Of a stretch of 64,000 nucleotides of DNA, positions 1 through 64,000 are shown one piece after another. Below the pieces are notes generated by a model, which was not told the DNA's origin, did no database searches, and saw nothing but the letters and a program-made list of their open reading frames with translations. Source of the DNA: Candidatus Hydrogenedentota bacterium (GTDB lineage: Bacteria > Hydrogenedentota > Hydrogenedentia > Hydrogenedentales > JAJRTN01). The DNA lies in the NCBI GenBank assembly GCA_024278275.1, contig JAJRTN010000042.1:46261-110260 (forward strand), in the 5' to 3' direction. The position numbers were made by a program, and so were the translations under genes. Position 1 is the stretch's first letter. Every line of letters begins with the position of its first letter.

Positions 1-123
1 CGCGCCCACCATGGACACACTGCGCTCAAATCTTTTTGTCCGCTTCAACGGAGACGACCGCCACGGATGAAATGGCCTCATCTGCCGCTCCCCTTTCAGG
101 AGATGGCGGGGAACAACGGTCCT

Positions 124-153
124 TTGCGAACGTGCGCATGGTAACACTATAAT
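124..153 (+). promoter_or_regulatory. Putative sigma-70-type promoter of leuA
   Basis: A TTGCGA hexamer at 124-129 lies 18 bases before a perfect TATAAT at 148-153, and the leuA start codon follows about 65 bases later. No gene is visible in bases 1-217, so this is the only candidate leader for leuA. I see no clear attenuator or T-box fold in the short leader. The call rests on hexamer match and spacing alone. Confidence 0.5.
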
Positions 154-217
154 TAGGTCTTGGGAGCACCAAATTCGCCGGGCTCCACAACCGGCCCCTT
201 CAGGAGTATGAATCCCC

Positions 218-1729
218 ATGCCCGACCGCATTGAAATCTTCGATACCACTCTCCGCGACGGCGAACAATCGCCCGGCGCGAGCATGGATGAACGCGAGAA
301 ACTGCAAATGGCGCTGCAATTGGAGCGCCTTGGCGTGGACATCATGGAAGCGGGCTTCCCCATCGCCTCGAACCAGGAGTTCGAGGGGGTGAGGAAAATC
401 GCCCGGACTATCAAGAACGTCCGTGTGGCCGCATTGGCCCGCGCCCTCCCCAAGGATATCGAGCGCGCGGCGGCGGCCCTCGAACCGGCCGTCAGTCCCG
501 TGCTGCACACCTTTATCGCCACCTCCGACATCCACCTGGAACACAAACTCCGCATGAGCCGCGCCCAGGTAATCGATGCCGCCGCCAAGGCCGTGCGGTT
601 GGCCAAGAGCCTCGTTTCCCGCGTCGAGTTTTCCGCCGAGGATGCCACGCGCTCCAACTGGGACTACCTGGCCGAAATCACCCAAGTGGTCATCGAGGCC
701 GGCGCGGATGTGATCAACCTGCCCGACACGGTGGGCTACACCACGCCTACCGAAATCGAAGGCATGTTCAAGCACGTTATCGCCAACGCGGCGGGAGCGG
801 ACAAGGTCGTTTTCTCCACCCACAATCACAACGACCTGGGACTCGCCGTCGCCAATGCCCTGGCCGCCGTGCGGGGCGGGGCACGTCAGATTGAATGCAC
901 CGTCAGCGGTATCGGCGAGCGCGCGGGCAACACCTCCCTCGAAGAGGCCGTCATGGCCATGCACGTTCGCAGAGATGTTTATCCCTACGAGTGCGGGATA
1001 AACACCACCGAGATCGTCCCCTCCAGCGTCCTGCTCAGTAAACTGACGGGGCTTACGGTACCCTTCAACAAGCCCGTCGTCGGCCGCAACGCCTTCGCCC
1101 ACGAATCGGGCATCCACCAGCACGGCATGATCTCGAACGCCCTCACTTACGAGATTATGACCCCCGAATCCGTCGGACGCAGCCGTAGCGAGCTTGTCCT
1201 TGGTAAGCACTCCGGCCGCGCCGGGCTCGACAAGCGCAGCAGGGAACTGGGCTACGACCTTACGGACGAAGAACTCAAAACCCTTTACACCAAGTTCATT
1301 GCCCTGGCGGACAAAAAGAAGGAGGTTTACGACGACGACCTGCGCATGCTCATTGTGTCGCTCCACCACGAAAGCTTTGCCGTGTACCACCTGGAACAGG
1401 TGCGCGCCTCCGGCGACGATCCCACCATGGCCTTCGTCAAGCTTTCCCGCGGCGAAAACGAGTACATGGATACCGCCACCGGCGACGGCCCCGTCGATGC
1501 CGCCTGCAAGGCCATCGAGCGTATCGTCGGCGTTAGCGGCCGCCTGGAGCAATTCAACATACGCGCCACCACGCCCGGCAAAGACGCCCTCGGCGAAGCC
1601 TACGTAACCGTCAATTTCGATGGCAAGGACTACAAGGGCAACGGCGCCAGCACGGATATCATCGAAGCCGCCGTTCATGCTTACCTCAACGCCATGAACA
1701 AGTACATCGCCCTGAAAGAAGGGATGTAG
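218..1729 (+). CDS. leuA: 2-isopropylmalate synthase
   Basis: This enzyme condenses acetyl-CoA with 2-oxoisovalerate in the first committed step of leucine synthesis, in the cytoplasm. The N-terminus has the family signature DTTLRDGEQSPG, and the TIM-barrel metal site HNHNDLGLAVAN lies near residue 205. A conserved ESGIHQHG stretch near 295 belongs to the connecting region, and residues from about 370 to the end form the leucine-sensing regulatory domain. The 503-residue length is normal for bacterial LeuA. The ATG at 218 is preceded by CAGGAG about 11 bases upstream, and the protein begins directly with the conserved MPDRIEIFDTTLRDG-type sequence. No other leu genes lie nearby, so the pathway is dispersed. 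The long antisense ORF over it is a codon-bias shadow. Confidence 0.96.
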   Translation: MPDRIEIFDTTLRDGEQSPGASMDEREKLQMALQLERLGVDIMEAGFPIASNQEFEGVRKIARTIKNVRVAALARALPKDIERAAAALEPAVSPVLHTFIATSDIHLEHKLRMSRAQVIDAAAKAVRLAKSLVSRVEFSAEDATRSNWDYLAEITQVVIEAGADVINLPDTVGYTTPTEIEGMFKHVIANAAGADKVVFSTHNHNDLGLAVANALAAVRGGARQIECTVSGIGERAGNTSLEEAVMAMHVRRDVYPYECGINTTEIVPSSVLLSKLTGLTVPFNKPVVGRNAFAHESGIHQHGMISNALTYEIMTPESVGRSRSELVLGKHSGRAGLDKRSRELGYDLTDEELKTLYTKFIALADKKKEVYDDDLRMLIVSLHHESFAVYHLEQVRASGDDPTMAFVKLSRGENEYMDTATGDGPVDAACKAIERIVGVSGRLEQFNIRATTPGKDALGEAYVTVNFDGKDYKGNGASTDIIEAAVHAYLNAMNKYIALKEGM

Positions 1730-1815
1730 GCAGGACTTCATTGCCAGGTCATTCCGTCGTTCCGGGAAAAATACGCAATAGCTTCGTCGGGTTTGAACAC
1801 GGAAAAGGGCATTCC

Positions 1816-2868
1816 ATGGGCCGATGGTTACGCATCGTTGTGATCACCTTCGCGGTCCTTGCCGTGCTTGGCGGATGCGTGGCCGGATGGTTTCTCCTGA
1901 TCAACGGGCGCGCCCCGGCACGACGGCCCGACCTGCTTCGCCTGCCGGAAGGAATGGCCAAACCGCCCCGAGGCTACCCGACACCCAACGCGCTTTATTT
2001 GAGCTACTTCCTGGGGCGGCTGAAGCTGGTGGATTACAAGAATGGTGTTCCCCTTCCTGCCGGTGTGGTGGAGAAAAAGGATATCGAATATGGCCGCGTG
2101 GACGACCGCTCCCTGAAACTGGATCTTTACCGTCCCGTCGCCCCCCACGACCCGGTTCCGGGCCTCATTTTTATCCACGGCGGCGCGTGGAAAAAAGGCG
2201 ACCGGAGCGATTACAAGTATTACACGGTGCGCTTCGCCGAACGGGGCTACGTGGTGGCCACGGTGAGCTACCGCTTCTCTCGGGAAGCGCCTTTTCCCGC
2301 GGCCGTGGAGGATGTGAAATGCGCCGTGCGCTGGATGCGGGCCAACGCCGCCGCGTTGGGCGTGGACCCCGGTCGAATTGCCGCCATAGGGGGCTCTGCG
2401 GGCGGCCATCTGGCCATGATGGCGGCCTATTCCCCGGATCTCCCCGAGCTTGAGGGCCGGGGCGGGCACCAGGGGATCAGCAGCGCGGTGCAGGCAGTGG
2501 TCAACCTCTATGGCCCCTCGGACCTGACGACGCCCGAAGCGCGTGTCACTCCCTCCGTCGTCGCCTTCATGGGGGTTGCCCATAGCGCAGCGGCCGACCG
2601 GTACAAGCTGGCTTCGCCTCTCTACCACCTTGATGTTAAAGACCCGCCCACACTCATTATTCATGGCACCATCGACCAGCTTGTGCCGGTCGAGCAATCC
2701 GACCGCCTGGCCGAGAAACTCCAGCGCCTCGGGGTGCCCTACTGGTACGACCGTCTCGACGGCTGGCCCCACACCCTGGATGCAGCCCAGGCCACGAACG
2801 AACGGACGCAATTCCTGGTAAATGCTTTCCTTGACCGTTTCCTAAAAGACCATCCCCGCAATGGATAA
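1816..2868 (+). CDS. Alpha/beta hydrolase, carboxylesterase type, probable lipoprotein
   Basis: This is an alpha/beta-hydrolase of the BD-FAE/esterase-lipase group, which typically removes acyl groups from sugars or small esters. HGGAW forms the oxyanion hole, GGSAGGH carries the nucleophile serine, GTIDQLVP supplies the acid and WPHTLD the histidine, so the catalytic set looks complete. The N-terminus has a hydrophobic run ending in VLGGC, a plausible lipobox, so it is probably anchored outside the cytoplasm. I chose the ATG at 1816 over the TTG at 1741 because it begins the signal peptide and has a GGAAAAGGG purine stretch just upstream. It follows leuA closely but belongs functionally with the glycosidase-type genes downstream. 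The substrate is not predictable. Confidence 0.85.
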   Translation: MGRWLRIVVITFAVLAVLGGCVAGWFLLINGRAPARRPDLLRLPEGMAKPPRGYPTPNALYLSYFLGRLKLVDYKNGVPLPAGVVEKKDIEYGRVDDRSLKLDLYRPVAPHDPVPGLIFIHGGAWKKGDRSDYKYYTVRFAERGYVVATVSYRFSREAPFPAAVEDVKCAVRWMRANAAALGVDPGRIAAIGGSAGGHLAMMAAYSPDLPELEGRGGHQGISSAVQAVVNLYGPSDLTTPEARVTPSVVAFMGVAHSAAADRYKLASPLYHLDVKDPPTLIIHGTIDQLVPVEQSDRLAEKLQRLGVPYWYDRLDGWPHTLDAAQATNERTQFLVNAFLDRFLKDHPRNG

Positions 2869-2960
2869 GGAACAACGGGCGGCTCAGCATGGGGATTTAC
2901 AGGGACCTGTGCGGGTGGACAACTGCCCATAACGGACCGAACAGGGAAAAGGGTAGTGAC

Positions 2961-4562
2961 ATGATGAACAGGAGAACCTTCATGGGAACAACGGCCGCAG
3001 GGCTGGGAGCCGTGGCATCGGGGTGGGGAATGCCCACCGGCGACGGGTCCAAGGCGCGACGGTACCACGTGTGCCTGGCACGAACGGTCTGTGAGGCGGA
3101 CCCCGACTTGTTGAACGTGGTGCGTGCCGCGGGCATCACCGATATCTGGCAGGCGGGTTTCCTTTACGGTCATTGGTTCGACACCCCCGAAAAGCTGCGG
3201 GAGGGGCGCAGGCAGGTCGAGGCGGCCGGGATGCGATGGCATACCCTCACGGTACCCCTGGGCCATCCGGGTGACGCCCTGGGCGACCAGTCGGGCGAAA
3301 CGCCCACGAGTCCTCCTCGGCACTGGCGAATGGCCGCCGGCGTGGATGGTACGCGCCATTCGGGAACTTCCCTCCATCCGCCGGCGACAAGGGAGAACGT
3401 GGCGGCGGTGAAACGGCTCGCGGCACTCGACCCGGACATCATCTTTCTCGATGACGATTTTCGCCTGGCGCGGAGTCCCGGCATGATTGGCGGGTGTTTC
3501 TGCGATTGGCACCGGGATCGCTTCCTGGAAAAAACCGGCTTCGCACCAGGCCGGTGGGCGACGTTGAAGGAGGATGTAAAACAGCGACGCCTTTCCCGCA
3601 CGCTGCGTGCCTGGGTGGCATTTACGTGTGATGAACTCACCGCGTGTTTTCGCGCCCAGCAAAACGCCGTACCCGGCGTGCAAATGGGGAACATGATCAT
3701 GTTTTTCGGCTCGGAAAAGGCGGGGATTCGCCTGACGGACTATCGCGGGGTCCCGGTGCGTGTGGGCGAGTTGATGTTCAATGATCGGAGCTTCGGACCG
3801 GTCAAGGGAAAGACGGACGAATTATTCAGCGTACTCTTCCACCGACGCTTTTTTCCCGCCGATCAAAGCTACAGCGAAACGATGGCCTTCCCCGCCGATC
3901 AACTTTCCGCGCCCAACATGGCGGCAAAACTGGTGATTTCAACGATCTGCGACGTACGAAACACCATGTACATGTCCGGCCTGACGCCATTCCCCAAGAC
4001 GCACTGGGCCACCTTGGGGCCCGCCATGGCCGAGCAGGCAAGGCTGCACGCACGATTGGCCGGTCATACGCCGCGCGGTCCCTTCCGCCACTATTGGGGT
4101 GAAGCCCAACGCTGCGTGGGCGATGACCGGCCCTTCAGCCTCTTCCTGGCCTCGGGCATGCCCTTCGAGGTGACGGAATCACTCCCGGAAGATGGCTGGA
4201 CTTTCCTGTCGGATTTTGACGCGCGGGATATGGCCGAGGGCCGTCTCAAGCCGGGGGGCGGACACCTCGTGGCACGCGATTCCGCGCCGAGGGCCAAGGC
4301 GCTAACCCCGGTCGCGGAAAACCTGGCCGCCCTGTATGCGCTCAAGCACGAGGCCGTGACGGCGGGATACAAGGGTCCTTACGTGGTGGATGACAAACCC
4401 GTGGTCTGCGCATGGTATCCCACGGCGGGGGCGGTGTTGCTGTGGAACCTGTCGGAGCAACGCGAAACTTTCGGATTGCGCGTGGATCAGGAACGGACGG
4501 TCCCCGTGGAGGCGGAAGCGCTGGGTACCGTTCTGGTGGACTTACCTTCCCGAAAGGGGTGA
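2961..4562 (+). CDS. Tat-exported protein of unknown function, glycosidase-like
   Basis: I do not recognise the family with certainty. The protein (533 residues from the ATG at 2961) opens with MMNRRTFMGTTAAG, a twin-arginine export signal, so it is probably periplasmic or extracellular. The middle alternates short hydrophobic strands and helices as in a TIM barrel, with DIIFLDDDF near residue 160 where a strand-end acid would sit, followed by a Cys/Trp-rich patch. The C-terminal 90 residues look like a beta-sandwich (AVLLWNLSEQ). This layout resembles clan GH-A-like hypothetical proteins of Planctomycetes and Lentisphaerae. It lies between an esterase and a sugar-type regulator, which supports a carbohydrate role. 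The ORF-track start at 2889 adds a non-signal extension and is less likely. Confidence 0.65.
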   Translation: MMNRRTFMGTTAAGLGAVASGWGMPTGDGSKARRYHVCLARTVCEADPDLLNVVRAAGITDIWQAGFLYGHWFDTPEKLREGRRQVEAAGMRWHTLTVPLGHPGDALGDQSGETPTSPPRHWRMAAGVDGTRHSGTSLHPPATRENVAAVKRLAALDPDIIFLDDDFRLARSPGMIGGCFCDWHRDRFLEKTGFAPGRWATLKEDVKQRRLSRTLRAWVAFTCDELTACFRAQQNAVPGVQMGNMIMFFGSEKAGIRLTDYRGVPVRVGELMFNDRSFGPVKGKTDELFSVLFHRRFFPADQSYSETMAFPADQLSAPNMAAKLVISTICDVRNTMYMSGLTPFPKTHWATLGPAMAEQARLHARLAGHTPRGPFRHYWGEAQRCVGDDRPFSLFLASGMPFEVTESLPEDGWTFLSDFDARDMAEGRLKPGGGHLVARDSAPRAKALTPVAENLAALYALKHEAVTAGYKGPYVVDDKPVVCAWYPTAGAVLLWNLSEQRETFGLRVDQERTVPVEAEALGTVLVDLPSRKG

Positions 4563-4654
4563 TGCTTCCAAGAGGGTAAGCGCTTCCTCGTTTCCCTCTC
4601 ATGCAGACACATGCGTCGCTTCTGATCACGCCTGGCAGGAAACAATGGCCTGTT

Positions 4655-4683
4655 TTGATTGAGCCGTGACAATAGGCTAGAAT
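4655..4683 (+). promoter_or_regulatory. Putative promoter of the GntR/LacI-type regulator
   Basis: TTGATT at 4655-4660 and TAGAAT at 4678-4683 are separated by exactly 17 bases. The regulator begins at 4756, giving a leader of about 65 bases. The region lies between two same-strand genes and otherwise contains no gene. Confidence 0.45.
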
Positions 4684-4700
4684 CCCGTTGCCGCGGGTGT

Positions 4701-4720
4701 GCGTGTTTTACACAAAACGC
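4701..4720. promoter_or_regulatory. Candidate operator, GTTTT-N4-AAAAC inverted repeat
   Basis: An inverted repeat GTTTT-ACAC-AAAAC with flanking GCG/GC lies just after the predicted transcription start and before the regulator gene. The position suits autoregulation by the encoded repressor. There is no second copy by eye upstream of the GH5 gene at 6013. Confidence 0.25.
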
Positions 4721-4755
4721 GGACAGTTGTTTTTTCCGAAAAAGGAAGCGGGTGA

Positions 4756-5967
4756 ATGGCACGTGACAAGTCACTGGTGACGCGGATGGCCCGCATCATT
4801 CTCCAGGACTATGTGGAAAGCGGCGTATTGGATGGGGGCGATCAGTTTCCCAGTATTCGGCAACTGCACGCGCGTTACGGGGCTTCCCGCACCACTATCG
4901 CCGAGGCCCTCGGCCAACTTGCGGCCCGGGGGATGCTGCGGAAGCAGCATGGCCGGGGGTGTTTTCTCGCGGAGACTTCAGCACAACGGACCGTGGAGGC
5001 CGCACCGTCTTCCGTGCGCACCCTCGGCCTGGTGACTCCCGCGTCGGAGGCGAACGACATCATCGGGCGGCTACAGCGGGGCGCAGAGGCGGGGGCCAAG
5101 CGCCACGGTTTCCAGATCGTTTCCGCCTCGCAAAGCGCGCCCATGGGGGAGGCCTACGAGGAAGAAAGTGTCCAGGTGGAGCGGCTGATCAAGATGGGTT
5201 GCCAGGCTATTCTGCTCGACCCCGTGGCGCGCTCCATCGATCAGATGGAAAGGGACTATCTGAACAACCGTTTTCTGGATACGCCCATTATACTGTTGGG
5301 ACAGACCTTGCCCTACATGAAACGCACCCAGATCACCTTTGATCATCGCCGCGCGGGTTACGATATGACTCGACTTCTTCACGCCGAGGGACACACACAC
5401 ATTGCGTGGCTTCGGGTGAGTCCCCGCGGCAAGGAGCGAATCCGTCCTGCGCTGAAAGCGCGACACCGAGGCTACCTGGATGCGTTGAAAGAGGCCGGGA
5501 TCACGCCGAGACCGCAGGATTTCTGGGAGGTTCCGAGTGACCAGGTTGTCGATGCCCTGTCAGGCATGGAAAACCTGATCCGCTTCCTGGAGGAATCCTG
5601 GCAGCCCGTGACGGAACACGCCACGGCGGTCATCTGTCCCATGGACACCGAGGCGGTTTATCTCATCAACGCCGCCCGGCAACTGGGCGTGAACGTGGGG
5701 GAGGAATTGCGCGTGGTGGGCTTCGACGACCTGGCCATCGGGCAGGGCGTATGGCCCCCTTTTCCCACCACCCTCTCGCCTCATGAGAGAGCGGGTGAAA
5801 TGGCCGTCGATTGTGCAACCCAGATGCTTGAGTCCGGCACGGATGAGTGCCGGATTTTCGTGTTGCCCATCAAGATCCTGCGACGCGACGGCGCGGTGCG
5901 CCAGGCCTCCACGCGCGAGGATATCGCCGCGCGGGGCGTGGTCGCCAGCGCCACGGAAAGCAGTTGA
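4756..5967 (+). CDS. GntR-type HTH regulator with LacI-type sugar-binding domain
   Basis: This is a DNA-binding regulator that senses a small ligand, most likely a sugar. Residues 1-72 form a GntR winged helix (FPSIRQLHARYGASRTTIAEALGQL) ending in the wing HGRGCF. From about residue 85 (LGLVTPASEANDIIGRLQRGAE) to the end it has the two-lobed periplasmic-binding-protein fold used by LacI and AraR, including VVGFDDLAIG near residue 320. GntR HTH with a LacI effector domain is the AraR arrangement, common in carbohydrate regulators of Planctomycetes and Lentisphaerae. It has its own promoter and lies between a Tat-exported glycosidase-like gene and a GH5 gene, which are its likely targets. The ligand cannot be inferred. 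Confidence 0.88.
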   Translation: MARDKSLVTRMARIILQDYVESGVLDGGDQFPSIRQLHARYGASRTTIAEALGQLAARGMLRKQHGRGCFLAETSAQRTVEAAPSSVRTLGLVTPASEANDIIGRLQRGAEAGAKRHGFQIVSASQSAPMGEAYEEESVQVERLIKMGCQAILLDPVARSIDQMERDYLNNRFLDTPIILLGQTLPYMKRTQITFDHRRAGYDMTRLLHAEGHTHIAWLRVSPRGKERIRPALKARHRGYLDALKEAGITPRPQDFWEVPSDQVVDALSGMENLIRFLEESWQPVTEHATAVICPMDTEAVYLINAARQLGVNVGEELRVVGFDDLAIGQGVWPPFPTTLSPHERAGEMAVDCATQMLESGTDECRIFVLPIKILRRDGAVRQASTREDIAARGVVASATESS

Positions 5968-6012
5968 CCCGGCGTGTGTCTGTTGCGCTGTCACACGATA
6001 AGGAGCAGCCCC

Positions 6013-7521
6013 ATGTGGAAACAGGTATTGGTGATGATGGCTCTTGCCACGGCGGTGACCCAAGGCATGTGGGCCGTGCCGCTGCCCCAAGCGAGCGCGG
6101 ATAAACTGCCGCGGTGGCGTGGGTTCAACCTCCTGGAGAAGTTCGTGAAAGAATGGTCCAATGGGCCGTTTCTGGAGGAGGACTTCCGGCTCATCAGCGA
6201 ACTAGGCTTCAACTTCGTCCGTTTACCCATGGACTACCGCACCTGGATTGTGGACGGAGACTGGACGCAGTTCGACGAGTCCGTGCTGAGGGAAATCGAC
6301 CAGGCCGTGGCATGGGGCGGGCAGTACGGTCTCCACGTGTCTATCTATTTCCATCGGGCGCCGGGGTATACGGTGGCGACACCAGGGGAACCCACCAACC
6401 TGTGGACCGATGAAGCCACCCAGGCGGTGTGCGCCGACCATTGGGCGCACTTCGCGCGGCGCTACAAGGGCATTCCCAACGAACGATTAAGCTTCAACCT
6501 GGTAAACGAACCACCGAATATCGACGGGAAAACCTATGCGCGCGTCGCGGGAAAAATGGTGGCGGCCATTCGCGCGGAAGACCCGGACCGACTTATCATC
6601 GCGGACGGACTCGCCTGGGGACGCAAGCCTTGTGAAGAACTCCTCCCCCTGAAGGTGGCCCGGGCGACACGGGGCTATGAACCCATGGCGATTACCCACT
6701 ACAAAGCGCCGTGGGTGGCCGGGACGGAGAACATGCCCGTTCCCACCTGGCCCCTGCCGGAAGTACCCTCTTACCTCTACGGCCCCGCTAAAGCGGACCT
6801 CCATTCCCCGCTTCGGTTTGAGGGAAAGCTCACCAACCCCTGCCGTCTCCGTCTGCGGGTGGGCACGGTTTCCGACCATGGCAAACTCACGGTTACCGCC
6901 GATGGAAAAGCGGTCTGGGACAAAACTTTCGACTGTGGCCCGGGGGAGGGCGAATGGGACGAGGCGCATTATGTCCGAAAATGGGATCTCTATCAGAACC
7001 GCTACGACCGGGACTATGTCATGGAGATTCCGGCCGGCACACGGGTGGTGGAAGTGGCCAACACCGAAGGCGACTGGCTTACGCTTACGGAGGTGGGCCT
7101 GCTGCCCGGGGGCGAGAACGCCACGGAGGGAGTGCTCGGAACAAATGGCCATTGGGGTAAGCGGCAAGTCCCGGTAAAAATCATGGAGGAAAAAGGAACC
7201 ATTCGTTTCTCCGCGGCGCTCACCATGGACCGTGCCTGGCTGGAAGAGCAGGCCATCAAGCCGTGGAAAGCCCTTCAGCGCCAGGGGGTGGGCGTAATGG
7301 TGGGGGAGTGGGGCGCCTTCAACAAGACGCCCCACGATGTGGTGATACGTTGGATGGAGGACTGCCTCAAGAATTGGAAAGAGGTCGGTTGGGGGTGGGC
7401 GTTGTGGAACTTCCGCGGCCCCTTTGGCATCCTCGACAGCGGACGAGCCGATGTGGAATACGAGGATTGGCACGGCCACAAGCTGGACCGGGAAATGCTG
7501 AATCTCTTGTTGCGGTACTGA
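6013..7521 (+). CDS. Secreted glycoside hydrolase family 5 with inserted beta-sandwich
   Basis: This is a retaining glycosidase of the GH5 (cellulase-like) group. The acid/base is in FNLVNEPP near residue 172, and the nucleophile is probably in MVGEWGAF near residue 430. Between them, roughly residues 245-370, sits a long insert rich in short strands (RFEGKLTNPCRLRLRVG, GTRVVEVANTEGDWLTL) that looks like a carbohydrate-binding-type sandwich. The N-terminus (MWKQVLVMMALATAVTQG) is a signal peptide. I chose the ATG at 6013, preceded by AAGGAGC, over the track start at 5974. It follows the regulator by about 45 bases and may share its transcript. The substrate could be beta-glucan or mannan; the family does not settle it. 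Confidence 0.86.
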   Translation: MWKQVLVMMALATAVTQGMWAVPLPQASADKLPRWRGFNLLEKFVKEWSNGPFLEEDFRLISELGFNFVRLPMDYRTWIVDGDWTQFDESVLREIDQAVAWGGQYGLHVSIYFHRAPGYTVATPGEPTNLWTDEATQAVCADHWAHFARRYKGIPNERLSFNLVNEPPNIDGKTYARVAGKMVAAIRAEDPDRLIIADGLAWGRKPCEELLPLKVARATRGYEPMAITHYKAPWVAGTENMPVPTWPLPEVPSYLYGPAKADLHSPLRFEGKLTNPCRLRLRVGTVSDHGKLTVTADGKAVWDKTFDCGPGEGEWDEAHYVRKWDLYQNRYDRDYVMEIPAGTRVVEVANTEGDWLTLTEVGLLPGGENATEGVLGTNGHWGKRQVPVKIMEEKGTIRFSAALTMDRAWLEEQAIKPWKALQRQGVGVMVGEWGAFNKTPHDVVIRWMEDCLKNWKEVGWGWALWNFRGPFGILDSGRADVEYEDWHGHKLDREMLNLLLRY

Positions 7522-7619
7522 TGCGGTACTTGGCGTGCGGTGTTTCCTGTTGCGCAACGACGTGGCGGGACGCCCGCAACATGCATTCCCGCGGAGGACC
7601 GTGGGGATGAGAAACGCCC

Positions 7620-7862
7620 ATATTTCAAGGGTGTTATGTCGTTACCATAAGAACACCAATACGCTCTTATGTGGCACAGCCGCCCTCGGCTGTGGGGCCG
7701 ACAGGTCTCAATTAGGCTTAAACGTTTACGCGGGCTTAAGGTCTGTAGCCTGGAGAAGGCACAATAGCCGCAGGAACAGAGACGGAACCCTGCGGGTTCC
7801 ACAACCGAGGGCGGCTGTGCCACATAAGAAATGGTCCATCGAAACGCACCTCAGAAACACCT
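7620..7862. repeat. MITE-like palindromic element, copy 1
   Basis: Terminal arms at 7666-7695 and 7799-7828 are inverted copies of each other. Each arm is itself a palindrome around GCCGCCCTCGGC, starting TTATGTGGCACAGCC. The outer flanks are also conserved with the copy near 44134: a left flank ending in AAGAACACCAA, and a right flank beginning with ATCGAAAC-type sequence. No transposase lies inside. Related copies lie near 14107, 39612 and 44134. Confidence 0.85.
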
Positions 7863-7926
7863 GTGAACGGTTACAGAAATAATGCACCGGTGGTGAGGTT
7901 CTTTTTGCCGGGTTCGCGAACGGGAG

Positions 7927-7959
7927 AATCTGCGTTCATCTGCGCAATCTGCGGATACA
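7927..7959. repeat. ATCTGCGTT...ATCTGCGGAT repeat, single arm
   Basis: The sequence contains ATCTGCG twice in 30 bases and ends GCGGATAC. The same unit forms both arms of a hairpin at 44342-44413. It is a short interspersed repeat without coding potential. Confidence 0.6.
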
Positions 7960-8014
7960 TTATCATGGAGTCCCGCCTTCGTGGGGCTCCATGGGGATTC
8001 TTCGGATTTCGCCG

Positions 8015-9748
8015 CTATTTTGCCAGGTCGAGGGTTACCCGGTCGAAGAAGCGGGCGCTTGCCTCGCACTCGGGCATGGAATCCAACCAGTCGTAGGAGT
8101 ATTCGAGGCCGAACATGGCGGGCTTGATGCCTTCGCGGTGCATGGTGCGCAGCAGGGTTTCCATCCTGGCGGCGCCGGTGCCCCAGGGAACGTCATGACC
8201 TTCAGGGCCTTGCACATCGAGGTCGTGAGTCTGAATGACCAGCGCCCGGTCGCCGAGCTTCACGATGCCCGCAATGGGATCGATGCCGCCACGCATCCAG
8301 TAGCCCATGTCTACGCACGCGCCGATGCGCGGTCCCCGTCCCCTGCAGACCTCAAGGATCTTTTCGGGACTGTAGTAGTTGGGGGATGCTTTCCGGTCGT
8401 GGTTATGGATGGCCAGGTTGATGCCGTACTCGTCGCAGAAACCCTCGATCATGTCGAGGGACTCCAGGGGCGGCTCGGAGATGAGGTTTTCAATCCCCAT
8501 TTTCCGGGCAAATTCAAAGACCTTTCGACAGCCCGCCTCGTCTGATGGAATGACCGAGTAGAAGCAGGTCACCAGGCGGACGCCGTGGGTGTCCAGTTTC
8601 ATGCGGATGGCCGCCAGTTCCTCGTCGCTCAGATTCGCGTTGAAGTTCTTGTTGATGTCCTTGCTTACTTTCTGAAAATCCAGGCCGCCCAGGTAGGCCA
8701 AGCCCAGTTGGGCCGTTTTCTCAATGGTCTCGAAGAGGGTGTAACGGTGGAAGGTATAGGCTGTGACGCCAAGCTTCCAGCCGATCTTCTCCTGGGCCCG
8801 GATGGCCGGCGTCAAACGCGCGCTGGGAATGGTCGATGCGGGCAGGTCGCCGAGTGCGAACTGGGTCGCGCCAAGATAGAACTCCAGCATCTTGGTATCC
8901 CAGAAAATGTAGGGATTGTGCCCGATGGTACAGTAAAACACGCGGCCCTTGCCGTAATGCTTCACCCACGCCAAGGCGTAGTCGCCGTCGGCGCGTTCGG
9001 GCTTACGCTTCGGGTCGGCGTTGAGATCGGTCTTCTCCGTGTCAATGCCCAGGAGAACGCGCAGACTGTCGCGCGAATAGGGCGCTCCCACGCGAAAGAA
9101 CTCGCTGCGGTATTCAAAACCCTTGCCACCGAAGGGAGCGTTCAGGGGGTGGGTGGGGTCGTCCAGTTTGATGTAGACGTGCTCGTCGGGTGCCCGGTGA
9201 TTGGCTCCCCGCGCACCGATCATGTGGCCGAACTCCGGCCAGTCATCCGCGGCACCTTCATTCCAGCGCAGAAAGGCCACCGTCGTTCCATGGTCTCCCA
9301 TGAGCCCGCCGCCGTTGTAAACGAACTCCACGAGGTTCTTTCGCAGTTGGGGGTCCGTGAAGAGATTGCCCACCGTGTTGTTGAGGAAAACTGCGTCAAA
9401 TTGACGCAGACTTTCCTTCTTGAACACCGCCGGATCGCGGCTGATGACCGTCTCGAAGGCCCCTGTTTTTTCGCCCATCTTTTGAAAGGCATAGTTGGCG
9501 TAAAAGCGTGATGGGTGCCCCCCATAGACCACGTTCACGTCGAAGATGAGCAGCCTGCGCGGCTTGAGGGGCTTCACCGGCGCCTCGGCGGGCAAGGCGG
9601 CCTCGATGCGCGCCCGGTCCGCGTCCGTAACAACGGCCTCCGTGGCGGGCGCGGCGAATACGTTGGCCTGAGACAGAAAAATACAGAGGGCCAGGCAGAA
9701 CAGGCCAAGGGGACGGGGCATCGGAGAAATTGCTGGGTATCGCATCAT
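8015..9748 (-). CDS. ThuA domain fused to sugar isomerase/epimerase-type TIM barrel, secreted
   Basis: Two modules are joined. After a signal peptide (about residues 1-32, LGLFCLALCIFLSQANVFA), residues 60-290 match the ThuA fold of class-I amidotransferase-like proteins (LLIFDVNVVYGGHPS, FVYNGGGLMGDHG, YCTIGHNPYIF). Residues 320-577 form a xylose-isomerase-like barrel (LGVTAYTFHRYTLFETIEK, NLAIHNHDRK, ACVDMGYWMRGG), the family that isomerises or epimerises sugars using a metal. ThuA proteins are linked to disaccharide breakdown but their reaction is unsettled. The ATG at 9748 has AGAGGAAGC directly upstream. The fusion suggests successive acts on one exported sugar substrate; this is inference. 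Neighbours include a Tat Gfo/Idh oxidoreductase. Confidence 0.85.
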   Translation of the reverse strand: MMRYPAISPMPRPLGLFCLALCIFLSQANVFAAPATEAVVTDADRARIEAALPAEAPVKPLKPRRLLIFDVNVVYGGHPSRFYANYAFQKMGEKTGAFETVISRDPAVFKKESLRQFDAVFLNNTVGNLFTDPQLRKNLVEFVYNGGGLMGDHGTTVAFLRWNEGAADDWPEFGHMIGARGANHRAPDEHVYIKLDDPTHPLNAPFGGKGFEYRSEFFRVGAPYSRDSLRVLLGIDTEKTDLNADPKRKPERADGDYALAWVKHYGKGRVFYCTIGHNPYIFWDTKMLEFYLGATQFALGDLPASTIPSARLTPAIRAQEKIGWKLGVTAYTFHRYTLFETIEKTAQLGLAYLGGLDFQKVSKDINKNFNANLSDEELAAIRMKLDTHGVRLVTCFYSVIPSDEAGCRKVFEFARKMGIENLISEPPLESLDMIEGFCDEYGINLAIHNHDRKASPNYYSPEKILEVCRGRGPRIGACVDMGYWMRGGIDPIAGIVKLGDRALVIQTHDLDVQGPEGHDVPWGTGAARMETLLRTMHREGIKPAMFGLEYSYDWLDSMPECEASARFFDRVTLDLAK

Positions 9749-10056
9749 GCTTCCTCTGGTTTCAGAACCGGCGTTCCTGGAGGTGCCAATGGTGGTTGAG
9801 TAGTATGGCGTGTGGCGGGTAGGCCGGCTGTTTCACCGGCTTCCTGTTGCACACGCCTATCTCGGACCCTCTCAGGGACTTGTCTCATTCGGTGAACTCG
9901 ACCGTATCTATACGCCCTTGTCCACCTCGCTTCGCCAACCCTTGACCTGCCCCAATCGGCACATGGTCACGGTGAAGTGGGGAAAATGTCCTCGCTAAGT
10001 ATCCCTTTGCAGGTGGCGGGATTCAAGTTCTCTCCTGAAACCGGGAAAAGAATGGG
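9749..10056. other. Gene-free stretch containing an interspersed repeat
   Basis: This 308-base gap between two minus-strand genes has no ORF with a start signal. About half of it (9843-9995) is a repeat shared with 45360-45510. The rest shows nothing I can name. Confidence 0.6.
9843..9995 (+). repeat. About 150-bp interspersed repeat, copy A
   Basis: Read on the plus strand this matches the minus strand of 45360-45510 along its whole length. Shared anchors include CCTGTTGC, AGGG-CTTGT, CC-CTTCGC and AAATGT at the end, with many substitutions. The reading frames of the two copies are not conserved, so it looks like a decayed or non-coding element. Confidence 0.6.
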
Positions 10057-11361
10057 TTACAGGCTCCACGGCGCACGCATTTTGCGCGAGATCATGGCGT
10101 TGGCCTCCGGGTCGTCGATGAAGCGTTCCGTCTCGGGGTTCCATCGTACCTTGCGGCCCAGCCGCAGGGCGATGTTCATCAGGTGACAGGCGGTCGCGGT
10201 ACGGTGGCCAATCTCGGCGGGAGTCACAGTGGTCTCCCGCGACCGCACGCAATCGAGGAAATCCTGCCGATGGTTTCGACTCGTGTGGACGTGGTATTCA
10301 TCGGGACCGATGACGGAATCGAGTATGTTCGCGGGGTCCGAGGTAAACTCGGTCCGGGTGACGAAGATGGAGCCTTCGTCACCGATGAACTTGATATACG
10401 GCGGCGGGGCGTGATTCACCATGTGAACCGTAATACCGTTGGAATAGCGCAGTTCGGCGTCCCAGGTTATGGCCTGATCCACGATACCCCATTCAGGATA
10501 GGTGGCCGTGCCTTCAATTTCCACCGGGCCCGAATGGTCGGCATCGAGAGCCCACTGGGCGATATCGAGATGGTGGCTGCCCCAACTGGCGATACGTCCG
10601 CCGCCATAGGCGCCAATGGACAGCCATGCGCGGCGGCCGATACACCGCTCCGGACAGTAGGGTGCCAGCGGGGCCTGGCCCAGCCACAGGTCGTAGTCCA
10701 TCCAGTCCGGCACCGGTGTCTCATTGCATCCACGCGGCCCATCACCGGGGTGAATACCGATCTCCACGTGTTTAAGCGTGCCGATGCGCCCGTTGCGAAC
10801 CAGTTCCACCGCGCGGGGAAACCCGTAGGCCGACCGCTGCAAGGTGCCGTGCTGGAAGATCGCGCCCGACCGTTTCTGTTCGTCCGCCAGCGCCCGTCCC
10901 TCCTCGATGGTGAGGGTCATGGGCTTTTCGCAATAGACATCCTTGCCCGCGCGCATGGCGGCGAGCGAGGGGAGGGTGTGCCAGTGATCCGGCGTCGCCA
11001 CGAACAGGGCATCCACATCCTTGTTGGCGATGAGGTCGCGGAAATCATTGTAACCCGCGCAACCGGTGTAGCTGCCCTGGTCCGACTGAGACGTGTAGCC
11101 TTCGTCGACTTGCTTACGAAGTGTTTCACGTTTCAGCCCGTTCACATCGCATACCGCCACCACCTGAACGCCCCGGTTCCCGACGAGCTGCCTGGCATGC
11201 CCCGTGTTCATTGAACCGCAGCCCACGATACCGATGCCGATGCGTTCGGAGGGTGCCATGGCCCCATTGAGGCCCAGCGCCTGTCCCGGCACAATAAGCG
11301 GCGCGACCGCCGCTGTTGTCGCCGTGGCGAGAAAATGTCTGCGCGTGAACTTGTATCCCAT
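10057..11361 (-). CDS. Tat-exported Gfo/Idh/MocA family oxidoreductase
   Basis: This is an NAD(P)-dependent sugar oxidoreductase of the Gfo/Idh/MocA family, 434 residues. The N-terminus KFTRRHFLATATTAAVAP is a twin-arginine signal, so the folded protein is exported with its cofactor. The Rossmann motif GIGIVGCGSMN follows near residue 43, and the conserved EKPMTLTIEEG, with the family's lysine, lies near residue 146. The C-terminal half has the mixed-sheet substrate domain (GSHHLDIAQWALD). The ATG at 11361 is preceded by GGGAG at good spacing. Exported Gfo/Idh proteins are numerous in Planctomycetes-like genomes and are thought to act on sugars released outside the membrane. Substrate unknown. 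Confidence 0.9.
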   Translation of the reverse strand: MGYKFTRRHFLATATTAAVAPLIVPGQALGLNGAMAPSERIGIGIVGCGSMNTGHARQLVGNRGVQVVAVCDVNGLKRETLRKQVDEGYTSQSDQGSYTGCAGYNDFRDLIANKDVDALFVATPDHWHTLPSLAAMRAGKDVYCEKPMTLTIEEGRALADEQKRSGAIFQHGTLQRSAYGFPRAVELVRNGRIGTLKHVEIGIHPGDGPRGCNETPVPDWMDYDLWLGQAPLAPYCPERCIGRRAWLSIGAYGGGRIASWGSHHLDIAQWALDADHSGPVEIEGTATYPEWGIVDQAITWDAELRYSNGITVHMVNHAPPPYIKFIGDEGSIFVTRTEFTSDPANILDSVIGPDEYHVHTSRNHRQDFLDCVRSRETTVTPAEIGHRTATACHLMNIALRLGRKVRWNPETERFIDDPEANAMISRKMRAPWSL

Positions 11362-11688
11362 GGGGCCGTCTCCCTTGGTGCAGGTTGGTACTACTTATCA
11401 CTCGTGTCATTGTACACGGTTTGGACGCTTTCTCGGTCAGTTGTTTCGCTCCACACAGGTCGGCACTTCATTGAACGGCACCTTCTCCAATTCTCCGAAG
11501 GGGGACTGCCTGCGGAGCCTGGCCTGCGTGGCGGCGGGCGGGCTGAGGCCCCAGAGGTAGCGGGTAACCTGGTGTGGCCGGTCGGGGGAACCCTTGGCTT
11601 CCGGGCGGAGCGTTTCATGGATGTCCGGCATGGGTACCCCTCTTTGGCTGGGATTGTGCCATCAGTGTGCCACGGGACGGACCTGTAT
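11362..11688. other. Intergenic region between permease and oxidoreductase genes
   Basis: These 327 bases separate two minus-strand genes. They hold one short minus-strand ORF with a good ribosome-binding site (separate entry). No terminator or repeat is obvious. A TACAAT hexamer on the minus strand near 11411 could be a -10 box for the downstream oxidoreductase gene, but I see no matching -35 at the right distance. Confidence 0.4.
11437..11631 (-). CDS. Possible small protein, 64 aa, unknown
   Basis: The ORF starts at an ATG six bases after a GAGGGG purine stretch, which is the main reason to list it. The predicted peptide (MPDIHETLRPEAKGSPDRP...) is charged, has no signal peptide or membrane segment, and matches nothing I recognise. 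In this GC-rich sequence chance ORFs of this length are common, so it may be spurious. Confidence 0.25.
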   Translation of the reverse strand: MPDIHETLRPEAKGSPDRPHQVTRYLWGLSPPAATQARLRRQSPFGELEKVPFNEVPTCVERNN

Positions 11689-13917
11689 TCAACCGCGGCC
11701 GCTGATGACAATCATGGGCGTTCCCGACCGGCGGGCCACCTGCAAAACGAGCGGTCCCATGAGCTTGTGACTCCTGCGGATGCGCTGGACCCCCAAAATC
11801 ACCAAATCGTGCTCCGCGGCTCGGTTCACAATGGCCTCCACCGGGTCGGCATGGGCCATGACCTCCACCGCGGCCTCGCCGGGACCGTGGTCCCGGGCTA
11901 TCTCCTCCAGGTGCCGCCGAACCGACTTCAGACGGCGCTTGCCGCAATTGGGACGAACGACGCGCAGGAAGGTCACGTCCCGGTAGTTGGTGCGGAAGAA
12001 ACTGCCCAGGAGGCGCGCCAACAGCCGCGCATGGGTGCCACGCCCTCCCAGGGGAATGAGAATACGCTTCGCTTCATCGGGATGCCAACCGGCCCGGGCG
12101 CGCAACACGACCACGTCGGAATCGGCCGAACCCAAAATGGTGTCCAGGGGCGAACCGGAGGCGCTCTCGTCGATGGAGGTCAATCCAAGCAGGAGGCTCT
12201 CACACTGGTGATTCCGTGCCACGCGGGCAATTTCGCGCAGGGGTTGTTCCGCCAGGGTGATCAGCGTGTCGGGCCGCATGCCCGAATCCAGGGCGGCGGT
12301 CAGGGATTCGCGGAACATGGATTGGGCGTTATCCAGGGAACCGTGGCGGACGGACGGCGTTTCACCCGCCTTGGGATTGATAACATTGAGCAGCAGCACG
12401 CGGCCCACCTTCGGCTGGGCGAGGGCGTTGGCCAGGGACACTAACCCGTGCGCGTTCCGCGGATTGGCAATGGGAACCAGGACGAGCGGGCTTCTTCCCC
12501 GGAGCTGGGCAACCTCGGGGTCGATGGCCGCGCTCGAAGCGTCCACCACGCGCGCACGCCGGGCGAAGACCAGCAGGAAAAGCAGGGTGCCTATTCCCAT
12601 CCACACGATGGCGACCAGGCCCGCACTGCGCACCACGTAGCCCTGGTAGAGGGCGAGACTGAGACAGGAGAAACCGCCCAAAACGGGAACCGCCGGATAC
12701 CAGGGCGTGCGGAAGGGCATGGATTGCGTGTCGCTCCGCTGGCGAAGAAGGATACAAATCCAGTGAACAAGCGCAAAGGTGACCAGGAAAATGAGGCTGG
12801 CGGCGGCTCCGGCCGTCTCCACATCGGACACGCACAGGACCACGGCGACGACGATCCCCGCGGTCAGCAGCAGCGCCGGGACGGGCGTGCGGCTTCGCCG
12901 TCCAAGCCGTTGCAGCGCGTGGGGGAGGGAGCGGTCCCGGGCCATGGCCCGCGCCATGTGCGACGCGGCCAGCAGGTTGGCGTGAAGGGCGGAAAGCATG
13001 GACAAAACACCAGCCACCACCACCAGCCAATAGCCGAAGGGCCCCATGAAGTTTTCCGCGGCAATGGCAACCATGGCTGCGGGGGATTCAGCGCCCAGTT
13101 CCGTCAGGGACAGTCCCTCGGGAACGCCCACGACGGCCACCAGGAGTAACAGGGGCAGGTAGATGGCGAGGGCGATACCGAGGGACAGGAACATGGCGCG
13201 GGGGATGTTGCGCGCCGGCTCCCGCACTTCGCCCGCCACGGCGGAAATGAGATCAAAACCCTGCAGGGCGATAAAGGAGAAGCCCATGGCCTGAAGCAAT
13301 CCCATCCCGCCAAAGGCTAGAAAAGGACGTAACTGGCCGGTCATGGCCGAAAAGGATTGACCCCGCGCATAGATCAGACCCCCCAGGATAATGACGCCAA
13401 AAACCGAAACCTTCGCCACGTTAATCCACTGGCCGGCGGCGCCGCTCTTGCGAAGCAGGATGACGGTGTAGATAGCGATGGAAGCAACGGCAAGGTACAT
13501 GGAAAGGGAGGACGTGTTCCAGGCCGTGGCCCGCTCCCCAAGGGCGTAGGTCAGGACACCATCGAGGAGAAGCCGGGCGAAGGACGCGAAGCCGACAGCG
13601 TACAGGGCCGAGGCGGCAATCGAGGCGAACCAGACCACCCACCCCACGATAAAGGCGGCCTCCAGCGAAAGCACCCGCTTGGCGAAAACATAGGTGCCCC
13701 CCGAAAAGGGAAAACGCGCCGAGATCTCCGCGAAACTGAGCGCGGTCATGAAGGCGATGATCCCATTCAGCGCGAAAGCCAGCACCGCGCCGGGACCGGT
13801 CGCAGCAAAGGCCACGCCCGCCAGGGCGAGAATCCCTCCACCGACAATGGCGCCCACGCCGATGCCCGTGGCGCCCCACAGGCCCATGTGGCGTTCGACT
13901 GGTTTATGATCCGTCAT
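11689..13917 (-). CDS. APC-family amino acid permease fused to universal stress domains
   Basis: Residues 1 to about 450 form a 12-helix amino acid/polyamine/organocation transporter. Helix 1 carries GATGIGVGAIVGGGILALAG, the glycine-rich substrate-binding motif of the family, and helix 6 carries the FSFIALQGFDLISAVAGE region. After residue 470 the chain becomes soluble, with two universal-stress-type repeats: RSPLVLVPIANPRNAHGLVSLANAL, then KRILIPLGGRGTHARLLARLL ending near VILGVQRIRRSHKLMGPL. The soluble part should lie in the cytoplasm and may sense nucleotide or energy state, as proposed for APC-USP fusions. The ATG at 13917 begins a normal MTDHKPVERHMGLWGATGIGVGA terminus. The transported substrate cannot be read from sequence. 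Confidence 0.9.
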   Translation of the reverse strand: MTDHKPVERHMGLWGATGIGVGAIVGGGILALAGVAFAATGPGAVLAFALNGIIAFMTALSFAEISARFPFSGGTYVFAKRVLSLEAAFIVGWVVWFASIAASALYAVGFASFARLLLDGVLTYALGERATAWNTSSLSMYLAVASIAIYTVILLRKSGAAGQWINVAKVSVFGVIILGGLIYARGQSFSAMTGQLRPFLAFGGMGLLQAMGFSFIALQGFDLISAVAGEVREPARNIPRAMFLSLGIALAIYLPLLLLVAVVGVPEGLSLTELGAESPAAMVAIAAENFMGPFGYWLVVVAGVLSMLSALHANLLAASHMARAMARDRSLPHALQRLGRRSRTPVPALLLTAGIVVAVVLCVSDVETAGAAASLIFLVTFALVHWICILLRQRSDTQSMPFRTPWYPAVPVLGGFSCLSLALYQGYVVRSAGLVAIVWMGIGTLLFLLVFARRARVVDASSAAIDPEVAQLRGRSPLVLVPIANPRNAHGLVSLANALAQPKVGRVLLLNVINPKAGETPSVRHGSLDNAQSMFRESLTAALDSGMRPDTLITLAEQPLREIARVARNHQCESLLLGLTSIDESASGSPLDTILGSADSDVVVLRARAGWHPDEAKRILIPLGGRGTHARLLARLLGSFFRTNYRDVTFLRVVRPNCGKRRLKSVRRHLEEIARDHGPGEAAVEVMAHADPVEAIVNRAAEHDLVILGVQRIRRSHKLMGPLVLQVARRSGTPMIVISGRG

Positions 13918-14409
13918 GATGATTCCCGGTCAGGGCAAGCGGGACGGGGCTGTTCAACGGATACATCCGCCAAGCCGCCACCCGGCCCGTTAAACTTGGG
14001 TGCTCTCTCTTCATTCCGCCTGGTATCACAACAGGCGCATGGCGCGACCGTCCGGCCGCAACCAAAGGAAGCGAAAAACATTCACTGCACAGTGGTTTAA
14101 TTGAATGTAGCACAGCCGCCCCCGGCGGTGGAACCCGCAAGGGTTCCATCCCTGCTTTCGCGCAATATCGTAGCCGTTCACGCCTTTCATAAACCGTCAT
14201 TGCGAGGGAACCCAAGCCACCGTGGGGCTTGCCAACCCCACAGCCCCCGGTTCGGGCCGAGTACGGCCCCCAGGCGACTGTGCTCCATATAGAGACAATC
14301 CATCGAAAAACACCTCAAAGGGGCCCGTGAATGGGTACAGGTACTCCGATCTCATTGGGATGCGGCCAGGATGCCGCATCCACGGTAAAGGGTCAAGGAG
14401 CGTGCGACC
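13918..14409. other. Gene-free stretch with composite repeats
   Basis: No convincing gene lies in these 492 bases upstream of the permease gene and downstream of the second GH5 gene. A degenerate copy of the palindromic element occupies 14107-14292. Inside it is a GTCATTGCGAGGGA arm of a second repeat family. Short ORFs here translate repeat sequence. Confidence 0.65.
14107..14292. repeat. MITE-like palindromic element, degenerate copy 2 with nested repeat
   Basis: The left end GTAGCACAGCCGCCCCCGGC and the right end GGCGACTGTGCTCCATATAG are worn versions of the terminal arms seen at 7666 and 44134, and the right flank keeps the ATCGAAAAACACC sequence. Between them is a GTCATTGCGAGGGAACC arm of another family near 14199, so one repeat seems to have inserted into or joined another. 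Confidence 0.65.
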
Positions 14410-16017
14410 TTAGCGACGCTCTTGCGAGGATGCTTTCCTGGCATTTCCCGCAGGGACGTTTTTCCCGAACCATTTCAGCAGGAGTTCCTTGCGGTCGGTC
14501 GGTGTCGCGGTGGGTTGGTGCTCCTTCGGGTCACTGCCGTGCTCGACGCTCCAGCCGTCCCACTCGCGGTAAGCGTGGTAGGTCCAGTCCCAACCGTACT
14601 CCTCGAACAAGTCGATACAATCGCCCAGGTAGCGGGCCGCGCCGGGCGCCCAGCGGATGGCACTGAACTCCCCCACGTAGATGTGTATGTTGTAGGCAAG
14701 CTGAAACTCGCGCACTGGTTCCAGCACCTTGCGGAGTTGCGCCTTGTCCCACATTTTGCCGCCAATCTCGCCGGGATAGGTCACGGGCTTCCATTCACCA
14801 CGGACGCCCTGGTGGGTGAACGGATGGGGCACGTACATGTGGACCTGGTAAATCACGTTCGAGACGGCAACGGGTTCGAGTTCCCTGTAACCGCCCGGGG
14901 AGTCTCCCTGCCCCGCCGCGATAAAGATGGGGACTTCCGGATCAATCTTGCGAATGGCTTCCGCTGTCCGTACCTGCGCGCCGAGGTAATCCGCCACGCC
15001 GGGCGGCGGCGGCCGGAACTGCACGGGTTCATTGATAAGATCGTAGCCCCAGATCGCGGGATTCCCCTGGTACCGGCGCGCGATCTTTTCCCACAGCGCC
15101 ACGAAATAGTCCTGGTATTTTGCTTCGTGGAAGATGGCGAGATCCATGTTGGCATAGCGCCCGCCCGGCGGCGAGTGCATATCCACGACCACCTTGATCC
15201 CGTACCGGTGACAGGCTTCGAGTACGCGATCCAACTCGGCCAGCTTACCCTCCAGCCAGTGCTCGTACTCGGCCAGGTCCCGTTCGGTGCCGCTTTTTCC
15301 CCAGTTGCGCGTGAGTTGCCATCGAATGACATTCGCCTTCCACTCCGTGCCGAGCACCCGCAGATCCTCATCGCGAAACGTGTTCGGCGACATAACGCCG
15401 CGCAAACGTGGCAGGTCGTGGCCGCGAAATGGGGGCGACAGATTGAGTGGTGGCGCGGGGCGCGTTACCGGTTTCCTCATGACCGTGATGTTGATATCAT
15501 CGAAGTACGCGGTACCGGAACTGGCTTGCAGCCCCAATGCGATCTCACCACCCACGGCATCGGGCGCGATACGGACCGTGAACCACGATTTCCGCCAGTC
15601 GAAGGTGCCATGGACATTTTGCTCGTTGCGAAACAGGGGGCCTTCCGTCCTGGACATGTAGTGCAACATGAACTTCACGCCGAGATAGGGCTTCGGTGGC
15701 TTGTCAACCCGGTCGCCTTTGACCATGCGCTCGAACAGCAATCGACAGCCTCGATACGGCGCCAGGTCGAGGGGCACCTTGATCAGGTGTCCCCTATCGG
15801 CCTCACCCGGGGCCGCCGTAATGCAAAGGGAGGTGCTTCCCTGATAGCCCGTCACCCAGGTCGCGAAGTCGGCCTTCGGCCAGGCTTCCCGTTCGGCCTG
15901 CGTGTCGAAACCCGTTTGAAAAACCAGGGCACCCGGTTGAATCGAAGCATTTTCGTCCGCGTACAGACACGCCGTCGCCAGGAGGACCACCACCGAGGTC
16001 GCTATCCATGCTTGCAT
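14410..16017 (-). CDS. Secreted GH5 glycosidase with N-terminal carbohydrate-binding-like domain
   Basis: The protein has 535 residues from the ATG at 16017. That start is preceded by AAAGGA at good spacing and opens a signal peptide (MQAWIATSVVVLLATACLYA). Residues 35-180 look like a jelly-roll binding domain (GALVFQTGFDTQAEREAWP, SGTAYFDDINITV). Residues 200-510 form a GH5 barrel with HSPPGG, the acid/base in GYDLINEPV and the nucleophile in YVGEFSAIRW. The family cleaves beta-linked glycans by a retaining mechanism. It is a distinct lineage from the other GH5 at 6013, with its binding domain at the N-terminus and not inserted in the barrel. The track start at 16092 adds a non-signal extension. 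Confidence 0.9.
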   Translation of the reverse strand: MQAWIATSVVVLLATACLYADENASIQPGALVFQTGFDTQAEREAWPKADFATWVTGYQGSTSLCITAAPGEADRGHLIKVPLDLAPYRGCRLLFERMVKGDRVDKPPKPYLGVKFMLHYMSRTEGPLFRNEQNVHGTFDWRKSWFTVRIAPDAVGGEIALGLQASSGTAYFDDINITVMRKPVTRPAPPLNLSPPFRGHDLPRLRGVMSPNTFRDEDLRVLGTEWKANVIRWQLTRNWGKSGTERDLAEYEHWLEGKLAELDRVLEACHRYGIKVVVDMHSPPGGRYANMDLAIFHEAKYQDYFVALWEKIARRYQGNPAIWGYDLINEPVQFRPPPPGVADYLGAQVRTAEAIRKIDPEVPIFIAAGQGDSPGGYRELEPVAVSNVIYQVHMYVPHPFTHQGVRGEWKPVTYPGEIGGKMWDKAQLRKVLEPVREFQLAYNIHIYVGEFSAIRWAPGAARYLGDCIDLFEEYGWDWTYHAYREWDGWSVEHGSDPKEHQPTATPTDRKELLLKWFGKNVPAGNARKASSQERR

Positions 16018-16256
16018 CGCTTTGGATCCTTTCGTGGAGCGGGAGCAGCCCGCGCGAACCGTTGTGAGCCCCGCCTTTTCCAGCCGGACCACCCGTTTCG
16101 CGCGCGCATGTGCATTCGCGTTTTTTCCCCTTTGCCTGCATCATATCCTGTCACGGTCCATGGCGTACACTTTCCCTTGGGCCCCATGGGAACGGAAGGG
16201 GATGGGGGCAGCGAAGCGGTACTCGCCGGGAAAGGCCACGAAAGACGGGGCTCTAC

Positions 16257-16285
16257 TTGACTCGTTCCGCGCCCGTGCGTAGCAT
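16257..16285 (+). promoter_or_regulatory. Putative promoter of the MBL-fold/LysM/pfkA run
   Basis: TTGACT at 16257-16262 and TAGCAT at 16280-16285 are 17 bases apart, and the GTG start of the hydrolase lies 24 bases after the -10 box. No other gene reads into this run from upstream because the preceding gene is on the opposite strand. Confidence 0.5.
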
Positions 16286-16308
16286 GACCGGATGAAAGGA
16301 ACATACCC

Positions 16309-16923
16309 GTGAAAATCCATGTCCATCAGGTTACGCCCTTTATGACAAACTGCTATGTCGTGGAGGATCATGGCGAGGCCCTGATCATCGATCCCGGCGA
16401 GGCAACGCCGCCCCTGTTGGCGGCGTTGGAAGGCCTTGACGTGGTCATGATTGTAAATACCCATGGCCATTTGGACCATTGTGGCGGTAATGCGGACGTG
16501 TTCGAGGCCACGGGCGCGCCGTTGGCCTGCCATGAGGCGGATTTGCCTCTTTTGCGGTCGCTGGAACAGCAGGCGGCCCTGTTTGGCGTGGCGGGAGGCG
16601 CTTCTCCCGAACCGGATCAATTCCTAGCCGATGGCGACAACATTACCGTGGGCCGGCAAACGTTCCGTGTTTGCCATGCACCGGGCCATTCTCCCGGCCA
16701 TGTCGTGTTGGTGGGCGACGGTATGGTCTTCGCCGGAGATGTCCTCTTCCGGGATTCCATCGGACGCACCGACCTGCCGGGCGGTGACCAGGAACAACTG
16801 ATGGATTCGATTCGCGGGTGTTTGCTTGGCCTGCAGGACGAGACCGTTGTCTATTCCGGCCATGGACCGGGTACGACCATTGGCCGGGAACGCACGGACA
16901 ATCCCTTTCTGGTGGGCCTATGA
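16309..16923 (+). CDS. Metallo-beta-lactamase-fold hydrolase, glyoxalase II-like
   Basis: This small metal-dependent hydrolase (204 residues) has the binuclear zinc motif HTHGHLDHCGG near residue 45, a second histidine in HAPGHSPGHV near 125 and the bridging aspartate in FAGDVLF near 145. The size and motif spacing match hydroxyacylglutathione-hydrolase-like proteins, which often hydrolyse thioesters. The start is a GTG at 16309 with AAAGGA nine bases upstream and a strong promoter just before it. Its stop overlaps the ATG of the next gene (ATGA), so the two are translationally coupled. Its natural substrate is unknown. Confidence 0.9.
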   Translation: MKIHVHQVTPFMTNCYVVEDHGEALIIDPGEATPPLLAALEGLDVVMIVNTHGHLDHCGGNADVFEATGAPLACHEADLPLLRSLEQQAALFGVAGGASPEPDQFLADGDNITVGRQTFRVCHAPGHSPGHVVLVGDGMVFAGDVLFRDSIGRTDLPGGDQEQLMDSIRGCLLGLQDETVVYSGHGPGTTIGRERTDNPFLVGL

Positions 16924-19052
16924 GCGCTATCGCCCTGTTGGGATTCCTGTTCTTTGCGGGCGTGGATATCGCTATCGCCCCGGATCAGCCGCTTCCTTAT
17001 GTCTACATGGATGACCCGGTTATCCTCGAACTGCGCTCGGACCGGGACATGACGGCCGACGTCGATATCCGCGTGCAGGCAAGGCACCATGACGACCCCA
17101 TGGACATTCGGCTTGAAGGGCTTGTCCTGCCCGCCGGGGGGAGCTATTGGGCCACCCTCGACACGTTTCCCGAGGAACGGGGCTTTTATGCCGCGCATGT
17201 AACCGTGACGGGTTCCGAAGCGTCCGCCGAAAAGGATCTCCTGTTCTGTCGAATCGACCGCCCGTCGGGCCGCGATACCCTCCCGGTATACGCCCGAAGC
17301 GACGCCTGGAACAGGGAATCCTTACTGGCACTGCGCAACGCGGGCGTACGCGACATCCGGATAAACCTGGCTCTCCCCGACCACGCCTCGCAAATGGCGT
17401 TGGCCGAGGCCCTGCACTTTCGCGTGATTCCCCGTGTGCAGGCGACTGACCCGGGCGGGGTAGAGGAGGCCATCAGTCTGATGACCACCGTTCATCAGGC
17501 CTATGGAAACAGTATTGCCTGGTGGAAACTGGCGTGCGACGACGCGCCCGAACGGGTACCCAAGGTTGCCGAAGCGCTTCGCCGGCTGGGTTGCACCACC
17601 CCCTTGACACTGGTCGTGCGGGATGTTGCGCATGTCCCCGAATTGCTGGCTTCCAACCAAATCAAATACCTGGATGCTCTGGTCCTGCTCCCGAATGAAG
17701 CGATTGTCTCCGGGATGAAGGAGATTCGCCGCGCCCTGGCAACCGCCGGGTATGAACGAATCCCCGTGTATCTCGATGGTGCCGAAACGCCCGGCGACAT
17801 GCGCCATGAGGGCCCCGCCCTGGTCCGGAACCTGTTCGCATGTATGGCGGCGGGAGCGGACAACATGGCCTTCGATTCCGATCTGGTTTATAACGGCGCG
17901 GTGCGCGAGGCCTTGCCGTACCTTGCCGGACTGTCCCGCCGGATCAACGCCACGCGCTACGTAGGCCGTTTGCCCGCCGGAAAAGGAGTCACGGCCAATG
18001 TGTTCCGGGAGGGGGCCCGCTGGCTGGTGGCGGCGTGGACGGAAAACGGTCGGGGAACCGTGTCCGTGCCGGCGGAAGGAACGGACGATTTGCTGCTCAC
18101 GGACGCGCTGAATAATCCGCTTCCTTTGCCCGCGCCGGCGGAGGGGCAACTCGTATTGGAGGTCGGCCCGTCGCCAACGTTGCTCACGGGAGCGGGGGGG
18201 AGGATAGCCGGTTGCGCCGCCCGGATGACGGCCCTTACCCTGGCGCGGGACCTGGCCGGTGACGCCACACTGGCGGAGGCACGTCCGGCGTACCTCACCA
18301 GTCTTATTGTTCGAACGGCGGACCTTCTTGAGAAAGAAGACCTCTTTCAGAACGGGAAACAGAAGGCGGGAAGTGACCTTCGGCCCCTGTTGCTCGACAT
18401 GCTGCGCGTCTTTCCCGCCCTCGAATACCGGTGGCAATCAGGCGAAACGCCCAAAATCGCCACCCTTACGCTCGTGGCCGGACTCGCCCGCTTGACCCGG
18501 GTGCTGTGCATCGTCGAGGAGGCGCGCGGGGAGCCCTTCATCGAGCCTCTCGGCGACCGCTTGGCCAGTTGCGAGGAGCATCAATCGCTCTACCTGACCA
18601 GTCAGACGGGCGATTCGCCCTTCGCGGCACGGGGCGAGCAGTTGCTGGCCGAAGTGCGTCGCCTCATGGAGGATGCCCGTGCTCTCGCCAAGGCGGGCCG
18701 CGCCATCGAAGCCCATGGCGTGGCGGCCCTGGCGGAGTGGCGCGCCCGCTCCTTGAACGCCCTCCAGGAAGGGGCGCCCCTCGCGCCCCCGCCTCCCGAA
18801 CCGGTGGTGGAAGAAACACCCGCCGCCGAACCCGTCCCACCGCCCAAACCGGTGGAAGTGCTGGAGCCGGGCCAGCCGGCGGGAACACGCAAGGTCATTC
18901 ACACCGTTTCGCGGGGCGACAACCCGAGCGCCATTGCGAAGAAGTACGGCGTTGAGTTGACTGCTTTCATGAAGTGGAACAAACTGAGCCGCCGATCCAT
19001 CCTGTCCATCGGCCAGCAACTGAAAGTGTACGTTAAACGCGAAAACGAATGA
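16920..19052 (+). CDS. Large exported protein with C-terminal LysM domain
   Basis: The start ATG at 16920 overlaps the previous stop (ATGA). The first residues (MSAIALLGFLFFAGVDIA) form a signal peptide. The central 550 residues are not a family I know: an N-terminal beta-sandwich-like part (VILELRSDRDMTADVDIRV), a barrel-like middle (DIRINLALPDHASQMALAE, YERIPVYLDGA) and a helical region around 460-620. A proline-rich linker follows, then a LysM repeat in the last 50 residues (HTVSRGDNPSAIAKKYGVELTAFMKWN), which binds peptidoglycan or chitin-type glycans. It is therefore probably a periplasmic, wall-associated protein of 710 residues. It sits in one run with the MBL-fold hydrolase and pfkA. 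Confidence 0.75.
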   Translation: MSAIALLGFLFFAGVDIAIAPDQPLPYVYMDDPVILELRSDRDMTADVDIRVQARHHDDPMDIRLEGLVLPAGGSYWATLDTFPEERGFYAAHVTVTGSEASAEKDLLFCRIDRPSGRDTLPVYARSDAWNRESLLALRNAGVRDIRINLALPDHASQMALAEALHFRVIPRVQATDPGGVEEAISLMTTVHQAYGNSIAWWKLACDDAPERVPKVAEALRRLGCTTPLTLVVRDVAHVPELLASNQIKYLDALVLLPNEAIVSGMKEIRRALATAGYERIPVYLDGAETPGDMRHEGPALVRNLFACMAAGADNMAFDSDLVYNGAVREALPYLAGLSRRINATRYVGRLPAGKGVTANVFREGARWLVAAWTENGRGTVSVPAEGTDDLLLTDALNNPLPLPAPAEGQLVLEVGPSPTLLTGAGGRIAGCAARMTALTLARDLAGDATLAEARPAYLTSLIVRTADLLEKEDLFQNGKQKAGSDLRPLLLDMLRVFPALEYRWQSGETPKIATLTLVAGLARLTRVLCIVEEARGEPFIEPLGDRLASCEEHQSLYLTSQTGDSPFAARGEQLLAEVRRLMEDARALAKAGRAIEAHGVAALAEWRARSLNALQEGAPLAPPPPEPVVEETPAAEPVPPPKPVEVLEPGQPAGTRKVIHTVSRGDNPSAIAKKYGVELTAFMKWNKLSRRSILSIGQQLKVYVKRENE

Positions 19053-19101
19053 TGTGGCGGCCCCCGCGACTCGTGGGGTAGTGATAACGGAGACTTTTCT
19101 T

Positions 19102-20073
19102 ATGAAACGAATCGCTGTATTGACCAGTGGCGGGGATTCGCCGGGGATGAACGCCGGCCTGCGCGCGGTCGTGCGCACGGCCATCTATAACGGATTGGAG
19201 GTCTTCGGCGTCAAACGCGGCTACCAGGGGATGATTGACGACAAGATCATCCCCATGGACGCACGGTCCGTGAGCGGCATCATCAACCGGGGCGGCACCA
19301 TCCTCCATTCCGCCCGCTGCAAAGCCTTCCGGGAGCCCGAAGGCCGGGCCCAAGCGGCGGAGAACCTGCGCAAACACGGCATCGAGGGGGTGGTGGTCAT
19401 CGGCGGAGACGGTTCATACCATGGCGCCCAGGCGCTCTTTGAGGAACACCAGATTGCCGTTATCGGCATGCCCGGCACCATCGACAACGACATTGGCGGC
19501 ACGGAATACACCATCGGCTTCGATACCGCCATGAACACCGCCATGGAAGCCATCGACCGCATCCGCGACACGGCGGCCTCCCACGACCGCATCTTCTTCG
19601 TCGAGGTGATGGGGCGCACAAGCGGATACATCGCGGTGATTGCCGGTATCGCGGGCGGCGCCGAAGAGATTCTCGTACCCGAACGCAAAACCGATTTGCC
19701 CGCCCTGATCGAATCACTGCGTGAAGCGCGCGAGAAGGGCAAGAGCTCCATGATCGTGGTCGTCGCCGAAGGAGACGACGCCGGCCATGCCATCGACATT
19801 GCGGCGAAGCTGGAGGAACTTTCCGAGTTCCGGGGCGCCAAGGTCACCGTGCTGGGCCACCTGCAGCGCGGGGGTAGCCCCACCGCCTTCGACCGTGTCC
19901 TGGCCAGTCGCATGGGCGTGGCGGCGGTGGAGGGATTGATCCAGGGGCACAGTGGTAAAATGGTGGGAATCACCAACCAGCACATGATGTTGCGTCCCCT
20001 TTCCGAGGCCTGGGAGTGCCCGCAGCACTTCGACTTCAACCTGCTCCGCGTCGCCCGCGTGCTGAGCGTGTAG
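19102..20073 (+). CDS. pfkA: ATP-dependent 6-phosphofructokinase
   Basis: This enzyme phosphorylates fructose 6-phosphate to the 1,6-bisphosphate in glycolysis. It shows the whole family signature: LTSGGDSPGMNAG at the N-terminus, GGDGSYHGA for nucleotide binding, PGTIDNDIGG with the catalytic aspartate, MGRTSGYIA and LGHLQRGGSP. The glycine in GGDGS points to ATP and not pyrophosphate as phosphoryl donor. The 323-residue length is standard. I chose the ATG at 19102 because it gives the family's normal MKRIAVLTSGG terminus; the track start at 19054 is upstream of it. It follows the LysM gene by 49 bases and is probably co-transcribed. Confidence 0.96.
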   Translation: MKRIAVLTSGGDSPGMNAGLRAVVRTAIYNGLEVFGVKRGYQGMIDDKIIPMDARSVSGIINRGGTILHSARCKAFREPEGRAQAAENLRKHGIEGVVVIGGDGSYHGAQALFEEHQIAVIGMPGTIDNDIGGTEYTIGFDTAMNTAMEAIDRIRDTAASHDRIFFVEVMGRTSGYIAVIAGIAGGAEEILVPERKTDLPALIESLREAREKGKSSMIVVVAEGDDAGHAIDIAAKLEELSEFRGAKVTVLGHLQRGGSPTAFDRVLASRMGVAAVEGLIQGHSGKMVGITNQHMMLRPLSEAWECPQHFDFNLLRVARVLSV

Positions 20074-20156
20074 TGAATGATCCTGAGAAGCTAAGCTGTA
20101 TTGGCTGTGATGCCGGTCGCGTGGGGGGACAGCGGGGCATAAGAAGGGCAAAGCCA

Positions 20157-20624
20157 ATGTTGGTATATGTGGATACTTCCGTATTTGGTGGAGCTTTTGA
20201 CACAAAGTTCCAAGAGGACTCCTTGGCGTTTTTCGACCAGGTCCAAAACGGCACATTGGAGGTAGCTATTTCCGCGCTCGTGCTGGACGAACTTGAGCGA
20301 GCGCCAATGTCGGTGAGGGAATTGTTCGAGGAATTGGAGCCGCTTCTCGTACGCGTGGCGACTGATGAAGCCGTGTATAGGCTTCGACGGGCCTATCTGA
20401 AGGCGCGAGTGGTTAGTACCAGGTGGAGTGCGGATGCACTGCATGTTGCCCTGGCCACCGTAGGTGGCTGCCGGTCCATTGTTAGTTGGAACTTCAAGCA
20501 CATTGTCAATTTTCGGCGCATTCCGTTGTATAATGGGGTTAACCTGATGCAGGGCTACGGGCCGATTGCGATTCACACCCCCTCGGAGGTGATACTCGAT
20601 GAAGAAGACAAAGAGAAACTTTGA
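20157..20624 (+). CDS. PIN-domain protein, probable type II toxin
   Basis: PIN domains are metal-dependent RNases, and stand-alone ones usually act as toxins on tRNA, rRNA or mRNA. The acidic residues are visible: YVDTSVFGG at the N-terminus, a glutamate in VLDELERAP near residue 45, WSADALHVALA near 95 and SWNFKHIVN near 110. The length of 155 residues fits. The ATG at 20157 is favoured because the catalytic aspartate then lies at position 6; the track start lies inside pfkA. The next gene overlaps its end by 26 bases. The base composition is less GC-rich than the flanking metabolic genes, suggesting transfer. Confidence 0.85.
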   Translation: MLVYVDTSVFGGAFDTKFQEDSLAFFDQVQNGTLEVAISALVLDELERAPMSVRELFEELEPLLVRVATDEAVYRLRRAYLKARVVSTRWSADALHVALATVGGCRSIVSWNFKHIVNFRRIPLYNGVNLMQGYGPIAIHTPSEVILDEEDKEKL

Positions 20625-20787
20625 TTGCGTCGAGATGATGCATGAGGGTGCCTTGCGTATATACCGAGAGACAAAGGACATGACGCAAGAAGAGGAACTG
20701 GCCTATTGGCGGAGAAGGGACGAAGCGGCTCGCCGGAACCATCCGCGACTTCGCGCGTTGGATCGCACGGCTCGCGTGCCCCGATGA
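20599..20787 (+). CDS. Small putative antitoxin partner of the PIN protein
   Basis: This 62-residue charged protein (MKKTKRNFDCVEMMHEGALRI...EEELAYWRRRDE) resembles short proteins found beside PIN-domain genes in cyanobacteria and Planctomycetes, sharing the FDCVEM and EEELAYWR stretches. That match is from memory, not a search. It begins inside the toxin gene with a strong GGAGGTGAT site nine or so bases before the ATG, so it is translated in its own right. Toxin-first order is the reverse of classical vapBC. No ribbon-helix-helix or AbrB DNA-binding fold is obvious, so autoregulation may differ from the usual kind. Confidence 0.65.
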   Translation: MKKTKRNFDCVEMMHEGALRIYRETKDMTQEEELAYWRRRDEAARRNHPRLRALDRTARVPR

Positions 20788-20900
20788 AGTCGGCCATGAT
20801 TTCCCATGGACATCTTGTTCCTGGATGAAGCAACGGCGAACGGTGCTTGTCCACGCGACGCGCACCCATCCCCAGGTCAGCCAACCCATAGGAGTAGACC

Positions 20901-22193
20901 ATGCGACCCTTCTCCCGGCGTGATTTCATGGCGGCTTCCGCCCTGGCCATGGCGGCCATGCCCGCAATGGCCCAAAAGACGACCGTGGCCCCCAGCGAAA
21001 AAGTGCGCGTGGGCCTCATCGGTTGCGGCGGCATGGGCATCGGCGACCTCGATTGTTTCTTCCGCAACCCCGAGGTGGATTGCCCGGTTGTTTGCGACAT
21101 CGACGACGCGCACCTGGCCAAGGGTGTCGAACTCGTTGAAGCGCGCCGGGGCCATCGTCCCGACACGGTGAAGGACTTCCGCCGTGTCATTGACCGGGAC
21201 GACGTGGACGTGGTGCTCGTGGCGACGCCGGACCACTGGCACGCCCTGCCCACCATCCAGGCCTGCGACGCGGGCAAGGATGTCTACGTGGAAAAGCCCC
21301 TGGCCAAGAGCATCGGCGAGGGACGCGCCATGCTCAATGCCGTCCAGCGGAACGGCAGCGTGGTGCAGATGGGAACCCAGTGGCGCAGCGGCGATCATTA
21401 CCGGGAGGCCATCGAGTTCGTCCACTCGGGGCGGCTTGGCCGGATTCGCCAGGTGCGCGCCTGGGCCTATCTCGACTGGGTGGGCGGCATCGGCAGTCCG
21501 CCCGACGGTCCGCCCCCCGCCGGGGTGGACTACGACATGTGGCTCGGTCCCGCGCCCAAACGCCCCTTCAATCCCAACCGCTTTCATTTTAATTTCCGGT
21601 GGTTCTGGGACTATGCCGGGGGGCTGATGACCGACTGGGGCGTTCACCTGCTCAACATCTGCCTGTGGGGCATGGGGCCGGAATGGCCTGATCGCGTGGT
21701 CAGCTACGGCGGCAAACTCGTTATTGATGACAACACGGAAACCCCCGACACACAAACCACGCTCTACAAGTTTCCCGGCTACAACCTTATCTTCGAGCAC
21801 CAGTTGAAGAGTGGACTTGGCCCGAACGGCCGCCCTCACGGCATGCAATTCACGGGAATGAACGGCACCCTGACCATCGACCAGGGGGGATGGGAGGTGG
21901 TCCCCGAGCCGAAAAAGAAAGATCTCATGCCCCCCATCAAGAAACCCGCCGGACGTGACGCACGCCCCGCCCACGTCCGCAACTTCCTCGACTGCGTGAA
22001 GTCGCGCGAGGCCCCCGTGGAGAACCTGGAGTTGGGCCACTTCGTGTCCGCCGTGGCTCACCTGGGCAACATCGCCTTCCGGTCAGGCAGCGAAATAACA
22101 TGGGACGCGGGAAAAGAGACCATACAGGGCCCCCCTGAGGCCAAGACCCTCATCACCACGCCCTATCGCGCACCGTGGAAGCTGCCGGTATAA
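20901..22193 (+). CDS. Tat-exported Gfo/Idh/MocA family oxidoreductase
   Basis: This NAD(P)-dependent sugar oxidoreductase (430 residues) has a twin-arginine signal MRPFSRRDFMAASALAMAA, a Rossmann motif VGLIGCGGMGIGD near residue 38 and the conserved VEKPLAKSIGEG near 135. The C-terminal domain carries WDYAGGLMTDWGVHLLN, the region that positions the substrate histidine in the family. AGGAG lies six bases before the ATG. It is a paralogue of the gene at 10057 but clearly diverged, so the two probably act on different sugars. It follows the toxin pair and is followed by the terminator of the opposing rnf locus. Confidence 0.9.
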   Translation: MRPFSRRDFMAASALAMAAMPAMAQKTTVAPSEKVRVGLIGCGGMGIGDLDCFFRNPEVDCPVVCDIDDAHLAKGVELVEARRGHRPDTVKDFRRVIDRDDVDVVLVATPDHWHALPTIQACDAGKDVYVEKPLAKSIGEGRAMLNAVQRNGSVVQMGTQWRSGDHYREAIEFVHSGRLGRIRQVRAWAYLDWVGGIGSPPDGPPPAGVDYDMWLGPAPKRPFNPNRFHFNFRWFWDYAGGLMTDWGVHLLNICLWGMGPEWPDRVVSYGGKLVIDDNTETPDTQTTLYKFPGYNLIFEHQLKSGLGPNGRPHGMQFTGMNGTLTIDQGGWEVVPEPKKKDLMPPIKKPAGRDARPAHVRNFLDCVKSREAPVENLELGHFVSAVAHLGNIAFRSGSEITWDAGKETIQGPPEAKTLITTPYRAPWKLPV

Positions 22194-22479
22194 GTCAATT
22201 GCGTTACCCGTCGCGGGGATGACCGTCGGGATGATACGGAAATAGGCCCTGGATGGCGCCAAGGCCGTTTCCGGAAAACCATGCCGATATCCGGCCGGGA
22301 TCCGGAGGTCTGGTTCACAGGAACCAGGAAGCGGGGGCTATCCAACCCTTCCCGCGGTTGTTTCAACCTAACCCGGCGTAGCCGGATTAGGTTCAAGAGA
22401 GTCGCACAAAGAAGCCCGTCCCGGCGCTCAGGGCTCGCCGGGACGGGTTAAAAGGTTTCCGCCAAGGGCCGGAAAAAAA
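22194..22479. other. Convergent intergenic region
   Basis: This 286-base gap separates the plus-strand Gfo/Idh gene from the minus-strand redox operon. It contains a TAACCCGGCGTAGCCGGATTA palindrome near 22370-22390 and the strong hairpin at 22415-22447. I see no gene. Confidence 0.55.
22415..22447 (-). terminator. Strong hairpin terminator of the rnf/nifJ operon
   Basis: Twelve-base perfect arms CCCGTCCCGGCG and CGCCGGGACGGG enclose a nine-base loop. Read on the minus strand the hairpin is followed by CTTCTTTGT, a moderately T-rich tail. It lies 33 bases after the ferredoxin-NADP reductase stop codon. It may also stop transcripts from the opposing gene. Confidence 0.7.
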
Positions 22480-23343
22480 CTATCGGTAATACAGCTCGGA
22501 CCAGCGATGCTCGGCCACGAGAGCACTCTTGACCTTTTCCCAGGCTTCGGGCGACCCAGCCATCTTGACCAAGACCTTTTCCAAGTCGTCACGCACCCGC
22601 TCCAGGCCACTCACGTAGACGTAGGTGTTGGGATCCTGAACCATTTCCCACACTTCCTGCCGTTGCGCATCGATGGCCTTTTCGAGATCTTCGTTGACAT
22701 CCTGGATGTGCCCGCGCGGACTGATCGCCTCGAAAGCCTTGAAGGTGTCGTCGTCGTAATAATTCGTGAAGTCGTCCTTCACGTCGTTCATGTAGAGCAA
22801 TTCCATGCCGGTCTGCGCGCCATAGAAAAGGCGAACCTTCCCTTTCCATCCGCCCCGCTCGCCATAGATATGCTTGACAAAGGCACGGAAGGGGGCGATG
22901 CCCGTCCCGTTACCGATCATGAGGAGGTTGGCGTTGTCATCGCGGGGCACCACGAAATGGCGGCCATACGGCCCGGTGAGGGTGACGGTGTCTCCTACCC
23001 GCCGATCACACAGGAAATTGGAGGCCACGCCGGGATACTGCTCGCCGCTCACCTCGTCGATGTAGAAGCATCGGCGCACACAAAGGGAGAAACACGCGGC
23101 GTCACCCTCGCCCTGGCGACCGCTTGCGATGGAGTAAAGGCGCATGTGGTACTCATTGCCGAACTCATGCGGTCCGGGGACAAGTACGCCAACACTCTGT
23201 CCTTCAATAAAGTGAAAGGTCCGATCCGGAACCTCCAGGAGCAGGTGCCGCACCTCGACATCCGAGTCTTCCGGCGTAATACGTTCGGTCTCTTTTACGA
23301 CGGCCTCGTAGGTACGGCTTGTATCATAATCGCGCAGGTTCAT
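22480..23343 (-). CDS. Ferredoxin-NADP(+) reductase, plant/BoxA type
   Basis: This flavoprotein moves electrons between ferredoxin and NADP. The FAD site RLYSIAS lies near residue 70, the NADP-binding loop GNGTGIAPFRAF near 140, and YVSGLERVRDDLE near 240 is typical of the C-terminal nucleotide domain. The length of 287 residues suits a single-chain reductase without a fused ferredoxin. BoxA-type reductases of benzoyl-CoA epoxidation are similar, but no partner genes lie here. The ATG at 23343 overlaps the stop of the upstream small gene (ATGA), and GGAG is seven bases before it. As the last gene of the rnf/nifJ locus it probably supplies NADPH from reduced ferredoxin, or the reverse. Confidence 0.88.
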   Translation of the reverse strand: MNLRDYDTSRTYEAVVKETERITPEDSDVEVRHLLLEVPDRTFHFIEGQSVGVLVPGPHEFGNEYHMRLYSIASGRQGEGDAACFSLCVRRCFYIDEVSGEQYPGVASNFLCDRRVGDTVTLTGPYGRHFVVPRDDNANLLMIGNGTGIAPFRAFVKHIYGERGGWKGKVRLFYGAQTGMELLYMNDVKDDFTNYYDDDTFKAFEAISPRGHIQDVNEDLEKAIDAQRQEVWEMVQDPNTYVYVSGLERVRDDLEKVLVKMAGSPEAWEKVKSALVAEHRWSELYYR

Positions 23344-23561
23344 TTCGTTTCTCCACTGCCATTTCTTGTTTCGGCGCCGGCATCCGGCGCCTCCTGGTGG
23401 CTGCACAATTCGGCCAGAGCACAGCGATGACACTCATGCAGTTCCGGCGTGGGGCAATCCTGGGGATGGCGCAGGGCAAAGCGCCGCGACCATTGTTGTA
23501 CGGCCCCCCATCCCGTCAGGACGCCGAATATGACTGCCACCGCTACCAAATACTTGAGCAA
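23340..23561 (-). CDS. 73-aa four-cysteine membrane peptide in the rnf operon
   Basis: I do not recognise this protein. It begins at a TTG with AGGAAGG five bases upstream and 11 bases after the rnfA stop, and its TGA overlaps the ATG of the reductase gene, so operon position supports translation. Residues 1-20 (LKYLVAVAVIFGVLTGWGAV) form one membrane segment, followed by a basic stretch (WSRRFALRH), which suggests the rest is cytoplasmic. The tail carries CPTPELHECHRCALAELC, four cysteines spaced C-x7-C-x2-C-x6-C, enough to bind an iron-sulfur cluster or zinc. NqrM, which assembles iron into the related Nqr pump, is also a small single-pass four-cysteine protein, but the spacing here differs. 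The ORF track extends it upstream into rnfA, which I reject. Confidence 0.6.
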   Translation of the reverse strand: MLKYLVAVAVIFGVLTGWGAVQQWSRRFALRHPQDCPTPELHECHRCALAELCSHQEAPDAGAETRNGSGETK

Positions 23562-23572
23562 AAAGACCTTCC

Positions 23573-24157
23573 TCAACTCCCGCCCAGTCCGGCAAAGCCC
23601 ATGAACGCCATGGACAGAATGCCGGCAAGGATGAGGGTCAGGGCCGCGCCGCGCACCACGCCGGGCACGTCGGCCAGTTCGAGTTTCTCCCGAAGCCCGG
23701 ACATAATCACCAGCGCCAGGGTAAAGCCCAAGCCCGCGCCCACGGCGTAGACCAGGCACTGGACAAAATTATATTCCTTCGCGGTATGAAAGAGGGCCAG
23801 ACCGAGAATGGCACAGTTGGTGGTGATGAGCGGAAGAAATATGCCCAGGGATCGAAAGAGGGCCGGACTGAACTTCTTGATGAACATTTCCACGAGCTGC
23901 ACGGAAGAGGCAATAACCGCGATGTAGCAGATGAGGCGCAGAAACTCGAGATCATATTTTGCGAGCAGGAGATTGAGCCCGTAAGCGGAGGACGAACTGA
24001 CGAGCATGACAAAAATGACCGCCAGGCCCATGCGGGAGGCCGTCTCAAACTTGCCCGACACGCCAAGAAAAGGGCATATACCCAGGAACATGCTCAACAC
24101 AAAATTGTTGATGATACAGGCGTTCAGAAAGATAAAGCTGAGGGATTCGCTATGCAT
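23573..24157 (-). CDS. rnfA: Rnf complex membrane subunit A
   Basis: RnfA is one of the two homologous integral membrane subunits that form the ion-conducting core of the ferredoxin:NAD oxidoreductase. Six transmembrane helices are evident over 194 residues. The conserved cysteine motifs that hold the intramembrane iron cluster are present as FLGICPFLGVS near residue 26 and LITTNCAILG near residue 110. The C-terminal helix has the RnfA-type MAFMGFAGL. It overlaps the end of rnfE by eight bases. Symbol by clear family resemblance and operon context. Confidence 0.95.
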   Translation of the reverse strand: MHSESLSFIFLNACIINNFVLSMFLGICPFLGVSGKFETASRMGLAVIFVMLVSSSSAYGLNLLLAKYDLEFLRLICYIAVIASSVQLVEMFIKKFSPALFRSLGIFLPLITTNCAILGLALFHTAKEYNFVQCLVYAVGAGLGFTLALVIMSGLREKLELADVPGVVRGAALTLILAGILSMAFMGFAGLGGS

Positions 24158-24797
24158 TGGCCCCGTCTCCTTCCGCGTTGCCGCGTTGCCGGCGTTCTTC
24201 CAGCCAGGCGAAAAGCAGCAGCCAGAACCCCAGGACGATAAAGCCGCCCGGCGGCAGGATCATGATGCCCCAGGGCTGAAAACTGTCGGGCAGTATCTGA
24301 ACACCGAACAGGGATCCACTGCCCAGCACTTCGCGAACCACGCCCAGACAAAGCAAGGCGAAGGTAAATCCCAACCCCATGCCGAAGGCATCGAGAACAG
24401 ACTTATAGAGCGTGTTCTTCGAGGCGAAAGCCTCGGCACGGCCAAGGATAATGCAATTCACCACGATGAGCGAGATGAACGCACCGAGCGCCTTGTAAAG
24501 GTCGATACTGATAGCCTGGATCGTGTAGTCCACAATGGTTACGAAGGTGGCGATAATGACAATATAGGTCGCGATGCGCACTTGTTTGGGGATGAAGTTG
24601 CGCAACATGGAAACCAGGGCACTGGAGCAAACCAGCACGAAAGTGGTCGCCAGCCCCATGGCGATGGCGTTGATGACGGAGTTACTCACCGCCAGGGTGG
24701 GACACATGCCCAGGAGCATGACAAAAACCGGGTTTTCTTTCCAGATTCCCCGAACAAATACATCCCAGTTTGCCGGCGTTTTACTGTTTGCTGCCAT
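24150..24797 (-). CDS. rnfE: Rnf complex membrane subunit E
   Basis: RnfE pairs with RnfA in the membrane and shares its six-helix fold. The cluster-binding cysteines are in LLGMCPTLAVSNS near residue 32 and IVVNCIILGRAEAF near 115. Residues 1-20 are a short cytoplasmic start. The ATG at 24797 shares a base with the rnfG stop (TAATG), showing translational coupling. The charged C-terminal tail (EERRQRGNAEGDGANA) is slightly longer than usual. 215 residues. Confidence 0.95.
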   Translation of the reverse strand: MAANSKTPANWDVFVRGIWKENPVFVMLLGMCPTLAVSNSVINAIAMGLATTFVLVCSSALVSMLRNFIPKQVRIATYIVIIATFVTIVDYTIQAISIDLYKALGAFISLIVVNCIILGRAEAFASKNTLYKSVLDAFGMGLGFTFALLCLGVVREVLGSGSLFGVQILPDSFQPWGIMILPPGGFIVLGFWLLLFAWLEERRQRGNAEGDGANA

Positions 24798-25486
24798 TAT
24801 TGATTCGCCTTCAACACGTCGAGGTTCTTCCTGATCACCGGGAGCAACTCCGCGGCACTCGCGTTCAATGCACGGCCAACGGTTTTCGATGAGATGGTCG
24901 CCCCGGCGATACCGTCGATTTCCCAGGGATTCTCCTTTGCGCCATGCTTCACCGTGACAATGTCGTGGGCCAAGCCGTCACCCGTGTCCGCAAGCCGGGC
25001 GTCAAGGGCGGTAAAGTTTTCCAGGAACACGGGATCCTTGGTGACCCGGTCACCGAGGCCCGGCGTCTCCTTGCTCTCCAACACGGTCATTCCGATGATG
25101 ATTTCCTTTTCGGGGGAGTACCCGTAAAGCACTTTCACAATGTCGGCATAACCCTGCGAGGAGCCCGGAAGGGCGACACCGCGGAAGGCGCCCGAGGCGT
25201 CGTAGCCGCAGTAGAAAACGGTTCCGGCGGGATTCTCTCCCTCGGCGAGCGGTTGAACCACTCCATTGACAATCTGGAAGGTGCGGCGTTCTTCGGCGCC
25301 GGGAAGGACCTGGAAAACGGCCCGCTCGATAGCGGCCTTCTTGTTGGCCGCAATGGGGCCTTTCGTCACATTAAAGACCAACACCAGCAGAAACCCGGAC
25401 AGCATGGCGACACCGCCCAAGGTGTAGATCATCTTGAAACTGCTGACTTCCGGCTCGGCGGCCTGTACGTTTTCGACCGTGCTCAT
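24797..25486 (-). CDS. rnfG: Rnf complex FMN-carrying subunit G
   Basis: RnfG is a periplasm-facing subunit anchored by one N-terminal helix (residues 20-43, IYTLGGVAMLSGFLLVLVFN). Near residue 195 it has GIAGATISSKTVG, where the threonine of the GAT motif takes covalent FMN in this family. Residues 130-170 carry the conserved VLESKETPGLGDRV. The protein is 229 residues. Its ATG overlaps the rnfD stop (ATGA). It passes electrons between the cytoplasmic subunits and the membrane core. Confidence 0.95.
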   Translation of the reverse strand: MSTVENVQAAEPEVSSFKMIYTLGGVAMLSGFLLVLVFNVTKGPIAANKKAAIERAVFQVLPGAEERRTFQIVNGVVQPLAEGENPAGTVFYCGYDASGAFRGVALPGSSQGYADIVKVLYGYSPEKEIIIGMTVLESKETPGLGDRVTKDPVFLENFTALDARLADTGDGLAHDIVTVKHGAKENPWEIDGIAGATISSKTVGRALNASAAELLPVIRKNLDVLKANQ

Positions 25487-26541
25487 TTCGCCACTTTCTT
25501 TTGCCTGATGGCACCATAAATTCGAGGCTGGGTCATGTTGTCAATAATGGGGGACACGGCGTTACCCAGCAGAATAGCGTACATGACCCCCTCTGGAAGG
25601 CCGCCCTTGAGGCGGATGATAATGGTAAGAAAACCCATCAGTCCCGAGTAAATCCACACCCCGAGAGGCGTCACCGGCGAGGCCACCATGTCCGAGGCCA
25701 TGAACCAGGCACCCAACATGAGTCCACCGGTAAAAAGCATGAACACCGGGGAAGGGTATTGCTCCATATCCATCAGCCAGAAAATGCCACTGGTGATGAA
25801 GGCCGCGCCCAGCATCCCGGCGGGCAGACGCCAGTCGAGGAACTTGCGTGCCGCCAGGTACAGGCCGCAGATCAGGATAATAATGGACGAGGTTTCCCCG
25901 AGGGAACCGGCGGTCATGCCGGTGAAGGTATCCAGGATGGGGGGCATTTCGCCACCAAACTTGAACGCGGCCAAGGGCGTGGCACCGGACCAGCCATCGA
26001 CATGCAAGGCGGCCACCCAGTCATCCACCGCGGCGGGCGTGGTGAAGGGGAAAGCCAGGGTCGAGGGGATGAACTCGAAAAAACGCCCCGGAGCGTTGGC
26101 GGGGGTCCAGGTGGTTATGGCCACCGTGAAGGAGGCCTGCAGGAAGGCGCGGCCCACCAAGGCGGGATTGAAGCAGTTGAAGCCGATGCCGCCGAAAATC
26201 GCCTTGCCCATAACGATGCCGACCACGCCGCCCACGGCGGCCATCCACAGCGGGAACCCCGGGGGAAGGGTCAAGCCCAGCAGCATGCCGGAAATGACCA
26301 CGCTGTAATCGGTAACGCTGGTCTCCTTCTTGGTGAAAACACAAATGAGATGCTCGGTAAGGACGGAGGCCGCAGTCGTGGTAAGCAGCAGGGCCAGCGC
26401 ACTGACGCCGAACTGAAAAACGGACCAGGCACACACGGGCAGCATGGCATAGACCACATTGAGCATGATGGTCTGGACGGTCACCGCCTTATGAAAGTGG
26501 GGCGAGGTCCGAAGCTGAATGACTTGAGGCTGTACCGCCAC
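25483..26541 (-). CDS. rnfD: Rnf complex FMN-carrying membrane subunit D
   Basis: RnfD is a ten-helix NqrB-type subunit. Near residue 180 it carries DGWSGATPLAAFK, in which the threonine of SGAT binds FMN covalently. Helices such as VCAWSVFQFGVSALALLL and GLTLPPGFPLWMAAVGGVVGIVMGKAIFGG are typical. I chose a GTG start at 26541, with GAGGAG nine bases upstream and a one-base overlap with the rnfC stop; it yields 352 residues, the usual length. The track start at 26637 reads back into rnfC and adds about 30 residues that do not match the family. Confidence 0.93.
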   Translation of the reverse strand: MAVQPQVIQLRTSPHFHKAVTVQTIMLNVVYAMLPVCAWSVFQFGVSALALLLTTTAASVLTEHLICVFTKKETSVTDYSVVISGMLLGLTLPPGFPLWMAAVGGVVGIVMGKAIFGGIGFNCFNPALVGRAFLQASFTVAITTWTPANAPGRFFEFIPSTLAFPFTTPAAVDDWVAALHVDGWSGATPLAAFKFGGEMPPILDTFTGMTAGSLGETSSIIILICGLYLAARKFLDWRLPAGMLGAAFITSGIFWLMDMEQYPSPVFMLFTGGLMLGAWFMASDMVASPVTPLGVWIYSGLMGFLTIIIRLKGGLPEGVMYAILLGNAVSPIIDNMTQPRIYGAIRQKKVAK

Positions 26542-27878
26542 TATTTCACACTCCTCTTCCGATTCTGGGCCTTGGCGATGCGGAAATGCTGCACCAGCGG
26601 GATATTGGCCGGGCAGACGTAGCTGCAACAGCCGCATTCAAAGCAATCCCGCAGATGGAAGCGCTCGTCCATTTCCTGAAACATCCCCTTGCGGGCCAGG
26701 ACGCCGAGTCTTGAAGGGTTCAGCCGCATGGGGCAGGCTTCCAGGCAGGCGCCGCATTTTATACAGGGATAGATCTTCTTTGGCGGAAGCACATCCTCCG
26801 GCCGCATGACCACGATCCCCGTAATGCCCTTCGTCAGCGGCAGGTCCAATGACGCCGCCGTGGCGCCCATCATGGGACCGCCAAGAATGACCTGGGAGAC
26901 ATGGCCGTCGAAACCCGCCTGCTCCAGGGCGAAACGCAAGGGCGTTCCCAGGGCAATAAGGTAATTGCCGGGCCTGGCCAGTCCCGGCCCCGTAAGGGTG
27001 ACGACACGCTCGATGAGGCCCTGGTGCTTGGGCAGCAAATCGCCTACCTGGGCCAGGGTGGCCACATTGAAGACCGCCACGCCCGCGTCCGCCGGCAAAC
27101 CGCCGGAGGGGATCTCACGACCCAACAACGCCTTGGCAAGCATCTTCTCGGCGCCTTGCGGGTACTTCACCCGCAACGGCTCAACCGTCACGGGGAGCCC
27201 CGCGGGAACGCTTTCCCTGAGTTTCTCCACCGCGTCAAGCTTGTTTTCTTCCACGCCAATAATGGCCCGTTCCGCGCCAACGGCCCTCATTACAATGCGA
27301 AGGCCGTCCATGATATGGCCCGGCTGCTCAAGCATCACCCGGTGATCCGTCGTGAGATAGGGCTCGCATTCGCAACCATTGGCGATCACCGTATCGACAT
27401 GCTTGCCTTCCGGCACGGCCAGTTTCACATGGGTGGGGAAGGCGGCCCCGCCCAGGCCCACCACCCCCGTGGCCTGTACCGCCGATACCAGTTCTTTCGG
27501 GGAAAGACCGTCTATATCCTGGGGCGCGCCATAGAGGATTTCCTGACTGGCACTGGGGTAAAGACGCAGGAAAATACTGGGAGACATCCCCCCGCGATGG
27601 TCGGGTGCCAAGGCAATTCGCTCGACGACCCCCGTGGCGGGAGCATGCATGGGAACGCTCACGAATCCCCCGGGCTCGGCGATGGGCTCGCCCCGCACCA
27701 CTTCCTGCCCCTCGCGAACAATGGGCTTCGCCGGCGCGCCCAAATGCTGGGACAGGGGAATCCGCATCTCGTCCGCGAAAGGAAGGCGCCGCGTGGCCTT
27801 TGCTTCGGTCGACTCCTTGCATTCCCGCGGATGCACCCCGTGGGGGAAGGTTTTCAATGCTGCGCTGTTCGCTGACAT
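26541..27878 (-). CDS. rnfC: Rnf complex iron-sulfur/FMN/NADH subunit C
   Basis: RnfC is the cytoplasmic subunit that reacts with NAD(H). The N-terminal 110 residues include a biotinyl-like barrel (IVREGQEVVRGEPIAE, VPMHAPATGVVERI). The NQO1-like fold follows with GLGGAAFPTHVKL near 140 and ANGCECEPYLTTDHR near 165. The C-terminus carries two ferredoxin motifs, CIKCGACLEACP and CFECGCCSYVCP, for two [4Fe-4S] clusters. The ATG at 27878 gives a normal 445-residue protein; the track start at 27905 is nine codons earlier. It is separated from nifJ by 93 bases. Confidence 0.95.
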   Translation of the reverse strand: MSANSAALKTFPHGVHPRECKESTEAKATRRLPFADEMRIPLSQHLGAPAKPIVREGQEVVRGEPIAEPGGFVSVPMHAPATGVVERIALAPDHRGGMSPSIFLRLYPSASQEILYGAPQDIDGLSPKELVSAVQATGVVGLGGAAFPTHVKLAVPEGKHVDTVIANGCECEPYLTTDHRVMLEQPGHIMDGLRIVMRAVGAERAIIGVEENKLDAVEKLRESVPAGLPVTVEPLRVKYPQGAEKMLAKALLGREIPSGGLPADAGVAVFNVATLAQVGDLLPKHQGLIERVVTLTGPGLARPGNYLIALGTPLRFALEQAGFDGHVSQVILGGPMMGATAASLDLPLTKGITGIVVMRPEDVLPPKKIYPCIKCGACLEACPMRLNPSRLGVLARKGMFQEMDERFHLRDCFECGCCSYVCPANIPLVQHFRIAKAQNRKRSVK

Positions 27879-27971
27879 CCGATTCGCCCTATTCCGCTCT
27901 CGCACGCTCCAAATAGTTCAAGCGTCCGGCGGCATGGCGGGGAAATACCCGCCACGCCGCCAAAGATGTGA

Positions 27972-30900
27972 CTAGTTGAACTTTTCCGCCCGCTTCATGA
28001 GCTTTTCGATGCCCTTTTCGTTGGGATTCGCCGGGGTTCCAGGATGAATGATCCCGGCGCTGCACTTCTCGGCGGCCTTCACCAGATCCTTGAAGGAACC
28101 TCCCTTGGGATCCTTCACATAGGCCTGTTTCTTGTCGCTGTAGGCAAAGATCTTGGCATTCACATTGATGCACTCATCGCAGGCCGTGCATTCGCTGGAA
28201 TCAATATACGCGGGGGTGAAACCGTTGTCGCTCGTGCCGGCGGCCGCAGCCGGTTCGGCCGCGGGAGCAGGCGTGGAATCAGGCACGGACGGCGCCTCGG
28301 TATGGGGCGCTTCCTCCGTGAGACTGGCCACCAGGTTCCCACCTTCGCCACTGGCGGCCAATTCGAGCAGGCCCGCGGCCAGCTTATGCGCCATCTCCGC
28401 CCGTACCTGTCCCGCCACTTCCTCGGGATCAATCTTGCCCAGGAGACCGGCGATGCCACGAAGAAGATTCCAGAAACCCAAACGTTCCTGGCAAGACAGC
28501 ACGACCGGTTTTGCCGGGATGACGCGGGTAAGCTGGTTTTTCTTGTTCAGCGTCCAGATGTACGGGAAGAGATCCTCGCGGTCCTCTTCCTCCATGGCGA
28601 TAAATTCGGCCAGGGGCACCATGTTATCGTTCCACGTGTCCCGTGGCGCGGTACGGAACTGTTTGCGGAACCGGGCCTCGGTAACCGCAAAATCGGCAAA
28701 GGTCATGGGCAGTTCCATGGAACCCTCTTTGCCGTCCTCATCCACGTAGTTGAGGGTGTAGGTGGGCCAATCCTCGTCAATGGCCGGATTGCCCTCGAGG
28801 TCCAGGCACTCTTCAACCGTCACCCCGTTGTCCGGGTTGTAACGATAAAGGGGATACGCCCGGGATTCAACCGCCAACTTGCTCTGCTGGTCGGCCACAT
28901 CGTCGGCAATGCCGTGCTCGGGCATGCAGGACGCGTAGATATTGAAGATGGCGGGACGCCGCGCGTTGAGTCCCTCGATGAAACCCTCCATGAGGTGACT
29001 CATGTTGGACATGGCGCCCTGAAGCACATAGGTCGTGCGGTGCGCCATGGCAATCAGGCCCATCTCTTTTCGGATCTCCTCCTTGCCCTGGTAGGCCTTG
29101 CCGTACTGGGCCATGTCGGAGATCTGCCCGATAAAGCCCGAGGTACAGGCCTGGCCACCCGTGTTGGAGTACACCTGCGTATCCAGGATAATGGCCTTGA
29201 TCGGCTTGCCCGACATCATCATGCGCGACAGGTTCTGGAAGCCGATGTCGTACATGGCGCCATCGCCGCCCACCGCGACCACGGGCGGACTGAGCAGCAT
29301 TTCCTCGTCACTGAAGTGGCGCCAGTTGAAATAGGTGAAGAAGTCCTTGTGCTCGGCCGGGTTGTACTTGCCTTCCAATTCCAGTTCCGCCATGCGGATG
29401 ACCTTGAAGCCTTCCGCCATCTTGGCCATGTGCCCTTCGAAGACGCCCATGGCGATAGACGGAGAATCCTGGAAGAGGTGGTTCGTCCAGGGGAAGGGAT
29501 AGGGATTGTAGGGATAGGTGGAACCCCACACCGAGGTGCAACCGGTGGCATTGATGAAACCGGCCCGCGAACGGCCCCGTTTCGTCGTACCCTCGGTGTA
29601 GCGCCACTTGAGGTCCCGGATCTTCTCCAACATCTGGGTGACCCAGCGCAACCACTCGGGATCGAGGGGGGTGCTGACTTTCTGCTTATCCAGGGCGCCC
29701 GTGAGGGCGGACAGTGTCAAATCGCCACGCGAAGCGGTATCGATGGCCTTCTCGATGGCGCTCGCGTCGCTGATGTCCATGGTGGACGCCAGCTTCATGC
29801 GAATGTGTTTTTCCACGCGGTCGGCCAAATCGTCCAGATAGGCAACATGCTGCCTGATACGTCCCTGCATAAGCGCTTCCATGGTCGCCACGAAGACATG
29901 CATGGTGGTCTTTTCGCCACACCCCAGGCAAGCGCCGTCCCCGCCGATCATGGCGAGGTAATTATCCTTGTTCAACAGAAGGGGGTGGAGGGCGCCGATC
30001 CGCTCATCAAGGTCATCGATACGGTTGAAATCATCGGGCGTGTTAGGCAAAGCGAGCCAGAAATCCCAATCCTTGCGCAGCCTGGCGATGGTCTCGGGCG
30101 TCTGGAGAACTGGACGCAAGGCGTCATCGTTACAGACCTTTACGCATTCCATGCAGCCCTTGCAGGTGAAGGGATTGAGGGTAATGGAAAAGAGGCCGCC
30201 ACTGCCTTTCGCCTTTTTTTCCTTCAGGCCATAGTAGGGCGCAGTGACGGAGAACTTGAAACCGCCCAGGGCGTCCTTGAAAGCGGAAAACTCCTCTTCC
30301 AACTCCGCCTGCTGCGCCTCGCCCACCTTGCACTCGATCATGGTGTCAGCGATGGCCGGCTCCATAAGGGCCGCCACGTTCGCCTTGTCGCCTTCCACGT
30401 CCAGCATGGCCCGCAGTTTGCGCTGGAGGATACTGCCGGCCTTGCGCAGGTGCCTGACGGGCGTGCCGCCGGCCTCGACGACCTTGATGGCCGTTTCAAT
30501 GACATCGCCCACGCTGGACACCAGGCCCGGAAGCGCGGTATCGGGACACACCGCGTAGCACGCGCCACAGGCCGTGCAATTCTCGGGAATCCAATCGGGG
30601 TGATCGAAGCGAATCTGGGTCATGTCGCGAAACACACCGGTGACCGCGGGAATCATGCTGATAGCGATAAAGGGATCGGTGAGGTTGTCGCTGCCCTTGC
30701 CGGACGCGTAAAAGTTACCCGTCTGGTCCCAGAAACGGTGGATATCGGTACACTTGCTGTCGCTGCTGGGCTGCCGCTTGAGCATGACCGGCAGGGCGGC
30801 TTCCTTGCGAAGCTGCTGCGTCCCGGTCTCGGTCACGTGTTTATCCGTGACCTCCTTCACCTCGTCAAAACCACGCCGGACCACACGCAGGTTATCCTGA

Positions 30901-32936
30901 ACCACCCGTGCGCCTTTGCCGCCGAACTTGTGTTGAAGCTGCGCCTCGATGGCCTCGAAAAGCGACTTCTCGGTAAGATTCGATTTCTCCATGAGGGGCG
31001 AACAGGCGAAAAAAGCGCCCTGGAAAGCGATGCCCTGCATGCGGAACTGAAGCTCGGGGTCGGACGCCTCCTCGCGGGCGATCTTGAAACCGTCCACGAA
31101 GAAAAGGCGAATCTCGTTATCGATGATGATCTTCTGGTAAACAGGAGGAATGGCGGACCACATCTCCGCGGGATCCTCGCACTCGCTTTGAATAATAAAA
31201 ACACCGCCCTTCTTCAGGCCCGCCAGCGCGTTCGAATGGCCAAACACGTTGGGATCGGGCGAGAGCACCACGTCCACGTAGAAATACTCGCTGTTCACGC
31301 GGATAGGCTCGGGCGCGGCGGAAAGATAGTAGGTGGTAGGTTGGCCCTTCTTCTCCGAACCATATTTCGGGTTGGCCTTGATATGGTAATTCAACAGGTC
31401 AAAGAGCGTCATCGCCAGGTTCTTGCCGGTGGTGATGGCGCCCCAGCCGCCGACGGAGTGGAAACGGACCGTAATACTGCCTTCGGGCATGAGGTTCGGG
31501 TTCTCGCTGCCGTGAACCGCCAGTTCCTTTATATCGGGATAGCCGTCCAGGATTTCCTGCTGATAGATTTCCTGCTTGGGCGTGAACGGCTCGTCGCGAA
31601 TAAAGTCGATGGAAAGATAGAAAAACTTCTTCTTGGCGCCGTCCGGAAGCATGTTCTCCACCGCGCCGATAATACCCTCGGGCTGCAAGTCGCGGCTGCC
31701 GAGACCAAAGGCACAGGAGTAAAGCGGCGAGGCATCGTTGAGCGACGTGTAGGTCGTGTACTCGGGGTAGGGAAGCGCGCCACCGCCGGCACGGCCGTTC
31801 TCCAGGCACTTGCCCATGACCGCGCGCACTTCGCGGATCAGCGGCAAATCCTCGGCCAGGGGCTGGTCGGTGCGTTCCATCACCACCACCCCTTTTCGGC
31901 CTTTCAACAACGTGCCCACGAGGTCGCCCGGGAAGGGGCGGAACATGGTCATGTTCAGCACGCCCACCTTCAGGCCGCGCGATTCACGGAGGTAATCGGA
32001 CACCACCTCGGCGGAGGGAACCGAACTGCCCATGGTCACGATGACGTACTCGGCATCCTCCATGCGATAGGTGAGCACGCGCTTGTACTCGCGTCCGGTA
32101 AGCTCGGAAAACTCGGCCATGCACTGATCGGCAATCTTCTGAACATGGTCAAAGAAGAAGGGACGCTGACCGGCGACGCTCTGCATGTAGGCGTCCTGGT
32201 TCTGCACGGTACCGGACATGACGGGATTGTCCACGTCCCAAAGTTCAGGAATGCGGCGGCGCTTCGGCCCAAACATCAGCCGCTGCGCGGGCGTGGGCGT
32301 GTCGATAATGTCGTCGGGACGGCCAAGAAACTCGGCGATCAGTTCCCGCTCAGGCACCATGAGCGATTCAATCAGGTGGGTGGTCAGAAAACCGTCTTGC
32401 GCCACGATGCCGGGTGTCAGGCTCAGCTCGGCAATCTTGTGGGCGATAATGTTGAGATCACAGACTTCCTGGGCGCTCTTGCCAAAAACCTGGAAAAAGC
32501 CCGTGTCATCCACCGCGTGATAGTCGTCATGGCCGGCGTGTACGTTGAGGCTCGACTTCGTCATGGCGCGGCAGCCCATATTCAGGACATAGGTGAGGCG
32601 CTTGCCCACAGCCGCATAGAGCGACTCGTGCATGTAGGCGATGCCCTGCCCCGAGGAAAAGTTCGTGGCGCGCAGGCCGGTCATGGAAAGACCGGCGGTA
32701 ACGGCCGCGGCCGCGTGCTCGCCCTCGGGCTCGACGAAGATCAGGGGACGCTCGGAAACATTGATGTGTCCGCGCGCGGTCTCCTCCGCCCAATACTCGC
32801 CCATCTGCGTGGAAGGAGTAATAGGGTACGCGCCGGCGGCATCACTGGATTCACGTTCGCACATGATAACGGCGCTGTTGCCGTCCAAGGCCTGGCGGAT
32901 GCCCGGGTACTTTGGCTGTTTCTTGTCGTCTTTCAT
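27972..32936 (-). CDS. nifJ: Pyruvate:ferredoxin (flavodoxin) oxidoreductase, extended form with C-terminal ferredoxin
   Basis: This enzyme oxidises pyruvate to acetyl-CoA and CO2, reducing ferredoxin. Domains in order are the N-terminal pyrimidine half (YPITPSTQMGEYWAE), the transketolase-like and gamma parts (FHSVGGWGAITTGKNLA near 495), a ferredoxin motif CTACGACYAVCP near 785, a second CKGCMECVKVCN near 935, and the thiamine diphosphate domain with GGDGAMYDIG and VYSNTGGQACTSG near 1235. The usual family length is about 1200 residues; this has 1654. The extra parts are a roughly 130-residue stretch between the two cluster motifs, other insertions, and an Ala/Pro-rich linker leading to a C-terminal single-cluster ferredoxin-like domain (ECTACDECI with a distant EKCSAGIIHPG). 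It sits inside the rnf operon, between rnfB and rnfC. Confidence 0.93.
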   Translation of the reverse strand: MKDDKKQPKYPGIRQALDGNSAVIMCERESSDAAGAYPITPSTQMGEYWAEETARGHINVSERPLIFVEPEGEHAAAAVTAGLSMTGLRATNFSSGQGIAYMHESLYAAVGKRLTYVLNMGCRAMTKSSLNVHAGHDDYHAVDDTGFFQVFGKSAQEVCDLNIIAHKIAELSLTPGIVAQDGFLTTHLIESLMVPERELIAEFLGRPDDIIDTPTPAQRLMFGPKRRRIPELWDVDNPVMSGTVQNQDAYMQSVAGQRPFFFDHVQKIADQCMAEFSELTGREYKRVLTYRMEDAEYVIVTMGSSVPSAEVVSDYLRESRGLKVGVLNMTMFRPFPGDLVGTLLKGRKGVVVMERTDQPLAEDLPLIREVRAVMGKCLENGRAGGGALPYPEYTTYTSLNDASPLYSCAFGLGSRDLQPEGIIGAVENMLPDGAKKKFFYLSIDFIRDEPFTPKQEIYQQEILDGYPDIKELAVHGSENPNLMPEGSITVRFHSVGGWGAITTGKNLAMTLFDLLNYHIKANPKYGSEKKGQPTTYYLSAAPEPIRVNSEYFYVDVVLSPDPNVFGHSNALAGLKKGGVFIIQSECEDPAEMWSAIPPVYQKIIIDNEIRLFFVDGFKIAREEASDPELQFRMQGIAFQGAFFACSPLMEKSNLTEKSLFEAIEAQLQHKFGGKGARVVQDNLRVVRRGFDEVKEVTDKHVTETGTQQLRKEAALPVMLKRQPSSDSKCTDIHRFWDQTGNFYASGKGSDNLTDPFIAISMIPAVTGVFRDMTQIRFDHPDWIPENCTACGACYAVCPDTALPGLVSSVGDVIETAIKVVEAGGTPVRHLRKAGSILQRKLRAMLDVEGDKANVAALMEPAIADTMIECKVGEAQQAELEEEFSAFKDALGGFKFSVTAPYYGLKEKKAKGSGGLFSITLNPFTCKGCMECVKVCNDDALRPVLQTPETIARLRKDWDFWLALPNTPDDFNRIDDLDERIGALHPLLLNKDNYLAMIGGDGACLGCGEKTTMHVFVATMEALMQGRIRQHVAYLDDLADRVEKHIRMKLASTMDISDASAIEKAIDTASRGDLTLSALTGALDKQKVSTPLDPEWLRWVTQMLEKIRDLKWRYTEGTTKRGRSRAGFINATGCTSVWGSTYPYNPYPFPWTNHLFQDSPSIAMGVFEGHMAKMAEGFKVIRMAELELEGKYNPAEHKDFFTYFNWRHFSDEEMLLSPPVVAVGGDGAMYDIGFQNLSRMMMSGKPIKAIILDTQVYSNTGGQACTSGFIGQISDMAQYGKAYQGKEEIRKEMGLIAMAHRTTYVLQGAMSNMSHLMEGFIEGLNARRPAIFNIYASCMPEHGIADDVADQQSKLAVESRAYPLYRYNPDNGVTVEECLDLEGNPAIDEDWPTYTLNYVDEDGKEGSMELPMTFADFAVTEARFRKQFRTAPRDTWNDNMVPLAEFIAMEEEDREDLFPYIWTLNKKNQLTRVIPAKPVVLSCQERLGFWNLLRGIAGLLGKIDPEEVAGQVRAEMAHKLAAGLLELAASGEGGNLVASLTEEAPHTEAPSVPDSTPAPAAEPAAAAGTSDNGFTPAYIDSSECTACDECINVNAKIFAYSDKKQAYVKDPKGGSFKDLVKAAEKCSAGIIHPGTPANPNEKGIEKLMKRAEKFN

Positions 32937-33104
32937 GATGTAATCCCCGTCCTTCTCTACTTGCGCCGGCGCGGCCGTGGGGTGTCCCCGGCTCGGGGCC
33001 GTAGCGTCTGATTTTGCCTACGCGGGTTCAAATTTCCTGTGCAACCATGCCGCCGGCAACCTGGCGTTGCCCATACGCGGTCTGTTCTACCGGCCTGACC
33101 GGCC

Positions 33105-33980
33105 TCAGACTCCCTTACCCAAGGGAAGTGGCGACTTCCGCGTGATTCGTTTTGCCTGTCCCCCTTTCACCACCCCCCGCTGATCGTCGATCCACACAAT
33201 GGCTCCCGTGGGGCAGCGCTGAATAACCTTTTGCGAAGCCAGCCGATTCTTGGAATAGTCCACCACCGCCAGTCCGTTTTCAATGGAAACAAGATCGCCC
33301 GGTGCGTCCGCGGCACAACGGCCACAGCCCGTACAGGCCACCTCGCATTCCGCGAGGGCCTCGTCTCCCTGCGCAAGGCTCTTGCAGGCCACCCAAAGCC
33401 GATGGCTTACGGGGTGGATGGAAAAAAGATCCTTGGGACAAGCGACCACACAGGCATTACAGGCGGTACAGAGGGCTTCATCCACAACAGGAAGCCCTGC
33501 GTCGCTCATGGTGATGGCGCCAAACTCACAAACCGTCTGGCAGTCACCCAGGCCAAGGCAGCCCCAAACACATCCTTTCCCGCCGCCCGATATCAGCGCG
33601 GCACCCTGGCAACTCCGGATACCCTCATATTGTGCGCGGGTCCACGCCACGTGACGGCCGCCCGCGCACGCCAGGCGGGCCACGCGCTTCTCACCGGCAC
33701 CGGCGTCAACCCCCAGCAGGGAGGCAATGGATTCATTGTTGGCCGGATCATTGACCGTACACTTACCGGGTGCAATACTGCCCGCCACGCATCCCTCCGC
33801 GAAGGCGCGGCAGCCGGGCGTACCGCAGGCACCGCAGTTGGCACCGGGAAGCATCGCCTCCACCTGGTCAATACGGGGGTCTTCATAAACATGCAACTTG
33901 CGGTTGGCAACCGCCAAAGTGACCGCGAGGATCACCCCGAGGCCCAGCATGGCAAGTCCGGCCATTAAAATACTGGTCAA
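33105..33980 (-). CDS. rnfB: Rnf complex ferredoxin-type subunit B
   Basis: RnfB accepts electrons from reduced ferredoxin at the membrane. One N-terminal helix (MAGLAMLGLGVILAVTLAV) anchors it. GANCGACGTPGCRAFAEGC near residue 55 is the four-cysteine cluster site of the family. Later motifs, CVWGCLGLGDCQTVC, CTACNACVVACP and CTGCGRCAADAP, hold further [4Fe-4S] clusters; the third has alanine in place of a fourth cysteine nearby, with RCPTGAI supplying one later. I chose a TTG start at 33980 with AGGAAAACG before it; the ATG at 33965 has no visible ribosome-binding site, and the track start at 34106 is unlikely. It is the first gene of the locus. Confidence 0.92.
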   Translation of the reverse strand: MTSILMAGLAMLGLGVILAVTLAVANRKLHVYEDPRIDQVEAMLPGANCGACGTPGCRAFAEGCVAGSIAPGKCTVNDPANNESIASLLGVDAGAGEKRVARLACAGGRHVAWTRAQYEGIRSCQGAALISGGGKGCVWGCLGLGDCQTVCEFGAITMSDAGLPVVDEALCTACNACVVACPKDLFSIHPVSHRLWVACKSLAQGDEALAECEVACTGCGRCAADAPGDLVSIENGLAVVDYSKNRLASQKVIQRCPTGAIVWIDDQRGVVKGGQAKRITRKSPLPLGKGV

Positions 33981-34421
33981 CGTTTTCCTAAGCTCCTGAA
34001 GAAGCGTTGCCACGCGCACGTCTGGCCCGCACATGTTGCGGTGCTTGGCTGGAGGACACCCGGTCTTGAGGAAAAAACAAACCGGCCATCTCACCCGACG
34101 GGCCACAAATCAACACGGTTCACGCAGGTCGCCTGAACCAACCCGGCCGCCGCCAGGTACTCGGGCACATTGCAGGCGTCACCCGTACTATAATGCAATC
34201 CTCGTTCCAAGATCAATGATCTCCCGACAAAATGCGATAGCCCCGGATTTCGGGCATGATCCGGCGCGAACCCTCCTGGGAAAAACACATGCGCCCCGAG
34301 AATCGAACACAACTGCTCAGGACAATGGTGTCCTTCCGACCAGGGAATTCGCCCCGGATTCCACGACTACCAACGATTCCAACGCACCTTATTCAGTCTT
34401 AAAGTATTATTCTTATCTTTC
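33981..34421. other. Leader and intergenic region upstream of rnfB
   Basis: This 441-base stretch lies between two minus-strand genes. It contains a candidate promoter at 34187-34216, leaving a leader of about 200 bases before rnfB, long enough for regulatory folding, although I cannot identify a known riboswitch. The plus-strand ORF drawn across it has no start signal and I reject it. Confidence 0.5.
34187..34216 (-). promoter_or_regulatory. Putative promoter of the rnf/nifJ operon
   Basis: On the minus strand TTGATC (34216-34211) and TATAGT (34192-34187) are 18 bases apart. The surrounding DNA is less GC-rich than the genes. rnfB begins about 205 bases downstream. Confidence 0.35.
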
Positions 34422-35036
34422 TCAGGGTGCGGCCGGGGCGGCCATTCCCAGCGCACCGGTCAAGGGGACCGTGTCGGCGGCAGGGGGCTCCCAAGTCTCG
34501 AAAAAGTCGTCCAGGACACCCGTGGCGCCCATGGAAACATGACCATAGCGCAACGAGAGCTGGGCCTTGGCCTCTTCCTTGGTGGCGCCATCCACCACCA
34601 CCTTCCAAATGGCCGCGGCAATTCCCGACCGGTCCGCGCCGGCACGGCAGTGGATAAGCACGGGCCGGGGCAGCGTTTCGAAAAGGTTGATGAGCTTCTT
34701 CACCTGTTCGGCCGTTGGCGCGGCGTAGGCGGTCAGGGGAAGATTGCGGTGCTCGACCCCAAGACGCGCACAGGCACGAACTTCTTTCCCGTACCAGTCC
34801 GCCGAATCATTGGCCGTACGCAGGTTGATCACCGAACGAATGCCATAATCACGAATGTACCTGGTAAGAAGCGCCTCATCCAACTGGGCCGAACGGTACG
34901 CCTCGCCCGGCGTGATCGGGTGGAAGTTCCCGTGGCTGCTCAGATATCCCCAGTACCCGGTCGGGACAAGGAGTGCCATGGCCAAGGGGAGGCCCCAACG
35001 AATGAGACGGGTCCGGCGCGTGCGTTTCGTACTCAA
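34422..35036 (-). CDS. Membrane-anchored dual-specificity/tyrosine phosphatase-like protein
   Basis: The protein has the cysteine phosphatase signature HCRAGADRSG (C-x5-R) near residue 130 and the upstream general-acid region NLPLTAYAAPTAEQ. It resembles bacterial DSP-like and SiwIII-type proteins that often dephosphorylate proteins, inositol phosphates or lipids. Residues 12-32 (WGLPLAMALLVPTGYWGYL) form one membrane anchor, so the catalytic domain may be periplasmic. YRSAQLDEALLTRYIRDYGIRSVINLR is the usual opening of the domain. The start is a TTG at 35036 with GGAG eight bases upstream. 204 residues. Substrate unknown. Confidence 0.85.
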   Translation of the reverse strand: MSTKRTRRTRLIRWGLPLAMALLVPTGYWGYLSSHGNFHPITPGEAYRSAQLDEALLTRYIRDYGIRSVINLRTANDSADWYGKEVRACARLGVEHRNLPLTAYAAPTAEQVKKLINLFETLPRPVLIHCRAGADRSGIAAAIWKVVVDGATKEEAKAQLSLRYGHVSMGATGVLDDFFETWEPPAADTVPLTGALGMAAPAAP

Positions 35037-35215
35037 TGGAACAATCTCCCAGGGCCCAGCGGCTTCAGCCTTCCGTACCTCGCCGAAAACCGGCTTGGCA
35101 CCATCCGCCCACCTGCCGTCATACCCGCGAAGGGGGGTGACAATCTATGTGTGAATTCACGATAAACAGCTGCCATCCGCTACGGCTCCCGCACAGCCCC
35201 GAAGGAAGTCCGGGG

Positions 35216-35854
35216 CTATCCCACCAACACAAAGGCGCCCCGTATTCCCTCAATCGCCATCTGCGTTCCAATCACGGCAAGAATCAGGCCCATCAGACGC
35301 GTGATCGCTCCCAACGCGTCGGGACCGATGAAGGTCACCAGCTTTTCGCCGAAACGGAAAAACACGTAGGTAACAACACAAAGGACCGCGAAAGCGCCGA
35401 TAGTCATCATCATTTCCATGAGTCCCCCGTGCGCGGAAAAGTTCATGGCGGTTGCAATAGTCCCCGGCCCCGCCAAAATGGGCATCGCCAAGGGAGAGAC
35501 AGCCACACTGAGCGCCACCTCCCGGCTCTTTTTCTTGTCCTCGTTACTTGGATTATGAACGCTGGACAGGTTCCCCTGCAGCATGTGGAAGCCGATGAGG
35601 AAAACCAGCAATCCCCCGGTAATGCGAAAGGCGGGCAGGGTGATACCGAACAACTCGAAAATAACCTTCCCGGCAATGGAAAAAACCGTCACAATCAGAA
35701 ACGCCAGCATGAGCGCTCTGAACGCCACCGCCGCAGTCGTTCGTTCATCATCATCCGAGGTAAGACTGAGAAAGATGGGAACAGTGGCAATGGGATTCAT
35801 TATGGCGAAAAACCCCATGAACACCGTCCCCGCGTGGAGCAAAATACTTCCCAT
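35216..35854 (-). CDS. MarC family integral membrane protein
   Basis: Six transmembrane helices over about 212 residues and the sequences FFAIMNPIATVPIFLSLT, FRITGGLLVFLIGFHML and SPLAMPILAGPGTIATAM are hallmark MarC-family features. The family is widespread in Gram-negative inner membranes. Its function is not established, despite the old link to multiple antibiotic resistance. I prefer the ATG at 35854; a TTG six codons earlier at 35872 is an alternative with a weak GGAAG upstream, and sequence alone does not decide. Confidence 0.9.
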   Translation of the reverse strand: MGSILLHAGTVFMGFFAIMNPIATVPIFLSLTSDDDERTTAAVAFRALMLAFLIVTVFSIAGKVIFELFGITLPAFRITGGLLVFLIGFHMLQGNLSSVHNPSNEDKKKSREVALSVAVSPLAMPILAGPGTIATAMNFSAHGGLMEMMMTIGAFAVLCVVTYVFFRFGEKLVTFIGPDALGAITRLMGLILAVIGTQMAIEGIRGAFVLVG

Positions 35855-35932
35855 TTCCTGGCCGACTTCCAAGGGAACACGCTCGCTTCCACCGGAAAAT
35901 CCCTCTTGAGGTGTTCCGGAAAGGGGGGATCT

Positions 35933-36104
35933 TTACGCGGAAATATCGAGGTTGGCGCCAATGTCCCCGGCCGCCTGAATCAGCTTAAGGGCTTCTTGCC
36001 CCTGCTGTTACCACGGCATCCTTCTGGATCGCCATGATACGAGCGCCATACGCGGCCTGAAACTCAAGGGTGCTCAATCCACCCACGGGTGCTATCCCTG
36101 CCAT
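35933..36104 (-). pseudogene. Frameshifted small YjfB-like (putative motility) protein
   Basis: An ATG at 36104 with GGAGGG before it opens MAGIAPVGGLSTLEFQAAYGA and runs to ...KDAVVTA. Removing one G from a GGGG run near 35997-36000 lets the frame continue QEALKLIQAAGDIGANLDISA and stop at 35933, giving 56 residues. The repaired sequence looks like the short YjfB family: a helical body, a KLIQ helix, and an ending like N-I/L-D-I-x-A. The extent is 172 bases, one more than a whole number of codons. It is either a real inactivating insertion or a homopolymer error in assembly. YjfB-like proteins have no known biochemical role. Confidence 0.6.
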
Positions 36105-36250
36105 ACGCGTACCCTCCGTAGTTGACAAGACAACGTGATTATACCATGGAAAAACAGGCAACGTCATGCGGCGCCGACCCCACGGCAGGCATCCCCCCGG
36201 GCACCGCGAAGCGGTGCGGTGACGCACGGCATCACGAAGGGCAATGGCTG

Positions 36251-36577
36251 TCAGGGGGAGATACCCGCTTCAATCGGCTCGGAATCCAGGTAAACGTCGT
36301 CCCCTTCGACGGATACGCGAAACCGGCTCACGCCGTCTTTTTCCATACCCGGCACGGCTTCGAGGTCGAAGGTCCATCCGTGCCACGGGCAGATCACGCG
36401 TTTCTGACTGATGAAACCTTGATGCAATGGGGCGCCCGCGTGGGGACACACGTCACTGCAAGCATACAATTGACCATCCAGGTTAAAAACCGCCACGCGC
36501 CGACCCGCCAGCATGAAGGGCTTGGCCTGGCCCTCCGGGATGTCGGTCACCTTGGCGATGGGAACCCGTTCACTCAT
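36251..36577 (-). CDS. Rieske-type [2Fe-2S] ferredoxin
   Basis: This is a small soluble electron carrier (108 residues). The Rieske ligands are present as CPHAGAPL near residue 45 and CPWHGWTFD near 65, giving the two-cysteine, two-histidine set. It resembles NirD and dioxygenase ferredoxins but no oxygenase or nitrite reductase gene is nearby. I chose the second of two adjacent ATGs at 36577; a GGGGAG site lies before both. The track start at 36643 has no supporting signal. It is divergent from the ArsC-like gene. Confidence 0.88.
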   Translation of the reverse strand: MSERVPIAKVTDIPEGQAKPFMLAGRRVAVFNLDGQLYACSDVCPHAGAPLHQGFISQKRVICPWHGWTFDLEAVPGMEKDGVSRFRVSVEGDDVYLDSEPIEAGISP

Positions 36578-36726
36578 CATTTTTCTCCCCGTTGGTGCGG
36601 TTGCTTTACCTTGGCGTGAATGGGGAACTGAACGAACATTCACCGGGACTTTATTCCTTCGTGCGACTGTTTAACCACGTAATATCTCTTCAACGGGTCT
36701 GGAAAATCGAAAGGAACGAATAGAAA

Positions 36727-37083
36727 ATGGTGCGGGAAGTCACCCTTTATCACAATCCGCGCTGCTCGAACAGCCGGGGCGCGCTCGCCATCCTGCGGGA
36801 ACGAAACATCCCCCATCGTGTGGTCGAATACCTCAAAAACCCTTTGGACAGCCTGCGGCTGTTGGAACTGACGGCCATGCTCGACATACCGCCCGGGGCC
36901 CTGGTGCGAAGCAAGGAGGCCGAGTACAAGGAAGCAGGCCTGTCGGGTGACAGCACGCCCGATGAAATTATCGCGGCCATCGCGGCCCATCCCAAACTGA
37001 TGCAGCGCCCCGTCGTCGTTCAAGGAAAGCGGGCGATTATCGCCCGTCCCCCCGAAGTATTACAGGCGTGGCTCGAAGAGTGA
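36727..37083 (+). CDS. arsC: ArsC-family (glutaredoxin-dependent arsenate reductase-like) protein
   Basis: This thioredoxin-fold protein of 118 residues has the catalytic YHNPRCSNSRGAL at the N-terminus. The arginines expected for arsenate binding appear as RPVVV near 95 and IARPPE near 108. In E. coli ArsC these reduce arsenate using glutathione and glutaredoxin. No arsR, arsB or acr3 gene is beside it, so it may be a housekeeping YfgD-type paralogue and not an arsenic-resistance gene. The symbol is a family assignment. Confidence 0.85.
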   Translation: MVREVTLYHNPRCSNSRGALAILRERNIPHRVVEYLKNPLDSLRLLELTAMLDIPPGALVRSKEAEYKEAGLSGDSTPDEIIAAIAAHPKLMQRPVVVQGKRAIIARPPEVLQAWLEE

Positions 37084-37089
37084 CCCTGC

Positions 37090-39360
37090 TCAAACTTTCA
37101 GGACTCGGGCCACCGCCCGGTTGCGCCCCGCCTCCTTGGCGGCATAGAGGGCACTGTCCGCCTCCGCCACCAGTTGACGCGGCGCGATCCGGGGAACCGC
37201 GTTCGGCGGCAGGGAACGCAGGCGTCTGCGAGCGGGGGTTGGCGTGGCCGTAACCCCCATGCTTACGGTCAGGTGGGAGTCCACCCGCGAAGCCTCGTGT
37301 TCGATCTTCAGGGCCTTGACCGCCCGGCTCACATACCGGGCCACCTGTTCGGCGCCCTTCAACGTGGTCTCCGGCAAAACGATGACAAACTCCTCGCCCC
37401 CATAACGGGCGACCATGTCCGTGGGGCGCCGAAGGGCTTCCTGCAGCGCGCCCGCCACCGCGCGCAGGGCATCATCCCCCGCCTGGTGCCCATAGTGGTC
37501 GTTAAAATCCTTGAAGTGATCAATGTCGATCATAATCAGGGCGAGAGGCGTCTGGTTACGGTAGGCCCGCTGGCATTCCTGGGCCACGATCTCGTCAAAA
37601 AAACGCCGGTTGGGTATCCGGGTGAGTCCGTCCCGATGCGACAGGGCACGGAGTTCCTCTTCCAGTTGGACCCGGCGGGTGATGTCATTGCCCACGGACA
37701 TAACGCCCGCGGGACGCCCCTCGGCGTCGAAGAGCGCCGTGTTGGTCCAGGCCACCCACACGCGGCGTCCATCACCGGTCAGGTTCTCCCCCTCCATATT
37801 GCGGTATAACTCCGGCACCTGGTGGATATGGGCCAGCATGGAGGCCACGCGGTCCCGGTCTGTGTCGGAGGCCAATACATCAATCACCGGCCGTCCCACC
37901 AATTCATCCTCCGTGACACGAAGGAAGTCAAGCGCATAGGGGTTGGCAAAACGAATTATCCCCGACGGGTCCACTTGCAGGATAATGCTGCTCGCGTTCT
38001 CCACCAGCCTCCGGTATTTTGTCTCGCTCTCCTCCAACGCCAATTCGGCGCGCCGCTGATCCGTAATGTCGCTCAACAGTCCGTCATAGGAAATCAACCG
38101 CCCCTCACTGTCGTAATGAGGCACGGGCGTGTTGCGCACCCACCGCAACTCGCCATCCTTCCGCACGATTCGATGCACCAAAGGCTCAACCCCCCGGCTG
38201 CCCGCCTCGGGCATGGGCAGGGCCAACACCCGCTCCGCGTGCTCCTGGACCTTGCGAAAGTCGTCGGGATGCACCATTTTGACCCACAGGTAGGGATCGG
38301 CCTCGAACTCTTCCAGGCTGTAGCCCGTCACCGCCTCGCACGCCGCGGAATGAACGGTTCGGACGGCCCGGCCCCCTTCCACGTAAACCGTGTAAATGTA
38401 ATCACTCACGCTCTGGGTGATGCGTTTGTAGCGGTTCTCGCTCTCCTCACGCGCCAGCGATGCCCGTTTCTGCTCCGTAATATCTTTTACCACCCCGTCA
38501 TAGGAGGTTACCGTCCCGTCATGGGCGAGGTTGGCCACGGACGTATTGCGCACCCAGCGTACCGCCCCGTCCTTGCGAACGATGCGGTGTTCAATGGGTT
38601 CGGCATGTTTGCCCTGCAACACGGTTTCCGCCTGGGACCGCACCAGGGCACGGTCTTCTTCGGGCACCATCTTGAGCCACAGATACGGATCGCGCGCGAA
38701 TTCCCCGGAACTGTATCCCGTCACGGCAACGCAGGTCGGGCCGTGGACGGTGCGAATCGGTTTCCCGTCCCGCACCTCCACCGTGTAGATATAATCGCTT
38801 ACCTGCTGCACAATGCGCCGGAAACGCTGCTCACTTTGTCGAAGCGCTTCTTCCACCCGCTGTTGATCCGCGATGCGAAGCTCAAGACTGCGGTTCAATT
38901 CCCGAAGTTCCGCGGTTCGCTCCGACACCAGCTCCTCCAGGGCCTCGCGATGACGGAGCAAGGATGCCTCCGACAACTTGTGCGCCGTCACGTCCTGGGC
39001 CAACCCTAATTCCAACGGGACCGCACCTTCCCCGTCCGGCAACGGTGTTCGGGTCAAGCGGAAATAACGCCGGTCCCGCCCCTCGGGCGCGAAAGCCACC
39101 TCCTCCGTGGTGACGGTCCCGCCCCCGTCAAGAATCCGTCGTTCCTCGGGCTGGAGAGGCGGCGCCAACATGGCGACGAGCATTTCCACCGCCACGTGGC
39201 GGTCAAGGGCGCGTAATGCGCCATTGGCGAACAACACCTCGCCCGATACACGCCGAATGAAAATGGGGAGGGGGAGAAGGTCCGCTATGTTTCGCAGCCC
39301 GCCGGTGGAACCGGTGGCGATACCTCCGGCGCCCGTTTTTTTCCCGCTATCATCGGACAT
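37090..39360 (-). CDS. Multi-PAS diguanylate cyclase
   Basis: This signalling enzyme makes cyclic di-GMP. The C-terminal GGDEF domain has the active signature ARYGGEEFVIVLPE and, five residues before it, RPTD, a candidate inhibitory (I) site, so feedback control is likely. Upstream lie an N-terminal degenerate PAS and at least three PAS/PAC modules with repeated YxYTVEV and WVRNTxV-type sequences, two of them clear tandem duplicates (YIYTVEVRDGKPIRTVHG and YIYTVYVEGGRAVRTVHS). A coiled coil near 175-215 (ELVSERTAELRELNRSLELRI) links modules. No membrane segment is seen, so it senses cytoplasmic signals. I chose the ATG at 39360 (GGAGAGG upstream). 756 residues. Confidence 0.92.
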   Translation of the reverse strand: MSDDSGKKTGAGGIATGSTGGLRNIADLLPLPIFIRRVSGEVLFANGALRALDRHVAVEMLVAMLAPPLQPEERRILDGGGTVTTEEVAFAPEGRDRRYFRLTRTPLPDGEGAVPLELGLAQDVTAHKLSEASLLRHREALEELVSERTAELRELNRSLELRIADQQRVEEALRQSEQRFRRIVQQVSDYIYTVEVRDGKPIRTVHGPTCVAVTGYSSGEFARDPYLWLKMVPEEDRALVRSQAETVLQGKHAEPIEHRIVRKDGAVRWVRNTSVANLAHDGTVTSYDGVVKDITEQKRASLAREESENRYKRITQSVSDYIYTVYVEGGRAVRTVHSAACEAVTGYSLEEFEADPYLWVKMVHPDDFRKVQEHAERVLALPMPEAGSRGVEPLVHRIVRKDGELRWVRNTPVPHYDSEGRLISYDGLLSDITDQRRAELALEESETKYRRLVENASSIILQVDPSGIIRFANPYALDFLRVTEDELVGRPVIDVLASDTDRDRVASMLAHIHQVPELYRNMEGENLTGDGRRVWVAWTNTALFDAEGRPAGVMSVGNDITRRVQLEEELRALSHRDGLTRIPNRRFFDEIVAQECQRAYRNQTPLALIMIDIDHFKDFNDHYGHQAGDDALRAVAGALQEALRRPTDMVARYGGEEFVIVLPETTLKGAEQVARYVSRAVKALKIEHEASRVDSHLTVSMGVTATPTPARRRLRSLPPNAVPRIAPRQLVAEADSALYAAKEAGRNRAVARVLKV

Positions 39361-39433
39361 TAAGTCGCCTCTCCCTGTCAAAGCCCGATCCCACCTGTAT
39401 CTTACCGCGACCTGTTCGTCAAATGGTAACCCT

Positions 39434-39512
39434 AACCCGGCTTGGCCGGAACCAGGCAGCGTCTCCACGGAAAACCGTGGTTCCGAAAAAAGTAGAAGAG
39501 GCTTCCATTTTT
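39434..39512 (+). repeat. TAACCCGGCTTGGCCGG repeat, copy 1
   Basis: The sequence runs AACCCGGCTTGGCCGGAACC, then CGTCTCCACGGAAAACCGTG, then AGTAGAAGAGGCTTCCA. The same three blocks in the same order recur at 63766-63865. Only the left arm of the terminal hairpin seen there is kept here. A fragment of the first block is at 55733. Confidence 0.65.
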
Positions 39513-39611
39513 CCCGCGAACGCGGGGAAGAGGGGTTATAAGGGTGGGCCTTGGCCCACCATGGCCCCTTTTCGAGGGGAGACTGTTTCGTCGTCAGGGT
39601 TTCCGTCTTTT

Positions 39612-39772
39612 CTTATGTGGCACAACCGCCCTCGGCTGTGGCCGACAGGCCCCATTCCACCGGGAATAGAATACGTCTTGGCCTGGTGAAACGCTTGTAA
39701 TTGGAGACCTTACGGTCTCCACAGCCCCCGGTCCGGGCCGAGTACGGCCCACAGGGGGCGGCTGTGCCACAT
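39612..39772. repeat. MITE-like palindromic element, copy 3
   Basis: The left arm starts CTTATGTGGCACAACCGCCC and the right arm ends GGGGGCGGCTGTGCCACAT, matching the arms of the copies at 7666 and 44134 in inverted orientation. Internal sequence differs from the other copies apart from GGTCTCCACAGCCCCCGG, which resembles copy 2. Confidence 0.8.
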
Positions 39773-39858
39773 CCATGACCCTGGAAAAGGCCGTTGCGCC
39801 CTTATCGCGGAGGATTCCACTCGTTCTATCCCGGTAACCGTTCACGCCATTTATGAAC

Positions 39859-39962
39859 CGTCATTGCGAGGGAGCCTCCGGCGACCGTGGCAATCTCGTT
39901 TATGGGAGGGTGCCACGATTACACCAGATTGCCACGGTCGCTGGGGCTCCCTCGCAATGACG
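39859..39962. repeat. TCATTGCGAGGGAGC inverted-repeat element
   Basis: Arms of about 37 bases, CGTCATTGCGAGGGAGCCTC at the left and its near-perfect complement GGCTCCCTCGCAATGACG at the right, surround a 30-base centre. Variants with the same TCATTG-GAGG ends lie at 44466-44572 and as a single arm near 14199. This family is common in many bacterial phyla. Confidence 0.8.
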
Positions 39963-40091
39963 ATCTTTTGGCTCAGCCGGGTTGGGTTGAGAGTACCCAC
40001 ATGGCTGCGGTCGCTCAGACCTTCCCCCCTGGAAAGCCGCGAACACTGACTTACGGCCCCTTGCAGGAAGGTCGCGATGGGCATGGCCACA

Positions 40092-41615
40092 CTAGCCCAT
40101 GCGCCGCTTCACGCGCCGCCGGGCCTTTCTGACGGTCGCCGGAAAAGCGTCGGAAAGAACGGTATCCGCGTCCATCATATCCAGCAGCTCGCGGAGGAGC
40201 CTGGCGCCGTGGCTCTTCGGATAGGCCTCCACCAGTTTCAGGGCGGTGCCGGCTGTTTCCCGGATCTCGGGGTACACCTCGATAACCCGGTCGGCCAGGG
40301 GAAGCGCCTGGGCGGGGTCTTCCATGTCATCCACGACGGCAAACCAATCTTTATAGGCGCGCACGTCGTGCATGAGGTAGATCAGGCGGCTTATGGTGTG
40401 GTTGAACTGGTGGGTGAGGGTCTTGTCGGCGCGCCTGGGGAACAAGCCATGCCGCACGTCGGGCCGGGGCTGGGCGTCATGATCATCGCGCCAGGCGTCA
40501 CGGTCTTTTTTCTTGCGGAAATCGGGCACGTCGTAAGCCCGTCCGTTTTCCAGGGAAGAGCGCCGGGCCAGGATACCGGGGAGGGTCACGTCGGCCGCGC
40601 CATGGATATCAAAGGGCGCGGGGTCGCCGAAAAGGATCTGCCGCGCGAAGTAGTAGAGCACGAAGAAGTCGCCGCCGCCGTGGCCCATGCCTTCGACCAG
40701 GGGGGTGAATTCGCCCCAATCGGCCTTTACCCGGTGCATGGGACACGAGCCGCCGCCGCCCAGGCGCAGGCTGAGGCCGCCGTCCACGACCGCCGCGCCC
40801 TTGTTCCCCCAATAACGGAAGAGGTGGGTGTCGTTCGTGGTGCCCCCCATGAGGTTTTTCACCAGCGCGCCATTGTCCATGGTGATGAGGGACGGTGTCA
40901 CCGTGCCCAGCCCATCGGTCTTGAAAGCGGGAAACCCCGCGAGCCGTCCCGTGCTGGGCAGGGAAACCACCCGCACGGGCCGGGTGCCGGTGATGTGCAT
41001 GATGGGGCCCAGGGAGTGGGTGCAGTAGTAGTGGAAGCTGAGCCAGCTTCGCCACGAATGAAGCGCGTCACCCGGCTCGACGGGCATGCCGTCGATGTAG
41101 GTATAGGCCAGCGAACGGATTTCGTGGACGTACTCCCCCTCGGCGTAGATGAGATCACCGAAGAGTCCCTCTCGCCAGCGCCGGGCGAGGTAGACGTGGG
41201 GCGCGGTGAAGGGATAGTTCTCGGCGAGGTTGTACACGAGTCCGCTTTTTTTCACGGCCTCCACCAGCCGCACGCCCTCGGCCATGGTGTGAAACGCCGT
41301 CACCTCGGAGAGCACGTGCTTTCCCGCCTCAAGACATTGGATGGCGTCGTCGGCGTGGTTCGGACAGAAGGTGGCGAGCAGCACCGCGTCGAAGTCCCGT
41401 GCGAGGAACTCTTCCGCATTATCCGTCACAAAGGCACCGGGGTTGACCTTCTGAAAGTTGTCCCGCATGTGCTGGTTAAAGTCGCATCCCGCCACCACGT
41501 CGAGGTGGAGCTTCGCGCAGGCATCGTAGAAATTCATTCCGCGCCCCAGCCCCCACACGCCCAGGCGAATGCGTTTATCCGTGTCGAAAACCCGTTTCGT
41601 CCTGCTTCGTGCCAT
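40092..41615 (-). CDS. Gfo/Idh/MocA family oxidoreductase, cytoplasmic
   Basis: This is a long member (507 residues) of the NAD(P)-dependent sugar oxidoreductase family without an export signal. The Rossmann motif is RLGVWGLGRGMNF near residue 18. AGKHVLSEVTAF near 95 replaces the usual EKP motif, so the conserved lysine is absent at that place, which may mean altered catalysis. The second half (HSWRSWLSFHYYCTHSLGPIMH) matches a subgroup common in Planctomycetes. The ATG at 41615 has GGGGAAGGAC before it and starts inside the upstream DUF4838 gene (41-base overlap), so the two are translationally coupled. Confidence 0.85.
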   Translation of the reverse strand: MARSRTKRVFDTDKRIRLGVWGLGRGMNFYDACAKLHLDVVAGCDFNQHMRDNFQKVNPGAFVTDNAEEFLARDFDAVLLATFCPNHADDAIQCLEAGKHVLSEVTAFHTMAEGVRLVEAVKKSGLVYNLAENYPFTAPHVYLARRWREGLFGDLIYAEGEYVHEIRSLAYTYIDGMPVEPGDALHSWRSWLSFHYYCTHSLGPIMHITGTRPVRVVSLPSTGRLAGFPAFKTDGLGTVTPSLITMDNGALVKNLMGGTTNDTHLFRYWGNKGAAVVDGGLSLRLGGGGSCPMHRVKADWGEFTPLVEGMGHGGGDFFVLYYFARQILFGDPAPFDIHGAADVTLPGILARRSSLENGRAYDVPDFRKKKDRDAWRDDHDAQPRPDVRHGLFPRRADKTLTHQFNHTISRLIYLMHDVRAYKDWFAVVDDMEDPAQALPLADRVIEVYPEIRETAGTALKLVEAYPKSHGARLLRELLDMMDADTVLSDAFPATVRKARRRVKRRMG

Positions 41616-43896
41616 GATTTGTCCTTCCCCTCTGTTCTTTCACGCAATAAATGCGATCCACGAAGACGGCATCCTTTCGGGTCAGGGCCTCACAGGGCGC
41701 CACCCAGAAGTACCTGTCCAGGGTCAGTTTCCGCAAACCCAAGTCAATCGTGGTATAGCCTTCCCCCGTCAATTCACCGGGGAAGACCGTCCGATCCACC
41801 ACGTTTCGCTTTTCCGCCCTGTCCCACAGGCCAAGCCGGAAGGCGGGGTGTTCCTTCTCCCATCCTTCACAACGCACCACGACCCGGCACCGCGCCTTGC
41901 CCAGCTCGACCATGTCGTCCGTCACGGGAAGCTGCACGGCCCATTGGGTGTGTCCTCCGCGTATTCGCGCGGCCATGCCGTCCGAGGCCTTTTCATCTTT
42001 GACCAGCGTAACCCAATCCCCCAGGTTATGGAGTGCAAAGTGATTGTCCTGGATATCGACGTAGGTATCGGGGGCGGCATCACGGAGTTCCGCGGGAGGC
42101 GGTCCCTGCGCACGAAAACGGCCCAGCAAAGTCGGCACGTACTTGGAGAAAGGCTGGCCTTCCCGGTACCAGCCCTCCCCCGTGGCCTTGACCCGTTCCA
42201 CGAAGGCCTCGGCAAATGCGGCCGGATCCTCCGGTCCGAGAAAGGGCTCACCCGCCCGTTTCGCCTCGCCTTTGAGTTCGCGGTAGCGATTGAGCCACAC
42301 ATGGTCCAGGGGAAGACGGGCCCGTCGCACGCGCTTCAGCAACGGCGGTTCATCCGCCACGGCCGCCTCGGCTTCATCGAAAAGGCGCGTCGCCCGGTTC
42401 ACGGTTTTGATATGAAACCAATCTCCCGTATCCTGCTCGAAGCAACGGAGTTTCGCACCGCTCGCCTCCATGGCATCCGCCAGGATCGTAATATATTGTA
42501 GAAGCGGCCGGGCGGCCTTGCCGTAATAACCTTCCATGAAGGTCTTCATGAGCGCATTCTCGTCCCGCGACGGATCCCACATGAGGTGGGCAAGGAGCCA
42601 CGCCCGCATCTCCGGGAAATCGCTGCACCACGATCCCGCGTCGCCCTGCTCGAAGAGACCAATGGCCTTGTGTTCGGCGAAAAAGCGCAGGTTTGGCGCC
42701 AGCACCCGGTAATTGGGATGGGGCAGGATGAGATTTTGAAAATTGGTCACGTAGTTCCAGATATAGATCTTGCCGGCAATGGCGCTCCATGCTTCGATAT
42801 CACGCTTGAAATCCGCATTACGTTTTCCCGTGGCCAGGGGTTGGGAAAAATCGCACTCGATGGAACACAGGCGGATCACCACGTTCTTTCGGGGGCGCAC
42901 GTGCTTCGGCGCCTCACGGGTGTATTGATAGGCCAGGGTGGACACCAGCACGTGGGGAAACTCCCGCTCAATGTCCGCGGCCACGGCGTTCACGAAGTAA
43001 AGCAAGGGCCCCGATGGCGAACCTTCCTTTTTTTCCAGGGCGCGGCACTTCGCGCACCGGCACCGATTGTGCCAGTCATTCTGGCTGATGGAAATCATGC
43101 CCGCATCGGGGTCGTTTCGAATCCATTCGAGGGCCTTCTCCGTCAGCGCTTTCCGCGCTTCATCGTTCGTGAGACAAAGCTGGCTGCGTTCCTTCACGCG
43201 CTTGCCGTCGATTTCGCTGTACCACTCCGGGTGGGCATCGAAGTACGTGTCCGCCGGAAGCAACTGCTCAAAGGTGTGGCACCAGCCGAGAATCCGGTAG
43301 TGCCCGCCATATTCCGGGGTTATCTGCATGGAGTGACCGTTCAGTTTCTGCCGTGCGGCGAAAACTCCGTCGGTCGTGCCCTTGTAGTAGGCCTCCCGGC
43401 AGATGATGGTCGGCGCGTAGACCAAGTCAAGGGCCGGCACTTCGACCGTGGGTCGCCGGGGAATGAACTGAGCGTCGGCCGTCCACCAGCGGCATCCCAC
43501 CGTATCCTCCAGGAAGGTATACACGGCGTAGAGCGTGCCGCGCGGACGATCCCCGGCCAGGTAGAGCGTGTCCCCTTTCGTCTTGACGACCGTGGCGTCA
43601 CGTCCCATGGCATCCACATTCAAACCGGGGAAGACCGCCGCCAACTCCGGCCCCACGCCCAGCATGATGCGCTTGGCCTGATGGTCCATGTCGCCGTGGC
43701 CCACGATGGGCAGCGTGGCCCCCGTCACTTCCGCCAGAAAGTGCTGTAACTCCGCGGCGGCCGTCTGCTCCGGCGGAATAGGCTCGGGCGGCAACACGAT
43801 GACGTAGTCGGAACGTCCCTCGTGGATCAGGTTGAAGGTCCACCCGAAGTGCATCGGAACCACACTCATGAACAAGAGAAGCAACACGATACGCAT
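41575..43896 (-). CDS. Secreted DUF4838 protein, alpha-glucuronidase-like N-terminus
   Basis: After a signal peptide (MRIVLLLLFMSVVPMHFGW), residues 30-140 resemble the N-terminal domain of GH67/GH20-like enzymes (PPEPIPPEQTAAAELQHFLAEVTGA). Residues 170-460 match DUF4838 (MISISQNDWHNRCRCAKC, NYVTNFQNLILPHPNYRVLAPN, GDAGSWCSDFPEMRAWLLAHLMWDP). A C-terminal beta-rich domain of about 200 residues may bind carbohydrate. The family is linked to plant or algal polysaccharide use but the reaction is not established. 773 residues. It is in an operon with the cytoplasmic Gfo/Idh gene. Confidence 0.85.
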   Translation of the reverse strand: MRIVLLLLFMSVVPMHFGWTFNLIHEGRSDYVIVLPPEPIPPEQTAAAELQHFLAEVTGATLPIVGHGDMDHQAKRIMLGVGPELAAVFPGLNVDAMGRDATVVKTKGDTLYLAGDRPRGTLYAVYTFLEDTVGCRWWTADAQFIPRRPTVEVPALDLVYAPTIICREAYYKGTTDGVFAARQKLNGHSMQITPEYGGHYRILGWCHTFEQLLPADTYFDAHPEWYSEIDGKRVKERSQLCLTNDEARKALTEKALEWIRNDPDAGMISISQNDWHNRCRCAKCRALEKKEGSPSGPLLYFVNAVAADIEREFPHVLVSTLAYQYTREAPKHVRPRKNVVIRLCSIECDFSQPLATGKRNADFKRDIEAWSAIAGKIYIWNYVTNFQNLILPHPNYRVLAPNLRFFAEHKAIGLFEQGDAGSWCSDFPEMRAWLLAHLMWDPSRDENALMKTFMEGYYGKAARPLLQYITILADAMEASGAKLRCFEQDTGDWFHIKTVNRATRLFDEAEAAVADEPPLLKRVRRARLPLDHVWLNRYRELKGEAKRAGEPFLGPEDPAAFAEAFVERVKATGEGWYREGQPFSKYVPTLLGRFRAQGPPPAELRDAAPDTYVDIQDNHFALHNLGDWVTLVKDEKASDGMAARIRGGHTQWAVQLPVTDDMVELGKARCRVVVRCEGWEKEHPAFRLGLWDRAEKRNVVDRTVFPGELTGEGYTTIDLGLRKLTLDRYFWVAPCEALTRKDAVFVDRIYCVKEQRGRTNHGTKQDETGFRHG

Positions 43897-44084
43897 GACA
43901 TCTTTCCTCGGTGGATTTGTACGTTGCCGGATTATACCTGTTTGAGGGGGTGAGCAACACTGGCGCGCTCATCCCCATCTTCCCCCCTGTATTTTCCCTG
44001 CGGCGTTCCCTATCGTCGCCCGGCCGGGTACGGGAAAGCTTCCGGTCAACGTTCGAAATAACGTAACCGTTTACGAGGAGGAAT

Positions 44085-44336
44085 ACCTATTTTCAGGGGT
44101 GTCGCCTCGTTACCGCAAGAACACCAACACGATCTTATGTGGCACAGCCGCCCTCGGCTGTGGAACCCGCAGGGTTCCAGCTTCGTTTCCGCGGGTATCG
44201 GCCCTCTCCAAGCAACAAACCCTTGATTCGCGTAATCGTTCGAGCCCAATTGGGGCCTATCGGCCCCACAGCCGAGGGCGGCTGTGCCACATAGGAAATA
44301 GTGCATCGAAACACACTTTACAGGGGGCCGTGAATG
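44085..44336. repeat. MITE-like palindromic element, copy 4
   Basis: Arms at 44134-44163 and 44266-44295 (TTATGTGGCACAGCCGCCCT and its complement) match copy 1 nearly base for base, and the outer flanks (AAGAACACCAA at the left, ATCGAAACACAC at the right) are shared too. The centres of the two copies differ. No ORF inside is conserved between copies. Confidence 0.85.
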
Positions 44337-44341
44337 GTTTC

Positions 44342-44413
44342 AATCTGCGTTTACCTGCGCCATCTGCGGATGTACCAGGAGGTATCCGCAGATGACGCCG
44401 ATGCACGCAGATA
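44342..44413. repeat. ATCTGCG hairpin repeat
   Basis: ATCTGCGT and ATCTGCGGAT on the left pair with ATCCGCAGAT and ACGCAGAT on the right around a GTACCAGGAGGT centre. One arm of the same unit lies at 7927-7959. It follows the MITE-like element, as it does there. Confidence 0.7.
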
Positions 44414-44465
44414 GAGTTGTGCGCGACATAAACCCTGGAGAACCTTTCACGGCCCTCCCGGGCCG

Positions 44466-44572
44466 TCATTGTGAGGAGTGTAGCCTGGAACGAGCAAAGC
44501 GACACGGCAATCCGAGTATCCGTAGAGACCGTGATTGCTCCAGGTTGCTTCGTCGTCCCTCCTCGCAATGAT
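44466..44572. repeat. TCATTGTGAGGAG inverted-repeat element
   Basis: The left end reads GTCATTGTGAGGAGTGTAGC and the right end is close to its complement, CCCTCCTCGCAATGATG. Arms are less perfect than in the 39859 element, and the GAGCAAAGCGACACGGCAATC motif is the more widespread version of this repeat family. Confidence 0.7.
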
Positions 44573-44647
44573 GGTGTATGAAAGGTGTAAACGGTTACAA
44601 AATAACAAGGGATAATGAGCGGCGGCCGGCTTCCTGCGACGGCCGTG

Positions 44648-45202
44648 TCAGGGGAGCGAAGAGGCGTCGAGGGCTTCCTGAACAGCGTCCCGCAGCCAAC
44701 GTTCAAAGCCGCCCACGCCGACGTGTACGGCACGAACCGTACCATCCATCCCGATAACGACGGTATGGGGGATTCCCTGGACCCCGTAGAGATCCGCCAG
44801 GTCCCCGAAGGCATCCACACCGATGGGAAGCTCAACGCCGGTTTCCCTCAGAAACGCGCGGATGTGGTCCGGGGGATCCATAATGCTGATCCCGTAGGCC
44901 ACCACCGGCCTGCCGGAAAATGCCCGAACCACGCGAGCCACCAAGGGAAGTCCCTTTCGGCATGGTGGGCAATTGGTGCTCCAGAAATCGAGCACCACAA
45001 CCTCCTTGCCACGGTGCTGGAACGGCTCGATGAATCCGCCCTTCAATCGTTCCACCCTGAAATCTGGCGCCTTATGACCCACCAGGGGATGGGTACCCTG
45101 AAGCAAAGCTGTTTGACTCAAGACGCCGTAGGCCAGGGCCAACGCCGCCACCCCGATTAGAAAACGGTATTCACGCCAGCGTCTACGATGTTTGAGAACC
45201 AT
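44648..45202 (-). CDS. TlpA/ResA-type thioredoxin-like protein
   Basis: This is a membrane-anchored disulfide reductase, 184 residues. Residues 15-38 (FLIGVAALALAYGVLSQTALL) form the anchor and the rest is a periplasmic thioredoxin fold with FWSTNCPPCRKG, the CPPC active site, near residue 80, and the cis-proline in GIPHTVVIG near 150. Such proteins reduce cytochrome c apoproteins or other exported thiols. I chose the ATG at 45202 because it starts the anchor helix and has AAGG upstream; the track start at 45334 extends into repeat-derived sequence. Confidence 0.88.
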   Translation of the reverse strand: MVLKHRRRWREYRFLIGVAALALAYGVLSQTALLQGTHPLVGHKAPDFRVERLKGGFIEPFQHRGKEVVVLDFWSTNCPPCRKGLPLVARVVRAFSGRPVVAYGISIMDPPDHIRAFLRETGVELPIGVDAFGDLADLYGVQGIPHTVVIGMDGTVRAVHVGVGGFERWLRDAVQEALDASSLP

Positions 45203-45359
45203 GATTAGCCTTTCAAAGCGACAGCTTTCTTTTCGTGGAGGCGTTTCCGACCTGCGCTGCCCGGTTCTTCTTGAACACCGCCACACCCCATTCGATTTCC
45301 CTGCCGCTCTTATTATGGCGACGCGACCAGGCACCGGGCCACCCCATGATGATCCGGAC

Positions 45360-45510
45360 CTCGCCCGAACATTTCGCCAACTTTGTCATGAGCATGTGCA
45401 GGTGAGGCCAGGGGCTTAGCGAAGCGGGGTGGACGACAGCGTGCAGATACACATCGGGCGCCGAACGGAACAAGCCCTTGAGATGGCCCAGGATACACAT
45501 GCGCAACAGG
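45360..45510 (-). repeat. About 150-bp interspersed repeat, copy B
   Basis: The minus strand aligns with 9843-9995 throughout. Both begin CCTGTTGC, run through AGGG-CTTGT and a CC-CTTCGC block, and end near AAATGT-C. They lie in opposite orientation about 35 kb apart. Confidence 0.6.
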
Positions 45511-45628
45511 AGGATGGTGAAATACCCGGGGCTGACAACAGGTGTTATTTCACTTTCCTGGAACGGACGTGTTGGGCTATTATCAAAGCGCCATGAAACA
45601 TTTGGGATTGGCCGTAATGGGCCATCGC

Positions 45629-45697
45629 CGTGTTGTGGGCGACGCCCACAACACGTTACGCTGTTAAAAACCGGTCGTGGTGGGCCAAAGCCCACCC
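45629..45697 (+). other. Two hairpins in the leader of the 45717 gene
   Basis: CGTGTTGTGGGC and GCCCACAACACG (45629-45640, 45644-45655) are perfect 12-base arms around GAC. A second hairpin, GTGGGC-CAAA-GCCCAC (45680-45695), ends about 20 bases before the start codon. The smaller motif recurs near 39543 and 55644, so it is at least partly a repeat. Confidence 0.5.
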
Positions 45698-45716
45698 AAC
45701 GGGTGGGAGTTTCAAA

Positions 45717-46976
45717 ATGCGAATAGGTTGGTTGGGTGGGATCGTGGCATCGTTGCTGACCTTGGCCGCAACGGCGGAGAGGAATGACGTGAAGGATGAC
45801 GCCCGTTTCAAGCAGGACCGTTTTGCCCTTATTGTCTACAACGACATGCCCGCGGAGGGTACCATCGAAGAACGTTACCGGGAGATCGCGGACGCGAACT
45901 TCACGGTGGTGCTGGTGAGTGGCGACGAGGCGACCATGCGGAAAAAGATGGACGTCTGTCAGAAGCTCGGTATGGCGGCCATTACCTTGCAACTGGACGA
46001 GACACCCGCCAATTACATGGAGCATCCGGCATGCTGGGGCTATGGCGTGCGCGATGAACCAGGCGTGAAGGATTTCCCGGACCTGGCGCCCATCATCGAC
46101 GAGATCCACGCCAAGCGACCCGGTCGATTGGGATTGATCAACCTCTTTCCCAGCTATGCCGCGCCATGGGCGCAACTGGGCGCGGAAACCTACGAGGAGT
46201 ACGTGCGCCTGTTCATGGAGCAGGTGGACGTGGACGTGCTCAGCATGGATCACTACCCCCGCTTCCGCCCCGGCGAGCCGGATACGCGCGACGCCTATTG
46301 CGCGGACCTCGACGTGATGCGGCGTCATTCCCTGAAAAAGGGCATCCCCTTCTGGAATTGCTTCAACGTCATGCCCTATGGTCCACACACGGACCCGACG
46401 GAAGCCCAGATGCGGTGGCAAATGCACGCCTCCGTGGCCTATGGCGCCCGGGGGCTGATTTACTTCTGCTACGTCACCCCCAACGGGCGCGGGCCGGGGG
46501 GCATCTTCGAGTTTCCCAAGGGCGGCGCGGTCATCACCGCGGAAGGCCTGCGCACCCGCCACTACGAGCAGGGCAAGCGGCTGAACCGGGCGCTCAAGAA
46601 CCTCGGCCCCACCTTGATGAAGCTGACGAGCACGAAGGTCATCCGTATCACGCCGGACGACGAGCCGAAGGAAAAACTGGCGGGCACCCCCCTGGTGGAC
46701 CTGTTGCGGGAAGGCTACGACCCTCGATACGATGTCCTCGTGGGCGTCTTCAAGCACGAAGACGACCGCCGCGCCGTGTTCCTCATGAACTACCACTTCG
46801 CCTACACCCAATGGCCCACGGTGGTCTTCGACGTGCCGGCGGGGGAGGTGGTGGAGGTGAGCCAGGAAACGGGCGGGGAAGTGCCCCTGCTCGATGACAG
46901 CCCGGAACTGGACGGCATGCAACTCAGCCTCGACGCGGGCCAAGGGCGGCTTTTCCTGCTGCCCGCGAAGGAGTAA
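45717..46976 (+). CDS. Secreted GH-A-like protein of unknown function
   Basis: This protein of 419 residues is not one I recognise by name. A signal peptide (MRIGWLGGIVASLLTLAATA) is followed by a TIM-barrel-like pattern: ANFTVVLVSGD, CWGYGVRDEPG (placed like a glycosidase acid/base), VLSMDHYPRF and YGARGLIYFCYV. The last 100 residues are beta-rich (RAVFLMNYHFAYTQWPTVVFDV). Such proteins are common hypothetical genes in Planctomycetes-like genomes and probably act on carbohydrates. The ATG at 45717 with GGGAG upstream starts the signal peptide; the track start at 45630 reads through the leader hairpins. The next gene follows six bases later. Confidence 0.7.
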   Translation: MRIGWLGGIVASLLTLAATAERNDVKDDARFKQDRFALIVYNDMPAEGTIEERYREIADANFTVVLVSGDEATMRKKMDVCQKLGMAAITLQLDETPANYMEHPACWGYGVRDEPGVKDFPDLAPIIDEIHAKRPGRLGLINLFPSYAAPWAQLGAETYEEYVRLFMEQVDVDVLSMDHYPRFRPGEPDTRDAYCADLDVMRRHSLKKGIPFWNCFNVMPYGPHTDPTEAQMRWQMHASVAYGARGLIYFCYVTPNGRGPGGIFEFPKGGAVITAEGLRTRHYEQGKRLNRALKNLGPTLMKLTSTKVIRITPDDEPKEKLAGTPLVDLLREGYDPRYDVLVGVFKHEDDRRAVFLMNYHFAYTQWPTVVFDVPAGEVVEVSQETGGEVPLLDDSPELDGMQLSLDAGQGRLFLLPAKE

Positions 46977-46982
46977 ACCATT

Positions 46983-47858
46983 TTGCCCAAGCATATTCTT
47001 GCCCTGTACTCACTTGCCCTGTGTCTATTGCTGTGCGGTTCCGGCCTGGCCGAAGAAACGCTCCCCGTGGAGAACCCGCCTCCGGAAAAGACCATCGCCG
47101 CAGGGGTAAAGGTGGCGTGGACACCGACGGACTACGCGGGCGTGGAAACCTTCTCCCTTCGCCTCCTGGAGCCCTATCCCATCGCCCTGTCCGCCGTGCG
47201 GCTGGATTTGAAGGCAAAGCTTCGTTTCTTCGTGACACCCCAAAACGGTGATGCGCCCAAGGATACCAACAGCGAGACGGCGGCAACCTTCATGAAGCGC
47301 CACGGTTGCCAGGTCGTGATCAACGGCTCGCCTTACGGACCCGTGGTCTCCACGGAAGGCGAAGCGCAGGACGTGCTCGGCATCTCCGCCTCTAACGGTG
47401 ACCTTTATTCCAGGGAGAAAGTCGATTACGACGCCGTGTTCATCGGTCCCGACAACGTGGTGCGTTTTGCGAAACGACCCCCCAGGGGAATGGTGGTCCA
47501 CAACGCCCTGAGCGGCTTCCACATGCTGTTACGCGACGGCAAGAATGTCGGCACCGGCGGCGCACGCCATCCCCGGTCCGCCATCGGCCTGTCGAAAGAC
47601 GGGCGCTACCTCTACCTCGCCGTGCGCGACGGCCGCCAGCCGGGTTACAGCATCGGCGCGACCACCGCGGAAATGGCGGACTGGATGGCACGCCTCGGCG
47701 CGGATACGGCCCTCAACCTCGACGGCGGCGGCTCTTCGGTCCTGCTTATCGCCGGGAAAGACGGCGACCCCCTCGTGCTCAACCGCCCCTGCAACCTCGG
47801 CATCCCCGGCATCCAGCGGCCCAACGCCAACCACCTGGGCGTCTTCGCCGGGAAGTGA
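46983..47858 (+). CDS. Secreted phosphodiester glycosidase (NAGPA) family protein
   Basis: This 291-residue protein carries the NAGPA (DUF2233) fold, named for the mammalian enzyme that uncovers mannose 6-phosphate by removing GlcNAc from a phosphodiester. Conserved parts visible are VVINGSPYGPVVSTEG near residue 115, HPRSAIGLSKDGRYLYLAV near 190 and ALNLDGGGSSVLLI near 240. A signal peptide (LALYSLALCLLLCGSGLA) is present. The start is a TTG at 46983 with GAAGGAG about nine bases before it. It is co-transcribed with the unknown GH-A-like gene. The bacterial substrate is unknown; exopolysaccharide phosphodiesters are possible. Confidence 0.88.
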   Translation: MPKHILALYSLALCLLLCGSGLAEETLPVENPPPEKTIAAGVKVAWTPTDYAGVETFSLRLLEPYPIALSAVRLDLKAKLRFFVTPQNGDAPKDTNSETAATFMKRHGCQVVINGSPYGPVVSTEGEAQDVLGISASNGDLYSREKVDYDAVFIGPDNVVRFAKRPPRGMVVHNALSGFHMLLRDGKNVGTGGARHPRSAIGLSKDGRYLYLAVRDGRQPGYSIGATTAEMADWMARLGADTALNLDGGGSSVLLIAGKDGDPLVLNRPCNLGIPGIQRPNANHLGVFAGK

Positions 47859-47881
47859 AAACGCGGGGGCCACCCGGGGTT

Positions 47882-48208
47882 TCAGTCCTCCCGTATGGGG
47901 CCGCGCAGCCGTTTGATTCCCCCCCGTTGCCGTTTGGCTTCAAGGCGCCTGATTTTTGCACGGCGGGAGACTCGGGTGGCAATTCTGGGTCGTTTTCGTT
48001 GGTTTTCAGCCTCAAGGCGATGACGTAAGGTTTCAAGCGCAATCGCCTTATTGCGCCATTGGGACCGCTCTTTTTGTGCGATAATAACGGTATTTGTCGG
48101 TATATGTCGAAGCCGGACCGCCGAATCCGTAGTGTTCTTCTTCTGGCCCCCGGGACCTGAACTTCGGAAGAAGGTGTATTCAAGGTCCTCCTCGCGTATT
48201 TCAATCAT
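47882..48208 (-). CDS. Short peptide-chain-release-factor-like GGQ protein
   Basis: The protein (108 residues) has the release-factor catalytic loop SSGPGGQKKNTTDSAVRLRH near residue 17, in which GGQ hydrolyses peptidyl-tRNA. A strongly basic C-terminal tail follows (RRAKIRRLEAKRQRGG). There is no codon-recognition domain. ArfB/YaeJ has this layout and rescues stalled ribosomes with its basic tail in the mRNA channel; the short RF-1-like proteins of other phyla are less studied. GGAAGGAGGTGA, a near-ideal ribosome-binding site, precedes the ATG at 48208, suggesting high translation. It is convergent with the preceding gene and divergent from the DUF5610 gene. Confidence 0.88.
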   Translation of the reverse strand: MIEIREEDLEYTFFRSSGPGGQKKNTTDSAVRLRHIPTNTVIIAQKERSQWRNKAIALETLRHRLEAENQRKRPRIATRVSRRAKIRRLEAKRQRGGIKRLRGPIRED

Positions 48209-48330
48209 GGTTTGTCACCTCCTTCCAACTCCGGACTAAAGTATTCCGAAGTTTCCGCCGATAATAACGATTGCGACGGATCGAAAACCATAATCCCCAC
48301 GAATTGAGTACACGCACGAAGGACGGAACC

Positions 48331-48879
48331 ATGGTGAACCAAGTCAATCCCGCCAGTGAAGGCCCCCAAGTGGAACGTCTTCTGAACAAGCCTCGCATTA
48401 TTCCCCGCGACATACGGACGGGTCCACGCTCCGACGTGGTGGAACTCGGGCAGGGCCGTCCGCTGAACAGCGCGGAAATCCAGAACATCGTGGTGGAGCG
48501 GGCGCTCGCGAAGCTGGGGGACGTGGTGCGTCAAGCCCGGGAGGAATTGGGCATCCCCACCGACGCCATGCTGGACACCAGCCCGGAAGCCACGGCGAAT
48601 CGCATCGCCGATTTCGCCTTGGGTTTCTTCAGCAAGTACGCCGAGAACAATGGTCTACAGGACGACGAGGCGGGGCGTGCGCAATATGCCGACTTCATCG
48701 GCAAGGCCATCAGTCAGGGCATCGAGGAAGCCCGTGGCATCCTGGGTGCCCTCCAGGCGCTGAATCCCGACGTGGCCGACGGTATCGACCAGACCGCCCA
48801 GCTCATTCAGACACGCCTCGATGACTTTGTGGCCAACGGCTTGTCCAGGCAAGACAACCCGCCCACGCCCGGTTTGTGA
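48331..48879 (+). CDS. DUF5610 domain protein
   Basis: This 182-residue, mostly helical protein has TSPEATANRIADFALGFFSKYAENN and GIEEARGILGALQALNPDVADGIDQT, which match DUF5610. The first 60 residues are flexible and polar. There is no signal peptide or membrane segment. The family has no known role. The ATG at 48331 has AAGGA eight bases upstream; the track start at 48271 lacks one. It stands alone, divergent from the release-factor-like gene. Confidence 0.78.
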   Translation: MVNQVNPASEGPQVERLLNKPRIIPRDIRTGPRSDVVELGQGRPLNSAEIQNIVVERALAKLGDVVRQAREELGIPTDAMLDTSPEATANRIADFALGFFSKYAENNGLQDDEAGRAQYADFIGKAISQGIEEARGILGALQALNPDVADGIDQTAQLIQTRLDDFVANGLSRQDNPPTPGL

Positions 48880-48932
48880 TACGATAGAAGCGATTGGCTG
48901 AAGCCGGCCACCATTACTATCCGAGGGCAAGG

Positions 48933-49937
48933 TCAATCGAAGGGGTGGGGGCAACGGACTTGACAGCCCTCGCCCATGGGTCTCAAAACAGGGGCTTCCT
49001 GGCGGCAGACGTCGGTAGCATGGGGACAGCGGGGGTGAAAGCTGCATCCGGCGGGCAGGTTGCCCGGATCGGCCACTTCTCCGTGAATGACCTCGGGCAT
49101 CGCTACGTCCGGGTCGGGATTGGGCACGGAGGCGAGAAGCGCCCGCGTATAGGGGTGACAGGGCCGGTTGAAGAGTTTCTCCGTGGGCGCTATTTCGACG
49201 ATTTTTCCCGCGTACATGACGGCGATGCGGTCGCAGATGTGGCGGACCACGCTGAGATCGTGGGCGATAAACAGGTAGGTCAGGCCAAGTTCACGCTGAA
49301 GCTTCTGGAGAAGGTTGACCACCTGGGCCTGCACGGAAACATCGAGGGCGGATACCGGCTCGTCGGCCACGAGGAAGGCGGGGTTCATGATGAGGGCGCG
49401 GGCGATGCCGATACGCTGGCGTTGGCCACCGCTGAAGGCGTGGGGGTAGCGGCTCCGATGCTCGGGTTTAAGGCCCACCTTCTCTAACATGGCGCCCACC
49501 CGGTCCCGCAACACGCGCCCCTTGGCCAGGCGGTGAATCACCAGGGGCTCGCCCACAATGTCCTCCACGGTCATCCTGGGATTCAGGGAGGAGAAAGGAT
49601 CCTGAAAAATCATCTGCATGCGCGTACGCAGACCTTTGAGTTCCTTTCTCCCCAGGGTCGCGACATCCAGCCTTTCCCCGCCATGCGCCAGGAGTACGGT
49701 CCCCCGCGTTGGTTCGATGGCACGCAGGATCGCCCGGCCTGTCGTGGTCTTTCCCGATCCGCTCTCGCCCACCAGGCCGAGGGTCTCGCCAGGGGCCACG
49801 TCGAAGCTCACGTCGTCCACGGCACGGACATAGCGTGTTTTCCGGCGCAGCAGGCCCTGCCGATGAACGGGAAAATACTTGCACAGCCCCCGTACCGACA
49901 GGAGCGGTTCGGTCACGGACTGCCTGGGCGTGATCAT
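48933..49937 (-). CDS. oppF: Oligopeptide/dipeptide ABC importer ATPase, OppF type
   Basis: This is the second nucleotide-binding subunit of an oligopeptide-type importer. It has Walker [15 protein letters not shown] near residue 57, the signature [14 protein letters not shown] near 167, Walker [16 protein letters not shown] near 185 and the switch histidine in IAHDLSVV. The C-terminal cysteine-rich tail ([15 protein letters not shown]) belongs to the oligopeptide/dipeptide C-terminal region, which can hold an iron-sulfur cluster in some members. Its ATG overlaps the oppD stop (ATGA). 334 residues. The true solute may be oligosaccharide or peptide, since this importer family carries both. Confidence 0.92.
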
Positions 49938-50968
49938 GGCGCCGCCTCCAGGCCTTCGAGGCGAAGACAGGCGGCCTCGTGCCCGGCGGGGGAAGGCCGC
50001 AGGTCGGGCGGTCCGCCGCGGTCACACGTATCCGCCTGATAATGGGGGCAGCGCGGGTGAAAGGGACAGCCCGAAGGGATCTCGGAGAGGGAGGGCACGG
50101 AACCTTCGATGGAAGGCAACTCGCTCCGGCCGCGGCTGAGGCTTGGCAGCGAGGCCAGCAGCCCACGGGTGTAGGGGTGCTGCGGGGTCTTGAGGATTTG
50201 CCGCACCGTGCCGCGTTCCACGATGCGCCCGAGGTACATGACCGCCACGTCGTCGCACATCTGGGCCACCACGCCGAGATCGTGGGTGATGAGCAGGATC
50301 GCCGTGTTCATTTCCCGCTGCAAGCCGCGCATAAGGTCCATGATCTGCGCCTGGATCGTCACATCCAGGGCGGTGGTCGGCTCGTCGGCGATGAGGAGTT
50401 CCGGTCGCCCTACGAGGGCCATGGCGATGACCACGCGCTGACGCATGCCGCCGCTCATCTCGAAAGGATACTGCCTGAGCCGTCCCGCCGCGCCGGGAAT
50501 GCCGACCCGTTCGAGCATCTCCACCGCCAGCCGTTCCGCCGCCGCCCTGGTGACTTCCTGGTGAAGCCGGATCGCCTCGCAAATCTGGTTGCCCACCGTG
50601 TGTACCGGGCTCAACGCGGTCATGGGCTCCTGGAAGATCATGCTTACCCGGCCGCCCCGAAGCCGGTAAAGGGCATCGTCCTTTTCGCCCAGGGCGGTCA
50701 CGTCCATGGCATCACCATGGAGCGGATGGAGACGGATGCGCCCCCGGCGAATGCGCCCCGGCTTCTGGATGAGACGGAGAATGGAATAGGCGGTCACGCT
50801 CTTTCCACACCCGCTTTCTCCCACCAGGCCCACGATACGGCCCCGTGGGATGGTCAGGCTCACCCCGTCCACCGCCGCGACCGTTCCGTCCTCGGTGTCG
50901 AAACAGACCTGGAGATCCTCGATCTCCAGGAGCGGAGTCTCTTTCACCTGCTGTGTCATGCCTGCCAT
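49934..50968 (-). CDS. oppD: Oligopeptide/dipeptide ABC importer ATPase, OppD type
   Basis: This is the first nucleotide-binding subunit of the importer, 344 residues. Walker A is [16 protein letters not shown] near residue 48, the signature [15 protein letters not shown] near 165, Walker [15 protein letters not shown] near 182 and the switch histidine in ITHDLGVV. The tail has the [15 protein letters not shown] cysteine motif of the family. I chose the ATG at 50968; the track start at 51037 is upstream and a further ATG at 50959 is possible. It is separated from the permease gene by about 190 bases. Confidence 0.92.
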
Positions 50969-51039
50969 GAAACCAATGCCTTTGTGATCAAAAAAGTGCA
51001 ATACGAAATAACGAATTACCTGTGGGCAAAACCACATTC

Positions 51040-51090
51040 ATCTTGTAGGGCGCGCTTCAGCGCACCATCACCTCCGTTCCAAGGGCTTTC
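51040..51090. repeat. GGGCGCGCTTCAGCGCACC palindromic repeat
   Basis: TAGGGCGCGCTTCAGCGCACCATC is a short hairpin lying in the gap between the oppC and oppD genes. A near copy, AGGGTGTGCTTCAGCGTACCATC, lies at about 57066-57088. It may be an mRNA stability or attenuation element inside the operon. Confidence 0.5.
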
Positions 51091-51159
51091 TGATTCGTCT
51101 GAAGGTTCTATTTTGGTATTCCAAGGCCCACCCTGCCTGCTTGATGAGCTGTCCGCGCG

Positions 51160-52302
51160 TCAGTGTCCTCCGTAGGGGTCGGCGGCATCGCGCAGGCCGT
51201 CGCCCAGGAAGTTGAAGGAAAGCACCACGGCCACGATGAACACCACGGGCAACAGGAGCCAGGGGTAGTTCACCACGGCGGTGATGTTCATGCAGTCCTG
51301 GAGCAGCACGCCCCAACTGATCACCGGCGGCCGCAGGCCGACACCGAGAAAACTGAGGGAGGTCTCGCCGAGAATGATCGCCGGGATGCTGAGCGTGAGG
51401 GCGACGATAATGTGGCTGGTGAAGCCGGGCACCAGGTGGCGGAAGATGATGCGACCGTGGCCGGCGCCCAAAAGGCGGGCGGCCATGGTGTAGTCCTCTT
51501 CGCGCAGGGACAGGAGCTTACCCCGAACCACGCGGGCCAAACCGGTCCAGCCGAGCAGACTCAGTACGATGGTGATGGCGAAGTAGACCTTGAGGGGGGA
51601 CCAGTCCTGCGGCATGGCGGCCGCCAGGGCGAGCCACAGGGGAAGCTGGGGCATGGCGTTGATCACCTCGATGCCGCGCTGGATAAGATTGTCGAGGCTT
51701 CCGCCCACGTAACCGGAAATGCCGCCCAGAATAATTCCCAGGAGAAAGGTGACCGCCAGCGCCACGAGACCGACGGAAAGGGAGATGCGGGCGCCGATGA
51801 GAATCCGGCTGAGCAGGTCGCGGCCATAATGATCGGCACCAAGCATGTAGAAGGTCGGCGTAATCTCCGTCTTCGCCCCGTCCTTCTCCCGGCGCTCGCG
51901 CCAGGCCTCCCGGTCAACCCCCAGGAAGTGCCGCTCCATGGGGATCAGGCCCCACAGGCGGTAGGGTTCACCTTTCACGAACAGCCCGAGCGGCACGGTC
52001 AATGCCTTATCGGCGGTGTAGGTCTTCCGGAAGGTGACGGGATCGACATGCCGGACCAGCGCGGGCGTGTACAGTCCCTCGGCAAGGCTGAAGCGCAGCA
52101 TCTGGGGCGGACAATAGGCATGATCGAGATCGCGCCACTCGGCGGTGTAAGGCGCGAAAAAACCGGCGAAGAGGGCGAGAAAGTAGAGGGCTACCAGGAC
52201 GTAGAGCGAAGCCACGGCGAGGCGGTGACGACTAAACCGACGCGCGATAAGCGCCCATTGCGTATCGGAGCGCGGCGTGTCCCTGGCAGGGCGTCCCCTC
52301 AT
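51160..52302 (-). CDS. oppC: Oligopeptide-type ABC importer permease, OppC type
   Basis: This inner-membrane permease (380 residues) has an N-terminal helix near residues 35-60, a periplasmic insertion of about 100 residues, then five helices. The coupling sequence EEDYTMAARLLGAGHGRIIFRHLVPG contacts the ATPases. Sequences like GADHYGRDLLSRILIGARISL are typical of OppC. The ATG at 52302 overlaps the fusion gene's stop (ATGA), which favours it over the track start at 52341. Confidence 0.93.
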   Translation of the reverse strand: MRGRPARDTPRSDTQWALIARRFSRHRLAVASLYVLVALYFLALFAGFFAPYTAEWRDLDHAYCPPQMLRFSLAEGLYTPALVRHVDPVTFRKTYTADKALTVPLGLFVKGEPYRLWGLIPMERHFLGVDREAWRERREKDGAKTEITPTFYMLGADHYGRDLLSRILIGARISLSVGLVALAVTFLLGIILGGISGYVGGSLDNLIQRGIEVINAMPQLPLWLALAAAMPQDWSPLKVYFAITIVLSLLGWTGLARVVRGKLLSLREEDYTMAARLLGAGHGRIIFRHLVPGFTSHIIVALTLSIPAIILGETSLSFLGVGLRPPVISWGVLLQDCMNITAVVNYPWLLLPVVFIVAVVLSFNFLGDGLRDAADPYGGH

Positions 52303-55300
52303 CGCGCGCCCCCCTGGAACCGTATTCGCGGGTCGAGCCATAGAAGCAGCAAATCGCTTACCAGGGTCCCCGCCACGCCGAGCAAACTCAAGACCATGAG
52401 CATGCTTCCCGCGAGAAACATGTCTTCGTTCATGAGGGCCGAGAGCATCATGGGCCCCACGGTGGGCAGGCTCAGCACCACGGCCACGATGGCACCACCG
52501 GAGACAAGCTGGGGGAAAAGGGCGCCGATGCCGGAGATGAAGGGATTCAGTGCGATCCGGACAGGATACTTCAGCAGCAGCTTGAGGGGACGCACGCCCC
52601 GGGCGCGCGCGGCGACCACATAGGGTTTTTCAAGCTCGTCGAGCAGGTTGCCGCGCATGACACGAATCATGCCCGCCGTGCCGCCCACACCGAGCACCAC
52701 CACGGGCACCCAGATATGCCGCATGAGGTCCATGATCTTCCCCCAGGACCATTCGGGCTGCACGGCGTATTCGCTGGAGAAAAGGCCGGAGACCCCGCCG
52801 ATAGCAGTGAGCACGAGAGCAAGCAGGAAAGAGGGGATACACATGCCCAGGAAGCCCACAAAGGTGATGGTGTAGTCCATGGCCGAGTACCGTTTGACGG
52901 CGGAAAGCATGCCGATGGGCAGGGCGACGGCCCAGGTGAAAAGGATGGTGAAGAGGGAAATGCAGAAGGTCAGGGTGATCCGGTCGCCCACCAGGTCGTT
53001 CGCCGGTTGGCCGGACTGCATGGATCGCCCCATGTTCCCCTGGAGCAAGCCCGTGTCTTTTTCGTCATAGGTGAGAAACCAGTGGACTCCCAGCCAGCGG
53101 AGATACCGCAAATAAACCGGTTCTTCGAGGTGGAAGGTGTCCCGGATACGCTCAATGGCCGCCAGATCGGCGCTCCGACCGGATTCCTGGAGTTGCATGA
53201 TCCGCATGGACACGAAATCGCCGGGAGGAAGCTGTATGGTGGTAAAGACCACGACGGAGATGACAAGCAAGGTGGGCGCCATGATAAGCAACCGGCGCCC
53301 CACGTAGGGATGCCGGACCGCCAGAAGCACCGCCGCCAGAATGAGGATAACCACGACGAGCGCACGGAGCACCCCGCTGGTTGAACCCGGATCCGCCGTC
53401 CCGTCCTCCCGGGTCTCGGCCTCCGCGTAGCGGGGCGTCACCTTCAGCAGTTCCCGCCGCATCTGCGCCACGGCACCCGGAGAATCCGAGGGTTCGTCGA
53501 AGAAATAGGTCTCCATGCCCGCGTTCCCGGGCGTCTGGAACTCCCAGGTGAACACGGCGTGGCGGGGTACGTTGCGGAAACCGTTCTTCACCAGGGTGAG
53601 GGAGGGCGGGGGAGTGCATATGTTGATGGTCCACACGTTTTCCGCCGCGATCAACAGGGCTTCCCGGAAAACGTTCGCCTCTTGTTCCGCGGTGCGGTAG
53701 GCCTGGGCCGCCTCGAAGACCTCCATGGCCCGGCGGATGGGGTGTCCCACCGGCGGTTCAATCGCCCCCGGACTGTCGGCGCGGGGATCGCCGTAAAGAC
53801 CGCCGCGCAGGTACCAGCGGGCGTAGGCCTGGGCGAAGCCGCCGTAGGGCCACGCGGGAACGAAGCAGGTGGGCAACATGAGCGGAAGATACTCCATGTT
53901 GCCGGACCAGACATAGAAATCCATGCGGCGCGTGTTCTGTTCCGTGCTCCAGTACACCCGCGACCGTTCGCGGACGATGGCGCGTATACCCACCCGCGCC
54001 CAGTCCGTGACCACGAATTGGGCCACGCCCGTCGCGGGCCAGGCGTCGCAGGTGTTGATGAAGAACACCATGCGCGACCCGTCGGGGAAGGTCCGAAAGC
54101 CTTCCCGGTCCCGTTGGATCAACCCCATTTCATCAAGCAGCCGGTTGGCCTCGTCTGGGGCGAAGGCCGTGTGGCTCGTGTAGGCCTCTTCCACGTAGAA
54201 GGGCGACACGGGGCCGGGCGCGCATTGAGCGGGCCTGGCCTGCCCGTTCAACTCCGCGTCGATAATGTCCCGGCGGTTGATGGCAAGGGAAAGGGCCTGC
54301 CGGAAACGCTTGTCGTTCATCAGGGCATGCTTGTACCGGCTGCCCGGGTCCCTGGGATCCACGCGCCGGTTCAGGTTCGGAAAGATGACGTAATCGCCCC
54401 GCGTGGCGGGATACCAGTGATAGATCTCATAGCCGTTCTTTTCGCGCTGGCTCATGAGATGGGTGTATTGGTCGTAGCGCAGGAGCCAGGACTGCATGGT
54501 GCAATCGCCGTTGGCCGCCGTGGCCTCCAGCATGTCCGGCGACTTCACGTCGTAGAGGATGCGGTCCACGTAGGGAAGCTGATTGCCTTCCGTATCCACG
54601 GCGAAGTAGTATGGATTGCGCACGATGGCGTAGGGCGGCGACGAGGTGTAGGTGCGATAGATCCACGGCCACAGGCGGGGATACTCCGGATTTTCGAAGT
54701 ACGACCCCACCAGGTTCCAGTAGAGACTGAGCTTGTCGTCGATCTTGCGGCGTTTCATTTCCGCTTCGATCTTGGCGGGGTCGCCCAGCCTCGGGTGGAA
54801 CTGCCGTAAATAGTGCGCGGGCCGACTGCACACGTCGACCCCCCGGGAAGACGCCAGATGAATCAGGAACGCGCCGAAGGGCTTCTCGAAGGTGAAACGG
54901 ATTTTGTAGGGACCGAGCTTTTCCACCTTGGCCGGCTTGCCCTCCCGCTGCATGAACGGGGTCACATCCCCCTCGAACACGGGATCCATCACCTCGTCTT
55001 CCCACCAGTAGAGGATGTCGTCCGCCGTAAAGGGATAGCCGTCGGACCAGCGCATGCCCCGGCGCAGGGTGAAGGTGAAGACCCGGTTGTCGTCGGACAC
55101 CTCGAAACTCTTGGCGATGTGCGGAACAATGGGATAGCCCTGGGGCGACCAGCGTACGAGGTTGGCATAGGAGTGGCAACTGCGCATCATCACTTCCGCC
55201 TCGAAACTGGTGCCCGCCAACCGCACCCACGTGCCGCCGTATTTCCCGATTCCCTCCACGCCCTCCATCACCACCGGCTCCGGTCCAACCCGTTCGGCCA

Positions 55301-55598
55301 CGGGCGGCAGGTCGCCTGAAGCCACCAGCGGCGCCAGCAGGGGAGACTCCCCCTTCGGATACCAGGCCGCCGACTTGCCTTCCGAGTAATCCACATCCCG
55401 CTGGATGACGGGCGGGTGGTCGGGGTTCAGCACGGGTTCCCGGGCAACCGCCGCCGCCCGGATTTCCTCGGCGGAATAAATTGGCGGCTTCTCCGACAAG
55501 GGTGGACACAAAAGCCAACCGGTTAACCACAGGGCGGCAAAGAGTCCCGCCAGGGCCAGCGCGGTCCGGAAAACATGGATGTGCATGCGCCTCAACAT
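52299..55598 (-). CDS. ABC importer fusion: family 5 solute-binding protein joined to OppB-type permease
   Basis: This single 1099-residue chain carries two jobs. After an N-terminal anchor (ALALAGLFAALWLTGWLLC), residues about 85-690 are a family 5 extracellular solute-binding protein (FTFTLRRGMRWSDGYPFTADDILYWWEDE, RFRQALSLAINRRDIIDAELNGQ). From about residue 770 come a helix and then an OppB-type permease: RRLLIMAPTLLVISVVVFTTIQLPPGDF, GVLSAVKRYSAMDYTITFVGF-like region near 930, and a coupling segment RARGVRPLKLLLKYPVRIALNPF near 1010. Normally these are separate proteins. The fusion would tether the binding domain to its own pore. Its ATG at 55598 has an AAGG site nearby; an ATG at 55586 is possible. 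Confidence 0.9.
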   Translation of the reverse strand: MLRRMHIHVFRTALALAGLFAALWLTGWLLCPPLSEKPPIYSAEEIRAAAVAREPVLNPDHPPVIQRDVDYSEGKSAAWYPKGESPLLAPLVASGDLPPVAERVGPEPVVMEGVEGIGKYGGTWVRLAGTSFEAEVMMRSCHSYANLVRWSPQGYPIVPHIAKSFEVSDDNRVFTFTLRRGMRWSDGYPFTADDILYWWEDEVMDPVFEGDVTPFMQREGKPAKVEKLGPYKIRFTFEKPFGAFLIHLASSRGVDVCSRPAHYLRQFHPRLGDPAKIEAEMKRRKIDDKLSLYWNLVGSYFENPEYPRLWPWIYRTYTSSPPYAIVRNPYYFAVDTEGNQLPYVDRILYDVKSPDMLEATAANGDCTMQSWLLRYDQYTHLMSQREKNGYEIYHWYPATRGDYVIFPNLNRRVDPRDPGSRYKHALMNDKRFRQALSLAINRRDIIDAELNGQARPAQCAPGPVSPFYVEEAYTSHTAFAPDEANRLLDEMGLIQRDREGFRTFPDGSRMVFFINTCDAWPATGVAQFVVTDWARVGIRAIVRERSRVYWSTEQNTRRMDFYVWSGNMEYLPLMLPTCFVPAWPYGGFAQAYARWYLRGGLYGDPRADSPGAIEPPVGHPIRRAMEVFEAAQAYRTAEQEANVFREALLIAAENVWTINICTPPPSLTLVKNGFRNVPRHAVFTWEFQTPGNAGMETYFFDEPSDSPGAVAQMRRELLKVTPRYAEAETREDGTADPGSTSGVLRALVVVILILAAVLLAVRHPYVGRRLLIMAPTLLVISVVVFTTIQLPPGDFVSMRIMQLQESGRSADLAAIERIRDTFHLEEPVYLRYLRWLGVHWFLTYDEKDTGLLQGNMGRSMQSGQPANDLVGDRITLTFCISLFTILFTWAVALPIGMLSAVKRYSAMDYTITFVGFLGMCIPSFLLALVLTAIGGVSGLFSSEYAVQPEWSWGKIMDLMRHIWVPVVVLGVGGTAGMIRVMRGNLLDELEKPYVVAARARGVRPLKLLLKYPVRIALNPFISGIGALFPQLVSGGAIVAVVLSLPTVGPMMLSALMNEDMFLAGSMLMVLSLLGVAGTLVSDLLLLWLDPRIRFQGGAR

Positions 55599-55960
55599 GG
55601 GCGGCCTTGAACCCGTGATGGGGCCGGGGGCATGATTGGCAGGGCGGGTCTTGGCCCACCAAGGCCGGACCTTGACGGTGAAACGAACCCGCCCTTGAAC
55701 GAAGCGGATGGTGTGCTGAAGTACACCCTAACCCGGCCAATCCGGAACCAAGAATCGCTACAGCCGTCCATGCCACGACCAACCGTCATCCCCGCGAAAG
55801 CGGGGATCCATGATGGGGGGCAGCACTTTGACCTTTTCCGTGGATTCCCGCGTTCGCGGGAATGACGAAAGGGAGGGAGAAACACGTTTTCGTGGCCATT
55901 TGTACAGAAATTCACGGGTAAGGGACTACGGGACGGAACCGGCCAAGAAGGACAAGCGAC
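55599..55960. other. Divergent intergenic region with repeats
   Basis: The 362 bases between the ABC fusion gene and the UROD-family gene carry a GGGTCTTGGCCCACC palindrome near 55644, a TAACCCGGCCAATCCGG fragment near 55733 and an inverted CGTCATCCCCGCGAAAGCGG repeat (55784-55867). No gene is evident. Confidence 0.6.
55784..55867. repeat. GTCATCCCCGCGAAAGCGGGG inverted-repeat element
   Basis: CGTCATCCCCGCGAAAGCGG at the left and CCGCGTTCGCGGGAATGACG at the right are inverted relatives, and each is also a hairpin. Partial copies are near 35117 (GTCATACCCGCGAAGG) and 63870 (GTCATCCCCGC). It belongs to a repeat type found in many proteobacteria and other phyla. Confidence 0.7.
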
Positions 55961-56992
55961 ATGATGACCGAACGGGAAAACTACCTCCGCGCGCTGGAGA
56001 ACCGGCGTCCGGAATGGATCCCCTGCCATGTAATGCTCAACTCCCGGAACTGGAAAGAACACCGGGAACGGCTCGAAGAAATAGTGCTCGCCCATCCGAG
56101 GGTATTCCCCGGTCATACGCGGGGAGCGGTGGATTACGACGCGGTGTGGTTCCGTTGCGCCGTGGGAGAATTGCACGATCAGTGGGGCTGCCTGTGGCGC
56201 AACGTGGAGGAAGGCCATATCGGTATCGTGGTGGATCATCCCCTGGCCGACTGGGACGCCCTCGACCGTTACGAAGCGCCCGACCCGCTTCTCCAGGACG
56301 ACTTCGGGCAGGTACGAAACTGGGAGGCGGAGGCGCAACGCATTCGGGAGGAGAAAGCCCGGGGGGCCGTGGTCCGGGGTTCGGCGGGAAGCCTCTTTGA
56401 CCTCATGTACGCCCTGCGGGGCTATGACCAACTGATGGTGGACATCGCCACGGGCGATCCCCGTCTCTACGATCTCATCGCACTGGTGGAGAACCACGCC
56501 GGCGCCCTGGCCCGGAAGTGGGTCGAGTTGGGGGTGGACGAGGTCTACTTTCACACCGACATCGGCACGCAGCAGGGCCTGATGATTTCTCCCGCCCAGT
56601 TCCGGGAATACATCAAGCCCATGTTTGCCCGCCTTTTCCAACCCGTACGCGCGGCAGGGGTGCATGTGCGGCTTTCGTCCGATGGCCGCCTCCTCGACAT
56701 CGTGGACGACCTGGCCGAGTGCGGCGTGTCGGTCCATGACCCCCAGTTGCGGGCCAACACGGCGGAGGGCATCGCCCGAAGCTACCGGGGACGGCTCTGC
56801 ATCGACGCCGACCTGGATCGACAGTTGTTTCCCTTCTGCACGCCCGCCGAAGCGAAGGCTCACGTGGGACGAACCATCGAAACGCTCCATGACCCGGCGG
56901 GCGGGCTGATGGTCTTCGCCGTCATGGCGCCGGGCGTGCCCCTGGCAAACATCAAGGCCGTCTGCGAGGCCTTCGAGCAGTATTGTTTCTGA
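55961..56992 (+). CDS. Uroporphyrinogen decarboxylase (URO-D) family protein
   Basis: This 343-residue protein has the URO-D barrel. MTERENYLRALENRRPEWIPC is the typical opening of the MtaA/CmuA-like and Planctomycete subgroup, and VRLSSDGRLLDIVDDLAECGVSVHDPQ near 225-260 is the substrate-side region. True HemE has a signature near the N-terminus (RQAGRYLPEY) that I do not see, so heme synthesis is unlikely. Relatives include methyltransferases that move methyl groups to corrinoid or coenzyme M. AAGGA precedes the ATG at 55961. No corrinoid protein gene is beside it, so the substrate is unknown. Confidence 0.88.
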   Translation: MMTERENYLRALENRRPEWIPCHVMLNSRNWKEHRERLEEIVLAHPRVFPGHTRGAVDYDAVWFRCAVGELHDQWGCLWRNVEEGHIGIVVDHPLADWDALDRYEAPDPLLQDDFGQVRNWEAEAQRIREEKARGAVVRGSAGSLFDLMYALRGYDQLMVDIATGDPRLYDLIALVENHAGALARKWVELGVDEVYFHTDIGTQQGLMISPAQFREYIKPMFARLFQPVRAAGVHVRLSSDGRLLDIVDDLAECGVSVHDPQLRANTAEGIARSYRGRLCIDADLDRQLFPFCTPAEAKAHVGRTIETLHDPAGGLMVFAVMAPGVPLANIKAVCEAFEQYCF

Positions 56993-57155
56993 TATGGGGC
57001 CATGCCCCCTTGTCATTGCGAACATTCCCGTGATCGATCTTGAGTAACCCCAGGGGCGGCGTTGCAGGGTGTGCTTCAGCGTACCATCCCCAAGCCCTGG
57101 TGGTGAGGCGCTTTCTTTTTCCCCATGGCACCGCCGATTCATTCCGGGCACAACC

Positions 57156-58673
57156 TCAACCAAAACGCTCTCCCCGCGCCTTGATCTTTTCCAGCAGGGC
57201 ATCCATTCGCCTGACCAAACGAGGATGTTTTCGATACAGGTTGGTGGACTCGGCCGGATCTTTTTCCAGGTTGTACAACTGTCCGGGTGGCGCGTCTTCC
57301 CTGAGTTTCCCGTCGCCATCGTAATCACTGTTCTTATGCCCGGTTTCCGCGAAATTCATCCACCCTTCGCCCGGTGGGTTGTTCGGGTCCGTGGTGACGC
57401 CCCCCGAACCCTGGTGCGGAATGTAGAGCCATTTCCCATGGCGCAACGCCCAGCCGGGCCAACCCATGACCAGCGTGGTCCGGGGCGGCTTATGTCCCGG
57501 TTCATCCAGCAGCGCGGGCAGAATGTTGAAGCTGTCGGGGCCCGCCTTAGGGGGGAGTTCCTTACCGAGCAGGGCCGCGCTCATGGCGAGCACATCGGCC
57601 AGCGACACCAGTTCATCCGAAGTGCGGCCCGCCGGAACATGCTGAGGCCAGCGGGCAATGAAAGGCACTCGTTGTCCTCCTTCCCAGATATCGGTCTTCT
57701 GGCCGATGAAACCGTCGTTGGACCGGTGACCCGTGGCGAAAACATCACGGTAGTTCACCGCGCCGTTGTCGCTGGAGAAAAGCACCAGCGTGTTGTCCGC
57801 CAGGCCCAGGCGGTCGAGGGTTCCCAGCACCTCGCCCACCGACCAGTCCAGTTCCTGGATGAAATCCCCGTAAAGACCGCAATCGCTGGTGCCCCGGAAT
57901 CGCGGGTTGGGCACGACGGGCGTGTGAACGTTGCAGGGCGCGAAATAGAGGAAGAAAGGCTTATCCTTGTGTCCCTCGATGTAGTTGACGGCTTTCTTCG
58001 TCTGCACGAGGGCAATATCTTCCTGGACCCATCGCGCCGCCTTGCCGCCGGTCATCTGGTGGTAATTCCCCACGCTTTCCCCGGGAATGGAGATGGGATC
58101 CTTCGGGTCCAGTCCCACGATACGCCGGTTTTCCACGAAGGCAAAGGGGGCTTCGCTGTTGGCGTTGGGCACGCCGAAATAGTAATCGAAGCCCGCGTCG
58201 AGGGGACCGGGCGAAAGCTCCCCGTTCCAGTCCGGCGTCTTTTCCCCGAAGCCCAAGTGCCATTTCCCGACACACGCCGTATCGTAACCGGCGTCCTGAA
58301 AGAGTTCCCCCACGGTCAACCGATCATCCTGAACAAGGAACTGACGATGACGGTTCCATTGCCGTCCAACGGTGGTACCGACACGGAAATAGTACTCGCC
58401 CGTCAACATGGTGTAACGCGTGGGCGTGCAGATGGGGCTGGGCGCATGAGCGTCCGTAAATCGCGTTCCCCCGGCGGCAAGGCGGTCGATGTTGGGGGTT
58501 CGTACCTTGGTGGCCCCATAGCAACCCACATCGCCATAGCCCAGATCATCGGCCAAAATGATCACCACATTGGGCGTGGCCATGGCGAAGGAAGGCTTCG
58601 GCCGCTTCATTCCGAGGAACATGGCCGTGGTGGCCATGGCGCTGGTGCGAAGAAATGCCCGCCGGTTCAACAT
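57156..58673 (-). CDS. Tat-exported sulfatase (formylglycine type)
   Basis: This sulfatase (505 residues) removes sulfate esters, most probably from polysaccharides. ICTPTRYTMLTGEY near residue 82 holds the cysteine that becomes formylglycine (C-x-P-x-R). Other active-site sequences are ILADDLGYGDVGCYG near 40, GKWHLGFGE near 135 and LFSSDNGAVN near 285. MLNRRAFLRTSAMATTAMFLG is a twin-arginine signal, so modification must occur before export. I chose the ATG at 58673 (GGAAAGGA upstream) over the track start at 58703. It follows the DUF3604 gene by 90 bases and is likely co-transcribed. No maturase gene is in the window. Confidence 0.92.
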   Translation of the reverse strand: MLNRRAFLRTSAMATTAMFLGMKRPKPSFAMATPNVVIILADDLGYGDVGCYGATKVRTPNIDRLAAGGTRFTDAHAPSPICTPTRYTMLTGEYYFRVGTTVGRQWNRHRQFLVQDDRLTVGELFQDAGYDTACVGKWHLGFGEKTPDWNGELSPGPLDAGFDYYFGVPNANSEAPFAFVENRRIVGLDPKDPISIPGESVGNYHQMTGGKAARWVQEDIALVQTKKAVNYIEGHKDKPFFLYFAPCNVHTPVVPNPRFRGTSDCGLYGDFIQELDWSVGEVLGTLDRLGLADNTLVLFSSDNGAVNYRDVFATGHRSNDGFIGQKTDIWEGGQRVPFIARWPQHVPAGRTSDELVSLADVLAMSAALLGKELPPKAGPDSFNILPALLDEPGHKPPRTTLVMGWPGWALRHGKWLYIPHQGSGGVTTDPNNPPGEGWMNFAETGHKNSDYDGDGKLREDAPPGQLYNLEKDPAESTNLYRKHPRLVRRMDALLEKIKARGERFG

Positions 58674-58763
58674 GGTAAATCCTTTCCTGTGCTCCAGGCA
58701 CAACGAATCGCGGGGTGACCTGTCTGCCTGGTCCCAACGATTCCCGTGAACGGCTATGAATAC

Positions 58764-61631
58764 CTACTCTCCCTCGTCTTCACCCTTGCTCCGGGCCACC
58801 CACACCGGGCTGGACCATGCAATATGGCCGTCCTCCTGGATGGCGCGAAGGTAATACCAGTCGATGGGCTTCTCCGCCTCGTGGTCGGTGAAGGCGGTCT
58901 CGAAGGTGCCGGAAACCATCTCGCTTCGCTCCAGGATTTTCCGCCGATTCTTGAACACCACGACCTCGCGCAAGGGTTGGGCGGCCCGGACACGCAGAAC
59001 GATTTCCCGCGCGCCTTCCCGCTCCCGCGTCACGCCCCCCATGAGTTCACCGTTTATCCGAAAATCGAGGAACATGCGGGCGTTGCTGGTGCCAAAAGTG
59101 CGACGATTCTTCAGGGCGTCGAAGATGGATTGGCGGCCGGGACCTCCCGCGAAGACGGCCACCTTGCCATGGCCGCCGCCATGATCGGAACTGGCGAGCA
59201 CGCCCACCTGACGTCCCCTGCTCAACACATCCTGGTAAAACGAACCCGGTTGTTTCAGCGCCTGTGGCGACATCCACGGGGCGCCCGGATACTCATAACT
59301 TCCGCGAATCTGAAACACCTCGACCAGGGGTTCCCACGCGGGATCGCTGTGCGACCAATCGGTCCAGGCACCGCCGGCGCCATCGGCGATCTGATGGGGG
59401 ATGATGATGGCGGGCATCCCCTGGCGCGACAGATTCTTATACAGTTCCGCGGGCATCATGCCAAAGTGCGGATGAAACCAAAGGGACACCTCGGCGCCGG
59501 GGTAAATGATATTCCGGTGCCCTACGCCGTCGGGCCGGTATGCCCGGGCGGAACTCCATTCCTGTGCCAGGAAGGCGGTGAAATGCCCCGGTGCGTTCAA
59601 GAGAGACGCCAGCTTCATGGTGTTGAACCAATCCGCGTGGTTTGTGTGCGCCCCGTGGTCGGTAAGCGCCATAAAGTCGATGTTCTCGTAATCACGGGTA
59701 TACACATAGACATCGAATGGATCGAGGTCCCGGTCCCGCGCGCAAAGAGACAGCCGGGAGTGGATGTGCAGGTCGCCCCAGAACACCCGGCGCGTCCGGC
59801 CCGCGAATTCGATGGTGTCCGGCGGTGCCGCGACCGATCCGTGCGCATCGCCGGCCACTTTCGCCCGGACATCGTCACCTTTCGCGTTCCGTGCCCCCTC
59901 TGCACCCGGCAGGTACTGCGCGACGAGCCAGGACGTGGCCTCATCGTCACGTTCGGTCACCCGCTCGGCACGACGCTGATCCGTCTGCCACACGGCAAGG
60001 ATGCCCCCCTGAAGCGACGCCGCGGCCGCAGGCAGCCACGTGCCGGGGCCGCCCCCGGAAAGGAAAAAGGACTCCGTCCAGACGCCCGACGCCCCGGTAT
60101 GTCGTACCCGCAGGTTCCAATGACCGGCCTTGGACCCCATGGCACGCTCGAAAAGCCACAGTCCGCCACCGGGCGGTGCCACGATGACCGGCCGTTCACC
60201 CCGGTCACATTCGGAAGACTCATAGGGCACGGGCAACGCACGGACACGGGTCCCGGCAATCCGGCGTATCTCCACGCGGAGTTTGGCCCGTTGCCCGGTC
60301 GAACGGCCCCACCTGGGTTGCCCGCCCTTCGGAATCACGCCCACGTCATAGGCCAACCAAACCGTATCCGGGGCGTCGGGATCGGCAATCAACACCGGGT
60401 GCCCCTCGTCATCCGGCCCGTCCGCCAGCACCAGCGTATTCGACCACGCCCCGCCGGGATCAGCATAGCGACCGGCAATGCGGTAGTCCGTCCCGCTGAA
60501 TTCCTGCCAGGCCACCCAGCGCCGGCCCGAAACCGTCACCGCAACCGTGGGACGATACCCGCTGCGCCCCGCTTCCGAGAGCGGTACGGCGCTACCCGCG
60601 GCGGTGCCCATGTCCGTCAGGGTTCCTGCCTGGATGGACCAGGTTCCTTCGAACATCACGCACGACGCGACCAGGAACCCGCCGCCCGGCATGGGCGCCA
60701 GGGCCGGGAAGCAGGGGTTTCGTCCCGTTCCCGGGATGGCCTGCACGTCGTCCCAGATCCCGTCGCGGCGAACACGCGCCATGAGCGTCCAACGGTCGTC
60801 ATCGACGCTCCGCTGGCTCCATACCACGCATGTCCGGCCCTGGCCGTCCGAGCTCACCGCCGGGTGCAGGAGCCATCCCGCCGCCAGGGATTCGGGTTCG
60901 GTCCAAACACCGTCCCGGTACTCACGGGACAAGAGCCGTTCCTGGCAGGGCGCGACATGCAGCCCCATGACCCCCTTCGCCGCCCGTTCGGCGTCCTTCC
61001 CTTCAAGCGCATGGATCTCGGGCGTGTGATCGAGCCAGGCAACGAGGGCGGTCCGGGGACCGGTGGCCGTTAGCACCACATCCTCGGCATAGCCGTTACG
61101 GGGACTGATGTCTTCGCCGGCGAAGCGTCCGATTTCCGTGACGCGAATGTCATCGACCCAAACCGTACCGGGATTCGCCAGAAAAGTATGGGGTAAATAA
61201 AGCCAAAGGGCCTTGCAGCCGTTCTTCATGGGAACCAGCGTGGTCTCATACCGTGTCCAAGTCTTGGGAATGGGGTAGAAGCGCGTGATATCCCGGCGAT
61301 CCGCCCAGGTATTCATGACCCCCACGCCCATTCCGCAACCGTTGTCGGACCGTGCCCACAGGGAGAGCTTGTAAACGGCCCTGGGATCCATGTCGAAAGA
61401 AAAGATAACCGGAATCCCGCCCTTTTTCTCAGCGAAAGAGGCGCGCAGGCACCCTTTTCCCCGCCGGGCTTCACCGGTGGCGATCACCTGTTCGGCCTGG
61501 GCGAAAGCTACGCTTGGAGCCGCGCCCTCGAAGTCCTGCTGATAAACCACTTCCCGTGCGGCCGCCCATGGGACCAGAAGCGACAGGCCCGCCAGGGCGA
61601 TAACACACACGCGACCGACAGGATCAAACAT
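58764..61631 (-). CDS. Large secreted protein with jelly-roll, propeller-like and DUF3604 domains
   Basis: The protein has 955 residues from the ATG at 61631 (GGGAG upstream), which starts a signal peptide (VCVIALAGLSLLVPWAAA). Residues 25-170 are a carbohydrate-binding-like jelly roll (VVYQQDFEGAAP, FLANPGTVWVDDIRVTEIG). Residues 180-560 carry repeated short strands (WVAWQEFSGTDYRIAGR, RTCVVWSQRSVDDDRWT) like a beta-propeller. From about 600 it is a DUF3604 domain with PHP-type metal ligands: GDLHIHSRLSLCARD, ALTDHGAHTN and SSDHGGGHG. DUF3604 is of unknown reaction but resembles metal phosphoesterases. The track start at 61757 extends into an upstream repeat-free leader. Confidence 0.82.
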   Translation of the reverse strand: MFDPVGRVCVIALAGLSLLVPWAAAREVVYQQDFEGAAPSVAFAQAEQVIATGEARRGKGCLRASFAEKKGGIPVIFSFDMDPRAVYKLSLWARSDNGCGMGVGVMNTWADRRDITRFYPIPKTWTRYETTLVPMKNGCKALWLYLPHTFLANPGTVWVDDIRVTEIGRFAGEDISPRNGYAEDVVLTATGPRTALVAWLDHTPEIHALEGKDAERAAKGVMGLHVAPCQERLLSREYRDGVWTEPESLAAGWLLHPAVSSDGQGRTCVVWSQRSVDDDRWTLMARVRRDGIWDDVQAIPGTGRNPCFPALAPMPGGGFLVASCVMFEGTWSIQAGTLTDMGTAAGSAVPLSEAGRSGYRPTVAVTVSGRRWVAWQEFSGTDYRIAGRYADPGGAWSNTLVLADGPDDEGHPVLIADPDAPDTVWLAYDVGVIPKGGQPRWGRSTGQRAKLRVEIRRIAGTRVRALPVPYESSECDRGERPVIVAPPGGGLWLFERAMGSKAGHWNLRVRHTGASGVWTESFFLSGGGPGTWLPAAAASLQGGILAVWQTDQRRAERVTERDDEATSWLVAQYLPGAEGARNAKGDDVRAKVAGDAHGSVAAPPDTIEFAGRTRRVFWGDLHIHSRLSLCARDRDLDPFDVYVYTRDYENIDFMALTDHGAHTNHADWFNTMKLASLLNAPGHFTAFLAQEWSSARAYRPDGVGHRNIIYPGAEVSLWFHPHFGMMPAELYKNLSRQGMPAIIIPHQIADGAGGAWTDWSHSDPAWEPLVEVFQIRGSYEYPGAPWMSPQALKQPGSFYQDVLSRGRQVGVLASSDHGGGHGKVAVFAGGPGRQSIFDALKNRRTFGTSNARMFLDFRINGELMGGVTREREGAREIVLRVRAAQPLREVVVFKNRRKILERSEMVSGTFETAFTDHEAEKPIDWYYLRAIQEDGHIAWSSPVWVARSKGEDEGE

Positions 61632-61792
61632 GATCAAGGCTCCCGGAAGGCCCTGCCTTCCCGTATTCCCCGTGCCCCTGAAAGCACAACGATGATTGGA
61701 ACAGATTGGGGGGGGCAACGTCAACCGCCGGACAGTGCGTGATATACTGTGCTCCACAAGAGTACAGGATTCCCATAAAGGGAGCGTGAACG

Positions 61793-62611
61793 GTGGACAG
61801 TATCCAAATTGGCGATGTAAAGGTCAGCCGCTTTATCGTGGGCAGCAATCCTTTTAGCGGCTTCTCTCACCAGGGCGTCGAGCGGGATCAGGAAATGCGC
61901 CGTTATTTCACCACCAGGGCGATCAAAGACACCTTGCGCGACGCGGAAGACCTCGGGGTGACGGCCATGATTGCGCGAACCGATCACCATATCATGCGCG
62001 TGCTTCTGGAGTATTGGGATCAGGGGGGCGCCATTACCTGGTTCGCCCAAACCTGCCCCGAGGTGGGCGATCACTCGACGTGTGTGTCGAGAGCGGCGGA
62101 CGGCGGCGCGAAGGCTTGTCACGTTCACGGCGGGGTCATGGATTTTCTTTACGCCCAGGGCAAGCTGGACGAGATTCCGCCGGTGATCCGGATGATTCGG
62201 GACCGGGGGATGCAGGCCGGTATCGCCGCCCACAACCCCGACGTCATTCGCTGGGCCGAGGAGCATCTCGACGTGGACTACTACATGTGCTCCTATTACA
62301 ACGCCGCCCATCGCGATGACCGGGCGGAGCATGTACCCGGCATGACGGAATGGTTCCTTGAAGAAGACCGCCACATTATGACGGAACTCATCGCGGGACT
62401 ATCCCGTCCGGCCATCCACTACAAAGTCATGGCGGCGGGACGAAACGATCCCCGGAAAGCCCTTGATTTCGTGGCCGGAAAAATGCGGCCCATCGACGCG
62501 GTTTGCGTGGGAATATACCCCGGAGACAAGCCGGACATGCTTCGGGAAGACATCCGTCTGCTCGACGAGGCACGCAAGGCCGGAAGCGCGGGAACACTTC
62601 TCAAAAAGTAG
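61793..62611 (+). CDS. Conserved hypothetical TIM-barrel-like protein
   Basis: I do not recognise the family. The 272-residue protein opens SIQIGDVKVSRFIVGSNPFSGFSHQG and has features of an aldo-keto-reductase or amidohydrolase-like barrel: MIARTDHHIMR near 60, ACHVHGGVMDFL near 105, AGIAAHNPDVIRW near 145 and YKVMAAGRNDP near 200, with many histidines that could bind metal. It is cytoplasmic by appearance. The start is a GTG at 61793 with GGGAG nine bases upstream. It is divergent from the DUF3604 gene, and its last 213 bases overlap the antisense end of the exchanger gene. Confidence 0.7.
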   Translation: MDSIQIGDVKVSRFIVGSNPFSGFSHQGVERDQEMRRYFTTRAIKDTLRDAEDLGVTAMIARTDHHIMRVLLEYWDQGGAITWFAQTCPEVGDHSTCVSRAADGGAKACHVHGGVMDFLYAQGKLDEIPPVIRMIRDRGMQAGIAAHNPDVIRWAEEHLDVDYYMCSYYNAAHRDDRAEHVPGMTEWFLEEDRHIMTELIAGLSRPAIHYKVMAAGRNDPRKALDFVAGKMRPIDAVCVGIYPGDKPDMLREDIRLLDEARKAGSAGTLLKK

Positions 62612-63661
62612 CGGCCGGGATTGCACCAGGAACCGTTTTCCCGCGAAGGGTCCTTTCCCGGAACGCCCGTGCAATTCAGACGGGTCGCCGGAGGTGGCAA
62701 AGGTCATCAATGCGGACACGTAAGCAACGTAAAGAAAGAGAAGCGCAAGGCCCTTCCAGCGCGTCAGCCGGTACTTGTGCCGCAAAAGCGCCAGCATGCA
62801 GAGTACGATGATCAGGCAACCGGGGAACATGACCAGCACCTCATGGCGCGTGGCCGACAGGGGGTGGGCCATGGAGGAGACACCGGCCACCCAGCAGATG
62901 TTGAGAATGTCAGCGCCTATGATGTTCCCCACGCCTATACCGCTTTGCCGTTTGAGCGCGGAGGCCACGCAGGTCGCAATCTCGGGTGTGGAGGTGCCCA
63001 CGGCCACCACGATCATGCCCACGACCACATCCGAAAGTCCCATGCCCTCGGCAATACCCACGGCACCGCGAACCAGTAACATACTTCCCAGCAAGACCCC
63101 CGCAAATCCGCCGAAAAAAAACAATACGATACGGAAAACGGTCATCTGCCCGATGAGGGCCTCGATTTCCTCCAGGGCCTCATCATGAATTCTTTCCGTC
63201 TGCTGGCGACGGCGCATCTGCCGGTATGAAACGACGACATAGCCCACATAGATCGCGAAAAGCACCCCGCCCTCCCAACCGCTCAGCGTGCCGTCCAAGG
63301 TCATGAGGAAGCAGAGTACAAGCACCGTGACGAGGACAATGGCACTCGTCCGGAAGATTTGACGGTCCGCGACGAGCGGGACGGCCGCCACGGCGGCCCC
63401 CAGCCCCAAGGCCACCGAGGCATCAATGGCGACGGATCCGACGGCGTTGCCCAAGGCCATGGCGGGCTTCCCCTGCAACGCCGCCAGGAGGGAAGCCATG
63501 AGTTCCGGGGAGGTCGTGGCAATGCTGACGAGCACCAGCCCCACGAACATGTGCGGAACGTGCAACCGCTCGGCTATGCCCACGGCGCCTTCGACAAACC
63601 AATCGGCGCATTTCCAGAGGATTACGACCGCAACCAGGGTCTGCACAAAATCCAGAAACAA
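62399..63661 (-). CDS. Na+/Ca2+ exchanger family membrane protein with extra C-terminal tail
   Basis: This calcium/cation antiporter has two alpha repeats, the first around VSIATTSPELMASLLAALQGKPAMALGNAVGSVAID near residue 50 and the second VAVGTSTPEIATCVASALKRQSGIGVGNIIGADILNI near 230, with about ten helices. It should exchange sodium or protons for calcium across the inner membrane. I chose a TTG at 63661 with AAAGGA six bases upstream; the track start at 63841 lies in repeat sequence. The helices end near residue 342 (ALMTFATSG), about where relatives stop. Some 78 further polar residues follow, most of them antisense to the convergent gene, so a stop codon may have been lost. Confidence 0.85.
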   Translation of the reverse strand: MFLDFVQTLVAVVILWKCADWFVEGAVGIAERLHVPHMFVGLVLVSIATTSPELMASLLAALQGKPAMALGNAVGSVAIDASVALGLGAAVAAVPLVADRQIFRTSAIVLVTVLVLCFLMTLDGTLSGWEGGVLFAIYVGYVVVSYRQMRRRQQTERIHDEALEEIEALIGQMTVFRIVLFFFGGFAGVLLGSMLLVRGAVGIAEGMGLSDVVVGMIVVAVGTSTPEIATCVASALKRQSGIGVGNIIGADILNICWVAGVSSMAHPLSATRHEVLVMFPGCLIIVLCMLALLRHKYRLTRWKGLALLFLYVAYVSALMTFATSGDPSELHGRSGKGPFAGKRFLVQSRPLLFEKCSRASGLACLVEQTDVFPKHVRLVSGVYSHANRVDGPHFSGHEIKGFPGIVSSRRHDFVVDGRTG

Positions 63662-64000
63662 AGCAAATCCTTTGAAGCATGTAGGGGGGCTGCCATGGGT
63701 GGAATGCCCCCAGTATATACCTTGGAAGAGGCTGCGTGCGCTCACCCCTTTTTCCACCGGAACCCAACCCGGCTTGGCCGGGACCAAGCATCGTCTCCAC
63801 GAAGAACCGTGAAAAGTAGAAGAGGCTTCCAGCCTCTTCAAAGCGGCTGGAAGCCGCTTCTACGTTACCGTCATCCCCGCTTCGTCAGAGATTTTTTGAA
63901 GGGGTTTAATTTTCTTTCATTTTAGCAAGGGTGGCAATCCCAAGGGCACCCAAGAGGGATTAGTATACTTAATTATGGCGGTATTTTATTCGAGTAATAA
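63662..64000. other. Gene-free end of window with repeats
   Basis: No gene is visible after the exchanger start. A repeat occupies 63766-63865, and the last 100 bases become AT-rich (for example TTAGTATACTTAATTATGG), which could be a promoter for a gene beyond the window. Confidence 0.5.
63766..63865 (+). repeat. TAACCCGGCTTGGCCGG repeat, copy 2 with hairpin
   Basis: It matches 39434-39512 block by block and ends with a hairpin whose 19-base arms, GTAGAAGAGGCTTCCAGCC (63816-63834) and GGCTGGAAGCCGCTTCTAC (63845-63863), have one mismatch. The hairpin type is a widespread bacterial repeat. Confidence 0.75.

Follow-up and report, generated by a model that had tools for sequence, protein, structure and literature searches.

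The window, the whole stretch of 64,000 nucleotides analysed here, comes from a genome that we assign to Hydrogenedentota by the names of its nearest rnfA relatives. Its minus strand carries an rnf operon with the gene order rnfB, a pyruvate:ferredoxin oxidoreductase-like ORF, rnfC, rnfD, rnfG, rnfE, rnfA, a small ORF and an FNR-like gene. rnfA (23573..24157, TIGR01943), rnfE (24150..24797, TIGR01948), rnfD (25483..26637, TIGR01946) and rnfC (26541..27905, TIGR01945) all scored above the cut-offs of their models; the listed start of rnfD overlaps rnfC, and its true start may be further in. rnfG (24797..25486) was recognized by FMN_bind above cut-off, with TIGR01947 its best match but below cut-off. 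rnfB corresponds to the listed ORF at 33105..34106, the start of which is uncertain, with PF04060 over cut-off at about 33756-33851.

Two further genes accompany these. The long pyruvate:ferredoxin oxidoreductase-like ORF (27972..32936, minus strand), judged from its translation only, sits inside the operon between rnfB and rnfC and has an extra C-terminal ferredoxin-like stretch. The operon is closed by a PetH-like ferredoxin-NADP reductase gene (FNR; 22480..23343, minus strand), which has FAD and NAD binding domains above cut-off and PetH as its best NCBIfam match, but below cut-off. An FNR gene is found nearby in 17 of 80 related rnf loci, and this, together with its place at the end of the operon, hints at an Rnf-linked NADP branch. 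The same genome (G000) also has an NqrE-like gene (C128), with no NqrM above cut-off; assembly of the Nqr pump may therefore proceed here with no recognizable NqrM. Read from the translations, RnfA of the window contains the segments FLGICPFLG and TTNCAILG, and RnfE contains LGMCPTLA and VVNCIILG; we take the cysteines in these segments to be the probable ligands of the intramembrane RnfA/RnfE cluster.

A small gene between rnfA and FNR

The small ORF occupies 23340..23561 on the minus strand, starts with TTG at 23561 and encodes the 73-amino-acid sequence MLKYLVAVAVIFGVLTGWGAVQQWSRRFALRHPQDCPTPELHECHRCALAELCSHQEAPDAGAETRNGSGETK, an Rnf-associated single-helix cysteine protein. It was proposed in a first-pass annotation of the window, and direct reading of the letters bears out its layout. 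The stop codon of rnfA (23575-23573) lies 11 nucleotides ahead of the start codon; a Shine-Dalgarno sequence, AGGAAGG (23567..23573, minus strand), is placed 5 nucleotides ahead of the TTG, its first base coinciding with the last base of the rnfA stop codon region; and the ORF overlaps the FNR gene by ATGA at 23343-23340. The ORF caller does hide the gene, as had been stated, since the listed frame runs on to 23759, inside rnfA.

The predicted protein begins with a membrane helix at codons 2-31 (23469..23558, minus strand), which includes the family signature W18-x3-Q22. AlphaFold gives this region as a single confident helix, with a mean pLDDT of about 85-97, followed by a low-confidence tail. 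The cysteine stretch lies behind the helix, as the annotation had it, at codons 36-53 (23403..23456, minus strand); the last spacing had been miscounted as x6, and the stretch reads C36-x7-C44-x2-C47-x5-C53. This is a CX2CX5C core of the kind seen in RseC, preceded by an optional upstream cysteine. A search of the PDB with the small protein returned chance helix matches only, neither it nor its relatives are covered by a curated family of Pfam or NCBIfam, and we found no description of it, or name for it, in the open-access literature.

When the contigs of the genome collection were scanned directly with the window protein alone, no match was seen. Members of the small family differ too much from one another for exact peptide patterns to find them, and they were therefore reached via rnfA. 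Sixty relatives were searched, and similar ORFs turned up beside rnfA in other families of the same order; inspection of the sequence downstream of rnfA revealed a comparable ORF at nearly every Hydrogenedentota rnf locus. Altogether, an equivalent ORF of about 50-80 codons follows rnfA in 33 of the 33 Hydrogenedentota genomes with an Rnf-type rnfA (a match at E 1e-50). This count includes G066, where the family profile matched beside rnfA; G029, which has what appears by eye to be a weakened copy; and G041 and G043, which at first seemed to lack the ORF and have it behind two inserted genes. The insertion in G041 and G043 (loci L284 and L285) consists of a membrane-anchored double ferredoxin similar to the C-terminal part of RnfC, together with a second RnfG, and it is possibly an extension of the Rnf electron path. 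At L026 and L028 we considered, and rejected, a replacement of the small ORF by a double ferredoxin, as the small ORF follows two inserted genes.

The gene is also found well beyond this phylum. Among the 80 best rnfA relatives, which span about ten phyla (Calditrichota, KSB1, Fibrobacterota, Gemmatimonadota, Acidobacteriota, Myxococcota, Bacteroidota, Proteobacteria and others), 68 have the small ORF. At 67 of these it is adjacent to rnfA, and at L115 it lies about 490 bases beyond. Automatic family matches at L028, L122, L216, L234, L246 and L248 were discarded as noise or other genes. An ORF encoding a helix followed by at least three cysteines was present downstream of rnfA in 103 of the 107 family loci scanned, compared with 0.7% of dinucleotide shuffles; with the motif C..C.{2,6}C the same scan found 83 loci and none of 2140 shuffles. 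The first-pass annotation had proposed looking in related rnf loci for conserved cysteines and for an excess of synonymous substitutions, and both were found. C44 and C47 are invariant in an alignment of 67 members, and C53 and W18 are conserved in at least 90%. Pooled pN/pS among close pairs is 0.31 in frame, whereas the two shifted frames give 1.12 and 1.36 (equal-length pairs). The small gene is under purifying selection, and we have virtually no doubt that it is real.

The family plan is simple: about 50-80 amino acids, with one N-terminal helix carrying W-x3-Q and then a CX2CX5C-type cluster. The W-x3-Q signature marks the helix end in 72 of 96 unique members, the exact CX2CX5C occurs in 56 of the 96 and the looser C..C.{2,6}C in 76, and the fourth, upstream cysteine is optional across the family. 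In 91 of the 96, the stretch behind the helix is richer in positive charges than the stretch ahead of it, and no member shows the opposite, so that the cysteine tail should be cytosolic.

Confinement to one branch of Rnf

A quick RnfA/NqrE tree was built from 155 proteins, comprising 111 loci of one RnfA clade, 38 other Rnf loci and six nqrE. All bearers of the small ORF fall within the clade of 111 (SH-aLRT 94), where it is present at 97 loci, 94 of them with the ORF adjacent to rnfA and three (L026, L028 and L115) with it slightly further off. The remaining 14 clade loci have no small ORF near rnfA, and some of these are also without RseC. The small ORF is missing from all 38 Rnf loci that fall outside this clade. 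In these, rnfA is followed by rnfB in the classical gammaproteobacterial arrangement, or the genes form an operon of the type seen in Bacteroides, or rnfB and rseC come after rnfA. The bacteroidotal loci L195-L203, in which rnfB follows rnfA and rseC is nearby, branch close to the clade of bearers in the RnfA tree.

The homologous Nqr pump does not share the gene. None of the six nqrE loci in the tree has it, and Hydrogenedentota with Nqr but without Rnf gave weak matches only, covering mostly the helix. One genome in which no rnfA was detected (G030, locus L283) contains a small ORF resembling the family. The 2.1 kb fetched around it holds no rnf gene, which possibly reflects an orphan copy or an incomplete assembly.

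The first-pass annotation also suggested that the small protein might relay electrons from Rnf to the adjacent FNR, a reading to which the ATGA overlap in the window and the presence of FNR at 17/80 loci would lend themselves. However, FNR is missing from the flanks retrieved for most bearers, and at L074, L089, L227 and L228 FNR follows rnfA without a small ORF. The comparison across loci thus contradicts the relay, and we give it hardly any credence. Bearers are confined to one Rnf clade, none is found at Nqr, and FNR and the small ORF each occur without the other; the partner is therefore Rnf, rather than Nqr or FNR. The tie to Rnf that had been drawn from the window alone holds across related rnf loci, and we are highly confident that the small protein is Rnf-specific.

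Resemblance to NqrM and RseC

The first comparison to be made is with NqrM (PF04400, DUF539), which the relevant part of a 2025 review describes as a four-cysteine membrane factor needed for Fe-S insertion into Nqr (PMC12174285). Both proteins have a single N-terminal helix followed by a cysteine tail, and both are encoded by a small gene in the operons of homologous pumps. This shared architecture, and a profile alignment of the helix with a probability of 91%, are what would favour a true NqrM homologue serving Rnf. The alignment is limited to the helix, however, and the cysteines do not align: those of NqrM are of the SCGG...C-x-C-x3-C type, a spacing found in none of the 96 unique members. 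The window protein does not match PF04400, nor does PF04400 appear among the families listed for the members, and the best NqrM match in the window's own genome (E 0.5) lies elsewhere than the small ORF. NqrM accompanies Nqr, while the small protein accompanies Rnf, after rnfA, and is absent where Nqr alone is present. NqrM membership was rejected on the profile, the cysteine spacing and the helix-only alignment, and homology to NqrM now seems to us most improbable. Of the original proposal, an Rnf maturation factor by likeness to NqrM, a maturation or accessory role still gives the best fit; NqrM is a counterpart in architecture only.

Two other proteins with a helix ahead of cysteines were compared. 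The FeoB-associated cysteine-rich membrane protein (PF12669) likewise has a cysteine-rich tail after its helix, and 11 of 67 members gave weak matches to it (best E 0.00077); the window protein gave none, and the neighbours are rnf genes, not feo. The N-terminus of RnfB (PF04060) is also a membrane helix followed by cysteines, and in classical operons rnfB follows rnfA, but its cysteine spacing, as read from the sequences, is unlike that of the small protein. The idea of a reduced RnfB was dropped once the same operon proved to contain a complete rnfB upstream.

Our attention was drawn to RseC by weak PF04246 (RseC_MucC) matches in 8 of 28 members (best E 0.14); in the set of 67, 6 members matched weakly (best E 0.077). 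No match exceeded the cut-off, and the window protein gave no match at all. When the profile of the small family was aligned with that of RseC, only the CX2CX5C motif aligned, over 17 columns and with a probability of 70%, and a match limited to one 17-column motif is too little to establish common descent. E. coli RseC has CX5CX2CX5C, with conservation of its last three cysteines; in vitro, an oxygen-sensitive Fe-S cluster can be held by the isolated RseC domain, and RseC contacts RsxB and RsxD (PMC11729352). In some hosts, Rnf reportedly assembles without RseC (PMC11729352). RseC and the small protein therefore have in common that they are membrane proteins tied to Rnf/Rsx, with a cytosolic CX2CX5C core and an optional upstream cysteine, the cytosolic side being judged from charges in the case of the small protein. 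They differ in build. RseC has about 140-160 amino acids, with an N-terminal cysteine domain followed by two helices, whereas the small protein has about 50-80, with one N-terminal helix ahead of the cysteines. A cytosolic CX2CX5C is reported for RnfF of Rhodobacter capsulatus as well, in common with RseC (PMC11729352); RnfF is set apart by its description, being a large protein with an ApbE-like part and so unlike the small protein. By the tests made, the small protein does not belong to the RseC, NqrM or FeoB-associated families.

The distribution of the two proteins brings them closer together. No RseC above cut-off was found in 68 Hydrogenedentota genomes. In a sample of Bacteroidota, RseC was present in 21 of 21 genomes that have Rnf without the small ORF, and in each of these rseC is on the contig of rnfA, within about 6 kb by the listed coordinates. 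RseC was absent from all three Bacteroidota with the small ORF and from all 26 without a detected Rnf. Fisher's exact test for 0/3 versus 21/21 gives 1 in 2024, a value that ignores kinship, and it is three small-ORF bearers that carry the complementarity in this phylum. The pattern is less strict in a mixed sample, where many Gammaproteobacteria possess RseC in any case, both proteins occur in G073 and G100, and neither was found near rnfA in several genomes. In Bacteroidota and Hydrogenedentota, the occurrence of the small ORF and that of RseC are complementary. Taken with the cysteine motif, this distribution makes RseC, and not NqrM, the closest counterpart by motif; in its motif and in where it occurs the small protein most resembles RseC, and in its architecture NqrM. 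We consider it probable that the small protein is the equivalent of RseC.

A candidate accessory factor for Rnf

What an RseC equivalent would do depends on how RseC itself is read. In Clostridium ljungdahlii it has been read as an rnf regulator, since deletion of rseC lowered rnf transcripts and abolished autotrophy (PMC9124969). By analogy, the small protein could be a sensor in the membrane that responds to redox state or iron and controls the expression of rnf. Against this, the protein of 50-80 amino acids has no DNA-binding part and its gene stands at the end of the structural operon, and the authors of the deletion study leave an indirect effect possible (PMC9124969). We regard a sensor as very unlikely.

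Alternatively, the Rnf complexes of this clade could contain the small protein permanently, as an additional subunit with an Fe-S cluster in its tail that relays electrons, for instance with ferredoxin or RnfB on one side and the membrane part on the other. Tight operon linkage, conservation across the clade and the cysteine-rich tail would all suit a subunit, as would the gain at the same place, in G041 and G043, of the double ferredoxin and second RnfG. However, the number and spacing of the cysteines are more variable than a fixed redox centre would lead one to expect, given an exact CX2CX5C in 56/96 and an optional fourth cysteine; fourteen clade loci have no small ORF nearby; and rnfB, the usual ferredoxin-side subunit, is already present. 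We therefore think a subunit unlikely.

We suggest instead that the small protein is an Rnf-dedicated accessory membrane protein in the place of RseC, most likely for building or loading the Fe-S centres of Rnf, a proposal to which we give about an even chance. The single helix would anchor a short cytosolic tail, the three or four cysteines of which (core C-x2-C-x5-C) could bind iron or an Fe-S cluster. In the Rnf complexes of its clade, the small protein would fill the position that RseC has elsewhere, and it would help to build Rnf or load it with Fe-S, for example with the intramembrane [2Fe-2S] between RnfA and RnfE. By analogy with NqrM, which acts on NqrD/NqrE, this cluster would be the likeliest target. 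That the small protein serves Fe-S biogenesis is, in our judgement, a serious possibility that falls a little short of even. More tentatively, it may be the first dedicated Fe-S maturation factor of Rnf, from a family separate in origin from RseC and NqrM, and supply the RnfA/RnfE cluster.

The same part of the 2025 review that deals with these factors names ApbE for flavins and NqrM for Nqr, and names no Fe-S factor for Rnf (PMC12174285). Our results make an unnamed membrane protein the conserved companion of one large Rnf branch in many bacterial phyla. RseC is required for Rnf-dependent growth of one acetogen, and its function is disputed. An unrelated-looking protein that shares the cysteine core of RseC and appears to take its place across whole phyla is an argument for both having the Rnf complex itself as their target, and not SoxR or transcription. 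If the maturation-factor reading is true, the basic role of RseC would be Rnf maturation. The small protein provides a minimal version for testing, and would be relevant to the expression of this clade's Rnf in other hosts.
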